NCBI RefSeq assembly: GCF_017565425.1
Contig: NZ_JAGEMK010000003.1
Span: 248,001 to 312,000, forward strand
Reading direction: 5' to 3'
DNA: 64,000 nt
DNA from: Actinotalea soli
GTDB taxonomy: Bacteria > Actinomycetota > Actinomycetes > Actinomycetales > Cellulomonadaceae
Below are positions 1 through 64,000 of this stretch, piece after piece. Position 1 is the first letter of the stretch, and every line of letters begins with the position of its first letter. A model generated the notes under the pieces. It did no database searches. It saw only the letters and a program-made list of their open reading frames with translations, and was not told the DNA's origin. A program made the position numbers and the translations under genes.

Positions 1-1
1 C

Positions 2-301
2 GCGGAGGCCGCCGACGAGATCGACAGCGGCCGGCAGGTCGCGATCTACCACATCGCCACCGAGGGCGTGCTGAACTCCTACCGCCATGCCGGTGCGCGG
101 CAGTGCCGGATCGCCCTGCGCCACGAGGGAGACGGACGGGGGGTGCGGCTCACGGTGCAGGACGACGGCACCGGCCTGGGGAACGCCGCCGCCCCGGGGA
201 TCGGTCTGAGCTCGATGCGTGAGCGCGCCGCAGAGCTGGGCGGGACCTTCGTCATCGACAGCACCGGTGACGGCGCTCGGCTCACGGTGGTCCTCCCGTG
301 A
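2..301 (+). CDS. Sensor histidine kinase, C-terminal fragment (NarL-type partner)
   Basis: This is the last 99 residues of a two-component sensor kinase whose start lies before the window. The visible part is the ATP-binding (HATPase_c) domain of the HisKA_3 class: an N-box-like stretch (TEGVLNSYRHA) that coordinates Mg-ATP, then DDGTGL and GIGLSSMRERA, which form the G boxes of the nucleotide lid. The frame is open from the first bases, so the 5' truncation comes from the window edge and not from decay. Its stop overlaps the GTG start of the response regulator by four bases (GTGA), so the two are translationally coupled and form a cognate pair. The signal it senses cannot be told because the input domain is missing. 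Confidence 0.9.
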   Translation, partial: AEAADEIDSGRQVAIYHIATEGVLNSYRHAGARQCRIALRHEGDGRGVRLTVQDDGTGLGNAAAPGIGLSSMRERAAELGGTFVIDSTGDGARLTVVLP

Positions 302-981
302 GCGCCGGGGCGCCGGTCCGGGTCGTGGTGGTCGACGACCACCCCGTCTTCCGCATCGGGATGACTGCCCTGCTGCGCTCGTTGCCTGGGGTCGACGTCG
401 TCGGCGAGGCAGGCTCCGCCGCGGGCGCGCACGAGGTCCTCACCCGCACCAGGCCCGACGTCGTCGTCATGGACCTGGACCTGGGCGACGGGTCGGGGGT
501 CGAGGTCACCCGCGAGATCCTGCGGGTCGCGCCCGAGATCGGGGTGCTGGTCATGACGATGCTGGGAGACGACGACTCGGTGTTCGCGGCGATCCGTGCC
601 GGGGCCCGCGGCTACCTGCTCAAGGGAGCCTCCCCGTCCGAGGTCGAGCGGGCGGTGCGGGCCGTCGGCAACGGCGAGGCCCTCCTCGGGCAGCAGGTGG
701 TGCAGCGCGCCCTGGGCTACCTCTCCGGCTCTCGGACCCGGGGGCGGGTGCCCTTCCCCGAGCTGACCGACCGCGAGCGCGAGGTCACCGAGATGGTCGC
801 CCGCGGCTACGACAACGCGACGATCGCCCGGCGCCTGGTGCTCAGCACCAAGACGGTCCGCAACTACGTCTACGGGGTCCAGGCCAAGCTGGACGTGGGA
901 GACCGCGCACGGCTGATCGTGCGGGCACGGCAGGAGGGCCTGGGGGTCGACGAGTCGCCCGCGGAGGCGGCGGACCGCTGA
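298..981 (+). CDS. NarL/FixJ-family response regulator
   Basis: A 227-residue DNA-binding response regulator. The receiver domain carries the acidic pair Asp13-Asp14 and the phospho-acceptor Asp59 (in VVVMDLDL), with the conserved lysine in YLLKGA. A LuxR-type helix-turn-helix follows in the last 65 residues (LTDREREVTEMVARGYDNA, then a recognition helix around STKTVRNYV). Length and order match the NarL family. It is coupled to the preceding kinase by a GTGA overlap, which fixes the GTG start. A very strong hairpin begins at its stop codon, so the operon probably ends here. Target genes are unknown. Confidence 0.93.
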   Translation: MSAGAPVRVVVVDDHPVFRIGMTALLRSLPGVDVVGEAGSAAGAHEVLTRTRPDVVVMDLDLGDGSGVEVTREILRVAPEIGVLVMTMLGDDDSVFAAIRAGARGYLLKGASPSEVERAVRAVGNGEALLGQQVVQRALGYLSGSRTRGRVPFPELTDREREVTEMVARGYDNATIARRLVLSTKTVRNYVYGVQAKLDVGDRARLIVRARQEGLGVDESPAEAADR

Positions 982-1039
982 GCGGCCCGAGGACGGCGCC
1001 CAGGGTCTCGGTGCTCGTCACCCTGCCGTCCGGGCCGCT
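981..1039 (+). terminator. Long GC hairpin after the two-component operon
   Basis: Starting at the last base of the response regulator stop codon, three successive arm pairs fold back: 981-988 with 1032-1039, 991-996 with 1026-1031, and 1001-1006 (CAGGGT) with 1020-1025 (ACCCTG). That gives about 20 base pairs with two small bulges. No U-tract follows, which is common for actinobacterial terminators. Confidence 0.6.
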
Positions 1040-1104
1040 GGGCCGCGCAGGGTCGTGGGCGACCGGCCGCATCCCGTGGCCGCACGACCAGAGACGAGAG
1101 ACCC

Positions 1105-1818
1105 ATGCCCGCCAGGACCGACGAGCTCACCGACGACGCACCCGCAACCTCGCGACGAGGGCGCCGCTTCACGGCGTGGCCGCTGTGGGCCACGGTGGCC
1201 GGCGCTCTGGGGCTGTTCACCCTGTTCAGCGAGACGCGGGCGGATTCCCACGGCAGCGACTTCGCCTACCCGATCACCGCCGAGGACGTCGCCTCCCTCA
1301 GCCACTCGACCTTCCGCCTCGCCGGGATCACCGGATACCTGACCGTGCTCGCCCTCCTGGTCTTCGCGGCCCTGTGGCGTCAGCGGGTCGAGCGGCGCTA
1401 CCCCGGGTCCCTGGGGGCCGCCCTCGTGACCGTGGGCGTCGTCGCGACCAGCGGCCTGGTCGCCCTCACCTCGGGGTGGCGCGGCGCGCTGGGCAACTAC
1501 CTGCCGGGCGGGCTCGAGGAGGGCTCCTACGACCCCCACGGCCTGCTGGGCTACTACATGATGAACGACTTCAGCCCGTACATCGCGTGGGTCCCGCTGC
1601 TCGCCGCGGCCTTCGGCCTGGCGTGGATGGGACTGCGCGAGGGGCTGGTGTCCCGAGGGCTCGGCGTCCTGGCCGGGCTGCTGGCGGTCGCGCTGCTCAC
1701 CGCGACCTTCCTCACCGGGGTGCCCGGTCTGCCTGGCATGAGCATCATCGGCCTGGTCGTCGGCGGCATCTGGCTCGCGGTCGGCCGCAACGCCGTCATC
1801 CGGGGGTCGGCGGGCTGA
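1105..1818 (+). CDS. Multi-pass membrane protein of unknown function
   Basis: A 237-residue protein that I do not assign to a named family. After a charged N-terminus of about 23 residues come hydrophobic segments near residues 24-42, 72-90, 104-122, 154-172, 183-203 and 212-230, so five to six membrane helices are likely. The loop around residues 125-150 is rich in Gly, Tyr and Asp. It stands alone between the two-component operon and a convergent terminator. The ATG start at 1105 was chosen because the Arg-rich N-terminus just ahead of the first helix looks natural. It could be a target of the upstream regulator, but nothing in the sequence shows this. Confidence 0.7.
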   Translation: MPARTDELTDDAPATSRRGRRFTAWPLWATVAGALGLFTLFSETRADSHGSDFAYPITAEDVASLSHSTFRLAGITGYLTVLALLVFAALWRQRVERRYPGSLGAALVTVGVVATSGLVALTSGWRGALGNYLPGGLEEGSYDPHGLLGYYMMNDFSPYIAWVPLLAAAFGLAWMGLREGLVSRGLGVLAGLLAVALLTATFLTGVPGLPGMSIIGLVVGGIWLAVGRNAVIRGSAG

Positions 1819-1850
1819 CGCCTCCCCACGACCTGGCGGTGCTGGGCCGA

Positions 1851-1881
1851 GGACCGGGCGCGGGACAGCCGCGCCCGGTCC
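1851..1881. terminator. Bidirectional terminator hairpin
   Basis: A perfect 13-bp stem (GGACCGGGCGCGG at 1851-1863 with its complement at 1869-1881) around a 5-base loop. It lies between the convergent membrane-protein and arabinanase genes and ends just ahead of the arabinanase stop codon, so it can serve both strands. Confidence 0.75.
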
Positions 1882-1886
1882 CTCCG

Positions 1887-4418
1887 TCAGCCGCAGGTGG
1901 CTGCCGCGTAGGGAGCGGTGAGCGTCTGCCCACCGGCTTCACCGGACGCGGGGGCCACCACGATCGACACGCTCCCCGCCGGGACCGACGGCGACCTGCT
2001 CGAGAACGCCTGGGAGACGCGTGACCCGGGTGCCAGGCTGTCCACCGTCCTGGACCCGTGGTCCGAGGTCACCGTGAGGCGGACCGCCACGTCGTCGGCG
2101 TTGGTCTCGGTCGCGGTCACCACCACCGTGCCCGCCACGCATCGGGTCGAGGCGACCGCTGTCACGGCGAGCGCGCCGTCCGGTGCCTCGACGTGCCGCG
2201 CGAGCCACTGCTGCGGCGGGGCGAGGTTGGCGATCGGACGGATGGCGCGCACGGCTCCGACGACGTCGGTGCCGATCACTCCGCTCTGGTTCTCGATCTC
2301 GAGCGCGAGGTTGGCAGCCGGCGAGGAGAAGCGCACGAAGCCGTGGCCGGTGTCCTCGACGAACCATCGCTGCAGCTCGTCGGAAGGGTCGCACGCAACG
2401 AGGACGGTCGGCGTGCCCGGGGCGCCCGAGCCGTCGGCGAGAGTGACGCATCGCTCGGGCGACGTGCCGGCCGCGACCAGGCGGAACGCTGCCTCGGGGG
2501 CGGCGTCCAGGCGCCACACCTGTGCGACGACGTCGTCCGCGCAGGCCTCCTGGACCACGTCGACCTCGCCACCGGTGAGGCACTGCGTCCCCGGGACCGG
2601 GTTCTGGAGCTGGTCCTCGTTGGAGACGGGCACCACGGCCGTCGCCTCGTTCCCCGACGGGGAGGAGTCCACGACCGCCTGCCCGCCGTCCTCGTCGAAG
2701 CGGTACCAGGCGACGTCACCGCCACCGACCGCGCTCCCCCCGCCCGGTTCGGCCGTGAGTGCAGCCATCTCGGAGGCGGAGAGGGCCCGGCTGAAGATGT
2801 TCACGTCGTCGACCGAGGCGTTCAGGAGTGGATCGGCGCTGAACTGCGACCGGCCGATCCAGTTGTTGACGGTGGCGCCGAGGTCAGCCGGACGCAAGGT
2901 GTAGCTCGTGTTCTGCCGCACCGCTCGGCCGTCGACCCACAGGGTGCCGGTCGTGCCGGTCGCCGAGACCGCGACGTGGGTCCACGCCGTGCCCACCGAG
3001 ACGCTGTTGCCTGAGCCTGGGACCGTGTGACCACGCCCGTCGGCGAGCCGGATCTCCGATCGCAGGCCCGTCGGCGTCGCTGCGGCAGCCGGTGTGAGGA
3101 ACATGAAGTTCTCGGTGCTGTCGCCGAAGTCGAAGAGCCGAGCCCAGTCGTTGCCCTGGGTGCTGCCGCGCTTGACCCACATCGAGATCGTGAAGTCACC
3201 GTCCAGGTCGCTGACGATCCCGTCGGGCATGTCGACGTACCCGACCGGGCTCCCGCCGTTGAGCTGGAGCGCGGTGCCGAACCCGGGGGGCCCGGCGACG
3301 CGCGGGACCTCGGGCATGGTGAAGCTCGTCGCCTCGGTGACGAGCTGGACGTGGTCGCCGTCGGCCAGGTCGTAGGCACCACCGTCTCCGTCCGAGAAGA
3401 ACGGCCACCCGTCGCGCCACTCCATGGGACGGATCCCGAGGGTGTTGTTCGGCAGGTACGCGTGGTAGACGAGGTAGGTGACGTCGTCCTCGGTGAACAC
3501 GTCGGCCCCACCGGGCGCGCGGTAGAGCCCGGCTGGCGTGACCCCCGGTGCCGACTGCCTCGTGTCGAGGATCACGCTTCCGCCGCCCTCGTCCAGCCGG
3601 ACCCCGGCCTGGTCCACGTAGGGTCCGGTGATCTCCGTGGACCGCCCGACGGCGACCTTGTACGTCGAGCTCGCCCCCGAGCAGCACTTGTCCCAGCTCA
3701 GCACCAGGTAGTAGTAGCCGTCGCGGTAGAAGATCGCAGGACCCTCGACGGGGTTGTCGTCCGCCTGACGCGACGCGATCAGCGTCGGCTCGCCGACGAC
3801 GCTGGTGAGGTCCTCCCCGAGCTGCTGGATGGCGATGCCGTCCCAGAAGGAGCCCCACACGATCCACCACGTCCCGTCGGTGTGCTCGATGACGACCGGG
3901 TCGATCGCGTTGACGTCGAGGGGCTGAGGTCCGGTGGCGAGGCTGCCGGAGGTGATGACCGGCCGACCGAGGTCGACATAGCTGCTCGGCACCGCGGGAG
4001 TCTTGGTCGTCTTGAGACCGATCGCCGAGTCCGAGGAGCCGAAGCTCGACTGGGAGTAGTAGTAGTAGAACGTGTCGCCGATCTTCTGCAGGTGCGGGGC
4101 CCACAGCGTCGTCGAGTTCGGGACGCTGGTCGTCCACGGGGCGCGCGTCACGCTGCCCACGGTCGTCCACGGACCGTTCATGGTGGGCGCCGTGCGGATC
4201 GAGTTGTGCGAGGCGGCGACGACGTAGAGTCCCGCGGCCTCGTCGTAGGTCATCGTCGGGTCGTGCACGGAGACGTTCCCCGTGAGCGGCAGCTGCCCCA
4301 CCGGCGCGGGCTCCGGCGGGTCGTCCCCGGCCTGAGCCGGCATGGCGCTCAGGGAGAGCCCGAGACCCAGCGCCATCAGGGCGGCCAGCCCCGAGGCGCG
4401 CAGACGAGAGGTGCGCAT
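1887..4418 (-). CDS. Secreted GH43 arabinan endo-1,5-alpha-L-arabinosidase with LamG and ricin-like modules
   Basis: An 843-residue secreted enzyme predicted to cut the arabinan side chains of pectin. A Sec signal peptide ends at an AQA-GD cleavage site near residue 30. The GH43 five-blade propeller spans about residues 45-350, with the three expected acids: Asp53 (SVHDPTM, general base), Asp173 (NAIDP, pKa modulator) and Glu225 (VEGPAIF, general acid). The CCSGASSTYK stretch is typical of endo-arabinanases. A LamG/concanavalin-like module follows (about 380-555), then what looks like the beginning of a second one (about 567-595, WYRFDEDGG), a ricin-type beta-trefoil (about 605-745), and a C-terminal Ig-like tail. 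It is a single gene with LacI-type palindromes upstream, so arabinose-linked repression is likely. Export by Sec is inferred. Confidence 0.88.
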   Translation of the reverse strand: MRTSRLRASGLAALMALGLGLSLSAMPAQAGDDPPEPAPVGQLPLTGNVSVHDPTMTYDEAAGLYVVAASHNSIRTAPTMNGPWTTVGSVTRAPWTTSVPNSTTLWAPHLQKIGDTFYYYYSQSSFGSSDSAIGLKTTKTPAVPSSYVDLGRPVITSGSLATGPQPLDVNAIDPVVIEHTDGTWWIVWGSFWDGIAIQQLGEDLTSVVGEPTLIASRQADDNPVEGPAIFYRDGYYYLVLSWDKCCSGASSTYKVAVGRSTEITGPYVDQAGVRLDEGGGSVILDTRQSAPGVTPAGLYRAPGGADVFTEDDVTYLVYHAYLPNNTLGIRPMEWRDGWPFFSDGDGGAYDLADGDHVQLVTEATSFTMPEVPRVAGPPGFGTALQLNGGSPVGYVDMPDGIVSDLDGDFTISMWVKRGSTQGNDWARLFDFGDSTENFMFLTPAAAATPTGLRSEIRLADGRGHTVPGSGNSVSVGTAWTHVAVSATGTTGTLWVDGRAVRQNTSYTLRPADLGATVNNWIGRSQFSADPLLNASVDDVNIFSRALSASEMAALTAEPGGGSAVGGGDVAWYRFDEDGGQAVVDSSPSGNEATAVVPVSNEDQLQNPVPGTQCLTGGEVDVVQEACADDVVAQVWRLDAAPEAAFRLVAAGTSPERCVTLADGSGAPGTPTVLVACDPSDELQRWFVEDTGHGFVRFSSPAANLALEIENQSGVIGTDVVGAVRAIRPIANLAPPQQWLARHVEAPDGALAVTAVASTRCVAGTVVVTATETNADDVAVRLTVTSDHGSRTVDSLAPGSRVSQAFSSRSPSVPAGSVSIVVAPASGEAGGQTLTAPYAAATCG

Positions 4419-4507
4419 CGCAGTTCTCCTGTGTTCGACGTCGTTGTCGTTCCGGGGTCGGAGCGCTGTTCTCCGCCTCGTCTACATCGTTGTACGAATG
4501 CCCAAGG

Positions 4508-4554
4508 CTCGTGTGCACGAGGACCAACGGTGTGAGGCGATGTTAGGGCTAACA
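4508..4554 (-). promoter_or_regulatory. Palindromic operators upstream of the arabinanase gene
   Basis: Two palindromes lie 90-136 bases before the arabinanase start: TGTTAGGGCTAACA at 4541-4554 (6-bp arms) and CTCGTGTGCACGAG at 4508-4521 (6-bp arms). The first has the shape of LacI-family operators found ahead of arabinan and arabinose genes in actinobacteria. The regulator is not in this window. Confidence 0.55.
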
Positions 4555-4582
4555 ACCCGGGTCGTCAACGGTCGACGAGCCC

Positions 4583-5002
4583 TCAGACCTGCTGGTTCAC
4601 CCGGATCAGGTTGCCGGCCGGGTCGCGGACCGCGCAGTCGCGCACGCCGTAGTCCTGGTCGGCAGGCTCCTGGACCACGTCGGCCCCGCCGGCCACGAGC
4701 CTCTCGAAGAGTCCGTCGAGGTCGTCGCTCGCGAGGGTGATCGCGCCGTACACCCCCTTGGCGATCAGCTCGCCGATCGTGCGGCGCTCGTCTTCGGTGA
4801 TCCCCGGGTCGACGGCAGGCGGGTGCAGCACGATCGAGGTCTCCGGGCGCCCAGGCGGACTGACGGTGATCCAGCGCATCTCCTCGTACCCGACGTCCTG
4901 GCGGACCTCGAACCCGAGGGTGTCACGGTAGAAGCCGAGGGCGGCCTCGGCGTCGGTGTGCGGGAGGAAGACGTAGTGAATGGTGATGTCCATGCTCGTC
5001 AC
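4583..5002 (-). CDS. VOC-family (glyoxalase-like) protein
   Basis: A 139-residue single-domain vicinal-oxygen-chelate protein. It has the paired beta-alpha-beta-beta-beta halves of the fold: IHYVFLPHTDAEAALGFYRDTLGFEV at the start and the usual C-terminal RDCAVRDPAGNLIRVNQ. Members bind a metal and act as lyases, dioxygenases or resistance proteins, and the substrate cannot be named here. The start overlaps the stop of the AraC regulator by four bases, so the pair is one transcript. This suggests the regulator controls its own partner enzyme, perhaps for a small toxic compound. Confidence 0.85.
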   Translation of the reverse strand: MTSMDITIHYVFLPHTDAEAALGFYRDTLGFEVRQDVGYEEMRWITVSPPGRPETSIVLHPPAVDPGITEDERRTIGELIAKGVYGAITLASDDLDGLFERLVAGGADVVQEPADQDYGVRDCAVRDPAGNLIRVNQQV

Positions 5003-5448
5003 GCTAGGGGCGCCACGACCGGCACGGCTTCTCGATTCCTGACCGGTCTCGTGACCTGCCGAGCCAGGCAGGGCGGGATCCCCGCAGCGGCCTGCGAATG
5101 GTCCCGACGGTAGGCGCTCGGAGGGACACCGACGAGCTCGGTGAACCTCGAGCTGAAGGTCCCCAGGGAGGAGAACCCCACCGCGAAGCAGACCTCGGTG
5201 ACGCTCAGGTCCCCGCGACGCAGCAAGGTCATGGCCCGCTCGATGCGCCGGGTCATGAGGTAGGCGTACGGCGTCTCGCCGTAGACGCGTCGAAACTCCC
5301 GGCTCAGGTGCCCGGCCGACATGTGGACCCCACGGGCCAGGGCCTCGAGGTTGAGGGGCTGGGCGAACTCACGGTCCATCCGGTCCCGCACCCGCCGCAT
5401 GACGACGATGTCACGCACGCGCCGGTCCTCGGCCCGGTCCACCTCCAT
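4999..5448 (-). CDS. AraC-family transcriptional regulator (short form)
   Basis: A 149-residue protein made almost only of the AraC/XylS double helix-turn-helix DNA-binding domain (residues about 17-115). The first HTH is around LNLEALARGVHMSAGHLSREF. The second is around SVTEVCFAVGFSSLGTFSSRF, followed by the family signature GVPPSAYR. There is no N-terminal sugar-binding domain, so it resembles SoxS/Rob-like short regulators. The C-terminal tail of about 30 residues is unstructured. It is cotranscribed with the VOC protein downstream (4-base overlap) and is the likely regulator of that unit. Confidence 0.88.
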   Translation of the reverse strand: MEVDRAEDRRVRDIVVMRRVRDRMDREFAQPLNLEALARGVHMSAGHLSREFRRVYGETPYAYLMTRRIERAMTLLRRGDLSVTEVCFAVGFSSLGTFSSRFTELVGVPPSAYRRDHSQAAAGIPPCLARQVTRPVRNREAVPVVAPLA

Positions 5449-5595
5449 GCCCTCATGCTTCCACCTCGATCGCCACCAGGGCCAGGGCCGGGAGCGAGGG
5501 CAGGATCGATCAGGATCGGAGAAGCACGGGACAGGCCCTCGCGGCTAGCGTCCCCAGCACAGCCCACCGACCCGACCACCAGGAGAGTGCCAAGG

Positions 5596-6051
5596 ATGAG
5601 CGCCAAGCCCAGCGAGACGACGGCCCCGACCTTCTCCGAGGAGGAGCGCGCCGCCATGAAGGAGCGCGCCGCCGAGCTGAAGAAGGAGGCCAGCGGCGGG
5701 CGCCGCACCAAGGCCGCAGCCGACGAGCTCGACGTCCTGTCGAAGATCGAGACGATGGCCGCCCCGGACCGCGCGGTGGCCGAGCGCATCCACGCCATCG
5801 TCACGACCCATGCCCCCGACCTGGCCCCCAAGCTCTGGTACGGGCAGCCGGCCTATGCCAGGAAGGGCAAGGTCGTCTGCTTCTTCCGCAGCGGGGACGC
5901 CGACAAGGAGCGCTACTCGACCTTCGGTTTCACCGCCGAGGCCGCCCTCGACGACGCGAGCGGGCTGTGGCCGACCTCCTACGCCGTGACCGAGCTGACC
6001 GCCGCGGCCGAGACCAGCATCATCGCGCTCGTGGACAGGGTCGCGGGCTGA
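5596..6051 (+). CDS. YdhG/DUF1801-like protein
   Basis: A 151-residue cytosolic protein. The second half has the DUF1801 (YdhG, iron chaperone-like) signature: a helical region, then WYGQPAYARKGKVVCFF and a following beta-rich part. The first 50 residues are charged, with repeated Glu/Lys/Ala (EEERAAMKERAAELKKEA), and probably helical. The ATG at 5596 was chosen because AGGAGAG stands ten bases upstream. The frame is open further upstream but without a ribosome-binding site. The family is related to frataxin-like folds. Its function in bacteria is poorly known, and no iron gene is adjacent. Confidence 0.82.
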   Translation: MSAKPSETTAPTFSEEERAAMKERAAELKKEASGGRRTKAAADELDVLSKIETMAAPDRAVAERIHAIVTTHAPDLAPKLWYGQPAYARKGKVVCFFRSGDADKERYSTFGFTAEAALDDASGLWPTSYAVTELTAAAETSIIALVDRVAG

Positions 6052-6151
6052 GCACGCCGAGCCGCAGGATCGGTGCCAGTCTAGTGCTGCGCCACCCGTC
6101 GGTCGACGCTGGGCTGACGCCCACCCGGCACGGACGCAGCGGAGGACCTCG

Positions 6152-8989
6152 ATGCCACCCAGCCCACCCACGACGGACGAGGGCACCCCGGCAGCCCCGT
6201 CCTCCGACGCACCGGTCTGGCACACTTTGGCCCCCGACGAGGTCGCGCACCGGCTCGACGTCGACCCACGCCACGGCCTGGACGAGGGGACGGTCGGCGA
6301 GCGCCTGGCCGAGCACGGCCGCAACGAGCTGACCCAGGCCGCCGGCGTGCCGACCTGGCGCAAGGTCCTCAAGCTCCTCACCGAGCCGATGACCGTCGTC
6401 CTCGTCCTCGCGGCCGTGGTGAGCGCCGTGGTGACCCGCGAGATCGAGACACCGATCGTCATCCTCGTGGTGGTGACGTTCAACGCGGTGCTCAACCTCG
6501 TCCAGGAGCGCCGGGCCGAGGACAGCCTCCAGGCGCTCGAGGACATGACCGTGACCCGGGCGCGGGTCCGGCGCGGCGGGCGGGTCACCGAGGTGGACGC
6601 CCCCGACCTCGTGCCCGGGGACGTGGTGCTGCTCGAGGCCGGTGACGTGGTCCCCGCCGACGGCCGCGTCGTCCAGGCAGCCGGGCTCGAGGTGCAGGAG
6701 GCCGCGCTCACCGGCGAGTCCGCGCCCGTCACCAAGGAGGCAGACGCCCACCCGCCGGCGGACGCGACCCTCGGAGACCGCGTCGACATGGCGTACATGA
6801 GCACCGCCGTCACCCGCGGTCGGGGCGTGCTGGTGGTCACCGCGACCGGCATGAAGACCGAGATCGGCCGCGTCGCAGGGCTGCTCGACGCGGCCGGTCA
6901 GGAGCAGACGCCCCTGCAGCGGCAGATCGCCCAGCTCGCCATGTTCCTCAGCGTCGTCGCGGGCGTGGTGGTCGCGATCGTCTTCGGGCTCGGCCTGATC
7001 GCCGGCACCCCGGTGGGCGACCTCTTCCTCACCGCCGTCGCCCTGGCCGTCGCGACCATCCCCGAGGGGCTCACCGCCGTCGTCGCCTTCACCCTCGCCA
7101 TGGGCGCTGCCCGCCTCGCCCGCCAAGGCGCGATCATCAAGAGCCTCTCCTCGGTCGAGACCCTCGGCTCGACCGCGCACATCGCGACCGACAAGACCGG
7201 CACCCTCACCCTCAACCAGATGACCGCCCGCGAGCTCTTCGCCGAGCAGCGCCTGTTCCGGATCAGCGGCGAGGGCTACAGCACAGACGGAGACCTCGAG
7301 GCCACCGGCGACGGACCCGCCCCCGACGTGAGGGCGGCCCTGCTGAGCATGGCCTTGGCCAGCGAGGCCGTGGTGAGCGACGGCGAGCTCGTCGGCGACC
7401 CCACCGAGGGTGCGCTGGTGGTCCTGGCCGAGAAGGGCGGGCTCGACGTCGACGCGGTGCGCCGCCACTGGCCGCGGGCCGCAGAGATCCCCTTCGACTC
7501 CGACCGCAAGTACATGGCGACCTTCCACCACTGGGCCGCCTCCCCCCTCGACGACGGCGAGTCACCCGACGGGCAGGACGACGCCGCCCGTGCCTGGGTG
7601 CGGGGCCTCGCCCCGCAGGACACCGACGGCACCCGCGTGTTCGTCAAGGGCGGGCCGGACATCGTGCTGGCCCGGTGCACCCTGCTCGACACCCCCGAGG
7701 GCGTGATCGACCTCGACGACGCCCAGCGTGACCGCCTGCAGCGCCTCAACGAGGAGATCGGGTCGCGCGGGCTGCGCGTCCTGGCCGTCGCCCACCGGGA
7801 CCTCTCCCCCACGGAGATCGACCTCGAGGCGGTCGGCGAGGCCGCACCCGACGAGCTCGGCGAGCACGTGCGCGGCCTGACCCTGCTCGCCTTCGTCGGG
7901 ATCGTCGACCCGCCCCGCCCCGAGGTGAGGCAGGCCATCGAGACCGCCCACCAGGCCGGGATCGTCGTGCACATGGTCACCGGGGACCACGTCGGCACGG
8001 CCTCCGCGATCGCCGAGGACCTCGGTCTGCACGGCGAGTCCGTCTCGGGGTCCGAGCTCGACGGCATGGACGACGAGACCCTCGCCCGGCAGGCCGGCGG
8101 CTACGCGGTCCTGGCCCGGGTGAGCCCCGAGCACAAGATCCGCATGGTCGACGCGCTGCAGGCCGACGGGTCGGTCGTCGCGATGACCGGTGACGGGGTC
8201 AACGACGCCCCGGCCCTCAAGCAGGCGGACATCGGGATCGCCATGGGCATCACCGGGACCGAGGTGTCCAAGGGTGCGGCCTCGATGATCCTCACCGACG
8301 ACAACTTCGCGACCATCGTCTCGGCCGTCCGCGAGGGCCGCGGCATCTACGACAACGTCGTGAAGTTCGTGCGGTTCCAGATCGCGACCTCGTGGGGGTT
8401 CGTGATCATCTTCCTCACGGCCGGGATCGCGGGGATCGCCGGCGGCGCCCCGTTCACGGCTCTGCAGGTGCTGTGGGTCAACATCATCATGGACGGCCCG
8501 CCGGCCATGGCCCTGGGCCTGGACCGGCCCGAGCCCGACGTCATGGACCGGCCCCCACGGCGTACCGGAGAGCCGATCCTGACCCGGCCCCGCGTCGCGC
8601 GGATCATCCTCTCGGCCGTGGTCATGGGGGTCGGCACCCTGGCCGTCCTCGTCCTGGCCCCCGGGCCCGCCCCCAGCCACGGTGTGGCCACCACCGCGGG
8701 AACCATGGCCTTCACCACCTTCGTGCTGTTCCAGCTGCTCAACCTGCTCAACGTCCGCAGCCGCGAGCGCACCGTGTTCCACCGCCGCACCCTGACCAAC
8801 CGCACCCTGTGGATCGCGCTGCTCACCGTTCTCGTGCTGCAGGTCGCCGTGGTGCAGCTGCCCCTCCTGCAGGGCTTCTTCAGCACCACGGCCCTCACCG
8901 CGACGCAGTGGGCCGTCGCGGCGGGAGTGGCCTCCTCGGTGCTGGGGGTCGAGGAGGCACGCAAGGCCGTCAGCCGCCGACGGCGATGA
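6152..8989 (+). CDS. Cation-transporting P-type ATPase (P2A, calcium-type)
   Basis: A 945-residue membrane pump that uses ATP to move cations. It begins with a cation-ATPase N-terminal domain (about residues 20-90). The actuator motif TGES is at 187-190 and PEGLTAVVAF in the fourth helix is close to the PEGLP motif of calcium pumps. The phosphorylated Asp347 lies in DKTGTLT and the hinge GDGVND is at 680-685. Six C-terminal helices contain the typical QVLWVNIIMDGPPA segment. Length and motif order fit SERCA/PMR1-like bacterial pumps, so Ca2+ (or Mn2+) export is the likely role. A heavy-metal role is unlikely because no CPC motif or metal-binding N-terminus is present. It stands alone, with no regulator beside it. 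Confidence 0.9.
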   Translation: MPPSPPTTDEGTPAAPSSDAPVWHTLAPDEVAHRLDVDPRHGLDEGTVGERLAEHGRNELTQAAGVPTWRKVLKLLTEPMTVVLVLAAVVSAVVTREIETPIVILVVVTFNAVLNLVQERRAEDSLQALEDMTVTRARVRRGGRVTEVDAPDLVPGDVVLLEAGDVVPADGRVVQAAGLEVQEAALTGESAPVTKEADAHPPADATLGDRVDMAYMSTAVTRGRGVLVVTATGMKTEIGRVAGLLDAAGQEQTPLQRQIAQLAMFLSVVAGVVVAIVFGLGLIAGTPVGDLFLTAVALAVATIPEGLTAVVAFTLAMGAARLARQGAIIKSLSSVETLGSTAHIATDKTGTLTLNQMTARELFAEQRLFRISGEGYSTDGDLEATGDGPAPDVRAALLSMALASEAVVSDGELVGDPTEGALVVLAEKGGLDVDAVRRHWPRAAEIPFDSDRKYMATFHHWAASPLDDGESPDGQDDAARAWVRGLAPQDTDGTRVFVKGGPDIVLARCTLLDTPEGVIDLDDAQRDRLQRLNEEIGSRGLRVLAVAHRDLSPTEIDLEAVGEAAPDELGEHVRGLTLLAFVGIVDPPRPEVRQAIETAHQAGIVVHMVTGDHVGTASAIAEDLGLHGESVSGSELDGMDDETLARQAGGYAVLARVSPEHKIRMVDALQADGSVVAMTGDGVNDAPALKQADIGIAMGITGTEVSKGAASMILTDDNFATIVSAVREGRGIYDNVVKFVRFQIATSWGFVIIFLTAGIAGIAGGAPFTALQVLWVNIIMDGPPAMALGLDRPEPDVMDRPPRRTGEPILTRPRVARIILSAVVMGVGTLAVLVLAPGPAPSHGVATTAGTMAFTTFVLFQLLNLLNVRSRERTVFHRRTLTNRTLWIALLTVLVLQVAVVQLPLLQGFFSTTALTATQWAVAAGVASSVLGVEEARKAVSRRRR

Positions 8990-9020
8990 GTTCGCCCCCG
9001 CGGCCGGGTCTGCCGAAGGC

Positions 9021-9509
9021 ATGGACACTACCGTCGACCCGACCGCCTTCATCGACCTCGTAGACGAGCAGGTGCGCAGCGGGTGGCTGCCCGGGGCAGT
9101 CCTCGGGCTGCGGCACGCCGGACGTACGCACCTCCACGCCGTCGGGTCACGGGACCTGGGTGGGCCGGAGGCCATGGCCGTGGACACCACGTTCCGGATC
9201 TCCTCGCTCACCAAACCGTTGGCCGCCACCCTCACGCTGGCCCTCGTCGCTGACGGGACCCTGGGTGCCGCCCCCTTCCTCGAGCCGGGGTGCTCCTGGG
9301 GACTGGGCGTGGGGGTCGACCTCGAGGCCGGAACGGGCGGCCGGGCACCGGGGCGGTGGGGCTGGATCGGGGGGACGGGCAGCGCGGCGTACGTCGACCC
9401 GACCCGTGATCTCGTCGTGGTGCTCCTCACGGGGCGGGGTCTCGCCGGACCCCACGACCGCTCCGCCGCCGTCCTCGAGGCCGCGGCTGCCGCGGTGCGC
9501 CCGCGATGA
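9021..9509 (+). pseudogene. Serine beta-lactamase-fold hydrolase with a large in-frame internal deletion
   Basis: A 162-residue open frame that joins the two ends of a class C beta-lactamase/esterase-type protein (normally about 350-400 residues). Residues 1-82 are a normal N-terminus with the nucleophile motif Ser62-Leu-Thr-Lys65 in RISSLTKPL. Residues 85-160 are a normal C-terminus (WGLGVGVD, then GWIGGTGSAAYVDP and VVVLLTGR). The middle, which should hold the YxN motif and the lid, is absent, so the frame joins at about base 9265. The result cannot be catalytic in the usual way. The sequence is otherwise intact and keeps the reading frame, so the deletion is recent or is an assembly error. 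Confidence 0.75.
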
Positions 9510-9513
9510 CCGC

Positions 9514-9546
9514 CAGCGAGCGGTAGCCGTCAGCGAGCGGTAGCCG
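9514..9546. repeat. Short tandem duplication at the end of a convergent gene pair
   Basis: CAGCGAGCGGTAGCCG occurs at 9514-9529 and again at 9531-9546, separated by one T. The stop codon of the Ddn-like gene (9530-9532) falls at the junction. Confidence 0.8.
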
Positions 9547-9937
9547 CGGCCCGCGCTGACCTGACCGGCAGCTCGACGAAGTCCCGGCACCGGACCGGCC
9601 ATCGCAGCGCGACCCGCACCGGTCGCGGGACGCGCGCCAGGCCCGCGCTCGTGCCGAGGTCCGACGGGGGGCCGAGGGTCAGGATCTCCCCACGCATGAG
9701 CATCCGCCCACCTCCTGCGGCCCGCAGGTTGGCCAACCACTCGACGTCGGGTCCGTAGGTCAGGGCGATCGTCACCGTGCCGCCCGCGCGGAAGGCGAGG
9801 AGAGGGGTGTGGCGGACCGTCCCCGAGCGACGCCCGACGTGCTCGAGGTCGACCAACGGGCCGTGGCCGGTGATCCGCAGCATCAGGGGGTTGAGCGCAC
9901 GGCGGTTGATCCGGGTGATGCGCTGGGCGATCGGCAC
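9530..9937 (-). CDS. Ddn-like F420H2-dependent nitroreductase/quinone reductase family protein
   Basis: A 135-residue split-beta-barrel protein of the deazaflavin-dependent nitroreductase family (DUF385). The family pattern is visible: an N-terminal helix (NRRALNPLMLRITG), then HVGRRSGTVRHTPLL, where the GRRSG loop contacts the F420 phosphate tail, and PDVEWLANLRAAGG. Members use F420H2 to reduce quinones or nitro compounds at the membrane face. The presence of cofD and cofC near 31-33 kb shows that this organism can make F420, which supports the assignment. It is transcribed towards the deleted beta-lactamase gene and away from the clpP locus. Confidence 0.85.
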   Translation of the reverse strand: MPIAQRITRINRRALNPLMLRITGHGPLVDLEHVGRRSGTVRHTPLLAFRAGGTVTIALTYGPDVEWLANLRAAGGGRMLMRGEILTLGPPSDLGTSAGLARVPRPVRVALRWPVRCRDFVELPVRSARAAATAR

Positions 9938-10005
9938 GAGGGCCTCCGGCGACTCGGGTAGGACCAGTGTGCCGCGGCCCGAGGACCTGCGCTGCCCTGG
10001 GCTGA

Positions 10006-10020
10006 TCCGCTGGCGGCAGC
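10006..10020. promoter_or_regulatory. PopR-type box upstream of the clpP pair
   Basis: The sequence TCCGCT-GGC-GGCAGC lies 42 bases before the first clpP start. It agrees at 9 of 12 arm positions with the palindrome TCTGCC-N3-GGCAGA known as the PopR activation site in Streptomyces. It also shares 14 of 16 bases (10004-10019) with the site in front of the popR-like gene at 11651-11666. Confidence 0.6.
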
Positions 10021-10061
10021 GCCACCGGTCCCCCGCGACGACGGCGGCTCAGGATCGAGGC

Positions 10062-10682
10062 ATGACCCAGCCACCGACCCCCCGCCCCCTGGACGACGAG
10101 CTCGCCGCCCGTCTCCTGCACCAACGCACCATCGTGCTGGGCACAGCCCTGGACGAGGCCTCGGGCAACCGGTTGTGCGCGCAGCTCCTGCTGCTCTCGG
10201 CCGAGGACCCGCGCCGCGACATCAACCTGTGGATCAACTCCCCTGGCGGCTCCGTGCCGGCGATGCTCGCGATCCACGACGTCATGCGCCTGATCCCGAA
10301 CGACGTCGCGACCCTCGCGATGGGGTGGGCCGCGAGCGCCGGCCAGTTCCTGCTCTCGGCCGGCACCCCGGGCAAGCGCTACGCCCTGACCCACTCCAGG
10401 GTGCTGCTGCACCAGGGCTCCTCAGGCATCGGGGGCACCGCGGCGGACATCGAGCTGCAGGCCGAGGACCTGCGCCACACCCGCGACACCGTGATCGGGC
10501 TCGTCGCGCAGCACACCGGGCAGCCGGTCGCGACGGTGCTCGCGGACTCGGCCCGGGACCGGTGGTTCACGGCCGAGGAGGCCCGGGAGTACGGGTTCGT
10601 CGACCACGTCCTCACCGAGCTCGGATCGGTCGCCCCGACGGGCACGGCCGGGCGCGCCCAGGCAGGAGGGTTCGCAGCATGA
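10062..10682 (+). CDS. clpP3: ATP-dependent Clp protease proteolytic subunit (ClpP3-like)
   Basis: A 206-residue serine peptidase of the ClpP family that forms the barrel chamber for Clp ATPases. The catalytic triad is complete and correctly spaced: Ser92 in MGWAASAGQ, His117 in LLHQGS and Asp166 in [11 protein letters not shown]. The oligomer-interface motif WINSPGGS is present. The ATG at 10062 was chosen because it sits just after a GAGG and the protein then has the normal ClpP length. The gene overlaps the next clpP by four bases (ATGA), so two non-identical subunits are made together. The pair is separate from the housekeeping clpP1P2, which in actinobacteria lies beside clpX and tig. 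I infer a conditional second ClpP system because a PopR-like gene and its boxes flank it. Confidence 0.9.
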
Positions 10683-11299
10683 GCCAGTACACGATCCCCT
10701 CCGTGGTGGAGCGCCGCGCAGGTGGGGGCGAGCGGGTGGTCGACGTGTTCAGCCGCCTGCTCTCCGAGCGCATCGTCTACCTGGGCACAGAGATCGACGA
10801 CGGCGTCGCGAACGTGCTCGTCGCGCAGCTGCTGCACCTGGAGTCGGAGAACCCCGACGCCCCCATCTCGCTCTACATCAACTCCCCCGGCGGCTCGGCC
10901 TCGGCGGCCCTGGCCGTCTACGACGCGATGCAGTACGTGCGACCGCCCGTCGCGACCACCTGCGTGGGGCAGGCCGCCTCCCCCGCGGCCCTGCTGCTTG
11001 CGGGCGGCGAACCCGGCCAGCGGGCGATCCTCTCCCACGGGCGCGTCGTGCTGCACCAGCCCTCGGCCGAGGGGCGCGGGACCCTCCCCGACCTCATCGT
11101 GGCGGCCGACGAGGTCGCCCGCCTGCGCGCCGAGCTCGAGGAGGTGCTGTCCCGGCACACGGGCAAGGGGGCGCTCACCATTCGCCAGGACACCGACCGC
11201 GACCTGGTGCTGACCGCCGAGCAGGCCGTCTCCTACGGGGTGGCCGACCTGGTGGTGCGGGGCCGCGCCCCCCGCCCGGGCACCGCCCTCGGGGGCTGA
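10679..11299 (+). CDS. clpP4: ATP-dependent Clp protease proteolytic subunit (ClpP4-like)
   Basis: A 206-residue ClpP, the second subunit of the tandem pair. The triad is Ser101 in GQAASPAA, His126 in VLHQPS and Asp175 in [12 protein letters not shown] proline follows the nucleophile where a methionine is usual, and two alanines follow that, so the active-site neighbourhood differs from typical ClpP. The N-terminus ([25 protein letters not shown]) and YINSPGGS are normal. It ends three bases before the convergent popR-like gene. In Streptomyces the clpP3-clpP4 operon is silent until PopR activates it. The same arrangement is suggested here by gene order and shared boxes. Confidence 0.9.
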
Positions 11300-11302
11300 G
11301 CC

Positions 11303-11611
11303 TCAGGCGGCCAGCAGCACGGGCCCGCGATCGCCGGCCGAGCGGCCCAGCTCCCGAGCGATCCCCCCGGCCAGGTCCACCAAGGTCATGCCCAGGGCCC
11401 GCGTGACGGCCCCGAGCACCTCCGAGGAGGCCTCTTTGCGCCCGCGCTCGACCTCCGAGAGGTACTGGGCCGAGACCTGGGCCGCCGCGGCGACGTCGAC
11501 CAGGCGCAGGCCGGCGTCCAGTCGTGCCTCGCGGAGCCGCCCTCCGATCGCGCGGCGCCAGGCGTCGTGCTCGCGGCGTCGAGGGGCCAAGGAGGTGACG
11601 GTGGCGCTCAT
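11303..11611 (-). CDS. popR: PopR/ClgR-type HTH activator of clpP genes
   Basis: A 102-residue XRE-type DNA-binding protein. The helix-turn-helix is at residues about 25-75, with AAAAQVSAQYLSEVERGRKEASSEVL, the signature shared by ClgR and PopR. The protein ends in Leu-Leu-Ala-Ala. In Streptomyces, C-terminal alanines of PopR are needed for its degradation by ClpP1P2, and the end also looks like the ssrA-tag terminus. The gene converges with the clpP pair with a three-base gap. A box matching the PopR site at 11 of 12 arm positions lies 42 bases upstream of its own start, which suggests autoregulation. It could also be called clgR-like. The PopR name rests on box, tail and location, not on a database comparison. 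Confidence 0.8.
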   Translation of the reverse strand: MSATVTSLAPRRREHDAWRRAIGGRLREARLDAGLRLVDVAAAAQVSAQYLSEVERGRKEASSEVLGAVTRALGMTLVDLAGGIARELGRSAGDRGPVLLAA

Positions 11612-11652
11612 GGGGCGACGCTAGCCCGCGGCCCCCCGGCTCGTCCGGTCGA

Positions 11653-11667
11653 TCTGCTGTCGGCAGA
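11653..11667. promoter_or_regulatory. PopR-type box upstream of the popR-like gene
   Basis: TCTGCT-GTC-GGCAGA matches TCTGCC-N3-GGCAGA at 11 of 12 arm positions. It lies 42 bases upstream of the popR-like start on the minus strand and about 110 bases before the divergent lacI-type gene. Confidence 0.7.
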
Positions 11668-11747
11668 ACGGCCGCCCTCCGACGGGCCGGGTTCGTGCCC
11701 TTGCGCGTCGGCGTGGGCCGGGCGTAGTGTCCACGCCGAACCGCATC

Positions 11748-11757
11748 GAAGCGCTTC
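11748..11757. promoter_or_regulatory. LacI-type operator ahead of its own regulator gene
   Basis: The perfect 10-bp palindrome GAAGCGCTTC begins 28 bases before the LacI-family start codon. It is the same core as the operator before the sugar-binding protein gene (12839-12850), so the regulator probably controls both itself and the transport operon. Confidence 0.75.
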
Positions 11758-11775
11758 TACGACATCGGAGTCCGC

Positions 11776-12789
11776 ATGGCCGCCACGATCAACGACGTCG
11801 CCCGCGTCGCCGGGGTGTCCATCAGCACGGTCTCCTACGCCCTGAGCGGCAAGCGGCCCATCGGCGAGAAGACCCGTCAGCGCATCGAGTCCGCGATCCT
11901 CGAGCTGCAGTACCAGCCCAACGCGGGGGCACGCGCCCTGGCCGGCCGGCGCACCTACATCCTCGCGGTCACCGAGCCGCTCAGGCCTGACACCTACACG
12001 CCTGCGCACATGGCCTTCGTCCTCGCGGCGGCCACGGCAGCACGGGCCTACGACTACGACGTGCTGCTCCTCACCCAGGACGAGGCCACGGGCGGCCTGC
12101 ACCGGGTCACGTCCAGCCGCCTGGTCGACGGCGTGATCGTCCTGGACGTCCTCGCCGAGGACGAGCGGGCCGAGCTCGTGCGCTCCCTGGACGTGCCAGC
12201 AGCCCTGGTCGGGATCCCCGCCGACACCGACGGGCTCGTGTGCGTCGACCTCGACTTCGAGGCCGCGGCCCGGCTCGCCGTGGACCGCCTGGCCGACGGT
12301 GGGCACCGCGTCGTCGGCCTGCTGGGCCACCCGCCGTCGGTCTACGCGCGCGGGTCGAACTTCCCGCTGCGCTTCCGCGAGGCCTTCGTCACCCATGCCG
12401 CCGAGCGTGACCTCGAGGTCCGGCTGGGTGCGCCTGAGCGCACCATCGCGGGCGTCCGCGAGGCCGTCGCGGAGATCCTCGGACCGGACCGCGACCTCAC
12501 CGGCCTGGTGATGCACTGCGAGGACACGATCCAGATGCGCACCCTGGACGTGCTCTGCGCAGCAGGCCTGCGCGTCCCGCAGGACGTCTCGGTGATCTCG
12601 GCGGCGTCGACCTTCGACACCTCGACCTTCGCCCCGCCGCTCGACGTGATCCCGCTGATCCCCGCGGAGAGCTGCTCGCGGGCCGTCGAGCTCACCATCG
12701 CTCAGATCACCGGGACGGTCGAACCCCGCGTCGAGCTGATCCCCCCGACCTACGTCGACCGCGGCTCGACCGCGCCGCGGCGTCCGTAG
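11776..12789 (+). CDS. LacI-family transcriptional regulator of the xyloside uptake operon
   Basis: A 337-residue regulator. The N-terminal LacI helix-turn-helix and hinge cover residues 3-58 (INDVARVAGVSISTVSYALSG, then the hinge PNAGARALAG). The rest is a periplasmic-binding-protein-like sugar sensor with the usual VDGVIVLD segment near residue 120 and DVSVISAAS near 275. Operators with the core GAAGCGCTTC stand before this gene and before the ABC transporter operon that starts 132 bases downstream. It is therefore the local repressor, released by a sugar that the operon imports. The GH31 enzyme at the end of the operon points to an alpha-xyloside such as isoprimeverose. Confidence 0.9.
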   Translation: MAATINDVARVAGVSISTVSYALSGKRPIGEKTRQRIESAILELQYQPNAGARALAGRRTYILAVTEPLRPDTYTPAHMAFVLAAATAARAYDYDVLLLTQDEATGGLHRVTSSRLVDGVIVLDVLAEDERAELVRSLDVPAALVGIPADTDGLVCVDLDFEAAARLAVDRLADGGHRVVGLLGHPPSVYARGSNFPLRFREAFVTHAAERDLEVRLGAPERTIAGVREAVAEILGPDRDLTGLVMHCEDTIQMRTLDVLCAAGLRVPQDVSVISAASTFDTSTFAPPLDVIPLIPAESCSRAVELTIAQITGTVEPRVELIPPTYVDRGSTAPRRP

Positions 12790-12833
12790 CCAGCACCCGC
12801 ACCGAACCAGGACGAGAGGACCGACGCGCGACC

Positions 12834-12855
12834 GTCGTCGAAGCGCTTCGACGAC
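12834..12855. promoter_or_regulatory. 22-bp perfect palindromic LacI operator
   Basis: A 22-bp perfect palindrome centred between bases 12844 and 12845, with 11-bp arms (GTCGTCGAAGC and its complement) and core CGAAGCGCTTCG. It lies 67 bases upstream of the sugar-binding protein start. The shorter core GAAGCGCTTC recurs at 11748-11757. Confidence 0.85.
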
Positions 12856-12921
12856 ACTGCCCAGCCAGACCAGCAGGTAGCCCGACCGCGATCCCGCGGC
12901 CTACGAGGAGGTAGGAGAACC

Positions 12922-14229
12922 ATGAAGTCCAGGAAGGTCACGATCGGCGCCGCAGCCACTGCTGCGGCAGCACTCGTCCTCGTCGGCTGCGGCGGCTCGG
13001 ACGGCGAGAGCAGCGCCACCGGCTCGGGCGGCGACGTCCTGCGCGTGTGGCACTACGAGAACCCCACCAGCGCGATGGGCGTGGCCTGGGAGGAGGCCAT
13101 GGCCGTCTTCGAGGAGGAGACCGGCGCCACCGTCGAGTTCGAGGAGCGCAGCTTCGAGCAGATCCGCACCACCGCGAGCCAGGTGCTGAACTCCGACCAG
13201 GCCCCTGACGTCCTCGAGTACAACAAGGGCAACGCCACGGCAGGCCTGCTCGCGAGCCAGGGCCTGCTGATGCCCCTGGACGACGCCGTCGCCGAGTACG
13301 GCTGGGACGAGCAGCTCGCCCCGGCCCTGCAGACGACGGCCCGGTACGACGAGCGCGGCATCATGGGCTCGGGCAGCTGGTACGGGGTGCCCACCTACGG
13401 CGAGTTCGTGCAGGTCTACTACAACGTCGACATGTTCGAGGAGGCCGGCGTCGAGGTCCCCACCACCCTCGAGGAGTTCGAGGCGGTGCTCGCCACCTTC
13501 ACCGAGCAGGGCGTCACCCCCATGGCCCAGGCCGCCGGGGAGTACCCGACGGGCCAGCTCTGGTACCAGCTCGCCCTGACGAAGGCCGACCGTGACTGGG
13601 TCGACGCCTACCAGCTCTACACCGACGAGGTGGACTGGCAGGGCGAGGAGATCACCTACGCGACCGAGACGGTCAAGGAGTGGGTCGACGCCGGCTACAT
13701 CTCGACCGACGCGACCGGCCTCACCGCTGAGGACGCCGGCACGGGGTTCATCAACGGCACCTACCCGATCTTCTTCTCGGGCAGCTGGTGGCAGGGCCGC
13801 TTCACCGACGAGATCACCGACTACGAGTGGAGCGCGTTCCTGTTCCCCGGGGCCGAGATGTCCCCCGGGTCGGCCGGGAACATGTGGGTGATCCCCGAGC
13901 GCTCGCAGAACGCCGAGCTCGCCCAGGAGTTCATCGACATCACGATGCGCCCCGAGATCCAGGCCCTCATGGGGAACAGCGGCGGCGTCCCCGTCGACGC
14001 CGACCCGGCGGACATCACCGACGAGCGCAGCGCCGAGCTCATCGAGAACTTCAACACCCTCAACGACCGCGACGGCATCGCCTTCTACCCGGACTGGCCC
14101 ACGCCGACCTTCTACGACGAGCTCAACGCCGCCCTGCAGGAGCTCATCAACAGCTCCCTCGAGCCCGGTGCGGTGCAGGACCAGCTCCAGCAGCAGTACG
14201 AGGCCGGCGTCGCCGACATCACCGGCTGA
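12922..14229 (+). CDS. ABC transporter sugar-binding lipoprotein
   Basis: A 435-residue extracellular solute-binding protein (family 1). The N-terminus is a lipoprotein signal with lipobox LVGC (Cys near residue 24), so it is anchored on the outer face of the membrane. The mature part has the usual two-lobe pattern with LRVWHYENP at the start and a tryptophan- and tyrosine-rich pocket (SGSWYGVPTYGEF, SGSWWQGRF). The start is well supported by AGGAGGT a few bases upstream. It is the first gene of an operon with two permeases and a GH31 enzyme, under a LacI palindrome. No ATPase gene is present, so a shared MsiK-type ATPase must serve it, as is normal in actinobacteria. Its ligand is probably a xyloglucan-derived or other xylosylated oligosaccharide (inference). 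Confidence 0.92.
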   Translation: MKSRKVTIGAAATAAAALVLVGCGGSDGESSATGSGGDVLRVWHYENPTSAMGVAWEEAMAVFEEETGATVEFEERSFEQIRTTASQVLNSDQAPDVLEYNKGNATAGLLASQGLLMPLDDAVAEYGWDEQLAPALQTTARYDERGIMGSGSWYGVPTYGEFVQVYYNVDMFEEAGVEVPTTLEEFEAVLATFTEQGVTPMAQAAGEYPTGQLWYQLALTKADRDWVDAYQLYTDEVDWQGEEITYATETVKEWVDAGYISTDATGLTAEDAGTGFINGTYPIFFSGSWWQGRFTDEITDYEWSAFLFPGAEMSPGSAGNMWVIPERSQNAELAQEFIDITMRPEIQALMGNSGGVPVDADPADITDERSAELIENFNTLNDRDGIAFYPDWPTPTFYDELNAALQELINSSLEPGAVQDQLQQQYEAGVADITG

Positions 14230-14252
14230 GCACGGCCTGCTGAACCGAGCAC

Positions 14253-14287
14253 GGTCGGGTGCCGCTCCGCGCGGGCGGCACCCGACC
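14253..14287 (+). terminator. Intercistronic hairpin after the binding-protein gene
   Basis: A perfect 13-bp stem (GGTCGGGTGCCGC at 14253-14265 with 14275-14287) and a 9-base loop sit between the binding-protein gene and the first permease. Such hairpins commonly stop part of the transcripts or protect the upstream mRNA, giving more binding protein than permease. Confidence 0.65.
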
Positions 14288-14318
14288 CCGGTCCTTCCCC
14301 TACCCAAGGAGTGGCGTC

Positions 14319-15275
14319 ATGGCGAGCACCCTCGCCCCCACCGCGCCCCGACGGCGTGCGCCGTCGGCCCTCATCCCCAAGACGAGCCGGCGCAGCTACT
14401 GGATCTACCTGGTGCCCGGGCTGGCCCTGCTCACGATGGTGATCATCGTGCCGCTGGTCTGGAACGTGTACCTGACCTTCACCTCCTACCGAGGGATCCG
14501 GCCGCCCGAGTGGATCGGCCTGGAGAACTGGGCACGGCTCTTCGCCGACGAGACGTTCTGGACCTCGTTCCGGAACTCGATCGCGATGATCGGCGCCATG
14601 GTGGTGCTGCCCACCCTGGTGGGTCTGGTGCTCGCCGCCCTGCTCTTCGACCTGGTCGGCAAGAAGTTCGGCGGCAAGATGGCCAGCTTCCTCCGCGCGA
14701 CGTACTACCTGCCGCAGATCCTGCCCTCGGTCATCGCGGCCATCGTGATCGGCTGGATCCTGCGCCCGCAGAACGGGGCGCTCAACTCGATCCTCGACGG
14801 GGTCGGGCTCGGCGCCCTCCAGAACAACTGGCTGGGCGACCCGGACACGGCGCTGCTCAGCATCATGGCGGTGCTGGTGTGGATCCAGATCGGCTACCCC
14901 GTGGTCATCTTCATGGCGGCCCTGCAACGCGTGGACCCCGCGCTCTACGAGGCGGCCGAGCTCGACGGCGCCAACTGGTACCAGCGCTTCCAGGCCATCA
15001 CGGTCGGGATGATCCGCCCGGAGATCTTCGTGGTGGTCCTCACCTGCACCATCGCAGCGCTCAAGGTCTTCGGCCCGGTGTACGCGCTGACGGGCGGCGG
15101 GCCCGGGACCTCGACCATCGTCCCGGCCTACTACGCCTACAGCCAGTTCTTCCAGGCCCAGCAGGTGGGCTACGGCGCCACCATCGCCACCGCCCTGACC
15201 GCGGTGATCGCCGTCGTCGCCGTCATCTTCATCCTGGTGCAGACGCGCCTCGAGCGACGAGAGGAGGTCGGCTGA
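14319..15275 (+). CDS. Sugar ABC transporter permease (MalF-type)
   Basis: A 318-residue inner-membrane permease with about six transmembrane helices. The ATPase-docking EAA loop is visible as YEAAELDGANWYQRFQAI followed by a short helix (residues about 205-230). The first helix begins at YWIYLVPGLALL. The ATG at 14319 was chosen because AAGGAG stands eight bases upstream. An in-frame ATG at 14259 falls inside the upstream hairpin and is unlikely. The stop overlaps the start of the second permease by one base. Together they form the channel for the sugar bound by the preceding lipoprotein. Confidence 0.92.
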   Translation: MASTLAPTAPRRRAPSALIPKTSRRSYWIYLVPGLALLTMVIIVPLVWNVYLTFTSYRGIRPPEWIGLENWARLFADETFWTSFRNSIAMIGAMVVLPTLVGLVLAALLFDLVGKKFGGKMASFLRATYYLPQILPSVIAAIVIGWILRPQNGALNSILDGVGLGALQNNWLGDPDTALLSIMAVLVWIQIGYPVVIFMAALQRVDPALYEAAELDGANWYQRFQAITVGMIRPEIFVVVLTCTIAALKVFGPVYALTGGGPGTSTIVPAYYAYSQFFQAQQVGYGATIATALTAVIAVVAVIFILVQTRLERREEVG

Positions 15276-16195
15276 TGGCCACCGAGCCGATCGTCACCGG
15301 CCACGGGGCGAGCACCCCCGACCAGGACCAGGGAACACCCGCGCGCCGCCCGCCGAGCGCCAACCGCACGCACCGGTCCGCAGGCGACTGGGCGGTCCTG
15401 GGCGTCGCGGTCCTCATCGGGCTGTTCATTGCCTTCCCGTTCTTCCTCATCGTCATCAACTCGTTCAAGTCGCCCGCGGAGTACAGCACCGGCGGTCCGC
15501 TGGCCCTGCCGACGGGCCTCTACACCGACGGCCTGGTCGCCTTCTGGGAACGCGTGAACTTCCCCGAGAAGGTGTGGAACAGCGTGTTCATCTCAGGCAT
15601 GGTGGCCGTCCTGGCGGTGCTCATCTCGATGTTCAACGCCTTCGCGCTGGGCATCGGTCGCGTCAAGGGGCGGCTGTGGATCGTGGTGCTGATCCTGCTC
15701 GCGAACATGCTCCCGCAGGAGGTGCTCCTGTACCCGCTCTACTTCATGTTCCGCGAGGTGGGCCTGTACGACAACGTCTGGGCCGTCATCATCATCTTCA
15801 CGGTCATCCAGAGCGCCTTCGGCACCTACCTGCTCGCCTCGGTGTACAGCACCTTCCCCAAGGAGCTGCTCGAGGCCGCCTCGATCGACGGTGCCGGGCG
15901 GTGGCGGATCCTGTGGCGGGTCGTCTACCCGATCTCGCGGCCCACCCTCTCGGTGCTGCTCATCTTCTTCTTCATCTGGACGTGGAACGAGTTCCTCATC
16001 CCGCTGACCTTCCTGGTCTCCAACGCCAACCAGACGGTGCCCGTGGCCATCACGGCGCTGCAGGGCGACCGGATCATGGACGTCACCACGACCAGCGGCT
16101 CGGCCCTGCTCGGGCTCATCCCCACCCTCATCTTCTTCCTCATCTTCCAGCGCACCCTCACCCGGGGCATCACGGCAGGAGCGGTCAAGTCATGA
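15275..16195 (+). CDS. Sugar ABC transporter permease (MalG-type)
   Basis: A 306-residue permease, second half of the membrane channel. A hydrophilic N-terminus of about 38 residues precedes six predicted helices. The EAA loop reads LLEAASIDGAGRWRILWRVVYP near residues 203-225, as in MalG/CymG-type proteins, and the C-terminus is short and basic. It is tightly packed in the operon, sharing its first base with the upstream stop and overlapping the GH31 gene by four bases (ATGA). Import of an oligosaccharide and its cytoplasmic cleavage are therefore translationally coupled. Confidence 0.92.
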   Translation: MATEPIVTGHGASTPDQDQGTPARRPPSANRTHRSAGDWAVLGVAVLIGLFIAFPFFLIVINSFKSPAEYSTGGPLALPTGLYTDGLVAFWERVNFPEKVWNSVFISGMVAVLAVLISMFNAFALGIGRVKGRLWIVVLILLANMLPQEVLLYPLYFMFREVGLYDNVWAVIIIFTVIQSAFGTYLLASVYSTFPKELLEAASIDGAGRWRILWRVVYPISRPTLSVLLIFFFIWTWNEFLIPLTFLVSNANQTVPVAITALQGDRIMDVTTTSGSALLGLIPTLIFFLIFQRTLTRGITAGAVKS

Positions 16196-18543
16196 AGTTC
16201 ACCGACGGGTTCTGGCACACGCGTCCCGGCGTCGACGCCCAGTACGCGACGCAGGCCTACGACATCGACGCCCGCCACGACCGAGACGGCGACCAGCTCG
16301 TGGTCCACGCCCCCACCCGCGTGATCCAGCGCCGGGGCGACACCCTCAACCGGGCCTTGCTCACCGTGACCCTCTCGAGCCCGCTCGACGGCGTGGTCCG
16401 GGTGCGGATCGAGCACCACCGCGGCACCAGGCACGACGACGGGTTCGACCTGGTGGGCGCCGAGGCCGGGCACGGCACGGCCCAGGCCGACGCCCAGGGC
16501 GGGGTGCTGCGCACGGGCCCCCTCACGGCGCGGATCAGCGCGGGTGCACCGTGGAACCTCACCTTCGAGGACGCCGAGCGCGTGCTGACCCGCTCGGGGC
16601 ACAAGTCCGTGGGCTACATGACCCTGGACCCGGACGCCCCGGTGCCGAGCGAGCCCGCGGGCATCGCGGGCGTCACCAGCACCGGCCTGGCGGCAGCACG
16701 CACCTACGTGCACAACCAGCTGTCCCTGGGTGTCGGCGAGCTGGTCTACGGGCTGGGCGAGCGGTTCGGTCCCTTCGTCAAGAACGGGCAGACGGTCGAC
16801 GTCTGGAACGCCGACGGGGGCACCTCCTCCGAGCTCGCCTACAAGAACGTGCCGTTCTACCTGACCAACCGCGGGTACGGGGTCCTGGTCAACCACCCGG
16901 AGCACGTCTCCTTCGAGGTCGGCAGCGAGGTGGTCGAGCAGGTCCAGTTCTCGGTGCCCGGCGAGGCCCTCGAGTACCTGGTGATCTACGGCCCCACCCC
17001 CGAGCAGGTCCTCGAGCGCTACACGCGCCTGGTGGGCCGGCCGGCACGGGTGCCCGCGTGGTCCTACGGGCTCTGGCTCTCGACGAGCTTCACCACCGAC
17101 TACGACGAGGCCACGGTCAACCAGTTCATCGACGGCATGGTCGAGCGGGACCTGCCGTTCAGCGTCTTCCACTTCGACTGCTTCTGGATGCGTGAGTTCG
17201 ACTGGACGAGCTTCGTGTGGGACCCCCGCACCTTCCCCGACCCCGAGGGGATGCTCGACCGGCTGCACGCGCGGGGCCTGCGGACGAGCGCGTGGATCAA
17301 CCCGTACATCGCGCAGCGCTCCGCCGTCTTCGACGAGGCGGCGGAGGCCGGTTACCTGGTCCGGCGGGCCGACGGCAGCATCTGGCAGTGGGACCTGTGG
17401 CAGGCCGGGATGGGGCTGGTCGACTTCACCAACCCGGAGGCGCGCACGTGGTTCCAGGGCAAGATCCGCAACCTGCTCGACCAGGGCGTCGACGCGATCA
17501 AGACCGACTTCGGCGAGCGGGTGCCGGTGGACGTCCTCTGGCACGACGGCTCCGACCCGTACCGGATGCACAACTGGTACGCCCAGCTGTACAACCAGGC
17601 GGTCTTCGAGGTGCTCGAGGAGGTGCGTGGCGAGGGTGAGGCCGTGCTGTTCGCCCGGTCGGCCACCACCGGGGGCCAGCGCATGCCCGTGCACTGGGGC
17701 GGAGACAGCTCCTCGACCTTCGAGTCGATGGCCGAGTCCTTGCGCGGCGGGCTCTCGATGTCGATGAGCGGCTTCGGGTTCTGGAGCCACGACATCGGCG
17801 GCTTCGAGGGCGACCCGGACCCGACCGTCTTCACGCGCTGGGTGGCCTTCGGGCTGCTCTCCTCCCACTCGCGGCTGCACGGCTCGCAGAGCTACCGGGT
17901 GCCGTGGCTCTTCGACCGCGGGGACGAGGCCCCCGGCACCAGCGCCGTGGAGGTCACCCGTCGGTTCGCCCACCTCAAGATGGAGCTCATGCCGTACCTC
18001 TACCAGGCCGGGCTCACGGCCCATGAGGTGGGTCTGCCGGTGATGCGACCCATGCAGCTGGCCTTCCCGGACGACCCCGCCGTCGCCCACCTGGACCGCC
18101 AGTACATGCTCGGCCCAGACCTTCTGGTCGCCCCGGTCCTCTCGATGACCGGTGAGGTCGAGTACTACCTGCCCGCCGGCCGCTGGACCAACCTCCTGAC
18201 CGGGGAGGCGACGGACGGCGGTACCTGGCGGCGTGAGAACCACGAGCTCGACTCGCTCCCGCTGTGGGTCCGCGAGGGTGCCGTGCTGGTCACCTCCCCC
18301 GGGGCCGACCGCCCCGACCGGGACCACGCCGACGGCGCGCTGGTCACCGTCTACCCCGGGACCACCGACGCTGAGGCGGCCGTCACCGACCCCCTGACCG
18401 GGGCCGTCACGCGGTTCACCGTGCTCCGCACGCAGGAGGGGGTGACGGTGACGGCCGAGCCGACGGCCGCACGCTTCACCGCCCGCGTCGCGGGTCGACC
18501 GCCGGTCGAGGCCGAGGGGGGTACCGCCGTCCTGCGCAGCTGA
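16192..18543 (+). CDS. yicI: GH31 alpha-xylosidase (YicI-type)
   Basis: A 783-residue cytoplasmic glycoside hydrolase. The catalytic pair is Asp439 (nucleophile in KTDFGERVP) and Asp505 (acid/base in WGGDSSSTFESMAESLRGG). Their spacing of 66 residues is the same as in E. coli YicI. The FGERVP and FESMAESLRGG stretches separate alpha-xylosidases from alpha-glucosidases of the same family. The N-terminal beta-domain, the (beta/alpha)8 barrel and two C-terminal beta-domains fit the length. No signal peptide is present, so it works on imported oligosaccharides, releasing xylose from alpha-xylosylated ends such as isoprimeverose. It is the last gene of the LacI-controlled operon. The name follows the E. 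coli homologue. Confidence 0.88.
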   Translation: MKFTDGFWHTRPGVDAQYATQAYDIDARHDRDGDQLVVHAPTRVIQRRGDTLNRALLTVTLSSPLDGVVRVRIEHHRGTRHDDGFDLVGAEAGHGTAQADAQGGVLRTGPLTARISAGAPWNLTFEDAERVLTRSGHKSVGYMTLDPDAPVPSEPAGIAGVTSTGLAAARTYVHNQLSLGVGELVYGLGERFGPFVKNGQTVDVWNADGGTSSELAYKNVPFYLTNRGYGVLVNHPEHVSFEVGSEVVEQVQFSVPGEALEYLVIYGPTPEQVLERYTRLVGRPARVPAWSYGLWLSTSFTTDYDEATVNQFIDGMVERDLPFSVFHFDCFWMREFDWTSFVWDPRTFPDPEGMLDRLHARGLRTSAWINPYIAQRSAVFDEAAEAGYLVRRADGSIWQWDLWQAGMGLVDFTNPEARTWFQGKIRNLLDQGVDAIKTDFGERVPVDVLWHDGSDPYRMHNWYAQLYNQAVFEVLEEVRGEGEAVLFARSATTGGQRMPVHWGGDSSSTFESMAESLRGGLSMSMSGFGFWSHDIGGFEGDPDPTVFTRWVAFGLLSSHSRLHGSQSYRVPWLFDRGDEAPGTSAVEVTRRFAHLKMELMPYLYQAGLTAHEVGLPVMRPMQLAFPDDPAVAHLDRQYMLGPDLLVAPVLSMTGEVEYYLPAGRWTNLLTGEATDGGTWRRENHELDSLPLWVREGAVLVTSPGADRPDRDHADGALVTVYPGTTDAEAAVTDPLTGAVTRFTVLRTQEGVTVTAEPTAARFTARVAGRPPVEAEGGTAVLRS

Positions 18544-18555
18544 CTCCCGAGGCGG

Positions 18556-19914
18556 TCACCCGGGGGCGACGGCGGCCCGCACGTTCCGTGCGTGCTCGCC
18601 GAACCCCCGGGTGTCCTGCTCGTGGTGGCCCGCAGCGGCGAACGCGTCCTCGAGCAGCCCGAGCTGGCGTACGAGGTCGACCCGCAGCTCCGGGTCGCGC
18701 GACCGGACGCCCACCCTCTCGACGAGCTCGAGGGTGTGGTGCATGACCGACGGCGCACCGGCGGCGTACCAGCGCATGCTGTCGAGCACCCCGCGCACCA
18801 GGCCCGTCGTGCCGGGAGCAGGGGCGTGCACACGGAGGGTGCCGTCCTGGTCGAACCGCTGGGCGGAGGGCTGCTGACGAGCAGCGAGCATCGCCAGCCC
18901 TGCCGAGAGGTCGTCCAGGGCGTTGATCGCCGTGTACGGGTCGTTGGTGCCCGGGGAGAGGGCCCGCACCGCCATCTCGGTGAGCTGCTGGACGGCGAAC
19001 TCGACGTCCTGGTGAGGGGTGCGCTCGTCGGTCACCACGATCGTGGCCTGCGCGGCGCGGACGAGCCGCTCGTCCACTGCGCCGACGGGGTGGAGCCTGG
19101 CGATCGTCGTGTCGGGCAGCACGTACCGCCCCGGCCGCACCTCGAGCCGCACGACGAGGTCATGACGTACCGCGAGGCGGAGCAGCTTCTCCTCGGCGAC
19201 GGACTGCACGTAGCCCGGTCGGCCGGCTGGCACGGGTGTCCCCCCGGTCGGGACCGGAAGGGCCTGCGCCGTCGCGTCCCGCGCCGGCGTCAGGGTGGCG
19301 TCGTCGCGGTCGTGGCCCACCTCGGAGGGGTAGAGCCGCTCGACCGTGTCGCACAGCTCCTCACGGACCCCGCGCGCCAGGGTCGCGACCTGCACCGAGT
19401 CGCTGATGTGGTGGATGAAGTAGACGAGGACCGCGACGTTGGCGACCGCGAGCAGCACCGCGGCGTTGACGGCGAGGTGCGGGACGAAGACGTCGGCCTC
19501 CTGCTCACCGGTGTCGCCCAGCACCCGGATCGACCGCAGCACGAGGAGGCTGTAGAGGAAGGTCGCGACGAACACGCCGAGCACCGTCTGGTTCCCGCGA
19601 TCGGCCATGAAGTTGCGGACCAGACGCGGCCCGTAGCTCGAGGAGGTCAGGGCCAGGACCGCCATCGTGATCGAGAAGGTCGTGCCTGCCACGGCGAGGC
19701 TCGACGTCGCGATCGCGCCGAGCAGATCGCGGCTGCCACTCTCCCCCACGCTGTACAGCAGGTCGCCGAGCGGCCCCCGGACGCGCGCGTCCCCACGGCG
19801 CTCGTCGAGGGTGGTCAACCCCTCGGCCAGTCCTGCGGCGAGGACGCACAGCAGCGCGGGGATGAACCAGAACCGCTCGCTGACACGCCGGAGGCCGCTC
19901 ACAGGCCTGACCAT
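18556..19914 (-). CDS. DUF2254 membrane protein
   Basis: A 452-residue predicted inner-membrane protein. Four hydrophobic segments occupy roughly the first 170 residues, including FWFIPALLCVLAAGLAEGL and LHYFIHHISDS-like VLVYFIHHISDSVQVATLA. A long cytoplasmic C-terminal part carries the family hallmark RALSPGTNDPYTAINALDDL. The function of DUF2254 proteins is not established. The ATG at 19914 was chosen, and an upstream GTG at 19971 would put a poly-proline run encoded by a homopolymer into the protein. No Shine-Dalgarno sequence can be judged, because an abnormal G27C12 tract begins nine bases before the start and the true upstream sequence may be missing. Confidence 0.82.
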   Translation of the reverse strand: MVRPVSGLRRVSERFWFIPALLCVLAAGLAEGLTTLDERRGDARVRGPLGDLLYSVGESGSRDLLGAIATSSLAVAGTTFSITMAVLALTSSSYGPRLVRNFMADRGNQTVLGVFVATFLYSLLVLRSIRVLGDTGEQEADVFVPHLAVNAAVLLAVANVAVLVYFIHHISDSVQVATLARGVREELCDTVERLYPSEVGHDRDDATLTPARDATAQALPVPTGGTPVPAGRPGYVQSVAEEKLLRLAVRHDLVVRLEVRPGRYVLPDTTIARLHPVGAVDERLVRAAQATIVVTDERTPHQDVEFAVQQLTEMAVRALSPGTNDPYTAINALDDLSAGLAMLAARQQPSAQRFDQDGTLRVHAPAPGTTGLVRGVLDSMRWYAAGAPSVMHHTLELVERVGVRSRDPELRVDLVRQLGLLEDAFAAAGHHEQDTRGFGEHARNVRAAVAPG

Positions 19915-19922
19915 GCCAGGGC

Positions 19923-19961
<39 letters not shown>

Positions 19962-19971
19962 GCCGCAGCAC

Positions 19972-21534
<1,563 letters not shown>

Positions 21535-21698
21535 TCACGATCCCGGTGCTCGGAACCAGGACGCCCGGACGACGTCCCTGATCGCACGATAGCAGCGCGA
21601 CCAGACCCCACCCTCTCGGTGGCGCGTCGAGGGCGTGGGGGCGCCCGCGGGACGATCGGCCCACGCACCCGGGCGCCCCGTCGGGTGAGGATGGCCTG

Positions 21699-22280
21699 AT
21701 GATGCGCCGCCCCGTCCTCGCCGCCGCAGCCCTGGCCCTCGTCCTGGCCGGCTGCTCCTCGGCCGCCCCCGAGACCACGCCGGCCCCGGAGACGGACGCC
21801 GCGGGCCAGGCCCTCCTCGAACGGCACGGCCTGGAGGGCATGGACACCCGCGAGGTGATCGACCACCTGGACCGCCTCGGCGGCGAGGACCGCCCGAGCA
21901 CGCTGATGGCCTCGGTCCGTGCCGACGAGCTCCTCCTCACCGAGGGCGAGGAGGAGCTCAGCCTCGAGATGCCCGCCGAGGAGCTGTACGTGGCGGTGGC
22001 CCCCTACGTCGACCAGACCCACGACTGCGCCTTCCACAGCCTGACCACGTGCCAGGGCGAGCTGGCCGAGCGGGAGGTCGAGGTGACCATCCTCGACGAC
22101 TCCGGCGCGGTGCTGGTCGAGGAGACCACCACCACCTACGCGAACGGGTTCGTCGGGTACTGGCTGCCGCGCGACGTCGAGGGGACGATCGAGATGACCG
22201 TCGACGGGCAGCGCGGCGAGGTCCCCTTCACCACCGCCGACGACGGGCTGACCTGCCTCACCACGCTCCAGATGACCTGA
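21699..22280 (+). CDS. cueP: CueP-family copper-binding lipoprotein
   Basis: A 193-residue lipoprotein (lipobox LAGC, Cys19) of the CueP family. The family core is intact: ERHGLEGMDTREVIDHLDRL, then RPSTLMASVRADELLL, APYVDQTHDCAFHSLTTCQGEL and the final TCLTTLQMT. The cysteines in HDCAFHSLTTCQ and TCLTT are the known metal-binding residues. In Salmonella CueP is a periplasmic copper protein that helps metallate superoxide dismutase. Here it would sit on the outer side of the membrane. No copper pump or CueR/CsoR regulator is adjacent. It converges with the ABC exporter operon with 27 bases between, and no hairpin is obvious there. Confidence 0.9.
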   Translation: MMRRPVLAAAALALVLAGCSSAAPETTPAPETDAAGQALLERHGLEGMDTREVIDHLDRLGGEDRPSTLMASVRADELLLTEGEEELSLEMPAEELYVAVAPYVDQTHDCAFHSLTTCQGELAEREVEVTILDDSGAVLVEETTTTYANGFVGYWLPRDVEGTIEMTVDGQRGEVPFTTADDGLTCLTTLQMT

Positions 22281-22307
22281 GGCTCCCGGCCCACCGCGCC
22301 CCGGGGC

Positions 22308-23042
22308 TCAGGCGCGTCGCCGCAGCGCCATGGCGGCGGCCCCTGTCGCGACCAGGCACCACACCACGAGCACCAGCAGGGACCGCCCCGAGATCGTGAA
22401 GGCGTCCTGGGCGAGCCCGGCCCGGACCAGCTGGGCCATCGGCTCGATCGGTGCCCACTCGTGCACCTGCTGCAGCCAGGTGGGCATCCGCTCGGCCGGG
22501 TAGCTGACCGGGGAGAAGAGCAGGACGACGAACACGAGCATCTGCGTGACGAGGCTGGCCAGCGGCGGGGGCAGCACCGAGGCCAGGGCGTACCCGACCG
22601 CGGCCGCGGTCATCGACACCAGCAGGGTCGCCGGCACCAGCCACGGCGCGATCGAGAGCTCGATGTCGAAGCGGGCGGCCCCGACCAGCACACCGAGCAC
22701 CATCCCCGGCAGCGCCAGCACGGTCCACACCAGGAGGTCCGAGGCGAGGAACAGGCCGCGCGGGACGGGCAGGGTGCGCATCCAGTCCAGGCTGCCCTCG
22801 GTCTTGGACTGGGCCAGGAGCTGGGGGGTCATGACCAGACCCACGGTGATGAGCGTGATCGTCGGGGCGCCGGTCGCGAGGTAGAGCGCCACCTCGGGCG
22901 GCGGGTCACCGACCAGGAGGCCGTAGCCCACCACCGTGGCGACGGCGATGAACACCTGCACGACGACGAGCAGGGGCAGGAAGGTGGACTGGCGCCGGAA
23001 CTGCCACTGGGCCAGGAGCAGGGTCTGCCGGACGGCGGTCAT
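22308..23042 (-). CDS. ABC-2-type exporter permease
   Basis: A 244-residue integral membrane protein with six predicted helices, typical of ABC-2 transporters. The conserved central region (TPQLLAQSKTEGSLDWMRTLPVPRGLF) is followed by a reentrant-like PVSYPAERMPTWLQ loop. The GTG/ATG choice is clear: ATG at 23042 overlaps the stop of the ATPase gene by four bases, so both are made together. It forms the membrane half of an exporter controlled by the divergent TetR regulator. The substrate is unknown. Drugs, bacteriocins or lipids are all possible for this class. Confidence 0.87.
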   Translation of the reverse strand: MTAVRQTLLLAQWQFRRQSTFLPLLVVVQVFIAVATVVGYGLLVGDPPPEVALYLATGAPTITLITVGLVMTPQLLAQSKTEGSLDWMRTLPVPRGLFLASDLLVWTVLALPGMVLGVLVGAARFDIELSIAPWLVPATLLVSMTAAAVGYALASVLPPPLASLVTQMLVFVVLLFSPVSYPAERMPTWLQQVHEWAPIEPMAQLVRAGLAQDAFTISGRSLLVLVVWCLVATGAAAMALRRRA

Positions 23043-24001
23043 GCGGCCACCTCCTCGGCCGGTGCGTCGCGTCGCTCGTCCTCGACGAGCTCGACGTACA
23101 CGTCCTCGAGCGAGGCCGGGACCAACGAGTAGCGCTCGATCGCGCCCTGGTGGACCTGCCGCTGGGCCCAGCGCACGACCTCGGCGGCGTCCTCCGCCGG
23201 GACGCTCCCCGACTCGCGCAACCTGCTGCTGCCCCGGGCGACGACGCCGTCGGGCCAGGTCACCGTCGCCCCAGGCAGCAGGTCGAGCTCGACCGTGAGG
23301 GTCCCCTGCCGGGAGGCCGTCAGCCCCGCGGGGGTGCCCGCGGCCAGGACCACGCCGTGGTCGAGGACGGCGAGACGGTCGACCACGCGCTCGGCCTCCC
23401 GCACGTTGTGGGTGACCAGCAGCACCCCGGCGCCCTCGTCGGCCAGTCGTCGGATCTGCTGCCACAGCAGACGACGGCGGACGGGGTCGACGTCGTTGGT
23501 GGGCTCGTCGAGGACGACGAGGCGGCCGGGCTGGACCACCGTCATCGCGAAGGCCGTCAGGCGCGCGATCCCGCCCGAGACCTTCTCCGCCCGCGTGTCC
23601 GCCCAGGGACCGAGGTCGAGGGCCTCGATGAGCTCGCCCGCCCTGGTCCGCACGGCCGAGCGCTCACCGCCGCGGAGACGTCCGACCAGCTCGATGGCCA
23701 GGCGCGGGGTGAGCCCGGTGATCGGCACGTTGGCCTGGGCCTGGATCGAGGCCCTGGCCCGGGCCTGCCCCGGACGGGCCACGGCGTCGATCCCGTCCAG
23801 GACGATCGTGCCCTCGTCAGGCAGGACCAGCCCGACGACCTGGTTGACGAGGGTCGTCTTGCCGGCCCCGTTGTGCCCCAGGAGGCCGACCACCTGACCG
23901 GCCCGCACGTCGAGGTCGATCCCGTCGTTCGCCTGCACGCCCCGGCGGCCGCGGTAGCGCTTGCGCAACCCCCGGACCGTGAGCACCTCGTCCTGACCCA
24001 T
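23039..24001 (-). CDS. ABC exporter ATP-binding protein
   Basis: A 320-residue ATPase of the ABC-2 exporter type (CcmA/DrrA-like). Walker A is LLGHNGAGKTT near residue 41, the signature loop is EKVSGGIARLTA (a variant of LSGGQ), Walker B is RLVVLDEPTNDVDP, and the switch His is in LLVTHN. The C-terminal 80 residues form the usual extension. The start at 24001 was chosen because GGAGGAGGGG lies six to ten bases upstream. An upstream ATG at 24022 would overlap the TetR operator. It is cotranscribed with its permease and repressed through the palindromes at 24020-24102. Confidence 0.9.
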   Translation of the reverse strand: MGQDEVLTVRGLRKRYRGRRGVQANDGIDLDVRAGQVVGLLGHNGAGKTTLVNQVVGLVLPDEGTIVLDGIDAVARPGQARARASIQAQANVPITGLTPRLAIELVGRLRGGERSAVRTRAGELIEALDLGPWADTRAEKVSGGIARLTAFAMTVVQPGRLVVLDEPTNDVDPVRRRLLWQQIRRLADEGAGVLLVTHNVREAERVVDRLAVLDHGVVLAAGTPAGLTASRQGTLTVELDLLPGATVTWPDGVVARGSSRLRESGSVPAEDAAEVVRWAQRQVHQGAIERYSLVPASLEDVYVELVEDERRDAPAEEVAA

Positions 24002-24019
24002 CGTCCCCTCCTCCACTGT

Positions 24020-24102
24020 CATACCGTTCGGTATGTTCACGAAGGTAGCAGAGACCGTCCGGCAGATACCAGGCCGTTCAGAGGTGAGATACCAACCGGT
24101 AC
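24020..24102. promoter_or_regulatory. Paired TetR operators in the divergent promoter
   Basis: The site CATACCG-TT-CGGTATG at 24020-24035 (perfect 7-bp arms) overlaps the 5' region of the ABC operon. A second, imperfect copy ATACC-AA-CCGGTAC is at 24089-24102, 22 bases before the tetR start. A half-match ATACCAGGCCGTTC lies between them at 24066-24079. Spacing suggests that both promoters are repressed together. Confidence 0.8.
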
Positions 24103-24124
24103 AGCACCGGGTTAGGGTGGGGGC

Positions 24125-24955
24125 ATGGCACGCGAGCGCGAGGACGAGGACACCCCCCACGAGGACTCGATCGGGGCCGCGACCCGCGCCCTGGCGGAGG
24201 CGACCGCAGCTCTCACCCGCCTGATCGGCAAGCAGGTCTCGAGCGCCGTCCCCGAGGTCAGCGAGACCGTCGCCGCCAGCCTGCGCGAGGCCTCGCGCGG
24301 CCTGGCCGACGCCTCCGAGAAGGTCGAGCGCAGCGCCGGCGGCCGTCGGACGCAGGGGCGACGTCAGGACAAGGTCGACCGCACCCGCGCCGAGCTGCTC
24401 GCCGCCGCCGCGAGGGTCTTCGCCGCCCACGGGTACGAGGGGGCCTCCGTCGGAGACATCGCCGCCGAGGCCGGGTTCACCAAGGGCGCCCTGTACGCAC
24501 ACTTTGGGTCCAAGAGCGAGGTGTTCCTGGCCCTCGCCCGCGAGTCGCTCCTGGTCGGGCACGAGGCGAAGGACGAGGACCACGAGATCCCCGGCGTCAC
24601 GGCCGAGGGGATCGACCAGGACGCGGTCGCAGGGTGGCTGCGGGACGCCCAGCAGAACCCCCACCTGCTGCTCATGCTCGAGTTCGTCGGCTACGGCATC
24701 CGCCACCCCGAGGCCCGGGCCGAGCTCGGCGCCGTGCAGGAGCAGGGCCTGCAGCACTTCGCCGAGCAGGTCGCCGCGCTGCGAGCCGCTCGACGCGGGG
24801 TCACCGCCGACGAGCCGACCGTGGAGGACCGTGACACCGCCCTCGCCGTCGTCTCGGTCGCCAACATGGCCGCGCTGCTGGGACTGCTGACCGACTCGCC
24901 GCACACCTCCCCCGAGGCCGGCGCCCGGGCGATCGCGCGGATCCTCGAGAGCTGA
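24125..24955 (+). CDS. TetR-family regulator with an unusual N-terminal helical extension
   Basis: A 276-residue TetR regulator. The DNA-binding helix-turn-helix is at about residues 85-130 (ARVFAAHGYEGASVGDIAAEAGFTKGALYAHFGSKSEVFLALA), followed by a ligand-binding helical core. Most TetR proteins place the HTH within the first 50 residues. Here about 75 extra residues come first, with a heptad-like Ala/Leu/Val pattern (ATRALAEATAALTRLIG, then VSETVAASLREASRGLADASEKV) that suggests a coiled or amphipathic helix. The start at 24125 follows GGTGG, and no later start is obvious. It is divergent from the ABC exporter with paired operators between, so it represses the exporter and itself. Confidence 0.87.
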   Translation: MAREREDEDTPHEDSIGAATRALAEATAALTRLIGKQVSSAVPEVSETVAASLREASRGLADASEKVERSAGGRRTQGRRQDKVDRTRAELLAAAARVFAAHGYEGASVGDIAAEAGFTKGALYAHFGSKSEVFLALARESLLVGHEAKDEDHEIPGVTAEGIDQDAVAGWLRDAQQNPHLLLMLEFVGYGIRHPEARAELGAVQEQGLQHFAEQVAALRAARRGVTADEPTVEDRDTALAVVSVANMAALLGLLTDSPHTSPEAGARAIARILES

Positions 24956-24985
24956 CGACCACCCCGCTCGTGCGCCCGCGCCCTC

Positions 24986-25705
24986 TCAGGGCGTGATCCG
25001 GGAGCCCACCACCTCGGCCAGCACACCGGCATCACCCTCGACGACCACCCGCGGGTCGTCGACGGGGAGCCGCTTCCACAGGAGCAGGGCGAGGGCCTCG
25101 GCCGGACCACGTACCCGCACCTCCGGACCGGCGGGCCCGGGATCACCGAGCACCCACCGACCTGCGGCGCCGTCGGCCTCGAGCCGCACCGCGACCCGCA
25201 GCGGCAGCATGCGCCCGAGGCGCACCTGCCGGGGCTGCAGGACCGTGACCACCTCGTCCACGGCGTCGGCCCACACGGCGGTCGGGGCATCGGTCGCGAG
25301 ACCTCCCGCGGTCCGCACGTCCCACAGGTGCACCAGTGTCTCGAGGGCCTGGCGCCGGAACCAGAAGCTCGCGGGCCCCGGACCGTCCAGCGTCGACCCC
25401 ACGGCCTCAGGCCCGAGCCTGGTCAGGGTCTCGTGCAGCTCCCGGGCGTGCAGCGCGTAGAACGGAGCCAGCTCGAAGGGCCCCCTGCCCAGCGGGACCT
25501 CACGGGTCCGCGCCGCCTGGGCCGCCGCCCAGTGATGCACCCGGGCGAGATGCACCACGACGTGCCGGACCCGCCACCGGCCGCACCACGGCACGCGCGC
25601 CTCGGGGTCGACCTCCTCGATCGACCCGAGGAACGCGCTCTGCAGCCGGGCGAGCAGCGCGAGGTGGTCGAGCTGTGCCCTGGGGAGCGCGGTCATGGGG
25701 CCCAT
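24986..25705 (-). CDS. Maleylpyruvate isomerase-family mycothiol-dependent enzyme
   Basis: A protein of about 239 residues in the MDMPI/DinB-like superfamily. The N-terminal four-helix bundle has the family pattern (LDHLALLARLQSAFLGSIEEVDPEARVP, then WRVRHVVVHLARVHHWAA with the metal-binding histidines). The C-terminal MDMPI_C beta domain ends with a DDPRVVVEGDAGVLAEV stretch. Members use mycothiol as a cofactor or bind metals, and the substrate is unknown. Two starts are possible: ATG at 25705 (used here) and ATG at 25696. It converges with the TetR gene and is divergent from the siderophore operon. Confidence 0.82.
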   Translation of the reverse strand: MGPMTALPRAQLDHLALLARLQSAFLGSIEEVDPEARVPWCGRWRVRHVVVHLARVHHWAAAQAARTREVPLGRGPFELAPFYALHARELHETLTRLGPEAVGSTLDGPGPASFWFRRQALETLVHLWDVRTAGGLATDAPTAVWADAVDEVVTVLQPRQVRLGRMLPLRVAVRLEADGAAGRWVLGDPGPAGPEVRVRGPAEALALLLWKRLPVDDPRVVVEGDAGVLAEVVGSRITP

Positions 25706-25784
25706 CGTGGACCGCCTGCCCGCCCCGGACCAGCCCCTGTTCTCTGGAATCGATCCACAGTGTTCACGGCGCGAGGACCCGGCT

Positions 25785-25804
25785 AAGGTAAGGCAATGCT
25801 TACC
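25785..25804 (+). promoter_or_regulatory. DtxR/IdeR-type iron box overlapping a start codon
   Basis: TAAGGTAAGGCAATGCTTACC contains perfect 6-bp arms GGTAAG (25787-25792) and CTTACC (25799-25804), in the form of an IdeR/DtxR operator. The ATG of the siderophore-interacting protein (25796-25798) lies in its centre, and the same AAGGTAAGG acts as the ribosome-binding site. Confidence 0.75.
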
Positions 25805-26815
25805 CGGACAGAGGCCGCGCGCACCGAGGCTGCGGCCGCCACCCCCGAGTACCCGAGCTACCGGCCCTACGCGGCCACCGTGCGGCGGGTGCTGAGGCTG
25901 AGCCCGCACTTCCTCCGGGTGACCTTCGCGAGCGAGGACTTCGCCGTGTTCGGCACCGCGGGCCTCGACCAGCGCGTCAAGCTCGTGCTGCCCTTCCCCG
26001 ACGGCTCGCTGTGCGACGTGGGAGCCCTGGACGAGCAGGCGATCCTCGAAGGCACCTGGTACACGCAGTGGCGCGCCCTCCCCGAGGAGCAGCGCAACCC
26101 GTTCCGCACCTACACCGTCCGCTCGATCCGCCCCTCCCGCGGCGAGCTCGACGTCGACATGGTCCTCCACGAGCCCTCGGCAGGACACCCGGAGGGCCCG
26201 GCCTCGGCCTGGCTCCGCCGCGCCCAGGTCGGGGACGAGGTCGTCGTCGTCGGACCGGACTCGCGGGCCGCCGACCCGACGGTGGGGCTCGACTGGCGCC
26301 CTGGCCAGGCCCGGCACCTGCTCCTCGCCGGGGACGAGACCGCGGCCCCCGCGATCTGCTCGATCGTGGAGTCCCTCCCCGAGGGCGTGACCGCGCAGGC
26401 CTTCATCGAGGTGCCCACCGGCTCGGACATCCTCAACGTCTACCCGCGCGGTCGGTCGCAGGTCTCCTGGCTCGCGAGGGACGCCGGCTGCGAGACGGCC
26501 GAGGGCTTCGAGGCCACGGCCCCGCACGGGCTGCTGCTCCACCAGGCCGTCGCGACGTGGCTGCCACGGCACACCGCCGAGTACGCGAGCGTCGTCCGCT
26601 CGACCCCGGACGAGCTCGACGACGTCGACGTCGACACCCAGCTGCTGTGGGACTCGCCCGTCGACCCGACCACCGGTGACTTCTACGCGTGGATCGCGGG
26701 TGAGGCCCAGACGGTCAAGACCCTGCGCCGGCACCTCGTCCGCGAGGTGGGTGTGGCACGGACCAACGTCGCCTTCATGGGGTACTGGCGCGCCGGACGT
26801 CCCGAAGGCCAGTGA
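25796..26815 (+). CDS. Siderophore-interacting protein (FAD-dependent ferric reductase)
   Basis: A 339-residue SIP/ViuB-family protein that reduces ferric siderophores in the cytoplasm to free the iron. The FAD-binding barrel holds NPFRTYTVRSIRP (the R-x-Y-T-x-R flavin motif) and a phosphate-binding PASAWLRRAQVGDEV. The NAD(P)H domain has LLLAGDETAAPAICSIVESLP and the C-terminal GEAQTVKTLRRHLVREVG. It is the first gene of an iron operon (overlap of four bases with the permease) and has an iron box across its start. Repression by DtxR/IdeR under iron sufficiency is therefore expected. Confidence 0.92.
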   Translation: MLTRTEAARTEAAAATPEYPSYRPYAATVRRVLRLSPHFLRVTFASEDFAVFGTAGLDQRVKLVLPFPDGSLCDVGALDEQAILEGTWYTQWRALPEEQRNPFRTYTVRSIRPSRGELDVDMVLHEPSAGHPEGPASAWLRRAQVGDEVVVVGPDSRAADPTVGLDWRPGQARHLLLAGDETAAPAICSIVESLPEGVTAQAFIEVPTGSDILNVYPRGRSQVSWLARDAGCETAEGFEATAPHGLLLHQAVATWLPRHTAEYASVVRSTPDELDDVDVDTQLLWDSPVDPTTGDFYAWIAGEAQTVKTLRRHLVREVGVARTNVAFMGYWRAGRPEGQ

Positions 26816-27882
26816 ACGCCGCACCCACCCTCGACCTCGAGCCCCGCCCACCCCGGACCAGGAGCCGACGGCCCCCGCGTCGGCGGGCCCTGCTCGGGGC
26901 TCTGCTCCTGCTGCTGCTCCTGCTCGCCGCCGTGGCCGTGAGCCTTGCCGTGGGGGCCCGCACCATCAGCCCCGGGGCCGTGCTCGCGGCGCTCCTCGAC
27001 CCCGCGGGGGGCTCGAGCCCGGACACCGCGACCGTCGTCGTCCACGAGCTGCGCATCCCGCGCACCGTCATCGGTCTCCTTGCCGGCCTGGCCCTCGGCA
27101 TGGCCGGGGTCGTGATGCAGGGCGTCACGCGCAACCCGGTGGCCGACCCGGGGCTGCTGGGCGTCAACGCCGGGGCCGCCTTCGCGGTCGTGCTCGGGAT
27201 CAGCCTGGTCGGGATCACCGCTCCCCTGGGCCTCGCCGCCTTCGCCCTGCTGGGCTCCCTCGCCGCCGCGGTCCTCATCGGGACGATCGCGAGCTCGGCC
27301 CGGGCCGGGTCCTCCCCCGCCGTCCTCGTCGTCGCCGGGGCGGCCGTCACCGCCGGGCTCACCTCGCTGACCACCCTGGTCCTGCTGGGCGACCCCGCGG
27401 CCCTGGACCGGTACCGGTTCTGGACCGTCGGCTCCCTCACCGGCCGCGACGTGGAGATGGCCACGACCCTCGCCCCGCTGCTCGTCCTCGGGGTGCTCAC
27501 CGCCCTGGGCCTCTCCCGCGCCCTCGACGCCCTGGCCCTCGGGGACGACGTGGCGCGCGGCCTGGGCTTCAGGCTCCTGCCGACCCGTGGTGCGGCCATG
27601 GCCGCCATCGTGCTGCTCTGCGCGACGGCGACCGCCCTGGCCGGGCCGCTCGTCTTCGTCGGGCTCCTCGGCGCCCACGGGGCCCGGGCCGTGGTCGGCG
27701 GGGCGCACCTGCGCCTCCTGCCCGTGGCCGGGGTGCTCGGCGCGACCCTCGTGCTGCTGGCCGACACCCTCGGTCGCGTCGTCGCGCCGCCCGGCGAGCT
27801 CGAGGCCGGCATCGTGATCGCCGCCGTGGGCGCCCCGCTGCTCATCGCGCTGATCCGCTCCCGTCGGGCGGCCGGGCTGTGA
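26812..27882 (+). CDS. Iron-siderophore ABC transporter permease (FecC/FepD-type)
   Basis: A 356-residue FecCD permease with about ten membrane helices after a basic N-terminus. Family motifs are clear: LRIPRTVIGLLAGLALGMAGVVMQGVTRNPVADPGLLGVNAGAA, then GPLVFVGLLGAHGARAVVG near residue 285, and the GELEAGIVIAAVGAPLLIALIRSRR end. The GTG start overlaps the SIP gene by four bases and the stop overlaps the next permease by four bases. It forms a heterodimeric channel with that protein. Confidence 0.92.
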   Translation: MNAAPTLDLEPRPPRTRSRRPPRRRALLGALLLLLLLLAAVAVSLAVGARTISPGAVLAALLDPAGGSSPDTATVVVHELRIPRTVIGLLAGLALGMAGVVMQGVTRNPVADPGLLGVNAGAAFAVVLGISLVGITAPLGLAAFALLGSLAAAVLIGTIASSARAGSSPAVLVVAGAAVTAGLTSLTTLVLLGDPAALDRYRFWTVGSLTGRDVEMATTLAPLLVLGVLTALGLSRALDALALGDDVARGLGFRLLPTRGAAMAAIVLLCATATALAGPLVFVGLLGAHGARAVVGGAHLRLLPVAGVLGATLVLLADTLGRVVAPPGELEAGIVIAAVGAPLLIALIRSRRAAGL

Positions 27883-28955
27883 CCGCCACCGCGCCGACCC
27901 TGCCGACCCCCGCCCCCCAGGACCCGACCCCCCGGGTGCGCGAGGAGCTCGTCGCGCTGCGGCGTCGCATCGCCAGGCGCGCGACCCTCGTTGCCCTCGT
28001 CCTGGTCCTGGTGCTGCTGGGCCTCAGCCTGACGGCCCTCACGGTGGGCTCGGCCACGGTCGGCCCTCTCGAGGTGATCGGGGCCCTCACGGGGGCCGAG
28101 GGGACGACGAGCTTCGTCGTGCTCGGTCTGCGGCTGCCCCGCCTCGCGCTGGGCCTGGTGGTGGGGGCGGCCCTCGGCCTGGCCGGGGCCCTGCTGCAGG
28201 CCGTCGTGCGCAACCCCCTGGCGAGCCCCGACATCGTCGGCCTGACGGGCGGGGCCAGCGCGGCCGCGGTGCTCGCCATCGCCGCCGGGGCGACCGGGGC
28301 CGCGGTCGACTCCGCCGCCCTGCTCGGCGCGCTCGTCGCCGCGACGCTGGTCTTCGTGCTCAGCGGCCGCGGTGTGACGGGCACCCGGTTCGTCGTGATC
28401 GGGGTGGCCGTCGCCTTCCTCGCCAACGGGTTCCTGGGCTATGCCCTGACGCGCGCGAGCCTGACCGGGGCACGCAGCGCCTTCTTCTGGCTGGTGGGCA
28501 GCGTCGGGTCCGCCCCCTGGGGCGACGTCCTGCGCGTCGGCGCCACGCTGACCGTCGTGGCCCTCGTGCTGCTCCTCGCACGACGGCGGCTCTCCGCCCT
28601 GGCCCTCGACGACGACACCGCGCGAGCCCTCGGTGCGCACCCTGTCGCGACCCGGGTCGTGGCCATCCTGCTCTCGAGCGTCCTCGCCGCGGTCGCGGTC
28701 GCGGTCGCCGGTCCCATCGCCTTCGTGGCCTTCGTCTCCGGCCCGATCGCGCGCCGGCTGCGCGGCAGCGGACCCGCCCTGGCGACGGCCACCCTGGTGG
28801 GTGCGACCGTCGTGGTGGCCGCGGACCTCGTCGGTCAGCACCTCGTGCCCGGGACCCTCCAGCCCCCCGTGGGACTGATCACCGGTGCCCTGGGTGCCCC
28901 CTTCCTCATCTGGCTGCTCGTCCGTGGCGAGCGACGCAAGGAGTCCCCCGCATGA
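27879..28955 (+). CDS. Iron-siderophore ABC transporter permease (FecD/FepG-type)
   Basis: A 358-residue FecCD permease, partner of the preceding one. It has LRLPRLALGLVVGAALGLAGALLQAVVRNPLASPDIVGLTGGAS near the first helices, AGPIAFVAFVSGPIARRLRG in the coupling loop region, and LQPPVGLITGALGAPFLIWLLVRGERRK at the end. About 38 hydrophilic residues precede the first helix. The GTG at 27879 is set by the GTGA overlap with the upstream stop. The ATPase gene overlaps its end by four bases (ATGA). Confidence 0.92.
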   Translation: MTATAPTLPTPAPQDPTPRVREELVALRRRIARRATLVALVLVLVLLGLSLTALTVGSATVGPLEVIGALTGAEGTTSFVVLGLRLPRLALGLVVGAALGLAGALLQAVVRNPLASPDIVGLTGGASAAAVLAIAAGATGAAVDSAALLGALVAATLVFVLSGRGVTGTRFVVIGVAVAFLANGFLGYALTRASLTGARSAFFWLVGSVGSAPWGDVLRVGATLTVVALVLLLARRRLSALALDDDTARALGAHPVATRVVAILLSSVLAAVAVAVAGPIAFVAFVSGPIARRLRGSGPALATATLVGATVVVAADLVGQHLVPGTLQPPVGLITGALGAPFLIWLLVRGERRKESPA

Positions 28956-29797
28956 GCCCCGAGCCCTCCGCCCCGACGCCAGGCCCCGTGCTCGAGGCCC
29001 ACGGGCTGAGCCTGGGCTACGGCCGCGCGCCCATCGTCCACGAGGTCGACCTCCGCGTGCGGCCCGGGGCGCTCACCGTCCTGGTGGGGGCCAACGCGAG
29101 CGGGAAGTCGACCCTGGTCCGCGGCCTCGCGCGACTGCTGAACCCGCAGGCCGGCTCGGTCACCCTCGACGGCGAGAACCTCAGCCGGCTGCCGAGCCGT
29201 GAGGTCGCCCGCACCATCGGCGTGCTGCCGCAGACCCCCGTCGCCCCCGACGGGATCCGCGTCGGCGACCTCGTCGCGCACGGGCGCTACCCGCACCAGT
29301 CCTTCTTCCGCGGCCACCGCAGCGACGACGACGAGGTCGTCGCTGCTGCCCTCGAGGCCACGGATGCCGGATCCCTGGTCGACCGTCGCGTCGACGAGCT
29401 CAGCGGAGGGCAGCGGCAACGGGTGTGGATCGCGATGGCCCTGGCCCAGCAGCCCGAGATCCTGCTCCTCGACGAGCCCACCAGCGCCCTCGACGTCGCG
29501 CACCAGGTCGAGGTGCTCGAGGTGCTGCGCGGCGAGGTCTCCCGTGGCCGGACGGTCGTCCTGGTGATCCATGACCTGACCCTGGCCGCCCGGTACGCCG
29601 ACGACCTCGTCGTCATGGCCGGTGGACGCATCGTCGCGCGCGGGGAGCCTGTGACGACCCTGACCGAGGAGGTCGTCGAGCATGCCTTCGGTGTGCGCGC
29701 CCGCCTGCTCGAGGACCCGGACACCGGCCGTCCCGTGGTCCTCCCCCGGTCGTCCCGTCAGCCGACCGACGCCCGTGGCGCGCAGAGTAGAACTTAG
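28952..29797 (+). CDS. Iron-siderophore ABC transporter ATP-binding protein (FepC-type)
   Basis: A 281-residue ATPase that drives siderophore import. Walker A is LVGANASGKST, with Ala-Ser where Gly-Ala or Gly-Ser is usual. The Q-loop is GVLPQTP, the signature VDELSGGQRQRVWIAMALAQ, Walker B EILLLDEPTSALD and the switch VIHDL. FepC-type features are GRYPHQSF and HAFGVRARLLEDPDTGRPVVLP at the end. The start overlaps the permease by four bases. The stop codon lies inside the next iron box, so the binding-protein gene has its own regulated promoter. Confidence 0.93.
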   Translation: MSPEPSAPTPGPVLEAHGLSLGYGRAPIVHEVDLRVRPGALTVLVGANASGKSTLVRGLARLLNPQAGSVTLDGENLSRLPSREVARTIGVLPQTPVAPDGIRVGDLVAHGRYPHQSFFRGHRSDDDEVVAAALEATDAGSLVDRRVDELSGGQRQRVWIAMALAQQPEILLLDEPTSALDVAHQVEVLEVLRGEVSRGRTVVLVIHDLTLAARYADDLVVMAGGRIVARGEPVTTLTEEVVEHAFGVRARLLEDPDTGRPVVLPRSSRQPTDARGAQSRT

Positions 29798-29812
29798 GCT
29801 AGCCTCACCTTG
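29794..29812 (+). promoter_or_regulatory. Second DtxR/IdeR-type iron box
   Basis: The 19-base site TTAGGCTAGCCTCACCTTG has the perfect palindromic core AGGCTAGCCT (29796-29805) and agrees with the IdeR consensus at about 14 of 19 positions. It overlaps the stop of the ATPase gene and lies about 105 bases before the binding-protein start. Confidence 0.7.
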
Positions 29813-29916
29813 GCACGCCGCACCGTCGCGGTCTCGACCGCGCACCAGCGCCTCGCGGCCCTCCGCCGGCGCCACCACCCGGGCGTGCCCGAACACCTCA
29901 TCCCCAGGAGCATCAC

Positions 29917-30954
29917 GTGACCTCTGCCCGTCGCCGCACGACCGTCGGCGTCTTCGCCCTCGCCTCAGTCCTCGCCCTCGCGGCGTGCTCGGGCTCCGCC
30001 GACGAGGTCGAGGAGACCCCCTCGGACGACGGCGCCGCCGAGACCGACGGGGCCTTCCCCGTCACCATCGACCACGCCTTCGGCGAGACGGTCATCCCCG
30101 AGCAGCCCGAGCGCGTCGTCGCGTGGGGCTGGGGTGCGGCCGACGCCGCGATCGCGCTGGGCGTGACGCCCGTGGCGATCCCGTTCCAGGCCTACGGCGG
30201 CGACGACGAGGGCGTCCTGCCCTGGATCCGCGAGGCGGTCGAGGCCGAGGGTGAGGAGATCCCCGTGGTCCTGCCGGACACCGGTGAGGACATCCCGTTC
30301 GAGGAGATCGTCGAGGCCGCGCCGGACGTGATCCTGGCGCACTACTCCGGGATCACCGAGGAGCAGTACGCGACCCTGAGCGACATCGCCCCCGTCGTGG
30401 CCTACCCGGGCGACCCGTGGTCCACCCCCTGGCGCGAGGTCGTGACCATCGCCGGGACGGCCCTCGGCCTGGACGCCGAGGCCCAGGAGGTCCTCGACGG
30501 CATCGACGCCGAGATCGCCACGGCCCGCGAGGAGCACCCCGAGTTCGAGGGCCTGTCCCTCGCCGCCGTGTGGGACACCGCAGGCACCTTCTACGTCTAC
30601 GCCGACGAGGACCCGCGCGTGGAGTTCATGCTCGACATGGGCTTCGTCAACGCCGAGGCCGTGGACACCCTCGACACCGACGAGTCCCCGTTCTACTTCA
30701 CGCTGAGCTACGAGCGCCTCGACGAGCTCGAGAGCGACGTGCTCGTGGTCTACGCCACGACCGAGGAGGAGCTCGCGAGCTTCGTCGACGCCCCGCACGC
30801 GCAGGTGATGCCGCAGGTCGAGCAGGACGCCGTCGCACCCCTCGTCGGTGCGGAGTTCATCGCCTCGGTCTCCCCGCCCACCGCCCTCTCGCTGCCCTGG
30901 GGCCTGGACGAGGTCGTCGAGGAGCTCGCCGTGGCCGCAGCGAACGCGGGCTGA
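29917..30954 (+). CDS. Iron-siderophore ABC transporter substrate-binding lipoprotein
   Basis: A 345-residue FepB/FhuD-type binding protein. A lipoprotein signal with lipobox LAAC (Cys near residue 24) is followed by an acidic linker (EVEETPSDDGAAETDG) and the class III fold: ERVVAWGWGAADAAIALGV at the start and a long alpha helix backbone in the middle (DAEIATAREEHPEFEG). The GTG start follows AGGAG at the usual distance. It lies downstream of its own iron box and completes the uptake system. The kind of siderophore cannot be told. Confidence 0.92.
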   Translation: MTSARRRTTVGVFALASVLALAACSGSADEVEETPSDDGAAETDGAFPVTIDHAFGETVIPEQPERVVAWGWGAADAAIALGVTPVAIPFQAYGGDDEGVLPWIREAVEAEGEEIPVVLPDTGEDIPFEEIVEAAPDVILAHYSGITEEQYATLSDIAPVVAYPGDPWSTPWREVVTIAGTALGLDAEAQEVLDGIDAEIATAREEHPEFEGLSLAAVWDTAGTFYVYADEDPRVEFMLDMGFVNAEAVDTLDTDESPFYFTLSYERLDELESDVLVVYATTEEELASFVDAPHAQVMPQVEQDAVAPLVGAEFIASVSPPTALSLPWGLDEVVEELAVAAANAG

Positions 30955-31014
30955 GCAGGGCCACGGCCGCCCGGCGGTCCTGACCGGTCCCGGCCCTCGG
31001 TAAGGTCTCCCTTC

Positions 31015-31998
31015 GTGACCATGCGCCCCGTGACCACGGGCCCCGAGGGCCCCGACCGGTCCGCCGCCAGCCCGGTGGTGACCCTCCTCGCCGGTGGTGT
31101 CGGCGGGGCGAAGCTCGCCCACGGCTTCGCCCCGCTGACCCCCGACCTCACGGTGGTGGTCAACACCGCCGACGACGTCGAGCTGCACGGGCTGGCGATC
31201 AGCCCCGACCTCGACACCGTGATGTACACCCTCGCGGGGATCGCGAACACGCAGGCCGGCTGGGGGCTGGCCGACGAGACCTACGCGACCCTCGAGGCCC
31301 TCGGGCGTCTCGGCGAGGACACCTGGTTCACCCTCGGCGACCGGGACCTCGCGACCCACATCGCACGCACCGCCCGGCTGCGCGCGGGGGCCCGGCTCAG
31401 CGACATCACCCGCGCTCTGAGCAGCTCCCTAGGCGTCGGGCCGGCCCTGCTGCCGATGACCGACGAGCGGGTGGCCACCCTCGTCGACACCGCCGCCGGA
31501 CGGCTCGCCTTCCAGGACTACTTCGTCGCCCGCGGCCACCGTGACGAGGTGCTCGGCATCGTGCTCGAGGGCATCGAGCACGCGCGCCCCGCCCCGGGCG
31601 TGATCCCCGCGCTGAGCGACGCCGACCTCGTCGTCCTCGCCCCCTCGAACCCCTTCGTCAGCATCGGGCCGATCCTCGCGGTGCCCGGCATCCGCACGGC
31701 CCTGGCCCAGACCCGGGCTCGGCGGATCGGCGTCAGCCCTGTGGTGGGCGGCCGGGCCATCAAGGGACCGGCCGCGGCCATGCTCGCGAGCCTGGGTCAC
31801 GAGGTCTCCCCGCTCGGCGTGGCCCGGCTCTACACCGACGTGCTCGACGTGCTGTGCATCGACCACGCGGACCGTGCCCTGGCCCCGGCGATCGAGGACC
31901 TCGGCCTCGAGGTCCTCGTGACCGACGCCGTCATGCACGACGAGGCCGACCGGCCCCGGTTCGCCCAGGAGCTGCTCGTCGCCGCCGACCTCGCATGA
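31015..31998 (+). CDS. cofD: 2-phospho-L-lactate transferase (F420 biosynthesis)
   Basis: A 327-residue CofD/FbiA protein. It transfers the phospholactyl (or phosphoenolpyruvyl) group from the activated GDP compound to the deazaflavin Fo. The nucleotide-binding start LLAGGVGGAKLAHGF, then VVNTADDVELHGLAISPDLDTVMYTLAG, SPVVGGRAIKGPA and DALDVLCIDHAD-like VLDVLCIDHAD are the family signatures. The GTG at 31015 was used, and ATG at 31021 is an alternative. The end overlaps cofC by four bases, which puts two consecutive F420 steps in one transcript. Fo synthase (fbiC) and the ligase (fbiB/cofE) are not in the window. Confidence 0.93.
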   Translation: MTMRPVTTGPEGPDRSAASPVVTLLAGGVGGAKLAHGFAPLTPDLTVVVNTADDVELHGLAISPDLDTVMYTLAGIANTQAGWGLADETYATLEALGRLGEDTWFTLGDRDLATHIARTARLRAGARLSDITRALSSSLGVGPALLPMTDERVATLVDTAAGRLAFQDYFVARGHRDEVLGIVLEGIEHARPAPGVIPALSDADLVVLAPSNPFVSIGPILAVPGIRTALAQTRARRIGVSPVVGGRAIKGPAAAMLASLGHEVSPLGVARLYTDVLDVLCIDHADRALAPAIEDLGLEVLVTDAVMHDEADRPRFAQELLVAADLA

Positions 31999-32717
31999 CC
32001 GTCCGAGCCACCGAGAGCGCGGCCACCGAGGCCCTCGAGGCCACCGGCACGGCCGACCAGGTCGTCACGGCCCTCGTGCCCCTCCGGGGCGGGCCGGCGG
32101 GCAAGTCCCGGCTCGGTGTCGCCCTCGGTCCGGACCACCGCGGACGGCTCGTCGCTCATCTGGCGCGCCACGTGGTCGACACCCTCGGAGCCACCCCCGG
32201 GGTCGGTCGGGTGGTGGTCGTCACGCCCGACCCGGAGGCGGCAGCCCGCGACCTCGAGGGGACCGCGACCACTGTCGAGGTGGTCAGGCAGCCGACCACG
32301 GTGCACGGGCTCAACCCCGCCCTCGACCACGCGAGGGGCACGCTCGCCGGGCCCTCGCGGCTCCTCGTCGTCCACGCCGACCTGCCGGGCCTGACCGTCG
32401 AGGACGTCCGAGCCCTGCTGGGCCTCAGCTCCCCCGTGGTCGTGGCCACCGACCGGGCCGGGCTGGGCACCAACGCCCTGCTCCTGGCCGGGGCCGGCCG
32501 CGCGCTCGAGCTGGGCTTCGGGGCCGGCAGCCGACGGCGCCACGAGGCGGCGGCCGCGCGGCGAGGTCTCGAGGCCACCGTGGTGCGGCGCCCCGGCACA
32601 GGGGCCGATCTCGACACCCCGGCCGACTGGGCAGCGCTGCCCCTCGCCGTCCGCGACCAGGTCGAGGCTCAGGTCCCCGGGACCCGGTCCGCTCTCGAGG
32701 GTCCCGCCCCCCACTGA
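31995..32717 (+). CDS. cofC: 2-phospho-L-lactate (phosphoenolpyruvate) guanylyltransferase
   Basis: A 240-residue CofC/FbiD nucleotidyltransferase that makes the activated GDP intermediate used by CofD. The N-terminal VTALVPLRGGPAGKSRL is the GTP-binding start of the family, followed by LLVVHADLPGLTVEDV with the metal-binding Asp and by GTNALLL, and the protein ends with DLDTPADWAAL. The ATG overlaps the cofD stop by four bases. The last 49 bases overlap the end of the convergent nitroreductase gene, so both C-termini are encoded by the same DNA. Confidence 0.92.
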   Translation: MTVRATESAATEALEATGTADQVVTALVPLRGGPAGKSRLGVALGPDHRGRLVAHLARHVVDTLGATPGVGRVVVVTPDPEAAARDLEGTATTVEVVRQPTTVHGLNPALDHARGTLAGPSRLLVVHADLPGLTVEDVRALLGLSSPVVVATDRAGLGTNALLLAGAGRALELGFGAGSRRRHEAAAARRGLEATVVRRPGTGADLDTPADWAALPLAVRDQVEAQVPGTRSALEGPAPH

Positions 32718-33316
32718 CCGCGGTGGACGACCTCGGCCACGGGTCGGCGCGGTCGACGTCGCGGCGACCCGCCGGCCTGCTCGTCACGGGCCGGGTGGCC
32801 CAGGGTCACCGCTCCTACGGGGACGTGCGTGCCGGGGACGGCGAACTCCCGACGGAAGGCATCGACCTGCTCCGCGGGGATCCCGAAGAAGCAGGCCCCC
32901 AGCCCCGCGTCGACGGCCGACTGGAGGATCAGGAGCGCCGCCATGCCGGTGTCGACGTGCCAGTAGGGCACCGGCCAGGCCCGACCGGACTTGTCCGGCT
33001 CGGCATAGCGCTGCCGGTAGGCCGACTCGTCGGACAACGGGACCACCACCACCGGAGCCGCACTCATGCCGCGCAGCCACCGGCTGGGCGACCTCGCCGG
33101 CGGGGCCGGGTCGGCCGGGCGGGGAGTGGTCGCCCGCCAGAAGCGTGCGACGTCCTCCGGGGTGTCCAGGACGAGGAACCCCCACCCCTGGCTGAACCCG
33201 GCGCTCGGGGCGCGCAGGGCGTTGGCCACCACGCGGTCGAGCACCACCGGGTCGACCGGCTCCGGCGCGTAGGACCGGACCATGCGCCGACGACGGACGA
33301 CCTCCTGGAACTCCAT
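32669..33316 (-). CDS. Nitroreductase-family FMN oxidoreductase
   Basis: A 215-residue nitroreductase-fold protein. The FMN-phosphate site is RRRRMVRSYAPEPVD at the start, with a second flavin contact in LRAPSAGFSQGWGFLV. The dimer region is DTGMAALLILQSAVDAGLGACFFGI, and GAVTLGHPA is typical near the end. It is similar to stand-alone actinobacterial nitroreductases. Its position tail-to-tail with cofC is suggestive, since the FbiB protein of F420 synthesis carries a nitroreductase domain that reduces dehydro-F420. That role is only a guess here. Its C-terminal tail is Arg/Pro-rich and overlaps cofC by 49 bases. Confidence 0.85.
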   Translation of the reverse strand: MEFQEVVRRRRMVRSYAPEPVDPVVLDRVVANALRAPSAGFSQGWGFLVLDTPEDVARFWRATTPRPADPAPPARSPSRWLRGMSAAPVVVVPLSDESAYRQRYAEPDKSGRAWPVPYWHVDTGMAALLILQSAVDAGLGACFFGIPAEQVDAFRREFAVPGTHVPVGAVTLGHPARDEQAGGSPRRRPRRPVAEVVHRGQWGAGPSRADRVPGT

Positions 33317-33433
33317 GGGGTGATCCTGCCGTGCCCCGAGGTCCGGTGCCTCGATCCTCCCGAGCCGACCTGGGTACGGCCCCGGCACGGGTCCCGCGAC
33401 GTCCTGGTGTGCGGACACCGGCATGATGGCCTC

Positions 33434-34276
33434 GTGCCCGAGCCCAGCCACCGCGTCGCCGAGGAGGCTCGTGCGCTGGCGGACCAGCGGTGCCGCGCCG
33501 CAGGGATCGCCGTCCGACCGCTCGACTCCGCGCGCGAGGTCGGGCTCGCGGTCGAGGTGCTCCGCGGCATCTGGGGGACCCCCGACGCCCTCGCGGCCCC
33601 CGCGATGCGAGCCCTCGAGCACGCCGGGAGCTACGTCATGGGCGTCTACTCGACCGCTGACGGCGAGCTGATCGGCGCGAGCGCCGCCTTCTTCGCCGAG
33701 CCGGACGCCCGGCGCCTGCACTCCCACGCGACCGGGGTGCGCGCGGGGCGCCGGGGGGCCGGCGTGGGCACGGCCCTCAAGCTGGACCAGCGCGCCTGGG
33801 CCCTCGAGCGGGGCCTGCGGTCGATCAGCTGGACCTTCGACCCCCTCGTCGCCCGCAACGCGCACCTCAACCTGGCCCGGCTCGGTGCACGGGTCACGGA
33901 GTACCTCGCGGACTTCTACGGGTCCATGGGGGACGAGATCAACCGGGGGGACGCGACCGACCGGCTGCACGTCGAGTGGGAGGTCGCACGACCCTGGCCG
34001 CCCGCCCCGCCCCCGGTCGAGGCGCGCGACGCCCCGGTCGCCCTCGCCTCCTCCACGGACGGGCGGCCGACGCCGACCGAGGTGGCCGAGGACGCCCCGT
34101 GGGTACGGATCGCGGTGCCTGGCGACGTCGAGTCGATGCGGGCGAGCGACCCGGACCTGGCAGGGTGGTGGCGCACCGCGGTGCGGGACGCACTGCAGGC
34201 ACGGCTCGAGACCGGCCACGAGATCCTCGGCTTCGCGGCCGCCTCGGGCCACTACCTGCTGGGAGGCCCCCGATGA
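33434..34276 (+). CDS. GNAT-family N-acyltransferase of the amino acid racemase operon
   Basis: A 280-residue acetyltransferase-fold protein. The acyl-CoA pyrophosphate loop is visible as GVRAGRRGAGVGTALKLDQRAWALERG near residue 110, and the downstream WTFDPLVARNAHLNLARLG is typical of this larger subfamily. A GTG start at 33434 is used because it is the first good start after the divergent nitroreductase. It overlaps the racemase gene by four bases. In Geobacillus an equivalent GNAT gene beside an N-succinylamino acid racemase succinylates D-amino acids, and the same gene order here suggests the same job. The acyl donor is not proven. Confidence 0.82.
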   Translation: MPEPSHRVAEEARALADQRCRAAGIAVRPLDSAREVGLAVEVLRGIWGTPDALAAPAMRALEHAGSYVMGVYSTADGELIGASAAFFAEPDARRLHSHATGVRAGRRGAGVGTALKLDQRAWALERGLRSISWTFDPLVARNAHLNLARLGARVTEYLADFYGSMGDEINRGDATDRLHVEWEVARPWPPAPPPVEARDAPVALASSTDGRPTPTEVAEDAPWVRIAVPGDVESMRASDPDLAGWWRTAVRDALQARLETGHEILGFAAASGHYLLGGPR

Positions 34277-35421
34277 CGTCCGTGACACCCCGTGGCTTCG
34301 AGACCCGCGTGCTGCGCATCCCGCTCGTGGCCCCCTTCGAGACGTCGTTCGGCCGGCAGGACGAGCGTGAGGTCATCCTCGTCCGGGCCGTGACGGCCGG
34401 GGCGGAGGGCTGGGGCGAGTGCGTGACCATGCCGATGCCGCTGTACTCCTCGGAGCACACCGAGGGGGCCTGGGACGTGCTGCACCGCTTCCTGTACCCC
34501 GCCCTCCTCGGCGTCGGGCCGGTCAACCCGCGGCACGTCGCGGCCCGGGTCGAGCACATCGTCGGGCACCGGATGACGAAGGCCGCGGTCGAGCTCGCCC
34601 TGCTCGACGCCTCGCTGCGCGAACGGGACGAGTCCTTGGCCGGCTACCTGGGCGCCGACCGCACCCACGTGCCCTCCGGGGTCTCCGTCGGGATCATGCC
34701 GAGCCTCGACGACCTGCTCGCGACGGTGCAGGACTACCTCGACCAGGGTTACGCGCGGATCAAGATCAAGATCCGCCCGGGCTGGGACGTCGAGCCCACC
34801 CGGCTGCTGCGCCGCACCTTCGGCGACGACCTGCTGCTCCAGGTCGACGCCAACGCCGCCTACACGCTCTCCGACGCGCGGCTGCTGCGCCAGCTCGACG
34901 ACCTGGGCCTGCTGCTCATCGAGCAGCCCCTCGCCGAGGACGACCTGGTCCAGCACGCGACCCTCGCCACCCAGCTGCAGACGCCGATCTGCCTCGACGA
35001 GTCGATCGTCTCGGCCAAGGTCGCCGCGGACGCGATCACCCTCGGGGCGACCCAGGTGATCAACGTCAAGGCGGGCCGGGTCGGGGGGTACCTCGAGGCG
35101 GTCCGGATCCACGACGTCGCGCGCGCCCACGGGGTGCCCGTGTGGTGCGGCGGGATGCTCGAGACCGGCATCGGACGAGCAGCCAACGCGGCCCTCGCCG
35201 CGCTGCCGGGGTTCACGCTGCCGGGGGACATCTCGGCCTCCGACCGCTTCTACGCCCAGGACGTCACGGACCCGTTCGTGCTGGACGAGGGCAGGATCGC
35301 CGTGCCGACAGGGCCCGGCCTGGGGGTCGACGTGAACCCCGAGCGGCTCGAGGCCGTGACGGTCCGGCGCTCCTGGACCCCGGCAGCCGGTCACGAGGCC
35401 GACCCCGTGCCCACCGCGTGA
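34273..35421 (+). CDS. N-acylamino acid racemase / o-succinylbenzoate synthase-type enolase-superfamily enzyme
   Basis: A 382-residue enolase-superfamily protein of the MenC/NSAR branch. Catalytic residues are complete: Lys164 and Lys166 in IKIKIRPG, metal ligands Asp192 (QVDANAAY), Glu217 (LLIEQPL) and Asp242 (CLDESI), and the opposite base Lys266 (INVKAGRVGG). The positions run about three residues ahead of those in the Amycolatopsis N-acylamino acid racemase. Flanked by GNAT and M20 genes, it is more likely a racemase of N-succinyl amino acids than the menaquinone enzyme, since no other men gene is near. Both activities often occur in one protein. Confidence 0.87.
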   Translation: MTSVTPRGFETRVLRIPLVAPFETSFGRQDEREVILVRAVTAGAEGWGECVTMPMPLYSSEHTEGAWDVLHRFLYPALLGVGPVNPRHVAARVEHIVGHRMTKAAVELALLDASLRERDESLAGYLGADRTHVPSGVSVGIMPSLDDLLATVQDYLDQGYARIKIKIRPGWDVEPTRLLRRTFGDDLLLQVDANAAYTLSDARLLRQLDDLGLLLIEQPLAEDDLVQHATLATQLQTPICLDESIVSAKVAADAITLGATQVINVKAGRVGGYLEAVRIHDVARAHGVPVWCGGMLETGIGRAANAALAALPGFTLPGDISASDRFYAQDVTDPFVLDEGRIAVPTGPGLGVDVNPERLEAVTVRRSWTPAAGHEADPVPTA

Positions 35422-36557
35422 CCAGCCCCTACCTCGCCGCGGCCCAGCGCAGGTTCGACGAGCTCCTCGCCGAGGTCCTGCGCCTCGTCGACCACGAGTC
35501 CCCGTCCCACGAGCCAGCGGCGGTGGCCCGGTCGGCAGAGCTCGTGGCCGAGGTGGGCACACGGCTCCTCGGCCGCGCCCCGGCGACCCTGAACCGGGAG
35601 GGCGGCCACCATCTGCTGTGGCGCCTCGGCTCCGGGCCACGCCGGGTGCTGCTGCTCGGTCATCACGACACGGTCTGGCCGCTGGGCACCCTCGAGCGGC
35701 TCCCCACCTCGGTGACCGACGGCGTGCTGCGCGGACCGGGCTGCCTGGACATGAAGACGGGGGTGGTCCAGGCGCTGATGGCCTGCGGGCTCGTCGGCGT
35801 CGCGCTCGGGCCCCAGGCCCTGGACGGGGTGACCATCCTCGTCACGAGCGACGAGGAGACCGGTTCAGCCACCTCCCGCGCGGTGATCGAGGCCGAGGCC
35901 CAGGGCTGCGCCGCGGTCCTGGTGCTCGAGGCCGCGGGTCCCGGCGGCGCGCTCAAGACGGCCCGCAAGGGCGTCTCGCTCTACCGGGTGGAGGTCACCG
36001 GCCTCGCGGCCCACGCCGGGCTCGAGCCCGAGAAGGGGGTCAACGCCGGGGTCGAGCTCGCCCGGCAGATCCCCCGGATCGCGGCCCTCAGCGACCACGC
36101 CCTGGGCACCACCGTGACCCCGACCAGCGGGAGCATCGGCACGGCGACCAACACCGTCCCCGCGCACGCCCGCGTGGCGGTGGACGTGCGCGCGGTGACC
36201 GCGGTCGAGCAGCAGCGCGTCCACCGTGAGATCCGGGCCCTCGGGCCGCGGACCCCCGGGGCCCGGGTCACCGTGACAGGCGGGATCAACCGCCCGCCCA
36301 TGGAGGAGGCGACCTCGCGGGAGCTGCTCGCGACGGCCCAGCGGGTGGCCCGCGAGCTGGGGGCCCGTCCGGTCGCGGGTGTCGCGGTCGGTGGCGCCTC
36401 GGACGGCAACATCACCGCCGGGCTGGGGATCCCGACCCTCGACGGGCTCGGCGCGGTCGGCGACGGCGCGCACGCCGACCACGAGCACGTCGACCTGTCC
36501 TACGTGGCCGAGCGCACTGCGCTCCTCGCGGGCCTGATCGAGAACCTGACCGGCTAG
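35418..36557 (+). CDS. M20-family zinc metallopeptidase / N-acyl-L-amino acid deacylase
   Basis: A 379-residue dinuclear zinc hydrolase of the M20/ArgE-CPG2 family. Metal and catalytic residues are seen in LLGHHDTVWP (His), GPGCLDMKTG (bridging Asp), TSDEETGSATSR (Glu-Glu), the dimerisation-domain His in VTGLAAHAGLEPEKG, and the late HADHEHVD histidine. The GTG start overlaps the racemase stop by four bases. As third gene of the operon it would remove the acyl group from the L-form only, which makes the D-to-L conversion irreversible. This is the role of the desuccinylase in the known pathway. Here it is inferred from gene order. Confidence 0.88.
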   Translation: MTSPYLAAAQRRFDELLAEVLRLVDHESPSHEPAAVARSAELVAEVGTRLLGRAPATLNREGGHHLLWRLGSGPRRVLLLGHHDTVWPLGTLERLPTSVTDGVLRGPGCLDMKTGVVQALMACGLVGVALGPQALDGVTILVTSDEETGSATSRAVIEAEAQGCAAVLVLEAAGPGGALKTARKGVSLYRVEVTGLAAHAGLEPEKGVNAGVELARQIPRIAALSDHALGTTVTPTSGSIGTATNTVPAHARVAVDVRAVTAVEQQRVHREIRALGPRTPGARVTVTGGINRPPMEEATSRELLATAQRVARELGARPVAGVAVGGASDGNITAGLGIPTLDGLGAVGDGAHADHEHVDLSYVAERTALLAGLIENLTG

Positions 36558-36566
36558 CGTCGGGGC

Positions 36567-37160
36567 ATGGCCATCGTCGTGCGCTCGGCCGTGGGGCGCT
36601 TCGAGGACTTCAGCACGGTCGTCGGCACGCGCAGCCCCGGTGCCAAGGGCTGCTGGTGCATGAGCTACCGCGACTCCCGCGTCCCTGCCCTCGAGCGACC
36701 CGACCACATGCGCGAGGAGTGCAGCGCCGACCCGGGCCCCGGGGTCCTCGCCTACGTGGACGAGGAGGTCGCCGGCTGGTGCTCGGTGGCCCCTCGGTCG
36801 ACGTACCGGCGCCTGACGAGGTCGCGCACCATCCCGTACCTCGACGAGCGTGACGCGTGGAGCGTGGTGTGCTTCGTGGTCCGTCCCCCGTTCCGGCGGC
36901 GGGGGCTCATGCACGACCTCCTCGCCGGCGCCGTCGACCACGCCGCCTCGCACGGGGCCGAGGTCGTCGAGGGCTACCCGGCCGAGACCGGGGGCACCCG
37001 GATCGACCAGATCTCGGGGTACGTGGGCACCGTCGAGCTGTTCGAGGCCGCCGGCTTCCACCGTGCCTCGCCGACCACCGCCCACTCCGGCCACCGGCCG
37101 CGCTGGCTCATGCGCCGGGAGCTGCAGGAGCCGCGCCCGCCTGCTCGTGCGCCCAGGTGA
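36567..37160 (+). CDS. GNAT-family acetyltransferase
   Basis: A 197-residue GNAT protein. The acetyl-CoA-binding motif A is VVCFVVRPPFRRRGLMHDLLAGAVDHAASHGAEVVEGYPAE (about residues 92-132), and motif B is GYVGTVELFEAAGFHRASPT near the end. The early CWCMSYRD with GWCSVAPR is typical of a small actinobacterial subfamily with unknown substrates. It begins nine bases after the M20 gene stop, so it may be the fourth gene of that operon, or it may have a weak promoter of its own. Its end converges with the HU gene with 38 bases between. Confidence 0.85.
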   Translation: MAIVVRSAVGRFEDFSTVVGTRSPGAKGCWCMSYRDSRVPALERPDHMREECSADPGPGVLAYVDEEVAGWCSVAPRSTYRRLTRSRTIPYLDERDAWSVVCFVVRPPFRRRGLMHDLLAGAVDHAASHGAEVVEGYPAETGGTRIDQISGYVGTVELFEAAGFHRASPTTAHSGHRPRWLMRRELQEPRPPARAPR

Positions 37161-37198
37161 ACGGACCTGCGGGCAGGCGGGCGGTCGGCGCGGCCTGA

Positions 37199-37480
37199 TC
37201 AGCCCTTGGCGGCGTCCTTGAGGGCCTGGCCCGCCGTGACCCGGGCGACGTACCCGGCCGGGATCTCGAGGGGCTCGCCGGTGCGCGGGTTGCGTCCGGT
37301 CCGGGCGGCACGCTCGGCACGCTCGACGCCGAGCAGCCCGGTGATGCGCACGGCCTCCCCGGCCTTGAGGGCGTCGACGAGCACGGCCTGGAGGCTCGCG
37401 AGCGCGGCGTCGGCCTGCGCCTTGCTGAGTCCGCTGCGCTCGGCGATCTGGGCGACGACGTCGGTACGGGTGAGGCTCAC
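37199..37480 (-). CDS. hup: HU-family DNA-binding protein
   Basis: A 93-residue histone-like protein. The helical dimerisation part (TDVVAQIAERSGLSKAQADAALASLQAVLVDALKAGE) is followed by the saddle and arm with RAARTGRNPRTGEPLEIPA, the HU/IHF signature, and a short C-terminus. The GTG at 37480 is preferred because AGGAG stands five bases before it. The ATG at 37498, which overlaps the L32 stop, would add six residues. It is the last gene of the zinc-independent ribosomal protein operon and is probably co-induced by zinc starvation. It lacks the long Lys/Ala-rich tail of the main actinobacterial HU, so it is likely an accessory copy. Confidence 0.88.
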   Translation of the reverse strand: MSLTRTDVVAQIAERSGLSKAQADAALASLQAVLVDALKAGEAVRITGLLGVERAERAARTGRNPRTGEPLEIPAGYVARVTAGQALKDAAKG

Positions 37481-37494
37481 GGGTGCTCCTGGGG

Positions 37495-37665
37495 TCATGG
37501 GTCGATCTGGACGAGCCCACGCCGGACGGCGCGGACGAGACGACGGGGCACGTTCACGGTGCGTCCGTCGACGGTCACGGGGACGAGCTCGACGGGTGTC
37601 GCCGTCCACTGAGCGCGCCGCGATCGAGTGCGGCTGCGCGACATCTTGCGCTTGGGGACGGCCAT
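37495..37665 (-). CDS. rpmF: 50S ribosomal protein L32, zinc-independent paralogue
   Basis: A 56-residue L32. The start [20 protein letters not shown] is the universal L32 N-terminus. The CxxC zinc-ribbon cysteines of the ordinary form are absent and no cysteine is present, so this is the C-minus form. It overlaps the L36 stop by one base (TGATG) and lies in the operon that runs down from the Zur box. Under zinc limitation it would replace the zinc-binding L32 on the large subunit. Confidence 0.9.
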
Positions 37666-37787
37666 CAGCCCTGCCTGCCCTTCCACCGGGGGTTCTTCTT
37701 GTTGATCACGAAGGTGCGTCCACGACGTCGGACGACGATCGAGCCGTCCTTCTTCTTCAGCGAGGCCAGCGAGGCCCGGACCTTCAC
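37665..37787 (-). CDS. rpmJ: 50S ribosomal protein L36, zinc-independent paralogue
   Basis: A 40-residue L36 starting at GTG 37787. The sequence [20 protein letters not shown], then [20 protein letters not shown], is the alternative L36 that lacks the Cys3-His zinc ribbon. The GTG overlaps the L31 stop by four bases and the stop overlaps the L32 start. Because of its small size it is easily missed in annotation. Confidence 0.9.
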
Positions 37788-38074
37788 GACGCACCCTCGG
37801 TGTCGACGGTGGGCGCGGAGGCCGAGGACGCGTCGGTGCCGTACCGGCGACGGAACTTCTCGACGCGACCCGCGGTGTCGAGGACGCGGGTCCGACCGGT
37901 GTAGAACGGGTGGCTCGCGCTCGAGACGTCGACGTCGATCACCGGGTACGTCGCTCCGTCGGACCACTCGACCGTCTGGGTCGAGGTGCGGGTGGACCGC
38001 GTGAGGATCGAGAAGTCGGCCGTGACGTCGCGGAAGACGACGGGTCGGTACTCGGGGTGGATGTCCTTCTTCAT
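37784..38074 (-). CDS. rpmE2: 50S ribosomal protein L31 type B, zinc-independent
   Basis: A 96-residue type B L31. The start [17 protein letters not shown], the [28 protein letters not shown] core and the lack of any cysteine mark it as the C-minus form (YtiA/RpmE2 type). The C-terminal tail of 15 residues is acidic and poorly ordered. It sits between S14 and L36 in the operon. In Bacillus and Streptomyces such paralogues free zinc by displacing the zinc-bound L31 and are under Zur control. Confidence 0.92.
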
Positions 38075-38086
38075 GGCGTGACTCTC

Positions 38087-38392
38087 CTACCAGCTGGACT
38101 TGGTGACACCGGGCAGCTCGCCACGGTGGGCCATCTGACGCATCCGGATCCGGGAGAGCCCGAACACTCCGACGTAGCCACGGGGGCGACCGTCGGCGAC
38201 GTCCCGGTTGCGGACACGGGTGGGGCTCGCGTCCCTGGGCAGGGCGTGCAGGGCCCGCATGGCCTCGGCGCGCTCGGTGGCTGTGCGGTGCGGGTCGACC
38301 GAGGCGGCCTTGAGCTCGCGTCGTCTCTCGGCGTAGCGGGCCACGACCTCCTTGCGGTGCTCGTTGCGGGCGATCTTGCTCTTCTTGGCCAT
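38087..38392 (-). CDS. rpsN: 30S ribosomal protein S14, zinc-independent paralogue
   Basis: A 101-residue S14 of the long type without zinc-binding cysteines. [20 protein letters not shown], the [22 protein letters not shown] region and the C-terminal [17 protein letters not shown] are characteristic. The normal short actinobacterial S14 (type Z, 61 residues) binds zinc, and this one substitutes for it under zinc starvation. It begins one base after the L33 stop (38394) and is followed by 12 bases before L31. Confidence 0.92.
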
Positions 38393-38393
38393 C

Positions 38394-38564
38394 TCAGCGC
38401 TCCTCGCGGAAGTCGACGTGACGCCGGACCACCCAGTCGAACTTGCGCAGCACGAGGCGCTCGGGGGTGGTGCGGCGGTTCTTGGTGGTCACGTAGGAGG
38501 CCCCGGTCCCGGCGGTCGACCGGATCGTGATGATGGGGCGGAGGTCCTGTCGCCTGGCCGCCAT
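38394..38564 (-). CDS. rpmG: 50S ribosomal protein L33, zinc-independent paralogue
   Basis: A 56-residue L33 beginning [20 protein letters not shown] and containing [20 protein letters not shown], then [14 protein letters not shown]. The ordinary form has four zinc cysteines. This one has none. The start overlaps the L28 stop (TGATG) and its own stop is one base before the S14 start, so it is certainly part of the operon. Confidence 0.9.
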
Positions 38565-38800
38565 CAGACCTTCTCCCCGCGCGCCAGGATCTCGGCCACG
38601 ACGGCGTCGATGCCTCGTCGGTCGATGGTGCGGATGCCTCGCACGCTGACGTTCAGCCGCACGTGCCGCCCGAGGGATGGCACCCAGTAGCGCTTGCGCT
38701 GGATGTTGGGGTCGAACCGGCGCTTGGTCCGCACGTGGGAGTGCGAGATCGAGTGGCCGAAGCCGGGCGAGGTGCCGAGCACCTGGCAGACGGCTGCCAT
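38564..38800 (-). CDS. rpmB: 50S ribosomal protein L28, first gene of the alternative ribosomal operon
   Basis: A 78-residue L28. [34 protein letters not shown] and the following [29 protein letters not shown] are clear family hallmarks. Only one cysteine (Cys5) is present, so the zinc ribbon of four cysteines is absent. GGAGGTCTC lies before the ATG. It is the promoter-proximal gene of a seven-gene unit, with the Zur box about 75 bases upstream. Confidence 0.92.
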
Positions 38801-38872
38801 GGAGACCTCCTGGGCCGCGGGGGTGGGCCGCGGGCGGTCGTGGTTGACGGGACGACTCGCAATCTAGAGACT

Positions 38873-38885
38873 GAGAATCATTCTC
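38873..38885. promoter_or_regulatory. Zur box shared by the ribosomal operon and the CobW-like gene
   Basis: GAGAATCATTCTC is a perfect 6+1+6 palindrome inside TGAGAATCATTCTCGTCA, the form of actinobacterial Zur operators. It lies 73 bases before L28 on one side and 66 bases before the divergent CobW-like gene on the other, and is the only such site noticed in the window. Confidence 0.8.
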
Positions 38886-38950
38886 GTCAAACGGGTACAG
38901 TGCCGTTCTCTGCTGTCCTGCCCCGCCCCCGACCCCTCCGAGGGAGAACC

Positions 38951-40054
38951 ATGGCCCCGCGTCTGCCGCTCACCGTCCTGGCGACCATCGACCCCGTGCT
39001 CCGTGACTCCGCCGTCATGGGCCTGGTCACCGACACCCCCGCGACCGTGGTCCTGCGCCACGACATCCTCGAGGACGCGATGGGCGACGGCGTGATCCGC
39101 CGGGTGGTGATCGACGGGAGCGGGGTGGTCGAGGACGAGCGCGTCCCCCTCGAGCACGCCTGCCTGAGCTGCGCGGTGCGCGAGGACGCCGTGCCGACCC
39201 TGCGTCGTCTCGCGTCGGACGGCCGCTGGGACGCCCTGGCCCTGGCCCTGCCGGTCTCGGCCGAGTCCCTGCCGGTCACCCGCGCGCTGAGCGGGGCCAC
39301 CAGCCGCGGCGGTGAGCTCCCGGGGGTCCGCCTGGCGTCGGTGCTCGCCGTGGTCGACGTCGAGACCGTCGTGGAGGACCTGCTCGGCGACGACCTCCTC
39401 GAGGAGCGTGACCTCGCCCTGACCGGTGACGACCGTCGCTCGGTCGGCGAGGCCCTGGCCGCCCAGCTCGCCCACGCCGACCTCGTCCTGACCACCGGGG
39501 ACGTGGACCTGCACCCCCAGGGATCAGACCTCGTCGACCACACGCGGGCCCGAGACGGCCTGCGGCAGGACGGGCTGCACGACCTCGACGTCCGTGGCCT
39601 GCTGAGCACCCGGCACAGCAGCCGACGCGGCGAGGCACGTCTCGACCCCGTCCAGGCTGCTCCCAGCCGCAGCACCTCGGCCAGCGGGGTCTGGACCATC
39701 GAGCTGGAGGACGACCGCCCCGTCCACCCCGAACGGTTCGTCGACCACGTCGCCGCCCTCGGGTCGGGACGGCTGCGCTCGCGTGGGGTCTTCTGGGTGG
39801 CGGACCGCCCCGAGGCGGCCTGCGCCTGGGACGGTGCCGGCGGCCAGCTCAGCATCGGCACCCTGGGGCCGTGGGGACGCGGCCGCCCGGTGACCCGCCT
39901 GGTCGTGACCGGGACGGGGGACGAGGCACCTCGCCTGCGAGCGGCCTTCGAACGGGTGCTGCTCACCCCCGAGGAGATGCGGCGCGGACCCGAGGCCTGG
40001 GCTGCGCGCCACGACGCCCTCGAGCCCTGGCTCGGGGCTCGCGAGTCGCTCTGA
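38951..40054 (+). CDS. CobW-like protein without a P-loop (MRF/Rv0106-like ribosome hibernation factor candidate)
   Basis: A 367-residue protein with the layout of COG0523 (CobW/ZagA) proteins. It has the metal motif Cys71-Leu-Ser-Cys74 in [20 protein letters not shown], a middle [21 protein letters not shown] region and a CobW_C domain ([32 protein letters not shown]). Where a Walker A GxxGxGKT should stand near residue 10, it has [16 protein letters not shown], so GTP binding in the usual way is unlikely. The mycobacterial protein Rv0106 and its relatives show the same loss and the same linkage to C-minus ribosomal proteins. Their M. smegmatis member recruits the hibernation factor Mpy in zinc starvation. 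The divergent Zur box supports the same regulation. Confidence 0.82.
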
Positions 40055-40098
40055 GCCCGAGGCGCCGCGATGTCGGCGGCGTGGTGCACAGTGGCCGC

Positions 40099-40401
40099 AT
40101 GGAGCACAGCTTCGAGGCACCGCTGTGGTTGTGGCAGGCGGGCCGGGGCGAAGGGTGGGCCTTCGTCAGCCTGCCTCCCGAGGTCGCTGACGAGGTGCTC
40201 GACGTCGCCGCCCCCGTCGCGCGCGGGTTCGGCTCGGTCCGGGTGCAGGTGCGCCTCGGGGCGACCGTGTGGCGGACCTCGCTGTTCCCGAGCAGCACCG
40301 AGGCCACGTACGTCCTGCCGGTCAAGAAGGCCGTCCGGTCGGCCGAGGGCCTGGCGGTCGGGGACTCGGTGCAGGTGAGCATCACGCTCGTCGACCTCTG
40401 A
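40099..40401 (+). CDS. DUF1905 domain protein
   Basis: A 100-residue protein that is entirely a DUF1905 beta-barrel: FEAPLWLWQAGRGEGWAFVSLP at the start, GFGSVRVQVRLGATVWRTSLFPS in the middle, and YVLPVKKAVRSAEGLAVGDSVQVSITLVD at the end, which is the usual pattern. Its biochemical function is unknown. Relatives often occur fused to YdeI/DUF1801-type domains. It lies alone after the CobW-like gene with 44 bases between, so cotranscription is possible. Confidence 0.87.
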   Translation: MEHSFEAPLWLWQAGRGEGWAFVSLPPEVADEVLDVAAPVARGFGSVRVQVRLGATVWRTSLFPSSTEATYVLPVKKAVRSAEGLAVGDSVQVSITLVDL

Positions 40402-40498
40402 GGCCCGGGGCCGGCTCGGGGTGATCCCGACCCCTCGCAGCAGATAGCGTCCAGGGGACGATTCGCGCCCGGGTGCCGGGCAGTCCCGAGGAGCTCCT

Positions 40499-41734
40499 GT
40501 GACCGAGTCCACCAGTCAGCCGTCCAGCGCCGTGACCTCGACCGCCCTGCTCACCGAGGCCCAGGCCCTCGGGCCTGACCTCGCCGCCCTGCGCCACGAC
40601 CTGCACCGCATCCCGGAGATCGGGCTCGACCTGCCGCTCACCCAGGCCCGCGTCCTCGACGCCCTCGAGGGGCTCGACCTCGAGGTCACCACCGGCACCG
40701 CCCTCAGCTCGGTGACCGCCGTGCTGCGTGGTGCGCACCCGGGGCCCGCCGTGCTCCTGCGCGGGGACATGGACGCCCTCCCCGTGACCGAGGAGTCGGG
40801 CGAGCCCTTCACCAGCGAGCACCACGGCGTGATGCACGCCTGCGGCCACGACCTCCACGTGGCCGGCCTCGTCGGGGCGGCCCGGCTGCTCGCGGCGCGG
40901 CGCGACGAGATCGCCGGCTCGGTGGTCTTCATGTTCCAGCCGGGTGAGGAGGGGGTCCACGGAGCCCGGTCCATGATCGAGGAGGGGGTCCTCGACGCTG
41001 CCGGCGAGCGCGTGGTCGCCGCCTACGGGGTGCACGTGGTCTCGGCGATGGTGCCCCTCGGCCTCGTGACGGGGCGGCCCGGGACCGCGATGGCGGCCGC
41101 CGACCAGATGTACGTGACGATCCACGGCCGCGGCGGCCACGGGTCGATGCCCCACCTCGCCGCCGACCCGGTCACGGTCGCCGCCGAGATCGTCCTGGCC
41201 ATGCAGACGGCCGTGACCCGGCAGCTCGACGCCCATGACCCCGTGGTCGTCTCGGTCGGACGGATCCAGGCGGGCACCACCGACAACGTGATCCCGGCGA
41301 CGGCTGAGCTCGCCGCGACGATCCGGACGTTCTCCCACGAGCACCACACCGCGGTGCCCGGGGTCCTCACCCGGCTGGTCGAGCACGTGGCTGCGGCCCA
41401 CGGGCTCACGGCCGAGGTCGAGTACGTGCGGGGCTACCCGGTCACCGTGAACGACGCCGACGAGGTCGACCGTGCGGCCCGGGTCGCCGCCGCGATGCTC
41501 GGGCCCGAGCACTACGAGACCGCCCCCCGGCCCGTCTCCGGGGCCGAGGACTTCTCCTACGTGCTGCAGGAGGTGCCGGGGGCGTTCCTCTTCCTCGGGG
41601 CGACGCCGCCCGACGCGGACCCTGCGACCGCGCCGTACAACCACTCCGCGCGGGCCCGGTACGACGACAGCGCCCTGCCCGTCGCCGCAGCCCTGCTCGC
41701 CAGCCTCGCCCTCGACCGCCTCGAGCAGGGCTGA
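40499..41734 (+). CDS. M20D-family amidohydrolase (N-acyl-L-amino acid or IAA-conjugate hydrolase type)
   Basis: A 411-residue metal-dependent amidohydrolase. Metal and catalytic motifs are LRGDMDALPVTEESGEPF, HACGHDLHVAGLVGAA, FQPGEEGVHGARSMIEEGVL and the dimerisation-domain IHGRGGHGSMPHLAADPV. The late SGAEDFSYVLQEVPGAFLFLG holds the final metal ligand. This is the M20D (hippurate/IAA amidohydrolase) type and differs from the M20 enzyme at 35.4 kb. The GTG start follows AGGAGCTCCT. Its stop codon lies within a 12-bp tandem repeat that repeats the TGA three times in frame. Confidence 0.9.
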   Translation: MTESTSQPSSAVTSTALLTEAQALGPDLAALRHDLHRIPEIGLDLPLTQARVLDALEGLDLEVTTGTALSSVTAVLRGAHPGPAVLLRGDMDALPVTEESGEPFTSEHHGVMHACGHDLHVAGLVGAARLLAARRDEIAGSVVFMFQPGEEGVHGARSMIEEGVLDAAGERVVAAYGVHVVSAMVPLGLVTGRPGTAMAAADQMYVTIHGRGGHGSMPHLAADPVTVAAEIVLAMQTAVTRQLDAHDPVVVSVGRIQAGTTDNVIPATAELAATIRTFSHEHHTAVPGVLTRLVEHVAAAHGLTAEVEYVRGYPVTVNDADEVDRAARVAAAMLGPEHYETAPRPVSGAEDFSYVLQEVPGAFLFLGATPPDADPATAPYNHSARARYDDSALPVAAALLASLALDRLEQG

Positions 41735-41768
41735 CGGCAGGGCTGACGGCAGGGCTGACGGCAGGGCT
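41726..41768 (+). repeat. 12-bp tandem repeat across the amidohydrolase stop codon
   Basis: The unit CAGGGCTGACGG is repeated three times exactly (41726, 41738, 41750) with a partial fourth copy to 41768. Because the period is a multiple of three, each copy repeats the TGA stop in the frame of the amidohydrolase gene. Confidence 0.9.
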
Positions 41769-41801
41769 CGGCCGCCCCGGGTGCTCGCGCCGAGAGGGCG
41801 G

Positions 41802-42968
41802 TCACCCCCGGACTCGCCGGCCGCCGTGGACCTGGCGGTACAGGAGGCCACCACCCACCACCACGACGGCGAGCACGCCGTACATGAGGCCGTAGCCCCC
41901 CGCGGTCACCAGCAGGCCCAGGAGCACCGGCCCCACGCCGGTGCCGAGGTCCAGCAGCAGGAAGTACGTCCCCACGGCCCGCCCCACCCGCACCGGCGGG
42001 CTGGCCGTGACCGCGATCGCCTGGCCGGCGGACATGAAGGTGCCGAACCCGGCCCCGGCCAGGGCGCCGGCCAGCAGGAGCATCGGGGCGTTCGCGGTGA
42101 CGGTGAGCACCACCATCGCGGCCGCGAAGCAGGCGATCGCCGGGTACATCACGACGTCGTCCCCACGCGAGTCCTGGAGGCGGCCCGCGACGAGCCGTGC
42201 GGCGAGCACGACCACGGCGTAGACCAGGAAGAAGGCCGCCGCGGCCCCGCCCAGGTCGATGCTCTGCGCGAAGGAGGTGACGAAGGTCAGGATCCCCGAG
42301 AAGGCCGCCCCCAGGACGAGGGCCACCGAGGCGATCGGCAGGGCCGCCGGCTCGATCAGCCCGCCGAGCAGCGACCGCCGGGGCCCGGCTGCTCGGACCA
42401 ACCGCTCCTGGGGGGCGCGCAGCGCGAGGGCGGCGAGCATCGCCAGCACCGAGGCGACGGCCGAGGCCGCGAAGAGGGCGGTGTAGCCCGGGCCGTCCAC
42501 CAGGACGATCGCCAGCAGGGGCCCGAGGGCGGTCGCCAGCGTCGCGCTCATGCCGAAGTAGCCCGTCCCCTCGGCCCGCCGCGAGGGCGGGATGAGGGAC
42601 TGCACCGTCGCCGACACCGCGGTGTGCGCCGCCCCGAAGGCCGCGCCGTGGACGAAGCGCACCACGAGCAGGAGGGTGAGGGTGCTCGCGGCGGGGTAGC
42701 TCAGCGAGGCGAGGACGAAGAGCACGAGCCCGGCGAGGAGCACCCGACGTCGGCCCAGCACGTCGGCGGCCGCGCCGGCCCAGGCCCGCGAGGCCAGCGC
42801 TCCGACGATGTACATCGACGAGGCCAGCCCCGCCTCGGCGTCCGCGGCGGCGAAGCGCTCGACGGCGTAGAGCGCCATCGTGGTCATCAGCAGGTAGAAG
42901 ACCATCGAGAGGAAGAAGCCGACCGCCAGGGCCAGCACGAAGCTCCGCGACCACAGGCGCGCCGTCAC
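41802..42968 (-). CDS. MFS-family efflux transporter
   Basis: A 388-residue major-facilitator protein with 12 predicted helices. The loop after helix 2 is GALASRAWAGAAADVLGRRRVLL, matching the G-x3-D-x2-GRR motif A. FVHGAAFGAAHTAVSATVQSLIPPSRRAEGTGYFG fits motif C and neighbouring segments of drug and arabinose-type exporters. The second half repeats the pattern (LVAGRLQDSRGD). The GTG start overlaps the end of the broken ASCH gene by four bases. The substrate is unknown. Confidence 0.88.
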   Translation of the reverse strand: MTARLWSRSFVLALAVGFFLSMVFYLLMTTMALYAVERFAAADAEAGLASSMYIVGALASRAWAGAAADVLGRRRVLLAGLVLFVLASLSYPAASTLTLLLVVRFVHGAAFGAAHTAVSATVQSLIPPSRRAEGTGYFGMSATLATALGPLLAIVLVDGPGYTALFAASAVASVLAMLAALALRAPQERLVRAAGPRRSLLGGLIEPAALPIASVALVLGAAFSGILTFVTSFAQSIDLGGAAAAFFLVYAVVVLAARLVAGRLQDSRGDDVVMYPAIACFAAAMVVLTVTANAPMLLLAGALAGAGFGTFMSAGQAIAVTASPPVRVGRAVGTYFLLLDLGTGVGPVLLGLLVTAGGYGLMYGVLAVVVVGGGLLYRQVHGGRRVRG

Positions 42969-43376
42969 GAGGCGGACCCGGCAGCTCCCCCGTCGGCGTG
43001 CTCAGGCCTGTCGGCGTGCTCAGGGGGCCACACCACGGCGAACCTCTCGAAGACCACCTCGAGGTCCTCGTGCCACTGCTCGCCCTGGGCCGCGCGGACC
43101 CGTCGCCAGAAGCGCCGGTGCTCGACGAGCCACGAGTCGCGGCAACGGCTCCCCCGCCTCGACGAACTCCACGACCAGCGAGGCGGTCGCGCGCCTGGGA
43201 CCGTGCAGCACGAGCCCGAGCAGCTCGTCCGCCAGGCCCGCCGAGTCGCCGACGTGGTCGATGACCGGCTCCTCGGCCGGCAGCCCGGGCTGAGCGGCGC
43301 GGTACTCGTCCCACAGGCGGCGAGCCGCCGCCTCGTCGTGCCGGGCCACAGGCCTGCTGCGGAGGTCGGAGGTCAC
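42965..43376 (-). pseudogene. ASCH-domain protein gene broken by an internal deletion and frameshift
   Basis: From the ATG at 43376 the frame encodes a normal ASCH start (RRLWDEYRAAQPGLPAEEPV, then GLADELLGLVLHGPRRATASL, ending VVEFVEAGEPLPR near residue 80). It then passes into unrelated Arg-rich sequence that stops at 43020. A second frame picks up at about 43137 with a normal ASCH C-terminus (DSWLVEHRRFWRRVRAAQGEQWHEDLEVVFERFAVVW) and ends at 42965, where it overlaps the MFS GTG by four bases as an intact gene would. About 40-50 residues of the middle are missing. ASCH proteins bind RNA or hydrolyse modified nucleosides. This copy should be inactive, unless the sequence is wrong at that point. 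The end carries an 18-bp duplication encoding PEHAD twice. Confidence 0.7.
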
Positions 43377-43410
43377 CGGAGGATCCTGCCAGAGGTCTGC
43401 CGGCAGCCCG

Positions 43411-44400
43411 TCAGGTGGCGGGCAGCGCCGGTTCGTCGCGCTGGGCCTGGAGCTCGGCGTTGACCACCCCGCCGACGAGGATCACGATCGCGCTGAGCCA
43501 CAGCCACAGGATGCCGGCCAGGGCAGCACCGATGACCTGTGCGGCGACCCGGACGGCGGCGTCGGCCTGCCCGACGTCCGGGGCCCCGGGGCCCGCGACG
43601 TCGAGGTAGACCTGGAAGGCGACCGCCACACCCACGAGCCCGAGCATCCCGACGACGGCCCCCGGCAGGCAGCGTCGCCACGTGGTCACCACGTTCGGTC
43701 CCCAGCGGTACAGGAGGGTCAGGAAGGCGATGCAGACCAGACCGATCGCCGGCCAGCGCAGCACGGCCCACACGCCCGTGAAGACGTCCCCCCAGCCGAA
43801 CCACTCTGCGAGCCGCTGGCCACCACCCAGCAGCGGTCCGACGACGAGCATGCCGAGGAGGGAGACGAGGGTCACCACCGCTCCGAGGGACATGCCCAGG
43901 CCCAGGCCCCACTGGCCGAGCAGCCCGCGGCGCTCCGGCACCCGGTAGGCGTCGTCCAGGGCACGGATCGCCGCGCGGAACATGCGGCTCGCGAGCCACA
44001 GGGCCACCACGATGCTGGTCACCGCCACACCGGTGCGCTCCTCGCGCAGCAGGCTGCGGACCAGCGGCGCGAGCACGTCGGTGGTGACCTGCTGGTCGAA
44101 GACTCGCGCGAGGCCGTCCACCAGCCCGTCCTCGATCTCGGTCACCTGCTCGTCACCGAGCACCCGCTCGAGGAAGCCGAGGGCCGCGCCGAGGGCCGTG
44201 AGCAGGGGCAGCAGCGAGATGATCGCGTAGTACGTCATCTCGGCCGCGAGTCCGGTCACCCTGACCTCGATCGAGCGACGCACCCCGCGGACGGCGACCA
44301 GGGCCAGGTTGTCCCGGCGGACCGTCACGGGGTGGCGCACGGCGAGGGCCTCGAGACGGTCGAGCACCCCCGAGCCCCGGGGCCCGGCCCGGAGCTTCAC
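43411..44400 (-). CDS. YihY/BrkB-family membrane protein
   Basis: A 329-residue integral membrane protein of the YihY/virulence factor BrkB family, once wrongly called RNase BN. Six helices are predicted. The family features are GLAAEMTYYAIISLLPLLTALGAALGFLE near residue 55, the ASRMFRAAIRALDDAYRVPERRG loop near 145, and the RWGPNVVTTWRRCLPGAVVG stretch near 245. The GTG at 44400 was chosen because it overlaps the stop of the upstream GNAT gene (GTGA). An in-frame ATG further upstream lies inside that gene. The role of the family is unsettled. Transport or membrane organisation has been proposed. Confidence 0.88.
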   Translation of the reverse strand: MKLRAGPRGSGVLDRLEALAVRHPVTVRRDNLALVAVRGVRRSIEVRVTGLAAEMTYYAIISLLPLLTALGAALGFLERVLGDEQVTEIEDGLVDGLARVFDQQVTTDVLAPLVRSLLREERTGVAVTSIVVALWLASRMFRAAIRALDDAYRVPERRGLLGQWGLGLGMSLGAVVTLVSLLGMLVVGPLLGGGQRLAEWFGWGDVFTGVWAVLRWPAIGLVCIAFLTLLYRWGPNVVTTWRRCLPGAVVGMLGLVGVAVAFQVYLDVAGPGAPDVGQADAAVRVAAQVIGAALAGILWLWLSAIVILVGGVVNAELQAQRDEPALPAT

Positions 44401-44936
44401 GCGGGCCCGTCCTCGGGCGCGACCGTGCTCAGCACCCGCTCGAACCACGCGACGTCGCGCCACCCGCCGTGCTTCCACCCGACCTCGTGGAAGGTGCCGA
44501 CCTGCCGGAAGCCCAGGGCTCGGTGCAGGGCGACGCTCGCCGCGTTGGGCTGGGTCGCCCCCGCCACGGCGAGGTGGAAGCCCGACGCGGTCAGTCGTTC
44601 GAGCAGGGCCCCGTAGAGCGCGCGGCCCCGGCCCACCCCCCTCAGGTCACGGTCGAGGTAGACGCTGACCTCGCAGCTGAGCCGGTACGCGGGGCGCCCA
44701 CGGAAGGCGGTGCCGTAGGCGTACCCCTGCACCGCGCCCTCCGCCTCGAGCACGAGCCAGGCATGCTCTGCCTGGGCCGCCGCGATCCGCGCCGTCATCT
44801 GCTCGACCGTGGGGGCCTCCGTCTCGAAGGTCACCGTGGTCCCCGTGACGTAGGGCGCGTAGATCCGGGCGCAGGCCTCGCCGTCGGCCGGTGACGCGTC
44901 CCGCACCGACCACGAAGCGCTCGCGTCTCCAGGCAT
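44397..44936 (-). CDS. GNAT acetyltransferase, phosphinothricin acetyltransferase-like
   Basis: A 179-residue acetyltransferase. The start WSVRDASPADGEACARIYAPYVTGTTVTFETEAPT is typical of the Pat/Bar/MnaT group. The CoA loop is LRGVGRGRALYGALLERLTASGFHLAVAGATQPN, followed by SVALHRALGFRQVGTFHEVGWKHGGW and a conserved late WFER. Relatives acetylate phosphinothricin, methionine sulfoximine or other amino acid analogues. Its overlap with the YihY gene indicates one transcript. Confidence 0.88.
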   Translation of the reverse strand: MPGDASASWSVRDASPADGEACARIYAPYVTGTTVTFETEAPTVEQMTARIAAAQAEHAWLVLEAEGAVQGYAYGTAFRGRPAYRLSCEVSVYLDRDLRGVGRGRALYGALLERLTASGFHLAVAGATQPNAASVALHRALGFRQVGTFHEVGWKHGGWRDVAWFERVLSTVAPEDGPA

Positions 44937-44974
44937 GGGGCGACCCTACTGACCGGACCTGCTGACCGACCGGC

Positions 44975-46258
44975 TCAGCGCTTGAGCAGACCGCCGCCGA
45001 CCCACGCCCGGATCGCGGCGACGTCCTCGGGCCGCAGCTCCATGCGCGCCCCGCGGCACAGCCCGACGACGTTGTCCGCCCAGGTCTCGGCGACCTTCGC
45101 CACGGCGGGTCGCGCCGCGAGGTCGAGCCCCGCGTACAGCACCCCCGAGATGACCGTGTTGACCGAGGCGCGGCCGATCGGCTCCCCCGCGGCCTGGCAG
45201 GCGTCCCGGACCCGGCGTGCCGTCTCGGGCCGGTCGAAGGGGGTCTGCTTGACGTCGTCGGCCAGGGCCGTGAGGAGCACGCGGTAGCGCTCGGGCGGCA
45301 GGTTGGGGATGTCGGTCACCTCGACGACCTGGCGCTGCAGCGGCGGCAGGTCCACGCCGGCAGCGGTGGGCAGGTCGGCCTCGCTGAACCGCTTGGGGTC
45401 CCACACGAACCCCGAGGACGCACCGAGCTCGGGCACCTCGCGGGCGAGCCACGGGAAGAACCCTCCGGCCCCGTCCCATCCCGAGGCGGCCAGGGCCGGG
45501 TCGGCCTTCTGCGCGGTCTGGGCGACGTGACCGCCGTTGAGCGGGCGGTCCGCCACGCGCACCGCCCGCAGGACGGCGCGCCGCGCGGGACCGTTGGTGG
45601 GGGTCGGGGCCGCAGCCGGGGCCTTGGCCCTGGTCTGGGCACCCGACCGCCCCGTTCCTGAGGAGCCCTTCGCCGGGGCGACCGGCTCCGGGGCGGGGGC
45701 CTCGATCTCGGTCGGGTCGGGCTGCTGGAGGAGCTCGGCGAGCTCGTCAGCCGTCACCACCTGGTCCGCCACGGCCCGGTAGGCGCTCGCCGCCGGACCC
45801 GCCGTGATGATGGTGACCCGGCGGTCCTCGGCCCGGCAGCGCAGGGCCAGGGGCGTGAAGTCGGCGTCGGCCGAGAGGATCACGAACTCGTCGTAGCGGG
45901 TCTGGGCGCTCAGGGCGTCCACCGCGTCCAGGACCAGGTTGATGTCGGCGCTGCTCTTGCCCTGCTGGGTCAGCGAGGGGCAGTCCACCACGCTGAAGCC
46001 CGCCCGCGTGAAGTTGGGTCGGAACTGCGAGAACGCCGAGGGGTTGAGGTAGCACGAGCGCACCAGGAAGCGTCGGGAGAACTCCCCGTCCGCGTCGCTG
46101 CCCGTCTCGAGGGCCGCGAGCCAGTGCGCGGGGGAGCTCGCGAAGGCCTCGGCCGCCTGCGGGTCGAGGCGCTGCAGCCCGATGTAGACGTTGTCGAAGT
46201 CGACGAACAGCGCGCAGCGCAGCCGTCGGCTGGTCTCGGTCGTGTCGATGGTGGTCAC
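44975..46258 (-). CDS. NYN-domain (LabA-like) protein with a C-terminal LOTUS-like domain
   Basis: A 427-residue protein. The N-terminal NYN/PIN-like nuclease domain (about residues 12-175) has its acidic residues in ALFVDFDNVYIGL, KSSADINLVLDAVDAL and ILSADADFTPLALRC, as in LabA/DUF88 proteins. A Pro/Ala linker (about 183-232) precedes a winged-helix-like region (RAVLRAVRVADRPLNGGHVAQTAQKADP, then GFFPWLAREVPEL) that fits an OST-HTH/LOTUS domain, followed by another helical part of about 110 residues. NYN-LOTUS proteins are thought to bind and cut RNA. The GTG at 46258 was chosen because GAGGAGGAT lies just upstream. Confidence 0.82.
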   Translation of the reverse strand: MTTIDTTETSRRLRCALFVDFDNVYIGLQRLDPQAAEAFASSPAHWLAALETGSDADGEFSRRFLVRSCYLNPSAFSQFRPNFTRAGFSVVDCPSLTQQGKSSADINLVLDAVDALSAQTRYDEFVILSADADFTPLALRCRAEDRRVTIITAGPAASAYRAVADQVVTADELAELLQQPDPTEIEAPAPEPVAPAKGSSGTGRSGAQTRAKAPAAAPTPTNGPARRAVLRAVRVADRPLNGGHVAQTAQKADPALAASGWDGAGGFFPWLAREVPELGASSGFVWDPKRFSEADLPTAAGVDLPPLQRQVVEVTDIPNLPPERYRVLLTALADDVKQTPFDRPETARRVRDACQAAGEPIGRASVNTVISGVLYAGLDLAARPAVAKVAETWADNVVGLCRGARMELRPEDVAAIRAWVGGGLLKR

Positions 46259-46403
46259 GGGCCCATCCTCCTCGCTGGGGCGGGGTCGTCCAGCCCGGGA
46301 CGCGCCGCACGGGCCCGTCGTCCTGCGAGCGGCCGCGGACCGAGGTCCCACGCGCCCGGGCCGATCCTTGGTTACCTTCGGATGAACACCAGGAGGTGTC
46401 CTG

Positions 46404-46832
46404 ATGAGCACTGACGAGGACGTCGTCGTCCCCCTCTCCGCCGAGGAGGCGTGGGACCTGCTGGGCCGGGCCGGGTTCGGGCGCCTGGCGTTCCACCTCG
46501 CGGGCGAGGTGCACATCGCCCCGGTCAACCACGTGCTGGACGGCAGTCGCATCGTGTTCAGCACCCGCGCGGGGAGCAAGCTCCTGGGCGTCGAGATGAA
46601 TCATGACGTGGCCTTCGAGGTCGACGAGGTCGACCAGACCCACGCGCGCAGCGTGGTGGTGCGGGGGGTCGCCCACCACCTGCGGGACCGTGAGGCGGCC
46701 GCTGCCGAGGGGCTCGGCCTGCGGTCCTGGGTGCCGACCGAGAAGGACGAGTACGTCGCGATCGACGTGACCGAGATCTCCGGGCGGGCCTTCCGCCTCG
46801 AGCGTGGCCCCGGGGAGGGCGGCGTCCCCTGA
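46404..46832 (+). CDS. Pyridoxamine 5'-phosphate oxidase-like flavin/F420-binding protein
   Basis: A 142-residue split-barrel protein of the PPOX family. LSAEEAWDLLGRAGFGRLAFHLAGEVHIAPVNHVLDGSRIVFST is the usual start of the actinobacterial group, followed by SKLLGVEMNHDVAFEVDEVD and a VVVRGVAHHL strand. Members bind FMN, F420 or haem-related ligands and are often stress-induced. AGGAGG lies seven bases before the ATG, which fixes the start. It is divergent from the NYN gene. The 145 bases between them hold the promoters, and no palindrome was noticed. Confidence 0.85.
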   Translation: MSTDEDVVVPLSAEEAWDLLGRAGFGRLAFHLAGEVHIAPVNHVLDGSRIVFSTRAGSKLLGVEMNHDVAFEVDEVDQTHARSVVVRGVAHHLRDREAAAAEGLGLRSWVPTEKDEYVAIDVTEISGRAFRLERGPGEGGVP

Positions 46833-46847
46833 CCTAGGCTCGGGCCC

Positions 46848-48077
46848 ATGGACTGCGAGGTGCTGGTCGTGGGGGCGGGCATGGCGGGCCTCGAGTGCGC
46901 CCGGACCCTGGCTCGGGCCGGGGTCGACGTCCGCGTGGTCGAGGCCGGGGACGCACCGGGCGGACGGGTCCGCAGCGACCGGGTCGACGGCTTCACGGTC
47001 GACCGGGGCTTCCAGCTCCTCAACCCTGCCTACCCGGCCGTCCGCGACCGGGTCGACCTCGCGGACCTCGACCTGAGGACCTTCCTGCCGGGGGTGCTGG
47101 TCCGCGACGACGCCGGCCTGCGGCTGCTCGCCGACCCGCGGCGGGCCCCCGGCCTGCTGCCCCGCACCCTGACGAGCGGCGTCCTGCGGCCGGCCGAGCT
47201 GGTTGCCCTGGCCCGCTGGGCCGCGCCAGCGATCGGTCCCGTCCGAGCCCTCCTCGCCCGGCCCGACGTCGCGCTCGCCGACTCCCTCGACGCCGCGAGG
47301 GCCCGTGGCCAGCTGCGTCACGGGGTCCTCGAGCCGTTCCTCGCCGGGGTGCTCGCCGAGGCGGACGGTACGACGTCGACGCGCCTGACCCGGCTGCTCG
47401 TCCGCGCCTTCCTGATGGGGACGCCGGGGGTGCCCGCGGCGGGCATGGGTGCCCTGCCGGCCCAGCTCGCCCGTGACCTCCCTGACCTCCGCCTCGGGAC
47501 CGCCGTCGAGAGCCTCGGGCGGGTGCCGCACGGACGTCGCGCCCAGACCACGGCCGGCCCCGTGACGGCTCGGGCCGTCGTCGTCGCGACCGACCCGCCG
47601 ACCGCCGAGCGTCTGACGGGCCTGCCTGCACCACCCATGAAGGGCCTGGTCACCCACTGGTATGCGACCGAGGAGGCGCCCGCGGTCGAGGCCGCGGTCG
47701 TCGTGGACTCCCGCCGACGTGGGCCCGTCGTCAACGCCGCGGTGATGAGCCTGGTCGCGCCGGAGTATGCCCCGCCGGGGCAGCACCTGGTCGAGGCCAC
47801 CTGCCTGCTGGCCCCCGCAGCCCCGGACGAGCGCGCGGTGCGCGAGCACGCGGCCGAGATGCTCGGGGTCGACGGCTCGCGGTGGCGCGAGGTGGCACGG
47901 CACGTCATCCCGGGGGCGCTCCCCGCCCAGCCCCCGCCGCTCGTGGTGCGCCGCGAGGTGGCCCTGGGCGACGGCCTCTACGTGTGCGGGGACCACCGCG
48001 ACACCGCCTCGCTCCAGGGAGCCATGGTCTCGGGGCGTCGCACCGCCCTCGAGGTGCGACGCTCGCTCGGCCGGTAG
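46848..48077 (+). CDS. FAD-dependent oxidoreductase (amine oxidase/phytoene desaturase-like)
   Basis: A 409-residue flavoprotein. The Rossmann start VLVVGAGMAGLECARTLARAGVDVRVVEAGDAPGGRVRSD binds FAD (GxGxxG and the GGR motif). The C-terminal LYVCGDHRDTASLQGAMVSGRRTALEV closes the FAD site, as in protoporphyrinogen oxidase and phytoene desaturase relatives. It has a hydrophobic middle region for a lipid-like substrate. No carotenoid gene is near, so the substrate is unknown. It starts 15 bases after the PPOX gene and is probably cotranscribed with it. Confidence 0.87.
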   Translation: MDCEVLVVGAGMAGLECARTLARAGVDVRVVEAGDAPGGRVRSDRVDGFTVDRGFQLLNPAYPAVRDRVDLADLDLRTFLPGVLVRDDAGLRLLADPRRAPGLLPRTLTSGVLRPAELVALARWAAPAIGPVRALLARPDVALADSLDAARARGQLRHGVLEPFLAGVLAEADGTTSTRLTRLLVRAFLMGTPGVPAAGMGALPAQLARDLPDLRLGTAVESLGRVPHGRRAQTTAGPVTARAVVVATDPPTAERLTGLPAPPMKGLVTHWYATEEAPAVEAAVVVDSRRRGPVVNAAVMSLVAPEYAPPGQHLVEATCLLAPAAPDERAVREHAAEMLGVDGSRWREVARHVIPGALPAQPPPLVVRREVALGDGLYVCGDHRDTASLQGAMVSGRRTALEVRRSLGR

Positions 48078-48161
48078 GGACGTCGTGCCTGGCCCCCGCC
48101 CGCGGCTGTGGGCTGCGTCACGACTGCTCAGCCCGGTGCTGAGGCGGCCGATGGGAAGGCG

Positions 48162-49778
48162 ATGACCACCTCTCCCGCCCCGGGATGCCCCGCGACCACG
48201 ACGTCGACCGACGACGTCCGGAGCGCGGCCGAGCTCGACCGTGTCCTCGCGCAGATCGAGGAGACCCGCGGCGTGCTGGTCGAGGGGTCCCTCGACGAGG
48301 TGGCCCAGATCGAGCGGCGGGCCGAGGATCTCGGCGACGTCGAGCTGCAGTGGCGGGCCCGGCTCGTCCGGGCCGACATCCTCGAGCGTCAGGGACAGCT
48401 CGACGAGGCAGCCAAGCTCCTGTGGCAGGCCAACGAGTTCGCCCTCAGCCACGGCCGCCGGCGCCTCCTGGCTCGCAGCCACTTCCTCCTCGCGCGCACC
48501 CACCGCGACCTGGGTGACATGCCCTCGTACCTCGAGCACACGGTCGACGCCGTCGAGAACCTCGCCGACGAGGACCCTGCGGCCCTGCGCGCTCTCTACG
48601 TCACCCGGCTCGCCGACGCCCTCGCGGAGTCCGGCTCCCTCGACGCCGCTCGGGTGCGCTACCGGCAAGCCGAGGACATCGCGGTGGACGCCGGGGACTC
48701 GACCCGCCGGGTGCTGACCCTCAACAACCTGGCCTACGTCGAGTACCTCAACGGCGAGCCCGAACGAGCCCAGGTCGCGATGGACCGGCTGCGCCGGATC
48801 TGCACCGAGGAGGGCATACCGCTCGACGCGCACACCCTGGACACGATCGCCTGCATCGAGCTGGCGCTGGGCCGCCATGCCGACGCCAAGCACTCGGCCC
48901 GCGCCTCGATCGAGGTGCACCGCTCGGTCGACGTCCCCGAGGTCAGCGGCCTGCCGGAGCTCCTGCTGACCTTGGCGGTCGCCCAGCGTCATCTCGGCGA
49001 GCACGCCGCCGCCCAGGAGAGCCTCGACGAGGCCCGGAGCCTGTGCGAGCAGCACGGACTCGCCTCGGCCCGCGTGCAGGTGGACGAGCAGCAGGCCGAG
49101 CTGTTCGCCGCGACCGGACGGTTCGAGGAGGCCTTCGAGGCGCACAAGGCCTTCCACCGGGCCGAGCGTGCCCTCATGTCGCAGCAGCGGGAGGCTCAGG
49201 CACGGGTGCGTCAGGCCATGTTCGAGACGAGCGAGGCCAGGCAGCAGGCGGACCAGTTCCGCGACCAGGCCCGGCGTGACCCGCTCACCGGCCTGTACAA
49301 CCGCCGCTACGTCAACGAGTCCCTCCCGAGCCTGCTCGCTGGCGGTACCGGCGAGGACGTCCCGATCGTCGCGGCCCTGCTCGACCTGGACCACTTCAAG
49401 CGCGTCAACGACACCCGCTCGCACCAGACCGGGGACGAGGTCCTCGAGGTCGTGGCCCGGATCTTCTCGGCGACCGTCACCGAGCTGGTCTCGAGCAGCG
49501 CCTCGACCAACGCCTTCGCAGCGCGGATGGGCGGCGAGGAGTTCCTGGTGGTGCTGACCGGCCTGCCTCCCCGTGACGCGCAGGTCCACCTCGAGCGCCT
49601 GCGGCGCCGGGTCGCGGAGCACGACTGGGAGCCCTTGACCGGGGACCTGCCCGTCACGGTCAGCATCGGTGTCGCCGTCGCCGGGCGTGACACGCAGTCG
49701 ACCTTGCTGCGCCGCGCCGACGACGCCCTCTACGAGGCCAAGCGCGCCGGTCGCAACACCGTGCGCCGGGCCGACTGA
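48162..49778 (+). CDS. Diguanylate cyclase with N-terminal TPR-like repeats
   Basis: A 538-residue cytosolic protein. About residues 20-360 are tandem helical pairs of the TPR type (for example AKLLWQANEFALSHGRRRLLARSHFLLARTHRDLGD and VRYRQAEDIAVDAGDSTRRVLTLNNLAYVEYLNGE). A coiled linker (about 355-385) leads to a GGDEF domain with RRDPLTGLYNRRYVNE and an intact active-site loop RMGGEEF. The residues at the inhibitory site upstream are Ser and Ala in place of Arg and Asp, so feedback inhibition by c-di-GMP is probably lost. The ATG at 48162 was chosen because GGGAAGG precedes it. The repeats are likely a partner-binding or sensing part. The ECF sigma gene begins 11 bases later. Confidence 0.88.
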   Translation: MTTSPAPGCPATTTSTDDVRSAAELDRVLAQIEETRGVLVEGSLDEVAQIERRAEDLGDVELQWRARLVRADILERQGQLDEAAKLLWQANEFALSHGRRRLLARSHFLLARTHRDLGDMPSYLEHTVDAVENLADEDPAALRALYVTRLADALAESGSLDAARVRYRQAEDIAVDAGDSTRRVLTLNNLAYVEYLNGEPERAQVAMDRLRRICTEEGIPLDAHTLDTIACIELALGRHADAKHSARASIEVHRSVDVPEVSGLPELLLTLAVAQRHLGEHAAAQESLDEARSLCEQHGLASARVQVDEQQAELFAATGRFEEAFEAHKAFHRAERALMSQQREAQARVRQAMFETSEARQQADQFRDQARRDPLTGLYNRRYVNESLPSLLAGGTGEDVPIVAALLDLDHFKRVNDTRSHQTGDEVLEVVARIFSATVTELVSSSASTNAFAARMGGEEFLVVLTGLPPRDAQVHLERLRRRVAEHDWEPLTGDLPVTVSIGVAVAGRDTQSTLLRRADDALYEAKRAGRNTVRRAD

Positions 49779-49789
49779 GACCGCCCGTC

Positions 49790-50365
49790 ATGATCGGCAC
49801 CGGCGACGCCGGAAGGCCACCCACGTCGGGCGACGACGTCATCTCCCGCGCGCAGGCCGGCTCGCCCGAGGCGTTCACGCAGATCTACCAGGAGCTCGCC
49901 GGTCCCGTCGCCGCCTACGTGCGCAGCAAGGGGGTGCCGGACCCGGCCGACGTGACGAGCGAGGTCTTCCTGGCGGTGTTCACCGGCATCCAGCGCTTCT
50001 CGGGGACCGAGGTGCAGCTGCGCTCCTGGGTGTTCACGATCGCCCACCGGCGCGTGATCGACACCTGGCGACGGCAGGGGCGCGGCGCGGGACTCTCCCC
50101 CTACGAGCCCGAGGAGGACACCCGGACCACGCCGAGCGCGGAGGACGGGGCCCTGGGGAACCTGGGCGAGGAGCGCGTGCACGCCCTCCTCGCGACCCTG
50201 ACCGACGAGCAGCGCGAGGTCATGACGCTGCGCATCGTCGCCGACCTCACGGTCGAGCAGGTCGCCGAGGTCGTCGGGAGACGCACCGGCGCCGTCAAGG
50301 CCCTGCAGCGTCGGGCCCTGGCCAGCCTGCGCCGGGCCCTCGAGGCGGAGGGCGTACCCCTGTGA
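49790..50365 (+). CDS. ECF-type RNA polymerase sigma factor
   Basis: A 191-residue sigma-70 family protein with only regions 2 and 4. Region 2 is EAFTQIYQELAGPVAAYVRSKGVPDPADVTSEVFLAVFTGIQRF with the core-binding and -10 parts, ending in RSWVFTIAHRRVIDTWRRQGR. Region 4 is LLATLTDEQREVMTLRIVADLTVEQVAEVVGRRTGAVKALQRRALASLRRAL. Its stop overlaps the GTG of the next gene by four bases, which is the usual arrangement for a sigma factor and its membrane anti-sigma factor. It follows the GGDEF gene closely. The promoters it uses cannot be told from the sequence. Confidence 0.92.
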   Translation: MIGTGDAGRPPTSGDDVISRAQAGSPEAFTQIYQELAGPVAAYVRSKGVPDPADVTSEVFLAVFTGIQRFSGTEVQLRSWVFTIAHRRVIDTWRRQGRGAGLSPYEPEEDTRTTPSAEDGALGNLGEERVHALLATLTDEQREVMTLRIVADLTVEQVAEVVGRRTGAVKALQRRALASLRRALEAEGVPL

Positions 50366-51504
50366 GCCCCCGCAACGATGACCGTGGTGTGAGCAGAGCA
50401 GACCTGGACCGCCTCCTGCGCGGCGAACCCGTGCCGGAGGAGCCTGCGCTCACCGCGTTCGTCCTGGCCCTCAAGGCCACGGCGAGCACCCCACCGCCGC
50501 CGCCGAGCGCGGCCCTCGAGCAGGTGCTGCGCGCAGGACTGCCGGTGCGCCTGGGCGAGCACGTCCCCATGGGCGAGCACGTCCCCATGGGCGAGCACGT
50601 CCCCATGGGCGAGCACGTCCCCATGGGCGAGCACGTCCCCATGGGCGAGCACGTCCCCCTGAGCGAGCGGCTCACGGTGGCGACGCGTACCCGGGCGCGC
50701 CGGGCGGTCCAGGCTGCCGCCGGGATCGGTCTGGCCGCGAAGATCACGCTCGGTGCCGGGGTGGCCATGGCCTCCGTGACCGGTGCCGCGACGATCGACG
50801 CAGTGCCCGACGCGATCCAGGCACCGGCCCGCAGCGCGGTCTCGGGTGTCGTGGAGCTGGTGACCGGCACGCCGCTCGATCCGCTGCCCGGGGACGCGGA
50901 GGACGCCTCGACCCCGGGCACCGGGGGCACCGGAGGCACCGACCAGTCGACGCCGGCGCCGACCTCCGGCAGTGACAACGGCCGCGCGACGCGTTCGCAG
51001 GAGACCACGGCCCCGGAACACGACGAGCCCACGCAGGACCAGACCACCGAGCGAGGCACCCAGGGCGGCAACGCCCCCGCCGCGCCTCCCGGGGCGACCA
51101 CGTCCGAGGAGGCGAAGGCCGGCGAGGGCCAGCCCGCGACCCGCGGTCGGTCCGAGGAGGCCAAGCCGCCTCAGGCCAAGGACCCGGGGAAGCCCGCAGC
51201 ACCTGGCGGCCCGGCCCCCGGCACACCCGCGACGCCCGGCAAGCCCGCCCCTGGCACCCCCGCGACGCCCGGCAAGCCCGCCCCTGGCACCCCCGCCACG
51301 CCCGGCAAGCCCGCCCCCGGCACCCCCGCCACGCCCGGCAAGCCCGCCCCCGGCACCCCCGCCACACCCGACAAGCCCGCCCCCGGCACCCCCGCCACGC
51401 CGAGCAAGCCTGCGTCCCCGGGCACCGCCGGCCCCTCGAACGGCACGGACGGGCCGGCCGAGCAGGGAGCCTCCCAGGGCAAGGGTCCCGGCAACCGACC
51501 CTGA
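50362..51504 (+). CDS. Putative membrane anti-sigma factor with two tandem-repeat regions
   Basis: A 380-residue protein coupled to the ECF sigma gene by a GTGA overlap. Residues 1-60 look like a short sigma-binding domain (RADLDRLLRGEPVPEEPALTAFVLALKA). Residues 65-100 are six copies of Gly-Glu-His-Val-Pro-Met (the last with Leu). A transmembrane segment lies at about 118-145 (AAAGIGLAAKITLGAGVAMA, then SVTGAATI). The outer part is Pro/Ala/Gly-rich and includes six 11-residue repeats (287-352) of the type GTPATPGKPAP. The anti-sigma role is inferred from position and topology. No ZAS zinc motif is evident. A later GTG at 50389 would shorten the N-terminus by nine residues. Confidence 0.78.
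   Translation: MSPRNDDRGVSRADLDRLLRGEPVPEEPALTAFVLALKATASTPPPPPSAALEQVLRAGLPVRLGEHVPMGEHVPMGEHVPMGEHVPMGEHVPMGEHVPLSERLTVATRTRARRAVQAAAGIGLAAKITLGAGVAMASVTGAATIDAVPDAIQAPARSAVSGVVELVTGTPLDPLPGDAEDASTPGTGGTGGTDQSTPAPTSGSDNGRATRSQETTAPEHDEPTQDQTTERGTQGGNAPAAPPGATTSEEAKAGEGQPATRGRSEEAKPPQAKDPGKPAAPGGPAPGTPATPGKPAPGTPATPGKPAPGTPATPGKPAPGTPATPGKPAPGTPATPDKPAPGTPATPSKPASPGTAGPSNGTDGPAEQGASQGKGPGNRP
50554..50661 (+). repeat. Six-copy 18-bp coding minisatellite
   Basis: Unit GGCGAGCACGTCCCCATG repeated five times without a single difference, plus a sixth copy that differs in one base (ATG to CTG). It encodes GEHVPM inside the anti-sigma candidate, between its sigma-binding part and its membrane helix. 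The exact identity points to recent slippage and probable copy-number variation between strains. Confidence 0.95.
51220..51417 (+). repeat. Six-copy 33-bp coding repeat (Pro-rich)
   Basis: Six units of 33 bp encode GTPATPGKPAP, with Asp or Ser replacing the second Gly in copies 5 and 6 and a Ser end in copy 6. Copies differ at wobble positions, so this array is older than the 18-bp array upstream. It forms an extended Pro-rich stalk on the outer face of the membrane. Confidence 0.92.
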
Positions 51505-51646
51505 GGGCTCCGCGACCGCGCGAGAAACTCGTCGATCGCAGCCCGTACCCCTGGGCCGGCCCACCGCGATGACCTCAGTGAGAGCGGCACCCACGCCGTG
51601 GACGACCGGACCGCGCCGCTGGCGCGGCGCAGACCGAGGAGGACAG

Positions 51647-51775
51647 ATGAGCGTCAGCATCCTCACGGCGGTCCTGGCCGGGATCGCCGGTCTCGACTCC
51701 CCCAGCTCGTCCACCGAGGGCCGGACCGTGACCCACGGGTCCGGCAGCGTGACCGATCCGCAGCGGAGCCGCTGA
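51647..51775 (+). CDS. Small ORF after the anti-sigma gene (42 residues)
   Basis: A 42-residue frame begins at an ATG preceded by GAGGAGGA at good distance. Its product starts MSVSILTAVLAGIAGLDSPS, a short hydrophobic stretch, and continues with a Ser/Thr-rich tail. It is not recognised as any family. The strong ribosome-binding site and the following terminator support real translation, but short GC-rich frames also arise by chance. Confidence 0.4.
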   Translation: MSVSILTAVLAGIAGLDSPSSSTEGRTVTHGSGSVTDPQRSR

Positions 51776-51804
51776 GCCCCCGAGGCCCAGCCCCGCCACA
51801 CACT

Positions 51805-51866
51805 CCCCGGCCGGCGTCGACCCCCTGCACGCCGGCCGGGGGCCACGGTCCCCCGGCCGGCCGGGG
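51805..51866. terminator. Double GC hairpin between convergent genes
   Basis: A perfect 13-bp stem (CCCCGGCCGGCGT at 51805-51817 with 51829-51841) is followed by a 16-base perfect palindrome at 51851-51866. It lies between the sigma/anti-sigma unit and the convergent helicase gene, so it can end both transcripts. Confidence 0.75.
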
Positions 51867-51872
51867 AACTTC

Positions 51873-54422
51873 TCATCGGCGCACACCTCGGCGGGGCGGC
51901 TCGGTGGCCGGGTCCTCGGGCCAGGCGTGCTTGGGGTACCGGCCCCGCAGCTCGGCCCGGACCTGCGGGTAGCCCGTCCGCCAGAAGGACTCCAGGTCGG
52001 CCGTCACGGCTGCGGGCCGCCCGGCGGGTGAGAGCAGGTGGAGCAGCAACGGCACCCGCCCGCCCGCGAGGGCCGGTGCGCGGCCCCACCCGAAGACCTC
52101 CTGGACGCGCACGGCCAGGACCGGCTGCTCGGCGTCGTAGTCGACACGGACCATGGACCCGCTGGGCACCTCGACCCGCTCGGGGGCGAGCTCGTCGAGG
52201 CGGGCGGCCTCGGGCCAGGGCAGCAGCCGTCGCAGGGCGGCCAGGACGTCGATCCGCCCCAGGTCCCGAACCCCGCGCACCCTGGCCAGCTCGGGGCCCA
52301 GCCACCGGTCGAGCCCCTCGAGCAGGGCCTCGTCGCTCACCTCGGGCCACGGGGCACCCAGGACGCGGTGGCAGAAGGCCACCCGGGAGCGCAGGGCCCG
52401 GGACCCCGCGCTCCAGGGCAGCAGGGAGAGCCCCTCGCGCGCGAGCCCGTCCCGCACCGCACCGCTCACCAGGGCAGGGTCGGGGTCCTGCCACCGCTCG
52501 GAGCTGAGCTCGATGGCGCCGAGCCAGTGCGATCGTCGCGCGACGACCTGACCGTCGACCCACGCGACCCCGTGCTCCTCACGCAGCAGGCTCGGTGCGG
52601 CCCCGACGGCCAGGTCGAGGTCGAGCGGGGCCGCGGCGCGCACCGTCGCGTCCGAGCGGCCGGGCGGCCGGTCGGCCTCGGCGACCGCGAGCCACGGGAC
52701 GCCGCTCAGGGCACCGTGCTCGCCGCGCAGCACGGCCCCCGTGCCCGAGGTCATGAGGTAGGTGGTCCCGCCCGGACGCCGTCGCGCGATCCGGTCGGGG
52801 TGGGCCAGGGCGACGACCAGCCCGACGGCGAGGTCGTCCGGGAGGTCCGTCCCCGCCCCGCGCCTCGCAGCCGACCCGTCCTGGGCGGGTCCGTCCTGGG
52901 CTGCCCTGTCCCGGGCGGCCTGCTCCAGCCGACGGACCTGCGCAGCCCAGGAGGCGCTCTCGGCCGAGCCTCGTCGCAGGGCACGCAGCGCCGCGACCAG
53001 GTCGCCCCCGGGGGCGCGCAGGTCCTCGGCCAGCAGGCCGACGATCTCGGCCGCCCGCCGCACCCCGAGGTGCGGGACGGCGTCGAGGAGGGCGCGGGCC
53101 AGGCGCGGATCCACCCCGACCCGCGCGATCGCCCTGCCCCGCGCGGTGACCCCGCCGTCGTCGGCCACCGCGCCGAGCTCGCCCAGGGTGCGCTGCGCGA
53201 CGGCGAGCGCAGCCGGCGGCGGTGGGTCGAGCAGTGCGAGGTCGGACCCGTCCGGGCTCCCCCAGCAGGCGAGCTCGAGGGCGAAGGCGGTGAGGTCTGC
53301 CGTCGCGATCTCGGGGTCGGGGTGCGCGGCCAGTCGCGCGTGGTCCACCTCGGACCAGCAGCGGTAGACCGCTCCGGGCCCCTCGCGTCCTGCCCGGCCC
53401 GCCCGCTGGGTCGCCCCGGCCCGGCTCACGCTCACCGTGGCGAGGCCGGCCAGGCCACGGCGGTGGTCGGTGCGGGGCACGCGAGCCAGTCCGGCATCGA
53501 CCACCACCCGCACCCCGGGCACGGTGAGAGAGGACTCCGCGACCGCCGTCGAGACCACCACACGCCGTCGTGGGCCGAGGACCAGGGCGAGGTCCTGCTC
53601 GCGGTGGCTGAGCCTCCCGTGCAGGGGGCGCACGTCGGCCTCGACCCCGCCCAGCCGTCGGCCGACCCCGGTCACCTCCCCCGCGCCGGGGAGGAAGACC
53701 AGGACATCCCCCTCCTGCTCGGCGAGGGCCCGACGCACCGTGGACGCCACGTGGTCGAGGAAGCCCGGGGTGACGCCCCGGTCGTCGAGCCGGCCGATCT
53801 GGCGGGGCGGCGGGGCCCAGACCTCCGCGACCGGGTGCAGGGCGCCGGGGACCCCGACCACCGGGACGGTGACGCCCGGGACGGCGCCGGCGAGAAGGGC
53901 AGCGGTGCGCTCGGCCTCGATGGTCGCCGACATCGCGACCAGGACGAGGTCCTCGCGCAGGTGGGCCCGCACGTCGACCGCCAGGGCGAGGGTGAGGTCG
54001 GCATCCAGGTGACGTTCGTGCACCTCGTCGAGCACCACCGCTCCCACTCCGGGGAGCTCCGCGTCGCGCTGGAGCCGGCGCAGGAGCACGCCCGTGGTGA
54101 CCATCTCGACACGGGTGCTCGCGCTGGTCCTGCTCTCGCCCCGCACCGTGCAGCCCACCGTGCGCCCCACGGGCTCGCCCAGCAGGTGGGCCAGGCGCGC
54201 CGCCGCGGCGCGGGCAGCCAGACGGCGTGGCTGGGTCACCACGACCCGCCCCTGGACCACGGCCGCGACGGTGGGCGGCACCAGGGTCGTCTTGCCCGTG
54301 CCGGGCGGGGCGTGCACCACGACCGTCCCCGAGGCACCGAGGGCGTCGCGCAGCGCGGCCAACCCGCCGACCACGGGGAGGTCGGGCGGGTCCGCGAGCA
54401 GCCGGGAGATCGGGTCGGGCAC
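51873..54422 (-). CDS. hrpB: ATP-dependent RNA helicase HrpB
   Basis: An 849-residue DEAH-box helicase. Walker A is APPGTGKTTLVP, motif Ia is TQPRRLAARAAA, motif II is DEVHERHLDADL (DEVH), motif III is SAT in VAMSATIEAERTA, and motif VI is QRAGRAGREGPG. The helicase-associated domain and the HrpB C-terminal domain follow (YPKHAWPEDPATEPPRRG at the end is a family hallmark). The GTG at 54422 was chosen, and an ATG 22 codons earlier would add an unusual Arg/Gly-rich start. HrpB acts on RNA, but its exact job is not known. It stands alone. Confidence 0.92.
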   Translation of the reverse strand: MPDPISRLLADPPDLPVVGGLAALRDALGASGTVVVHAPPGTGKTTLVPPTVAAVVQGRVVVTQPRRLAARAAAARLAHLLGEPVGRTVGCTVRGESRTSASTRVEMVTTGVLLRRLQRDAELPGVGAVVLDEVHERHLDADLTLALAVDVRAHLREDLVLVAMSATIEAERTAALLAGAVPGVTVPVVGVPGALHPVAEVWAPPPRQIGRLDDRGVTPGFLDHVASTVRRALAEQEGDVLVFLPGAGEVTGVGRRLGGVEADVRPLHGRLSHREQDLALVLGPRRRVVVSTAVAESSLTVPGVRVVVDAGLARVPRTDHRRGLAGLATVSVSRAGATQRAGRAGREGPGAVYRCWSEVDHARLAAHPDPEIATADLTAFALELACWGSPDGSDLALLDPPPPAALAVAQRTLGELGAVADDGGVTARGRAIARVGVDPRLARALLDAVPHLGVRRAAEIVGLLAEDLRAPGGDLVAALRALRRGSAESASWAAQVRRLEQAARDRAAQDGPAQDGSAARRGAGTDLPDDLAVGLVVALAHPDRIARRRPGGTTYLMTSGTGAVLRGEHGALSGVPWLAVAEADRPPGRSDATVRAAAPLDLDLAVGAAPSLLREEHGVAWVDGQVVARRSHWLGAIELSSERWQDPDPALVSGAVRDGLAREGLSLLPWSAGSRALRSRVAFCHRVLGAPWPEVSDEALLEGLDRWLGPELARVRGVRDLGRIDVLAALRRLLPWPEAARLDELAPERVEVPSGSMVRVDYDAEQPVLAVRVQEVFGWGRAPALAGGRVPLLLHLLSPAGRPAAVTADLESFWRTGYPQVRAELRGRYPKHAWPEDPATEPPRRGVRR

Positions 54423-54528
54423 CCCCGCAGTCTGCCGGGTGCGGGCGCGGCAGCCCGCGCCGCCGCCCGGGAGGCGCCCCGACGACAACCCGGGGACGGC
54501 CCCGGCCCATCACCCCTAACCTCGCAGG

Positions 54529-55728
54529 GTGACCTCGTCGACGACGCTGCCCGGCCCGCAGACAGCCGTCCTGGAGGACCGGGACCCACGCTGCCGCGAG
54601 CTCGAGGAGCGCGGGTGGGTCCAGGTCGCCGAGTCCTGGGGAGCCCGCCTGGACCTGGACGAGCCCCCCGACCTCACGCGGCAGCAGGCCGCCGTCGAGG
54701 CGGCACGGGCCGCAGGTCTGACCCTGCGTGAGCTCGACCCGGCCGACACCGCGGCCCTGTGCGCCCTCGAGGCCTCGACCAGCGCGGACTACCCGGCCGG
54801 CCCCGCGACGCCCCGTCCCGACTGGAGCCCTGAGGCGGTCGAGGCGCTCTGGGCCGCGGGAGGCCGGGCCTTCGGCGTCTTCGACGGGACCGAGCTCGTG
54901 GGCGCGACGGTGATCGAGCCACCCGAGCCGGCCCGGCTGACCGACGACGCCGACCCGAGCACCCGCCCGGCCGTGGCCACCCCCCGCACGACCGTCGAGA
55001 CCAGCACGACCTCGGTCCGGGCGAGCCATCGCCGGCGCGGCCTCGGGGCTGCGGTCAAGGCCCTCTCGGTCGTGGCCCTCGCGGCGGAGGGCGTGCGCAC
55101 CTTCCGCACCGGCGGGGCCGGGAACAACGCCGCGAGCCTGGGGACCAACCGCGCGGTGGGGTACCTGGTCACGGAGCGCTGGCTCACCTACCGCGAGCCC
55201 ACCGACCCCCAGCGGCCGGCGTCCCGCTCAGGAGGTGACGTCCGCGGTGGTGAACCGGCTCCAGGCCAAGGAGGCGAAGATCGCGACCCATGCCCCCTGC
55301 ACCGCGAGCCCCTCCCCGAGCACGCCCCAGTCGACCTCGAGTCGCAGGAACTCGGCGAAGTCGAGCCAGTGGTGGGTGAGCAGACCCGGGTGGATCGCCG
55401 CGAGCTGGGGCAGGGTGTCGAGCACGGCCGAGACGATCGCGACCACGACCGTCGCGGCCATGGCCCCCACCGGCACCTCGGTCAGGGTCGAGAAGAACAG
55501 GCCGACGGCGACCAGGCCGGTCAAGGACAGCCCCACGTAGACGGCGACCCCGGCGATCCGCAGCACCCCCTCGCCGAGCGGCACGGTGCTGCCCGACAGC
55601 AGCGTCACGTCGTCGAGCCCGAACAGGACTGCCCCGGAGAGCAGGGCCATCAGGGCGATGGCCGCCACCGCCGCCCCCGCGAAGGCCAGGGCCGCGACGG
55701 CCTTGACGACGAGCACCCGCGTGCGTGA
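54529..55728 (+). CDS. GNAT-family acetyltransferase gene that lacks its expected stop
   Basis: Residues 1 to about 224 are a complete two-part GNAT protein: LRELDPADTAALCALEASTSADYPAGPATPRPDW, ASHRRRGLGAAVKALSVVALAAEGVRTFRTGGAGNNAASLGTNRAVGYLV with the CoA loop, and the usual end ERWLTYREP. No stop follows. The frame stays open for another 170 codons antisense to the ABC permease gene (overlap 55228-55728) and gives a Gly/Arg/Gln/His-rich tail that resembles no protein and reads like an antisense shadow. The GTG start follows a normal spacing. A lost stop or a sequence error near 55200-55228 is likely. The acetyltransferase part may still function. Confidence 0.72.
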   Translation: MTSSTTLPGPQTAVLEDRDPRCRELEERGWVQVAESWGARLDLDEPPDLTRQQAAVEAARAAGLTLRELDPADTAALCALEASTSADYPAGPATPRPDWSPEAVEALWAAGGRAFGVFDGTELVGATVIEPPEPARLTDDADPSTRPAVATPRTTVETSTTSVRASHRRRGLGAAVKALSVVALAAEGVRTFRTGGAGNNAASLGTNRAVGYLVTERWLTYREPTDPQRPASRSGGDVRGGEPAPGQGGEDRDPCPLHREPLPEHAPVDLESQELGEVEPVVGEQTRVDRRELGQGVEHGRDDRDHDRRGHGPHRHLGQGREEQADGDQAGQGQPHVDGDPGDPQHPLAERHGAARQQRHVVEPEQDCPGEQGHQGDGRHRRPREGQGRDGLDDEHPRA

Positions 55729-56058
55729 GACGGGCACCGCCAGGAGGTAGCGCAGCGTCCCGGCCTGGGCCTCCCCCGCGATCGCGTCCCCCGAGGCGAT
55801 GCCGATGGTCAGCGGGAGCAGGAACGGCAGGCACATCACGAGGGAGGAGACCACCAGGAACAGCCCGTTGCCCGTGACCCGGCCGACGAACCCCGGCCCC
55901 TGCCCCGCGAGCGCGGAGTCCTGGGTGACGAACAGGACGATCCCCAGGAGCAGCGGCACGGTCGCGAGCCCGACGAGCAACGTGATGTTGCGCCGTCGAC
56001 CGAAGACCAGGCTCAGCTCGCTGCGCAGCAGCCGCGACCCACCCTCAGCGCGCGACAT
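55228..56058 (-). CDS. ABC-2-type transporter permease
   Basis: A 276-residue membrane protein with six predicted helices. The central ASGDAIAGEAQAGTLRYLLAVPVSRTRVLVVKAVAALAFA is the ABC-2 family hallmark. The N-terminal LRSELSLVFGRRRNITLLVGLATVPLLLGIVLFVTQ starts the first helix. Its start overlaps the ATPase gene by 14 bases, so the two are coupled. A DUF2092/LolA-like protein is encoded upstream in the same operon, and an OmpR-type two-component system lies divergently. Its own 3' half is overlapped by the antisense GNAT frame. Confidence 0.88.
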   Translation of the reverse strand: MSRAEGGSRLLRSELSLVFGRRRNITLLVGLATVPLLLGIVLFVTQDSALAGQGPGFVGRVTGNGLFLVVSSLVMCLPFLLPLTIGIASGDAIAGEAQAGTLRYLLAVPVSRTRVLVVKAVAALAFAGAAVAAIALMALLSGAVLFGLDDVTLLSGSTVPLGEGVLRIAGVAVYVGLSLTGLVAVGLFFSTLTEVPVGAMAATVVVAIVSAVLDTLPQLAAIHPGLLTHHWLDFAEFLRLEVDWGVLGEGLAVQGAWVAIFASLAWSRFTTADVTS

Positions 56059-56986
56059 CGAAGCCCTCCCCGGTGAGTGTGACGAAGAGCTGCTCTAGGC
56101 TGGGCCGGCGGGCCTCGAGGCCCACGACGGGCACCCCGGCTCCGACCAGCGCGGCGGTGGCGGTCTCGGGGGCCACAGACCCCAGGGATGCGGTCACCTC
56201 AGGGCCGTCGACGACCGGAGCCCCCAGGCCGAGGGCCGTGAGGACCTCGGTCGCCGTCCCGACGTGGTCGACGGCGGTCCGCACCACCAGGGTGGGTTCC
56301 CCCCGCTCGGTCAGGGCGAGCCGCTCGTCCTGCACGAGGAGCTTGCCCTGGCTCATGATCCCGATGTGCGAGCACACCTGGTCGATCTCGGCCAGGAGGT
56401 GCGAGGAGACCAGCACCGTGGTGCCGGCGTCGGCCAGCTCACGGATCAGGTGCCGCACCTCGCGGGTGCCCTGCGGGTCGAGGCCGTTGGTGGGCTCGTC
56501 GAGCACGAGGAGGTCGCGGGGGCGCAGCAGGGCCGCAGCCAGCCCCAGTCGCTGCTTCATCCCCAGGGAGTACTGCCGGAACGGCTTGGCCGCCGCTGCT
56601 GCGAGCCCGACGCGCTCGAGAGCCGCGTCGCTGCGTCGCCGCGTGGTGCGAGGGTCGGCCGTCGCGTCGGCCGCGTCGAGCCGGGCCAGGTTGGCCCGAC
56701 CGGTCAGGTACGGGTGGAAGGCGGGGCCCTCGACGAGCACCCCGACCCGGGGCAGCACCGACCCGCCGCCCTCGGGCATCGGCTCCTCGAGGAGCCAGGC
56801 CCGCCCGGCCGTCGGGCGCACCAGCCCGAGAAGCATGCGGATCGTCGTCGTCTTGCCCGAGCCGTTGGGCCCCAGGAACCCGTACACCGAGCCGCGGGGC
56901 ACCTCGAGCTCGATCCCGTCGACCGCCACCTGCCCCGAGCGGAAGCGCTTGGTCAGCCCAGCGCTCCGCACCGCGGGTGGGGTCAC
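56045..56986 (-). CDS. ABC transporter ATP-binding protein
   Basis: A 313-residue ABC-2 exporter ATPase. Walker A is FLGPNGSGKTTTIRMLLGLV, the signature is FRQYSLGMKQRLGLAAALL (LGMKQR variant normal for this class), Walker B is DLLVLDEPTNGLDP and the switch is LVSSHLLAEIDQVCSHIGIM. The C-terminal extension of about 90 residues ends RRPSLEQLFVTLTGEGFD. The start overlaps the LolA-like gene stop by four bases and the stop overlaps the permease by 14 bases. The three genes form one unit of unknown substrate, perhaps for peptide or lipid export in envelope stress. Confidence 0.9.
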   Translation of the reverse strand: MTPPAVRSAGLTKRFRSGQVAVDGIELEVPRGSVYGFLGPNGSGKTTTIRMLLGLVRPTAGRAWLLEEPMPEGGGSVLPRVGVLVEGPAFHPYLTGRANLARLDAADATADPRTTRRRSDAALERVGLAAAAAKPFRQYSLGMKQRLGLAAALLRPRDLLVLDEPTNGLDPQGTREVRHLIRELADAGTTVLVSSHLLAEIDQVCSHIGIMSQGKLLVQDERLALTERGEPTLVVRTAVDHVGTATEVLTALGLGAPVVDGPEVTASLGSVAPETATAALVGAGVPVVGLEARRPSLEQLFVTLTGEGFDVAR

Positions 56987-58290
56987 GCCATGCCGCGCAG
57001 CGTCTCAGCGGGTACCGCGCCGACCAGGACCCGGCCGTCCTCGGTGACGAGCAGGCTCAGCAGGCTCGAGCTCAGCAGGCGGCCCTCGGGGACCTCGGTG
57101 GTCAGCTGCTCGTAGAGGGCCGCACCGTCGAGGCTGAGACCGGGGTGGCCACCCTCGCCGTCCTCGGGGAGGAACTCGCCGATGAGCTCCTGGGCGCTCT
57201 CCGAGCCCAGGGTGCGCTCGCTGCCCGGCACGCTCGCCAGGGCTGCCGGGTCACCGGCGACCAGGGCGGCGACGTCGAGCCCGGTCAGGGTCGTGACGCT
57301 CTCCCAGCCCTCGCCCGCAACGGTGACGCCCTCGGGCAGCTCACCCTTCGCGGCGCCCTCGGTCCTCTCCATCTCGGTGACCTCGGGCAGCGGGACCACG
57401 ACCTCCTCGACCGTGGCGCTCGCCGGGGCCGTGAACTCGAGCACGGCGTCCTCCGGGGCGGCAAAGGTCACGTCGGTGAAGCCGACGTCCAGCGCGGGGG
57501 TGGCCTCGTCCTGCGTGCTCCAGACCTGGACCCGCAGGGGGGTCGAGGTCTCGGCGTCGACCGCCACGACGACCCGGGCCACCAGGGTCTCGGTCGAGCG
57601 CGGGGTCACGACGAGCTGGTAGGCGTCGCGGCCGGCCACGGTCGTCTGGGCGTCGAGGGACACGGTCGAGTGCTCCTCGGCCCGGTCGAGCACCAGGCGT
57701 GCGGCCTCCTCGGGGGTCGGCAGCTCGCCGGCGACCTCGGGGCTGGGCCCTGCGCGCAGCTGGTCGGCGAGGGCCTCGTAGCGTGCCTCGTCCTCGGCGC
57801 TCAGGGCGTAGTGGACGACGGCGTCCTCCTCGCTCGAGTACGTCCAGGCCTCAGGACCGTCGCGCACCACCGAGTACTCCGAGGCCGGGCCGAGCAGGGC
57901 GGCCCGCGAGCGCTCCTCGCCGTCGGTCCACACCCGGATGGTCGAGCTGCCGGCCAGCAGGGCGATCGGGTCCGCGCCGGCGATCTCGGCGAAGGGGATC
58001 TCGGGGAGCCCGAGACGCGCGGTGTAGACCGCGGTGCCGGTGAGGGCCATGGGCTCGGCCTCGGCGACCTCGGCGAGCAGCTCGAGGGGGGTCACCTCGG
58101 GGAGGCTCGCGTCCCCGGCCGCAGCGAGCAGGGGCGGGGCGACGAAGGCGCCGGCCACGGCGGTCGCGACGACCGCGGGCACGGCCCAGCGCCGCCGGGC
58201 CGACGGGGTCGCCAGGGCCGTGGCGGACGCCGGGGCGACCGGCGACGAGGGCGGCGGGGTCGCAGGGCTGCTGGGCTGGGTCTCGGTCAT
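56983..58290 (-). CDS. LolA-like/DUF2092 envelope protein
   Basis: A 435-residue protein with a Ser/Pro/Ala-rich cytoplasmic N-terminus (1-33), a single membrane anchor (about 34-57, RRWAVPAVVATAVAGAFVAP) and a long outer part. The outer region has the LolA-like beta pattern: TARLGLPEIPFAEI, IRVWTDGEERSRAAL, WTYSSEEDAVVHYAL, and the DUF2092-type AGRDAYQLVVTPRSTETLVARVVVAVDAETSTPLRVQVWS. In actinobacteria similar proteins are encoded beside ABC-2 exporters and often beside OmpR-type two-component systems, as here. It may receive or sense a lipid or peptide handled by the exporter. Confidence 0.83.
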   Translation of the reverse strand: MTETQPSSPATPPPSSPVAPASATALATPSARRRWAVPAVVATAVAGAFVAPPLLAAAGDASLPEVTPLELLAEVAEAEPMALTGTAVYTARLGLPEIPFAEIAGADPIALLAGSSTIRVWTDGEERSRAALLGPASEYSVVRDGPEAWTYSSEEDAVVHYALSAEDEARYEALADQLRAGPSPEVAGELPTPEEAARLVLDRAEEHSTVSLDAQTTVAGRDAYQLVVTPRSTETLVARVVVAVDAETSTPLRVQVWSTQDEATPALDVGFTDVTFAAPEDAVLEFTAPASATVEEVVVPLPEVTEMERTEGAAKGELPEGVTVAGEGWESVTTLTGLDVAALVAGDPAALASVPGSERTLGSESAQELIGEFLPEDGEGGHPGLSLDGAALYEQLTTEVPEGRLLSSSLLSLLVTEDGRVLVGAVPAETLRGMA

Positions 58291-58394
58291 GGGACCACTG
58301 TGCCCCGTCCTGCCTGAGAGGGCGCTGAGAGGGTGCGCTCGGCCCTGCTCGCCACCACGCCCGGTCCGCAGCCCATGGGTGGCATGCTGCCAGG

Positions 58395-59048
58395 GTGCGC
58401 GTGCTGGTGGTCGACGACGAGCGGACGCTGGTGCGCGCGATCGAGCGTGGCCTGGCCGCCGAGGGTTTCGCGGTGGACGTCGCCCTCGACGGCGAGACGG
58501 GGCTCGAGCTGGCCACCGACCGGGACTACGACGCGATCGTGCTCGACGTGATGCTGCCCCGGCGCAACGGGTACGACGTCGTCACGGCCCTGCGCGAGCG
58601 CGGGGTGTGGACCCCGGTGCTGATGCTGAGCGCCAAGGACGGCGAGCACGACGTCGCCGACGGGCTCGACGTCGGGGCCGACGACTACCTGACCAAGCCG
58701 TTCGCCTTCGTGGTGCTGGTGGCGCGGCTCCGTGCCCTGGTCCGCCGGCCCGCCGAGCCCCGGCCCGCGGTGCTCGAGGTGGGTGACCTGCTCCTGGACC
58801 CCGCGGCGCGCACCGTGACCCTCGCGGGCGCCCCGGTCGACCTCACGGTGCGCGAGCTCGCCCTGCTGGAGTACCTGATGCGCCACGCCGGGCGGGTGGT
58901 GGGCAAGGTCGAGCTGCGGGACCACGTGTGGGACGGCACGGGTGAGGACCTCAACGTGGTCGAGGTCTACGTGGGCTACCTGCGCCGCAAGCTCGGCCGC
59001 TCGGCCGTCACGACGGTCCGTGGTGCGGGCTACCGCGTGGGGGGCTGA
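58395..59048 (+). CDS. OmpR/PhoB-family response regulator
   Basis: A 217-residue response regulator. The receiver has the acid pair Asp7-Asp8, the phospho-acceptor Asp51 in IVLDVMLP and Lys in YLTKPF. The C-terminal winged helix (about 125-217) includes VDLTVRELALLEYLMRHAGRVVGKVELRDHVWD and ends with VVEVYVGYLRRKLGRSAVTTVRGAGYRV. The kinase gene begins three bases after its stop. It is divergent from the LolA-like/ABC operon across 104 bases, which is probably one of its targets. Confidence 0.93.
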   Translation: MRVLVVDDERTLVRAIERGLAAEGFAVDVALDGETGLELATDRDYDAIVLDVMLPRRNGYDVVTALRERGVWTPVLMLSAKDGEHDVADGLDVGADDYLTKPFAFVVLVARLRALVRRPAEPRPAVLEVGDLLLDPAARTVTLAGAPVDLTVRELALLEYLMRHAGRVVGKVELRDHVWDGTGEDLNVVEVYVGYLRRKLGRSAVTTVRGAGYRVGG

Positions 59049-59051
59049 GCC

Positions 59052-60467
59052 GTGGACCGCTGGTCCCTGCGGGTGCGACTCACGGTGCTCACGGCGGCCT
59101 CGCTGTGCGTGACCCTGGTGATCGGTGCCGTGGCCCTGACCACGGTGCTCTCGAGCAGCCGGGTCGCGGCCCTCGACGAGATCGCTCGCGAGCGGGTCGC
59201 GGTCGTCGAGGACCTCGTGCTGACCGACCAGCTCCCCGCGACCCTCCCGGTCAGCGAGCCCGGAGAGCTGGTCCAGCTCGTCGACGCCGCGGGGCAGGTG
59301 GTGGCCTCCTCACCCAACGCGAGCCGGACCCTGCCCGTGCTGCCGGCCGAGGACCTCGCCGAGCTCTCCGGCCCGCAGGTCACGGTGCTGACCACCACGG
59401 CCAGCGCCTACGACGGCGAGACCCGTGCCGCCGTGCTCGGCACGACGTACCGCGGGGAGCCCGTGACGATCGTGGCCACCGTGCCGCTGGCCGAGGTGCA
59501 AGGTCTGGTCGACGCCCTCCGCCTGGCCCTGGTCGGCGTGGTGCCGGTGCTGACGGCCCTGCTCGCGCTGGCGATCTGGCTCGTGCTGGGGCGCGCCCTG
59601 CACCCGGTGGACCAGCTCCGGCGCGCAGCCGCGCAGGTGGCCCGCTCGGGAGGCCCCGGAGCGCTGCCGGTGCCACGGACCGACGACGAGCTCGCGGCGC
59701 TGGCCCGGACCCTCAACGAGATGCTGGACCGTCTCGAGGTCGCCGCGGCGCGGCAGCGGGCCTTCGTGGCCGACGCCGCCCACGAGCTCCGCTCGCCGCT
59801 CGCCGCCCTGCGAGCCAGCATCGAGGTGGCGCGGGCCCACCCCGAGACCTACCCCGCCGGTGCCCTCGCGCAGGATCTCGAGGAGGAGGTGCTCCGGATG
59901 CAGGCCCTGGTCGACGACCTCCTGCTGCTCGCCCGCATGGGCTCGCACCCCCGCCCCAGGACGACCCTGGACCTGCGGGCCGCGGTCGAGGAGGTCGTGG
60001 GCGGGCTGGTGGCCGGCGGGGGGCTCGTGGTGGTGCGGGCCGAGGGGCAGGGTGAGGCGCAGGGCGAGCACGCCGCCGTCGTGCGGGTGGTGCGCAACCT
60101 GGTGGAGAACGCGGCCCGGCACGCCCGCACCACGGTCCAGGTGGCGGTGGCCGAGGGGGAGGTCACGGTCGAGGACGACGGGAACGGCATCCCTGCCGAG
60201 GACCGTGAGCGGGTGTTCGCGCGGTTCGTCCGGCTCGACGAGGCGCGCGAGCGCGAGGCCGGGGGCAGCGGGCTCGGCCTGGCCATCGCCCGGGAGATCG
60301 CGCGCGAGCACGGCGGTGACGTGACGCTCGACGAGGGCCGGCTCGGGGGACTCCTCGCCCGGGTGAGGCTACCGCGGTCCTCCGAGGCAGCCCCCGGGGA
60401 GGTCGCGGGCGCCGTGGGTCAGGACTCCCCCGCCACAGGAGCGGAGACGAAGACGCAGAAGGGGTGA
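59052..60467 (+). CDS. Membrane sensor histidine kinase (OmpR-type partner)
   Basis: A 471-residue kinase. Two membrane helices (about 11-33 and 159-180) enclose an extracellular sensor of about 125 residues. A HAMP linker follows (RALHPVDQLRRAAAQVARSG). The phosphorylated His244 lies in FVADAAHELRSPLAALRASIE. The ATP site has VRNLVENAARHARTTVQV (N box), VEDDGNGIP (G1) and GSGLGLAIAREIAREHGGDVTL (G2). The GTG start follows the response regulator by three bases. The 3' end overlaps the convergent VOC gene by 49 bases. The signal is unknown. Confidence 0.92.
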   Translation: MDRWSLRVRLTVLTAASLCVTLVIGAVALTTVLSSSRVAALDEIARERVAVVEDLVLTDQLPATLPVSEPGELVQLVDAAGQVVASSPNASRTLPVLPAEDLAELSGPQVTVLTTTASAYDGETRAAVLGTTYRGEPVTIVATVPLAEVQGLVDALRLALVGVVPVLTALLALAIWLVLGRALHPVDQLRRAAAQVARSGGPGALPVPRTDDELAALARTLNEMLDRLEVAAARQRAFVADAAHELRSPLAALRASIEVARAHPETYPAGALAQDLEEEVLRMQALVDDLLLLARMGSHPRPRTTLDLRAAVEEVVGGLVAGGGLVVVRAEGQGEAQGEHAAVVRVVRNLVENAARHARTTVQVAVAEGEVTVEDDGNGIPAEDRERVFARFVRLDEAREREAGGSGLGLAIAREIAREHGGDVTLDEGRLGGLLARVRLPRSSEAAPGEVAGAVGQDSPATGAETKTQKG

Positions 60468-60856
60468 CCGGCGGGGTCGGCGTAGACGTAGAGCTGCTCC
60501 TCGGGGTCCGCCGAGCGGTCGAGCAGGAGCCGGGCGCCGAGGCCGAGCAGGCGGCGGTGCTGGGCGGCGAGCTCCTCGGCCGAGCCGACCGTGGTGTCCA
60601 GGTGCAGCATCTGCGGATAGGGGCCGTCGGGCCACGTCGCCTCGGGCAGGTCCGCGACCTGCTGGAAGGCGATCGAGACGCCGGGGTTGCGCAGCACGAG
60701 CCAGTCCTCCCCGGCGGGGTCGGGCTCGCCGGGTGGCGGGGGCTCGTCACCCGGTCGGTACGTCAGGCCGAGCACCTCGCGGTAGAACTCGGCGAGCTCC
60801 CGCGCGGAGCGGCCGTCGAGCACGACTTGGCGCAGGGTCGGGTAGGACGGGCTCAT
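60419..60856 (-). CDS. VOC-family protein
   Basis: A 145-residue glyoxalase/dioxygenase-like protein. The pattern TLRQVVLDGRSARELAEFYREVLGLTYRPGD at the start and HLDTTVGSAEELAAQHRRLLGLGARLLLDRSADPEEQLYVYADPAGHPFCVF at the end is the actinobacterial single-domain VOC type (glyoxalase-like DUF). The histidine in MLHLD and the late acidic residue may bind metal. The substrate is unknown. Its last 49 bases are shared with the end of the kinase gene on the other strand. Confidence 0.86.
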   Translation of the reverse strand: MSPSYPTLRQVVLDGRSARELAEFYREVLGLTYRPGDEPPPPGEPDPAGEDWLVLRNPGVSIAFQQVADLPEATWPDGPYPQMLHLDTTVGSAEELAAQHRRLLGLGARLLLDRSADPEEQLYVYADPAGHPFCVFVSAPVAGES

Positions 60857-60903
60857 CGCACACCTCCAGGTCGACGGACCTCCAGGATGCTGCTGGGCCC
60901 GGG

Positions 60904-61614
60904 TCAGCGCACCCGGACGCTGCCCGACCCCTGGATGTCGCTCCTCACCTGGGCCTCTCCACCGTGGGTGACGGACCCGCTCCCCTCGATGCTCACGTCG
61001 AGGGTCCTGGTCACCTCGACATCGACGCCCCCGGAGCCGGCGACCGACACGGCGGCGTCGCGGCTGGTGAGCCCGGCTCCCTCGTAGGCCCCCGAGCCCT
61101 CGATGCTGACCTGCAGCTCGGCGGTCCGCCCGTCGAGGACCACGTCCCCCGAGCCGGCGATCGACACCGCGGTGCCCTGCACGTCGACCTCGCCGACGCG
61201 GACCGCCCCGGAGCCCGCGAGGCTCACCGCGAGGCTCTCGCCGTCGGCCCGGTCGACCGTGACGTCCCCCGATCCCGTGAGCTCGACGGCCTCGAGCTCG
61301 GTCACCACCAGGTGGTAGGAGACGGGGCCGGGGCCGCGCCACCCGAGAGACCTCTCGGTCCCCAGCCGGAGCACGCCGTCCTCCACCTCGCTCGTCAGCC
61401 GTGGCAGGTCCCGCTCCCCGGCGGTGACGGTGAGGGAGGGGCGGGCGCCGTGCTCGACCGTCAGGTCCCCCGAGGTCGCGAGCTCGACCGCCGTGACGTG
61501 CTCGATCTCGCGGGTCTCGGTCATCCGTGGTCCCCCTGCCGTGCTTCCGCAGCCCGCCAGCACGGTGAGGCCGATCACGACGGCGGTCGCGGCAGGCAGG
61601 GGGCGGAGCGTCAT
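60904..61614 (-). CDS. DUF2807 (GIN-domain) lipoprotein
   Basis: A 236-residue lipoprotein (lipobox LAGC, near residue 22). The mature part is a right-handed parallel beta-helix type with the repeated Gly-Ser-Gly turns of DUF2807: VELTGSGDVTVDRADG, VSLAGSGAVRVGEV, VSIAGSGDVVLDG, VSIEGSGAYEGAG, VSVAGSGGVDVEV, VSIEGSGSVTHGG and IQGSGSVRVR, each about 20 residues. The function of these domains is unknown. They lie at the cell surface and are often linked with envelope-stress systems. It is divergent from the TetR gene across 267 bases, and its own promoter region near 61615-61700 shows no obvious palindrome. Confidence 0.87.
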   Translation of the reverse strand: MTLRPLPAATAVVIGLTVLAGCGSTAGGPRMTETREIEHVTAVELATSGDLTVEHGARPSLTVTAGERDLPRLTSEVEDGVLRLGTERSLGWRGPGPVSYHLVVTELEAVELTGSGDVTVDRADGESLAVSLAGSGAVRVGEVDVQGTAVSIAGSGDVVLDGRTAELQVSIEGSGAYEGAGLTSRDAAVSVAGSGGVDVEVTRTLDVSIEGSGSVTHGGEAQVRSDIQGSGSVRVR

Positions 61615-61812
61615 GGTGGTCCTCGTCCTCGGTGGGCCCCCGGCGGTGGCGTCGGCTCGCGCCACCGCCGGGACGACGCAGTCCCTCCGCGCCGGACACC
61701 AGCCTGCTCGGCCTGGCCGGCCCGGCACATCGGGTACCACCCCGAGCCAGCCCTGACTCCGAGGCGACCGTCCCTGAGCCGGCATCGGGGTGGGCACCCC
61801 CTGCCGATGGCA

Positions 61813-61828
61813 TGTGATGCACATCACG
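61813..61828. promoter_or_regulatory. CRP/GlxR-like site in the divergent promoter
   Basis: TGTGATGCACATCACG matches TGTGA-N6-TCACA at nine of ten defined positions and contains perfect 6-bp arms GTGATG/CATCAC. It lies just upstream of a -35-like TTGACG (61832-61837) of the tetR gene, a position where a CRP-type protein could act on that promoter. Confidence 0.55.
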
Positions 61829-61844
61829 CACTTGACGCAGCATC

Positions 61845-61866
61845 TGCAAAGTTGCATCCTGTGCAA
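61845..61866 (+). promoter_or_regulatory. Overlapping palindromes, probable TetR operator
   Basis: TGCAA-AG-TTGCA (61845-61856) and TTGCA-TCCTG-TGCAA (61852-61866) share the middle half-site, giving three TTGCA/TGCAA half-sites. They cover the expected -10 region of the tetR promoter and end 15 bases before the start codon, which suggests autorepression. Confidence 0.65.
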
Positions 61867-61881
61867 GGAAGCGAGGGACCC

Positions 61882-62511
61882 ATGACGACAACCACCCCGT
61901 TGCGCGAGCGGCAGCGCGAGCAGACCCGCGCGCTCATCGCTCGCACCGCGGTCGACCTCGCGATCGAGCGCGGCTACGCGAACGTCACCGTCGAGGAGAT
62001 CGCGGCCGCGGCCGGGGTCGCTCCGCGCACCTTCTTCAACCACTTCGCGACCAAGCGCGACGCCCTGCTGAGCTGGACGACCCGGCTCGAGCCCGCCGCG
62101 GTCGAGACATTCCTCTCCCCCGAGGCCCCCGACCTCGCCGCGAGCCTGCAGGAGCTGCTCCTGGCCTACGTGGCGAGCGCCGAGCGGGACGAGCTCGGCC
62201 GCATGCACGAGCTGCTCGACACCAACCCCGAGCTGCGCCCCCAGGTCCGTGACCTCTTCCGCGAGTTCGAGGCCTCGCTGGCCGAGGCCATCGGCCGCCG
62301 GCCCGAGGTGGACGCCCGCTCCCCCGAGCCCCGGGTCCTGGCAGCCCTGAGCACCGCCGTCTTCCGGGCCTCCTTCTCGGAGTGGACGGGGTCGCAGGGC
62401 AGCACGACCCTGGCCGAGTCCGTGGCGAGCTCCTTCGCGATCGTCCGCCGCGCGCTCGGCCGTGCCGACACCTCGCAGCGGGGCACCGACGGGGACGGCA
62501 CCGTCGCATGA
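61882..62511 (+). CDS. TetR-family regulator of the multidrug exporter
   Basis: A 209-residue TetR regulator. The HTH is at about residues 15-60 (ALIARTAVDLAIERGYANVTVEEIAAAAGVAPRTFFNHFATKRDALL), followed by a helical ligand-binding part. The FFNHF variant of the recognition helix is typical of the group that controls MFS drug exporters. The ATG follows AGCGAGGG, and the stop overlaps the exporter start by four bases. The palindromes before it suggest that it represses the two-gene unit until a drug binds. Confidence 0.9.
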   Translation: MTTTTPLRERQREQTRALIARTAVDLAIERGYANVTVEEIAAAAGVAPRTFFNHFATKRDALLSWTTRLEPAAVETFLSPEAPDLAASLQELLLAYVASAERDELGRMHELLDTNPELRPQVRDLFREFEASLAEAIGRRPEVDARSPEPRVLAALSTAVFRASFSEWTGSQGSTTLAESVASSFAIVRRALGRADTSQRGTDGDGTVA

Positions 62512-64000
62512 CCGCCCTGGCCACCGACGCGACGTCGGTCCCGACCCCCGCGCGCCACGGACGACGTGAGATCACCCTGCTGTTCGCCGGGCTGATGGTG
62601 ACGATGCTGCTCGCCTCGCTCAACCAGACCGTCCTGAGCACCGCACTGCCGACCATCGTGGGCGAGCTCCACGGTGTCGAGCACATGCTCTGGGTGATCA
62701 CGGCGTTCATCCTGGCCTCGACCGTGACCATGCCGATCTACGGCAAGCTCGGCGACCTCCTCGGGCGCAAGCCGCTGCTGGTCGGCGCGATCGGGCTGTT
62801 CATGGCCGGCTCGGTGATCGGCGGCCTCGCGCAGGACATGACCTGGCTCGTCGTCGGCCGGGCGGTGCAGGGCCTCGGAGGCGGCGGGCTGATGATCCTG
62901 TCGCAGGCGACCATCGCCGACGTCGTCCCGGCCCGCGAGCGCGGTCGGTACATGGGGATCATGGGCGGGGTCTTCGCGGTCTCCTCGGTGGCCGGACCCC
63001 TGCTCGGCGGCTGGTTCACCGAGGGGCCGGGCTGGCGCTGGGCCTTCTGGATCAACCTGCCGCTCGGCGTCCTGGCGATCGTCGCGGCGCTGCTCTTCCT
63101 GCACCCCCGGCGCGACCCCGTGGCCCGGCCCCGGCTCGACTGGGCCGGGATGGCATCGATGACCGTGGCCACCACCGGACTGGTGCTCGTCGCGACCTGG
63201 GGTGGCGCGCAGCACGCCTGGACCTCGCCGATCATCCTCGCCCTGGCGGGGACGACCCTGGTCGCCGCCGCGCTCTTCGTCCTCGCCGAGAGCCGGGCCG
63301 CCGAGCCGATCGTGCCGCTGCACCTCTTCGCCGACCGCAACTTCAACCTCACGACCGCAGCCGGGCTGCTGACCGGCGTCGCGATGTTCGGTGCGATCTC
63401 CTACCTGCCCACCTACCTGCAGATGACCGCCGGGGTCGACGCGACCCACGCAGGCCTGCTCATGGTGCCGATGATGGCCGCGCTGCTGCTGACCTCGGTC
63501 CTCACCGGCCGGGCCGTGAGCCGCACCGGCCGCTACAAGTGGCTCCCCGTGGGCGGCTCGGTGCTCGTCGCGATCTCCCTCGTGCTGCTCTCGACGATGT
63601 CCCCGCAGACCTCGCTCGTGCTCATCGGCGTGTACATCGCGGTGCTCGGCACGGGGCTCGGGTCGACCATGCAGCTGCTCGTGCTGATCGTGCAGAACTC
63701 CTTCTCCGTGCGGCAGGTGGGGACGGCGACCGCGAGCAACAACTTCTTCCGGCAGATCGGCGCGACCCTGGGCTCGGCCGTCGTGGGCAGCGTCTTCGCG
63801 ACCCGGCTCACGGCCCTGGTGGCCGAACGCCTCCCTGCGGGTGCCGGGCCGACGGACGGCACGAGCTCGCTGACCCCGGCCCTCGTCAACGCGTTGCCCG
63901 ACGCCCTGCGCCTCCCGATCGTCGAGTCCTACAACGACGCGCTGACCCCGGTCTTCCTGGTCATGGCCCCGCTCGGGCTGCTCGCGGCGCTGCTGCTCTG
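62508..64000 (+). CDS. DHA2-type MFS multidrug exporter (EmrB/QacA family), truncated by the window end
   Basis: The first 497 residues are visible, and the gene runs past the window. It has 14 predicted helices in this class. The N-terminus has LNQTVLSTALPTIVGELHG (motif D1 region). Motif A is GKLGDLLGRKPLL, motif B is GRAVQGLGGGGLMILSQATIADVVP and motif C lies in GIMGGVFAVSSVAGPLLGGWF. The GWRWAFWINLPLG end of motif C is a QacA/EmrB mark. It is translationally coupled to its TetR regulator. Proton-driven efflux of drugs or other lipophilic compounds is expected. Confidence 0.9.
   Translation, partial: MTALATDATSVPTPARHGRREITLLFAGLMVTMLLASLNQTVLSTALPTIVGELHGVEHMLWVITAFILASTVTMPIYGKLGDLLGRKPLLVGAIGLFMAGSVIGGLAQDMTWLVVGRAVQGLGGGGLMILSQATIADVVPARERGRYMGIMGGVFAVSSVAGPLLGGWFTEGPGWRWAFWINLPLGVLAIVAALLFLHPRRDPVARPRLDWAGMASMTVATTGLVLVATWGGAQHAWTSPIILALAGTTLVAAALFVLAESRAAEPIVPLHLFADRNFNLTTAAGLLTGVAMFGAISYLPTYLQMTAGVDATHAGLLMVPMMAALLLTSVLTGRAVSRTGRYKWLPVGGSVLVAISLVLLSTMSPQTSLVLIGVYIAVLGTGLGSTMQLLVLIVQNSFSVRQVGTATASNNFFRQIGATLGSAVVGSVFATRLTALVAERLPAGAGPTDGTSSLTPALVNALPDALRLPIVESYNDALTPVFLVMAPLGLLAALLL

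Follow-up and report, generated by a model that had tools for sequence, protein, structure and literature searches.

Two clpP genes and a convergent regulator gene at the locus

The window, which here means the whole 64-kb stretch of DNA that was analysed, comes from the 3.63-Mb genome of Actinotalea soli, a member of the Cellulomonadaceae (G000:C26:248001-312000). It carries two overlapping clpP genes and a small regulator gene, with candidate operators and promoter elements upstream of clpP3 and popR (Table 1). The regulator gene is convergent to clpP3-clpP4, and 3 bp separate its ORF from that of clpP4. The sequence-only reading had described two coupled clpP genes and a convergent small XRE regulator ending in Leu-Leu-Ala-Ala, which was confirmed by the coordinates, the 4-bp overlap and the terminal ...VLLAA.

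Table 1. Genes, candidate operators and predicted promoter elements of the locus (window positions)
Feature	Position	Strand	Description
clpP3 tandem PopR operator (candidate)	9991..10020	+	two abutting 15-bp dyads, GCTGCCCTGGGCTGA and TCCGCTGGCGGCAGC
predicted -10 of clpP3, CAGGAT	10050..10055	+	29 bp past operator; no T at -12
clpP3	10062..10682	+	206 aa; Ser and His motifs present
clpP4	10679..11299	+	206 aa; overlaps clpP3 by 4 bp (ATGA)
popR	11303..11611	-	102-aa XRE/ClgR-like regulator; C-terminus Leu-Leu-Ala-Ala (...VLLAA)
predicted -10 of popR, TAGCGT	11618..11623	-	29 bp past popR box; start codon 7 nt downstream
proposed popR self-operator	11653..11667	-	single perfect box TCTGCC-GAC-AGCAGA

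A PF00574 search of the genome returned four matches, namely clpP3-clpP4 and the housekeeping pair at C26:94823-96120; that is, two extra clpP genes of the ClpP3 and ClpP4 type are present besides the housekeeping clpP1P2 pair, compared with five clpP genes in all in S. toyocaensis. The window ClpP3 fell within a 14-row P3 clade together with Streptomyces ClpP3 (100/99) and the window ClpP4 within a 13-row P4 clade together with Streptomyces ClpP4 (96/93), and both were placed apart from the housekeeping ClpP pair of the same genome. The ClpP3 proteins of Frankia and Micromonospora and the ClpP4 of Frankia lay outside these core clades.

Divergent from clpP3 is an F420H(2)-dependent quinone reductase-like gene (9530-9937, minus strand), whose PF04075 match is barely above the cut-off. 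Farther upstream, a 162-aa ORF (9021-9506, plus strand) looks internally shortened, since its match to PF00144, the beta-lactamase/serine-hydrolase family (model length 329), falls into two separate pieces. No tRNA genes or Rfam families were detected in the 64-kb window.

The regulator groups with PopR

In Streptomyces, PopR activates clpP3P4 and is degraded by ClpP1P2 with ClpX and, more slowly, with ClpC2, according to the available parts of PMC9765437 and PMC12607617; in vitro, ClpXP1P2 degrades both PopR and ClgR (PMC9765437, in part), and terminal alanines are described as the recognition site in the accessible text of PMC9775585. The S. lividans PopR-clpP3clpP4 system goes back to Viala et al. 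2000 and Viala and Mazodier 2002, as cited in the portions of PMC9765437, PMC12607617 and PMC9775585 available to us.

The regulator in the window matches ClgR structures (3f51, E 4.2e-15), and we considered whether it is a ClgR. It scored 63 bits against the ClgR model, for which the cut-off is 170 bits, although this is not a clean test, as none of the matches to the curated ClgR model in 16 genomes reaches the cut-off. No PopR model was met either, which counts against the PopR reading. In a regulator tree of 58 rows and 96 columns, in which the bootstrap had not settled, the 42 PopR-labelled rows were a selection chosen for spread and not every row available. One starred side of a split (98/98) held 37 of these 42 rows with the window regulator and all 8 Streptomyces rows used, and all 15 ClgR rows were on the opposite side. 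Five PopR-labelled rows (four from Micromonospora, and L085) were found on the ClgR side, which also speaks against the assignment. Identification as ClgR was rejected on the basis of the below-cut-off score and the placement with Streptomyces PopR. In the recognition-helix region, SLG precedes YLSE in 12 of the 12 matched ClgR rows (15 tried), whereas it does so in none of the 40 matched PopR rows (42 tried).

The Ala-Ala end of the regulator is widely conserved: it was present in 42 of 44 loci with clpP nearby, the window included. By genus, 23 of 26 Streptomyces and 4 of 18 Micromonospora PopR proteins carried it. For ClgR, all 6 rows taken from Streptomyces (two), Planobispora, Frankia, Micromonospora and Nocardioides ended in Ala-Ala, compared with 0 of 7 rows from the family of the window and neither L224 (Microbacterium) nor L225. 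ClgR proteins of the window's family end in ...PVG, ...PIG, ...PTG or ...RAG.

The locus resembles the ClgR-clpP1P2 circuit in its paralogous XRE activator, itself a Clp substrate in Streptomyces, and in a dyad with five bases between half-sites. Unlike that circuit, it has a different half-site (GTTCGC-5N-GCG for ClgR in the accessible part of PMC9775585) and a different recognition-helix region, and the ClgR of this genome is encoded by a separate gene (L212, G000:C2:108527-108754) and ends in APVG, not AA. The best ClgR-type site before the housekeeping clpP1 has 2 mismatches; it says little, since there are 259 genome places per strand at ≤2 mismatches (reversed control, 87).

A tandem operator precedes clpP3

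The sequence-only reading had placed one near-identical site 42 bases before each of clpP3 and the regulator gene. The 16-mers from 10004 and 11651 do agree at 14 of 16 positions, and the two gaps are equal, at 41 bases in the register of the 15-bp dyad. The clpP3 site is real as well, but it is not single: it is the proximal half of the tandem at 9991-10020, whose distal half had been missed.

The strict tandem form, TCTGCC-3N-GGCGAATCTGCC-3N-GGCAGA, is reviewed for S. lividans (PMC9775585, available part). In the window it is degenerate, with 4 of 24 specified positions off the strict tandem, and it belongs to the weaker tandems, which counts against it; the period is still exactly 15 bp, and the promoter spacing is the common one. 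The outer half-sites are GCTGC/GCAGC here, unlike those in Streptomyces. The gene order is shared by S. fungicidicus, whose tandem TCTGCCCGTGGCGAATCTGCCACGGGCAGA fits the S. lividans region as far as it is quoted in the available text of PMC9775585.

A genome search for TCTGCY-N3-RGCAGA showed that the popR box is special, with two exact matches in 3.63 Mb, and that the clpP3 half-site is not. This proximal half has 2 mismatches to the pattern, and 546 genome places per strand are found at ≤2 mismatches (1105 for a reversed control pattern); the half-site was therefore rejected as meaningful alone. Many equal matches in the genome, which had been named as evidence against the circuit, thus exist for the clpP3 half-site alone and not for the tandem or the self-box. 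The clpP3 site carries weight through its tandem form, conservation and promoter spacing. When the pattern was loosened to the window tandem, zero mismatches occurred in its own genome at this place only, the next match having 2. At ≤3 mismatches there were 9 and 6 matches compared with 23 and 27 for the reversed control, indicating no genome-wide excess of the tandem.

To place the operators among relatives, we used 48 loci from the best regulator matches in 99 genomes, plus the window; G024 and G048 contributed two loci each. Sequence upstream of clpP3 was present in 43 loci, counting the window; in 42 of them, none of 200 shuffles reached as few mismatches to the tandem as the best real match. 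The sole exception was L054, whose clpP3 sits at the end of the fetched stretch.

Strict tandems were also sought in the contigs of species genomes, in a scan not steered towards clpP, which yielded at least 120 stretches, 80 of which were examined. Among the matches listed, 72 of these 80 lay ≤300 bp upstream of a clpP3-like gene. They came from Streptomyces, Micromonospora, Cellulomonas, Oerskovia, Frankia, Nocardioides, Microbacterium, Planobispora, Planomonospora and Intrasporangium, so that, among the matches listed, the strict tandem precedes a clpP3-like gene in at least nine named genera besides Streptomyces. The other 8 listed comprised 5 non-actinobacterial and 3 actinobacterial tandems (L151, L155 and L163), the latter lying near the end of the available DNA, where the gene on that side is not visible. 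The strict tandems with no clpP3-like match near (L117, L119, L123, L159 and L161; source groups Omnitrophota, Edaphobacter, Verrucomicrobiota, Kiritimatiellae and Stahlbacteria) are perhaps chance palindromes. In a survey of the phylum for strict tandems at ≤1 mismatch, 8 of 296 genomes matched, and control matches numbered 1; this measures specificity and not prevalence, as it misses the window's own genome.

Weaker tandems with 4-5 mismatches precede clpP pairs in Embleya, Tsukamurella and Prescottella. In Nonomuraea gerenzanensis (L088), which has clpP3- and clpP4-like genes, neither a tandem within 7 mismatches nor a regulator match was found in 8.5 kb, which counts against the proposed circuit. 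Apparently three abutting dyads, the middle one weakest, lie before clpP3 in Embleya (L087, 3786-3830) and Tsukamurella (L089, 3915-3959).

Predicted -10 elements lie at a fixed distance from the operators

Promoters were collected behind operators with ≤5 (clpP3) or ≤2 (popR) mismatches. The 109 clpP3 promoters comprised 41 from relative loci and 68 from the strict-tandem scan (among the matches listed). Only L042 and L054 failed this filter among the 43 loci with sequence upstream of clpP3, and L091, L103, L110 and L125 were left out because their genomes were already among the relatives. Measured from the proximal box,.A...T occurred at offset 29 in 94 of the 109 promoters and at 28-30 in 108, and at other offsets it averaged 2.3% with a maximum of 12.8%; these counts are not independent events, since related sequences are counted many times. 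In Streptomyces, the 29-bp spacing to an A...T -10 element was present in 33 of 33 clpP3 promoters. The first -10 base was T in none of the 94 promoters with 29-bp spacing, T making up 11% of the stretch. No position of the -35 region (offsets 0-11 after the box) exceeded 0.54 bits. The window conforms to this arrangement, and the -10 spacing points to clpP3 as the gene to which the tandem in the quinone reductase/clpP3 gap is assigned.

The spacing recurs at the regulator gene. Among regulator promoters with a -10 element at 28-30 bp, 15 of 19 begin with T. When the box had ≤1 mismatch (n=20),.A...T lay at 28-30 bp in 14 and TANNNT at 33-35 bp in 4. For boxes with exactly 2 mismatches (n=18), TANNNT was found at 33-35 bp in 9 and A...T at 28-30 bp in 5, which counts against the proposed self-box. 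In the window, the start codon follows 7 nt past the -10 element at clpP3 as it does at popR. On this geometry, the proximal box would lie at -56 to -42 and both transcripts are probably leaderless, unlike in the Streptomyces PopR system.

A box precedes popR

The sequence-only reading regarded the box before the regulator as an addition to the Streptomyces circuit. The box is real and shares the spacing of the clpP3 promoter, but it is not wholly an addition, because a degenerate dyad exists in Streptomyces. Besides 11653-11667, the only other exact match in the genome is at C26:232544; it was rejected as a further target because the surrounding ORF looks coding.

In the 44 loci with clpP nearby, the best box ≤300 bp upstream of the regulator had 0 mismatches in 9, 1 in 7, 2 in 15, 3 in 3 and 4 in 10, the count omitting L120, L140, L145 and L057, which had too little upstream DNA. 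Cumulatively, 9 were exact, 16 were within 1 mismatch and 31 within 2, compared with 1.2%, 2.3% and 8.5% of 1702 background segments (303 bp each) taken from these loci, in which the self-boxes themselves are still included (1.2%, 1.1%, 6.2%, 28%, 55% and 8.5% at 0 to 5 mismatches, respectively). A box within 2 mismatches was absent from 13 of the 44 loci, which counts against the self-box.

The distribution is uneven. Microbacterium had 1 mismatch in 2 of 2 loci and Planobispora 3 in 2 of 2; none within 2 mismatches was found in Micromonospora (0 of 18; 3 to 5 mismatches), Nocardioides (0 of 2; 4) or Intrasporangium (0 of 1; 4), likewise a point against it. In Streptomyces, 0 of 26 loci had a box with ≤1 mismatch and 2 of 26 had one with 2, no more than background. 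By eye, a conserved asymmetric dyad, T[TC]C[AC]C-N5-GCGGAACG, recurs in a constant position in most of the 26 Streptomyces popR genes; a strict expression recovers it in 16 of the 26. As this degenerate dyad stands at the same place in many Streptomyces popR genes, the perfect single box here, unlike the Streptomyces form, may be the strong version of something weak there.

A LacI-type gene begins 108 bp past the regulator's box, and 546 genome places match the pattern at least as well as the clpP3 half-site alone, so we asked whether both sites are chance resemblances or a property of neighbouring genes. This is extremely unlikely: the conservation across genera, the tandem form and the fixed -10 spacing argue against chance, and the LacI-type gene was found in only 2 of the 48 relative loci searched (L038, 98% identity; L079, 40%, beyond the clpP genes), whereas the box recurs in many. 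The box was accordingly not assigned to the LacI-type neighbour.

A putative self-amplifying PopR circuit

The PopR-clpP3P4 system is already known, and here it lies outside Streptomyces, as the sequence-only reading had proposed; phylogeny, gene order, operator form and the conserved Ala-Ala end support that proposal. Like the S. lividans system, the locus has clpP3-clpP4 facing popR (an order checked in S. fungicidicus), a tandem operator and an Ala-Ala end; like the Streptomyces proteins, its regulator and ClpPs fall in the same clades, and it shares the 29-bp spacing to an A...T -10 element. The genes, their phylogeny, the operators, and the spacing and conservation of these operators are observations, and we consider it very likely that they constitute a PopR backup-protease circuit with a tandem at clpP3 and a self-box.

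By analogy with Streptomyces, and considering the orthology, the operator and the Ala-Ala end, PopR would activate clpP3P4, be subject to proteolysis and serve a backup role. popR would be expressed at a basal level from its own promoter, and its product would normally be removed through the C-terminal Ala-Ala by ClpP1P2 with ClpX (slower with ClpC2). When the housekeeping Clp protease fails, PopR would accumulate, bind the clpP3 tandem at about -71 to -42 and recruit RNA polymerase to a promoter with no recognisable -35 and a weakened -10 lacking T at -12, so that a second ClpP core, ClpP3P4, would be made. At popR, whose -10 is a full TANNNT, PopR would also bind the single box (-56 to -42) and most likely raise popR further in a positive feedback. 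The difference between the -10 elements suggests basal activity for popR and little for clpP3. Since the box is real and matches the clpP3 promoter in spacing, the self-amplification put forward in the sequence-only reading is plausible; the equal 29-bp spacing at both promoters suggests self-activation, and on this geometry PopR may activate its own gene as a self-amplifying switch.

The same circuit could instead use the self-box for autorepression or simple homeostasis, which we consider rather unlikely. The full TANNNT -10 of popR may fire without an activator, and a protein bound at the box could also hinder polymerase; against this, the 29 bp between box and -10 equal those at clpP3, a promoter that the homologue in S. 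lividans activates, and the box does not overlap the core promoter but precedes it. That popR is controlled mainly by ClgR, or jointly by the two paralogues at hybrid sites, with the box as a point of cross-talk between the housekeeping and backup systems, appears improbable. In L044, L063 and L078, the dyads of the popR promoters are mixed, ClgR-like on the left (TTCGC) and PopR-like on the right (GCAGA), a hint of cross-control, and many Streptomyces popR genes have a conserved TTCAC-N5-GCGGA-type dyad. The window box, however, matches the PopR dyad perfectly and contains no ClgR half, and the SLG difference separates the recognition-helix regions of the two regulators.

Returning to self-activation by PopR, a more far-reaching form can be advanced only tentatively. 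Outside Streptomyces, PopR could act as a bistable, all-or-none self-amplifying switch with two leaderless promoters of identical geometry and graded strength. Losing housekeeping Clp activity would then trip the cell into exchanging its protease core. In this tentative scheme, clpP3, with two boxes and a -10 without the -12 T, would be fully activator-dependent, and popR would have one box and a full -10. In Cellulomonadaceae, where 0 of 7 ClgR proteins examined end in Ala-Ala, ClgR would have been without this end from the start or have dropped it, and of the two paralogues PopR would be the one to carry this signal.

In the literature searched, we found no account of a PopR self-operator or autoregulation, of the promoter grammar, or of the circuit outside Streptomyces; the original Viala papers may contain them. 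The results suggest that a regulatory loop studied in Streptomyces is a module of the actinobacteria whose promoter code can be read and could predict, in many genera, strains able to switch to a spare ClpP core, and the self-operator gives the concrete prediction of a bistable switch. This bears on ClpP-targeting antibiotics such as acyldepsipeptides: in the available part of PMC12607617, ClpP3P4 is reported to be ADEP-insensitive, and ADEP-resistant S. lividans to combine ClpP1 loss with ClpP3P4 expression.

Variants of the module were also seen. In L074, L075, L078 and L080, one clpP of the P3 type was found beside popR, with a tandem operator, and in L093, L105, L108 and other Micromonospora loci a single clpP3-like gene has popR upstream on the same strand. 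In two genomes the PopR-clpP module occurs twice (L052 and L080 in G024; L053 and L071 in G048): one copy has clpP3-clpP4 and the other a lone clpP, and a separate tandem operator belongs to each.
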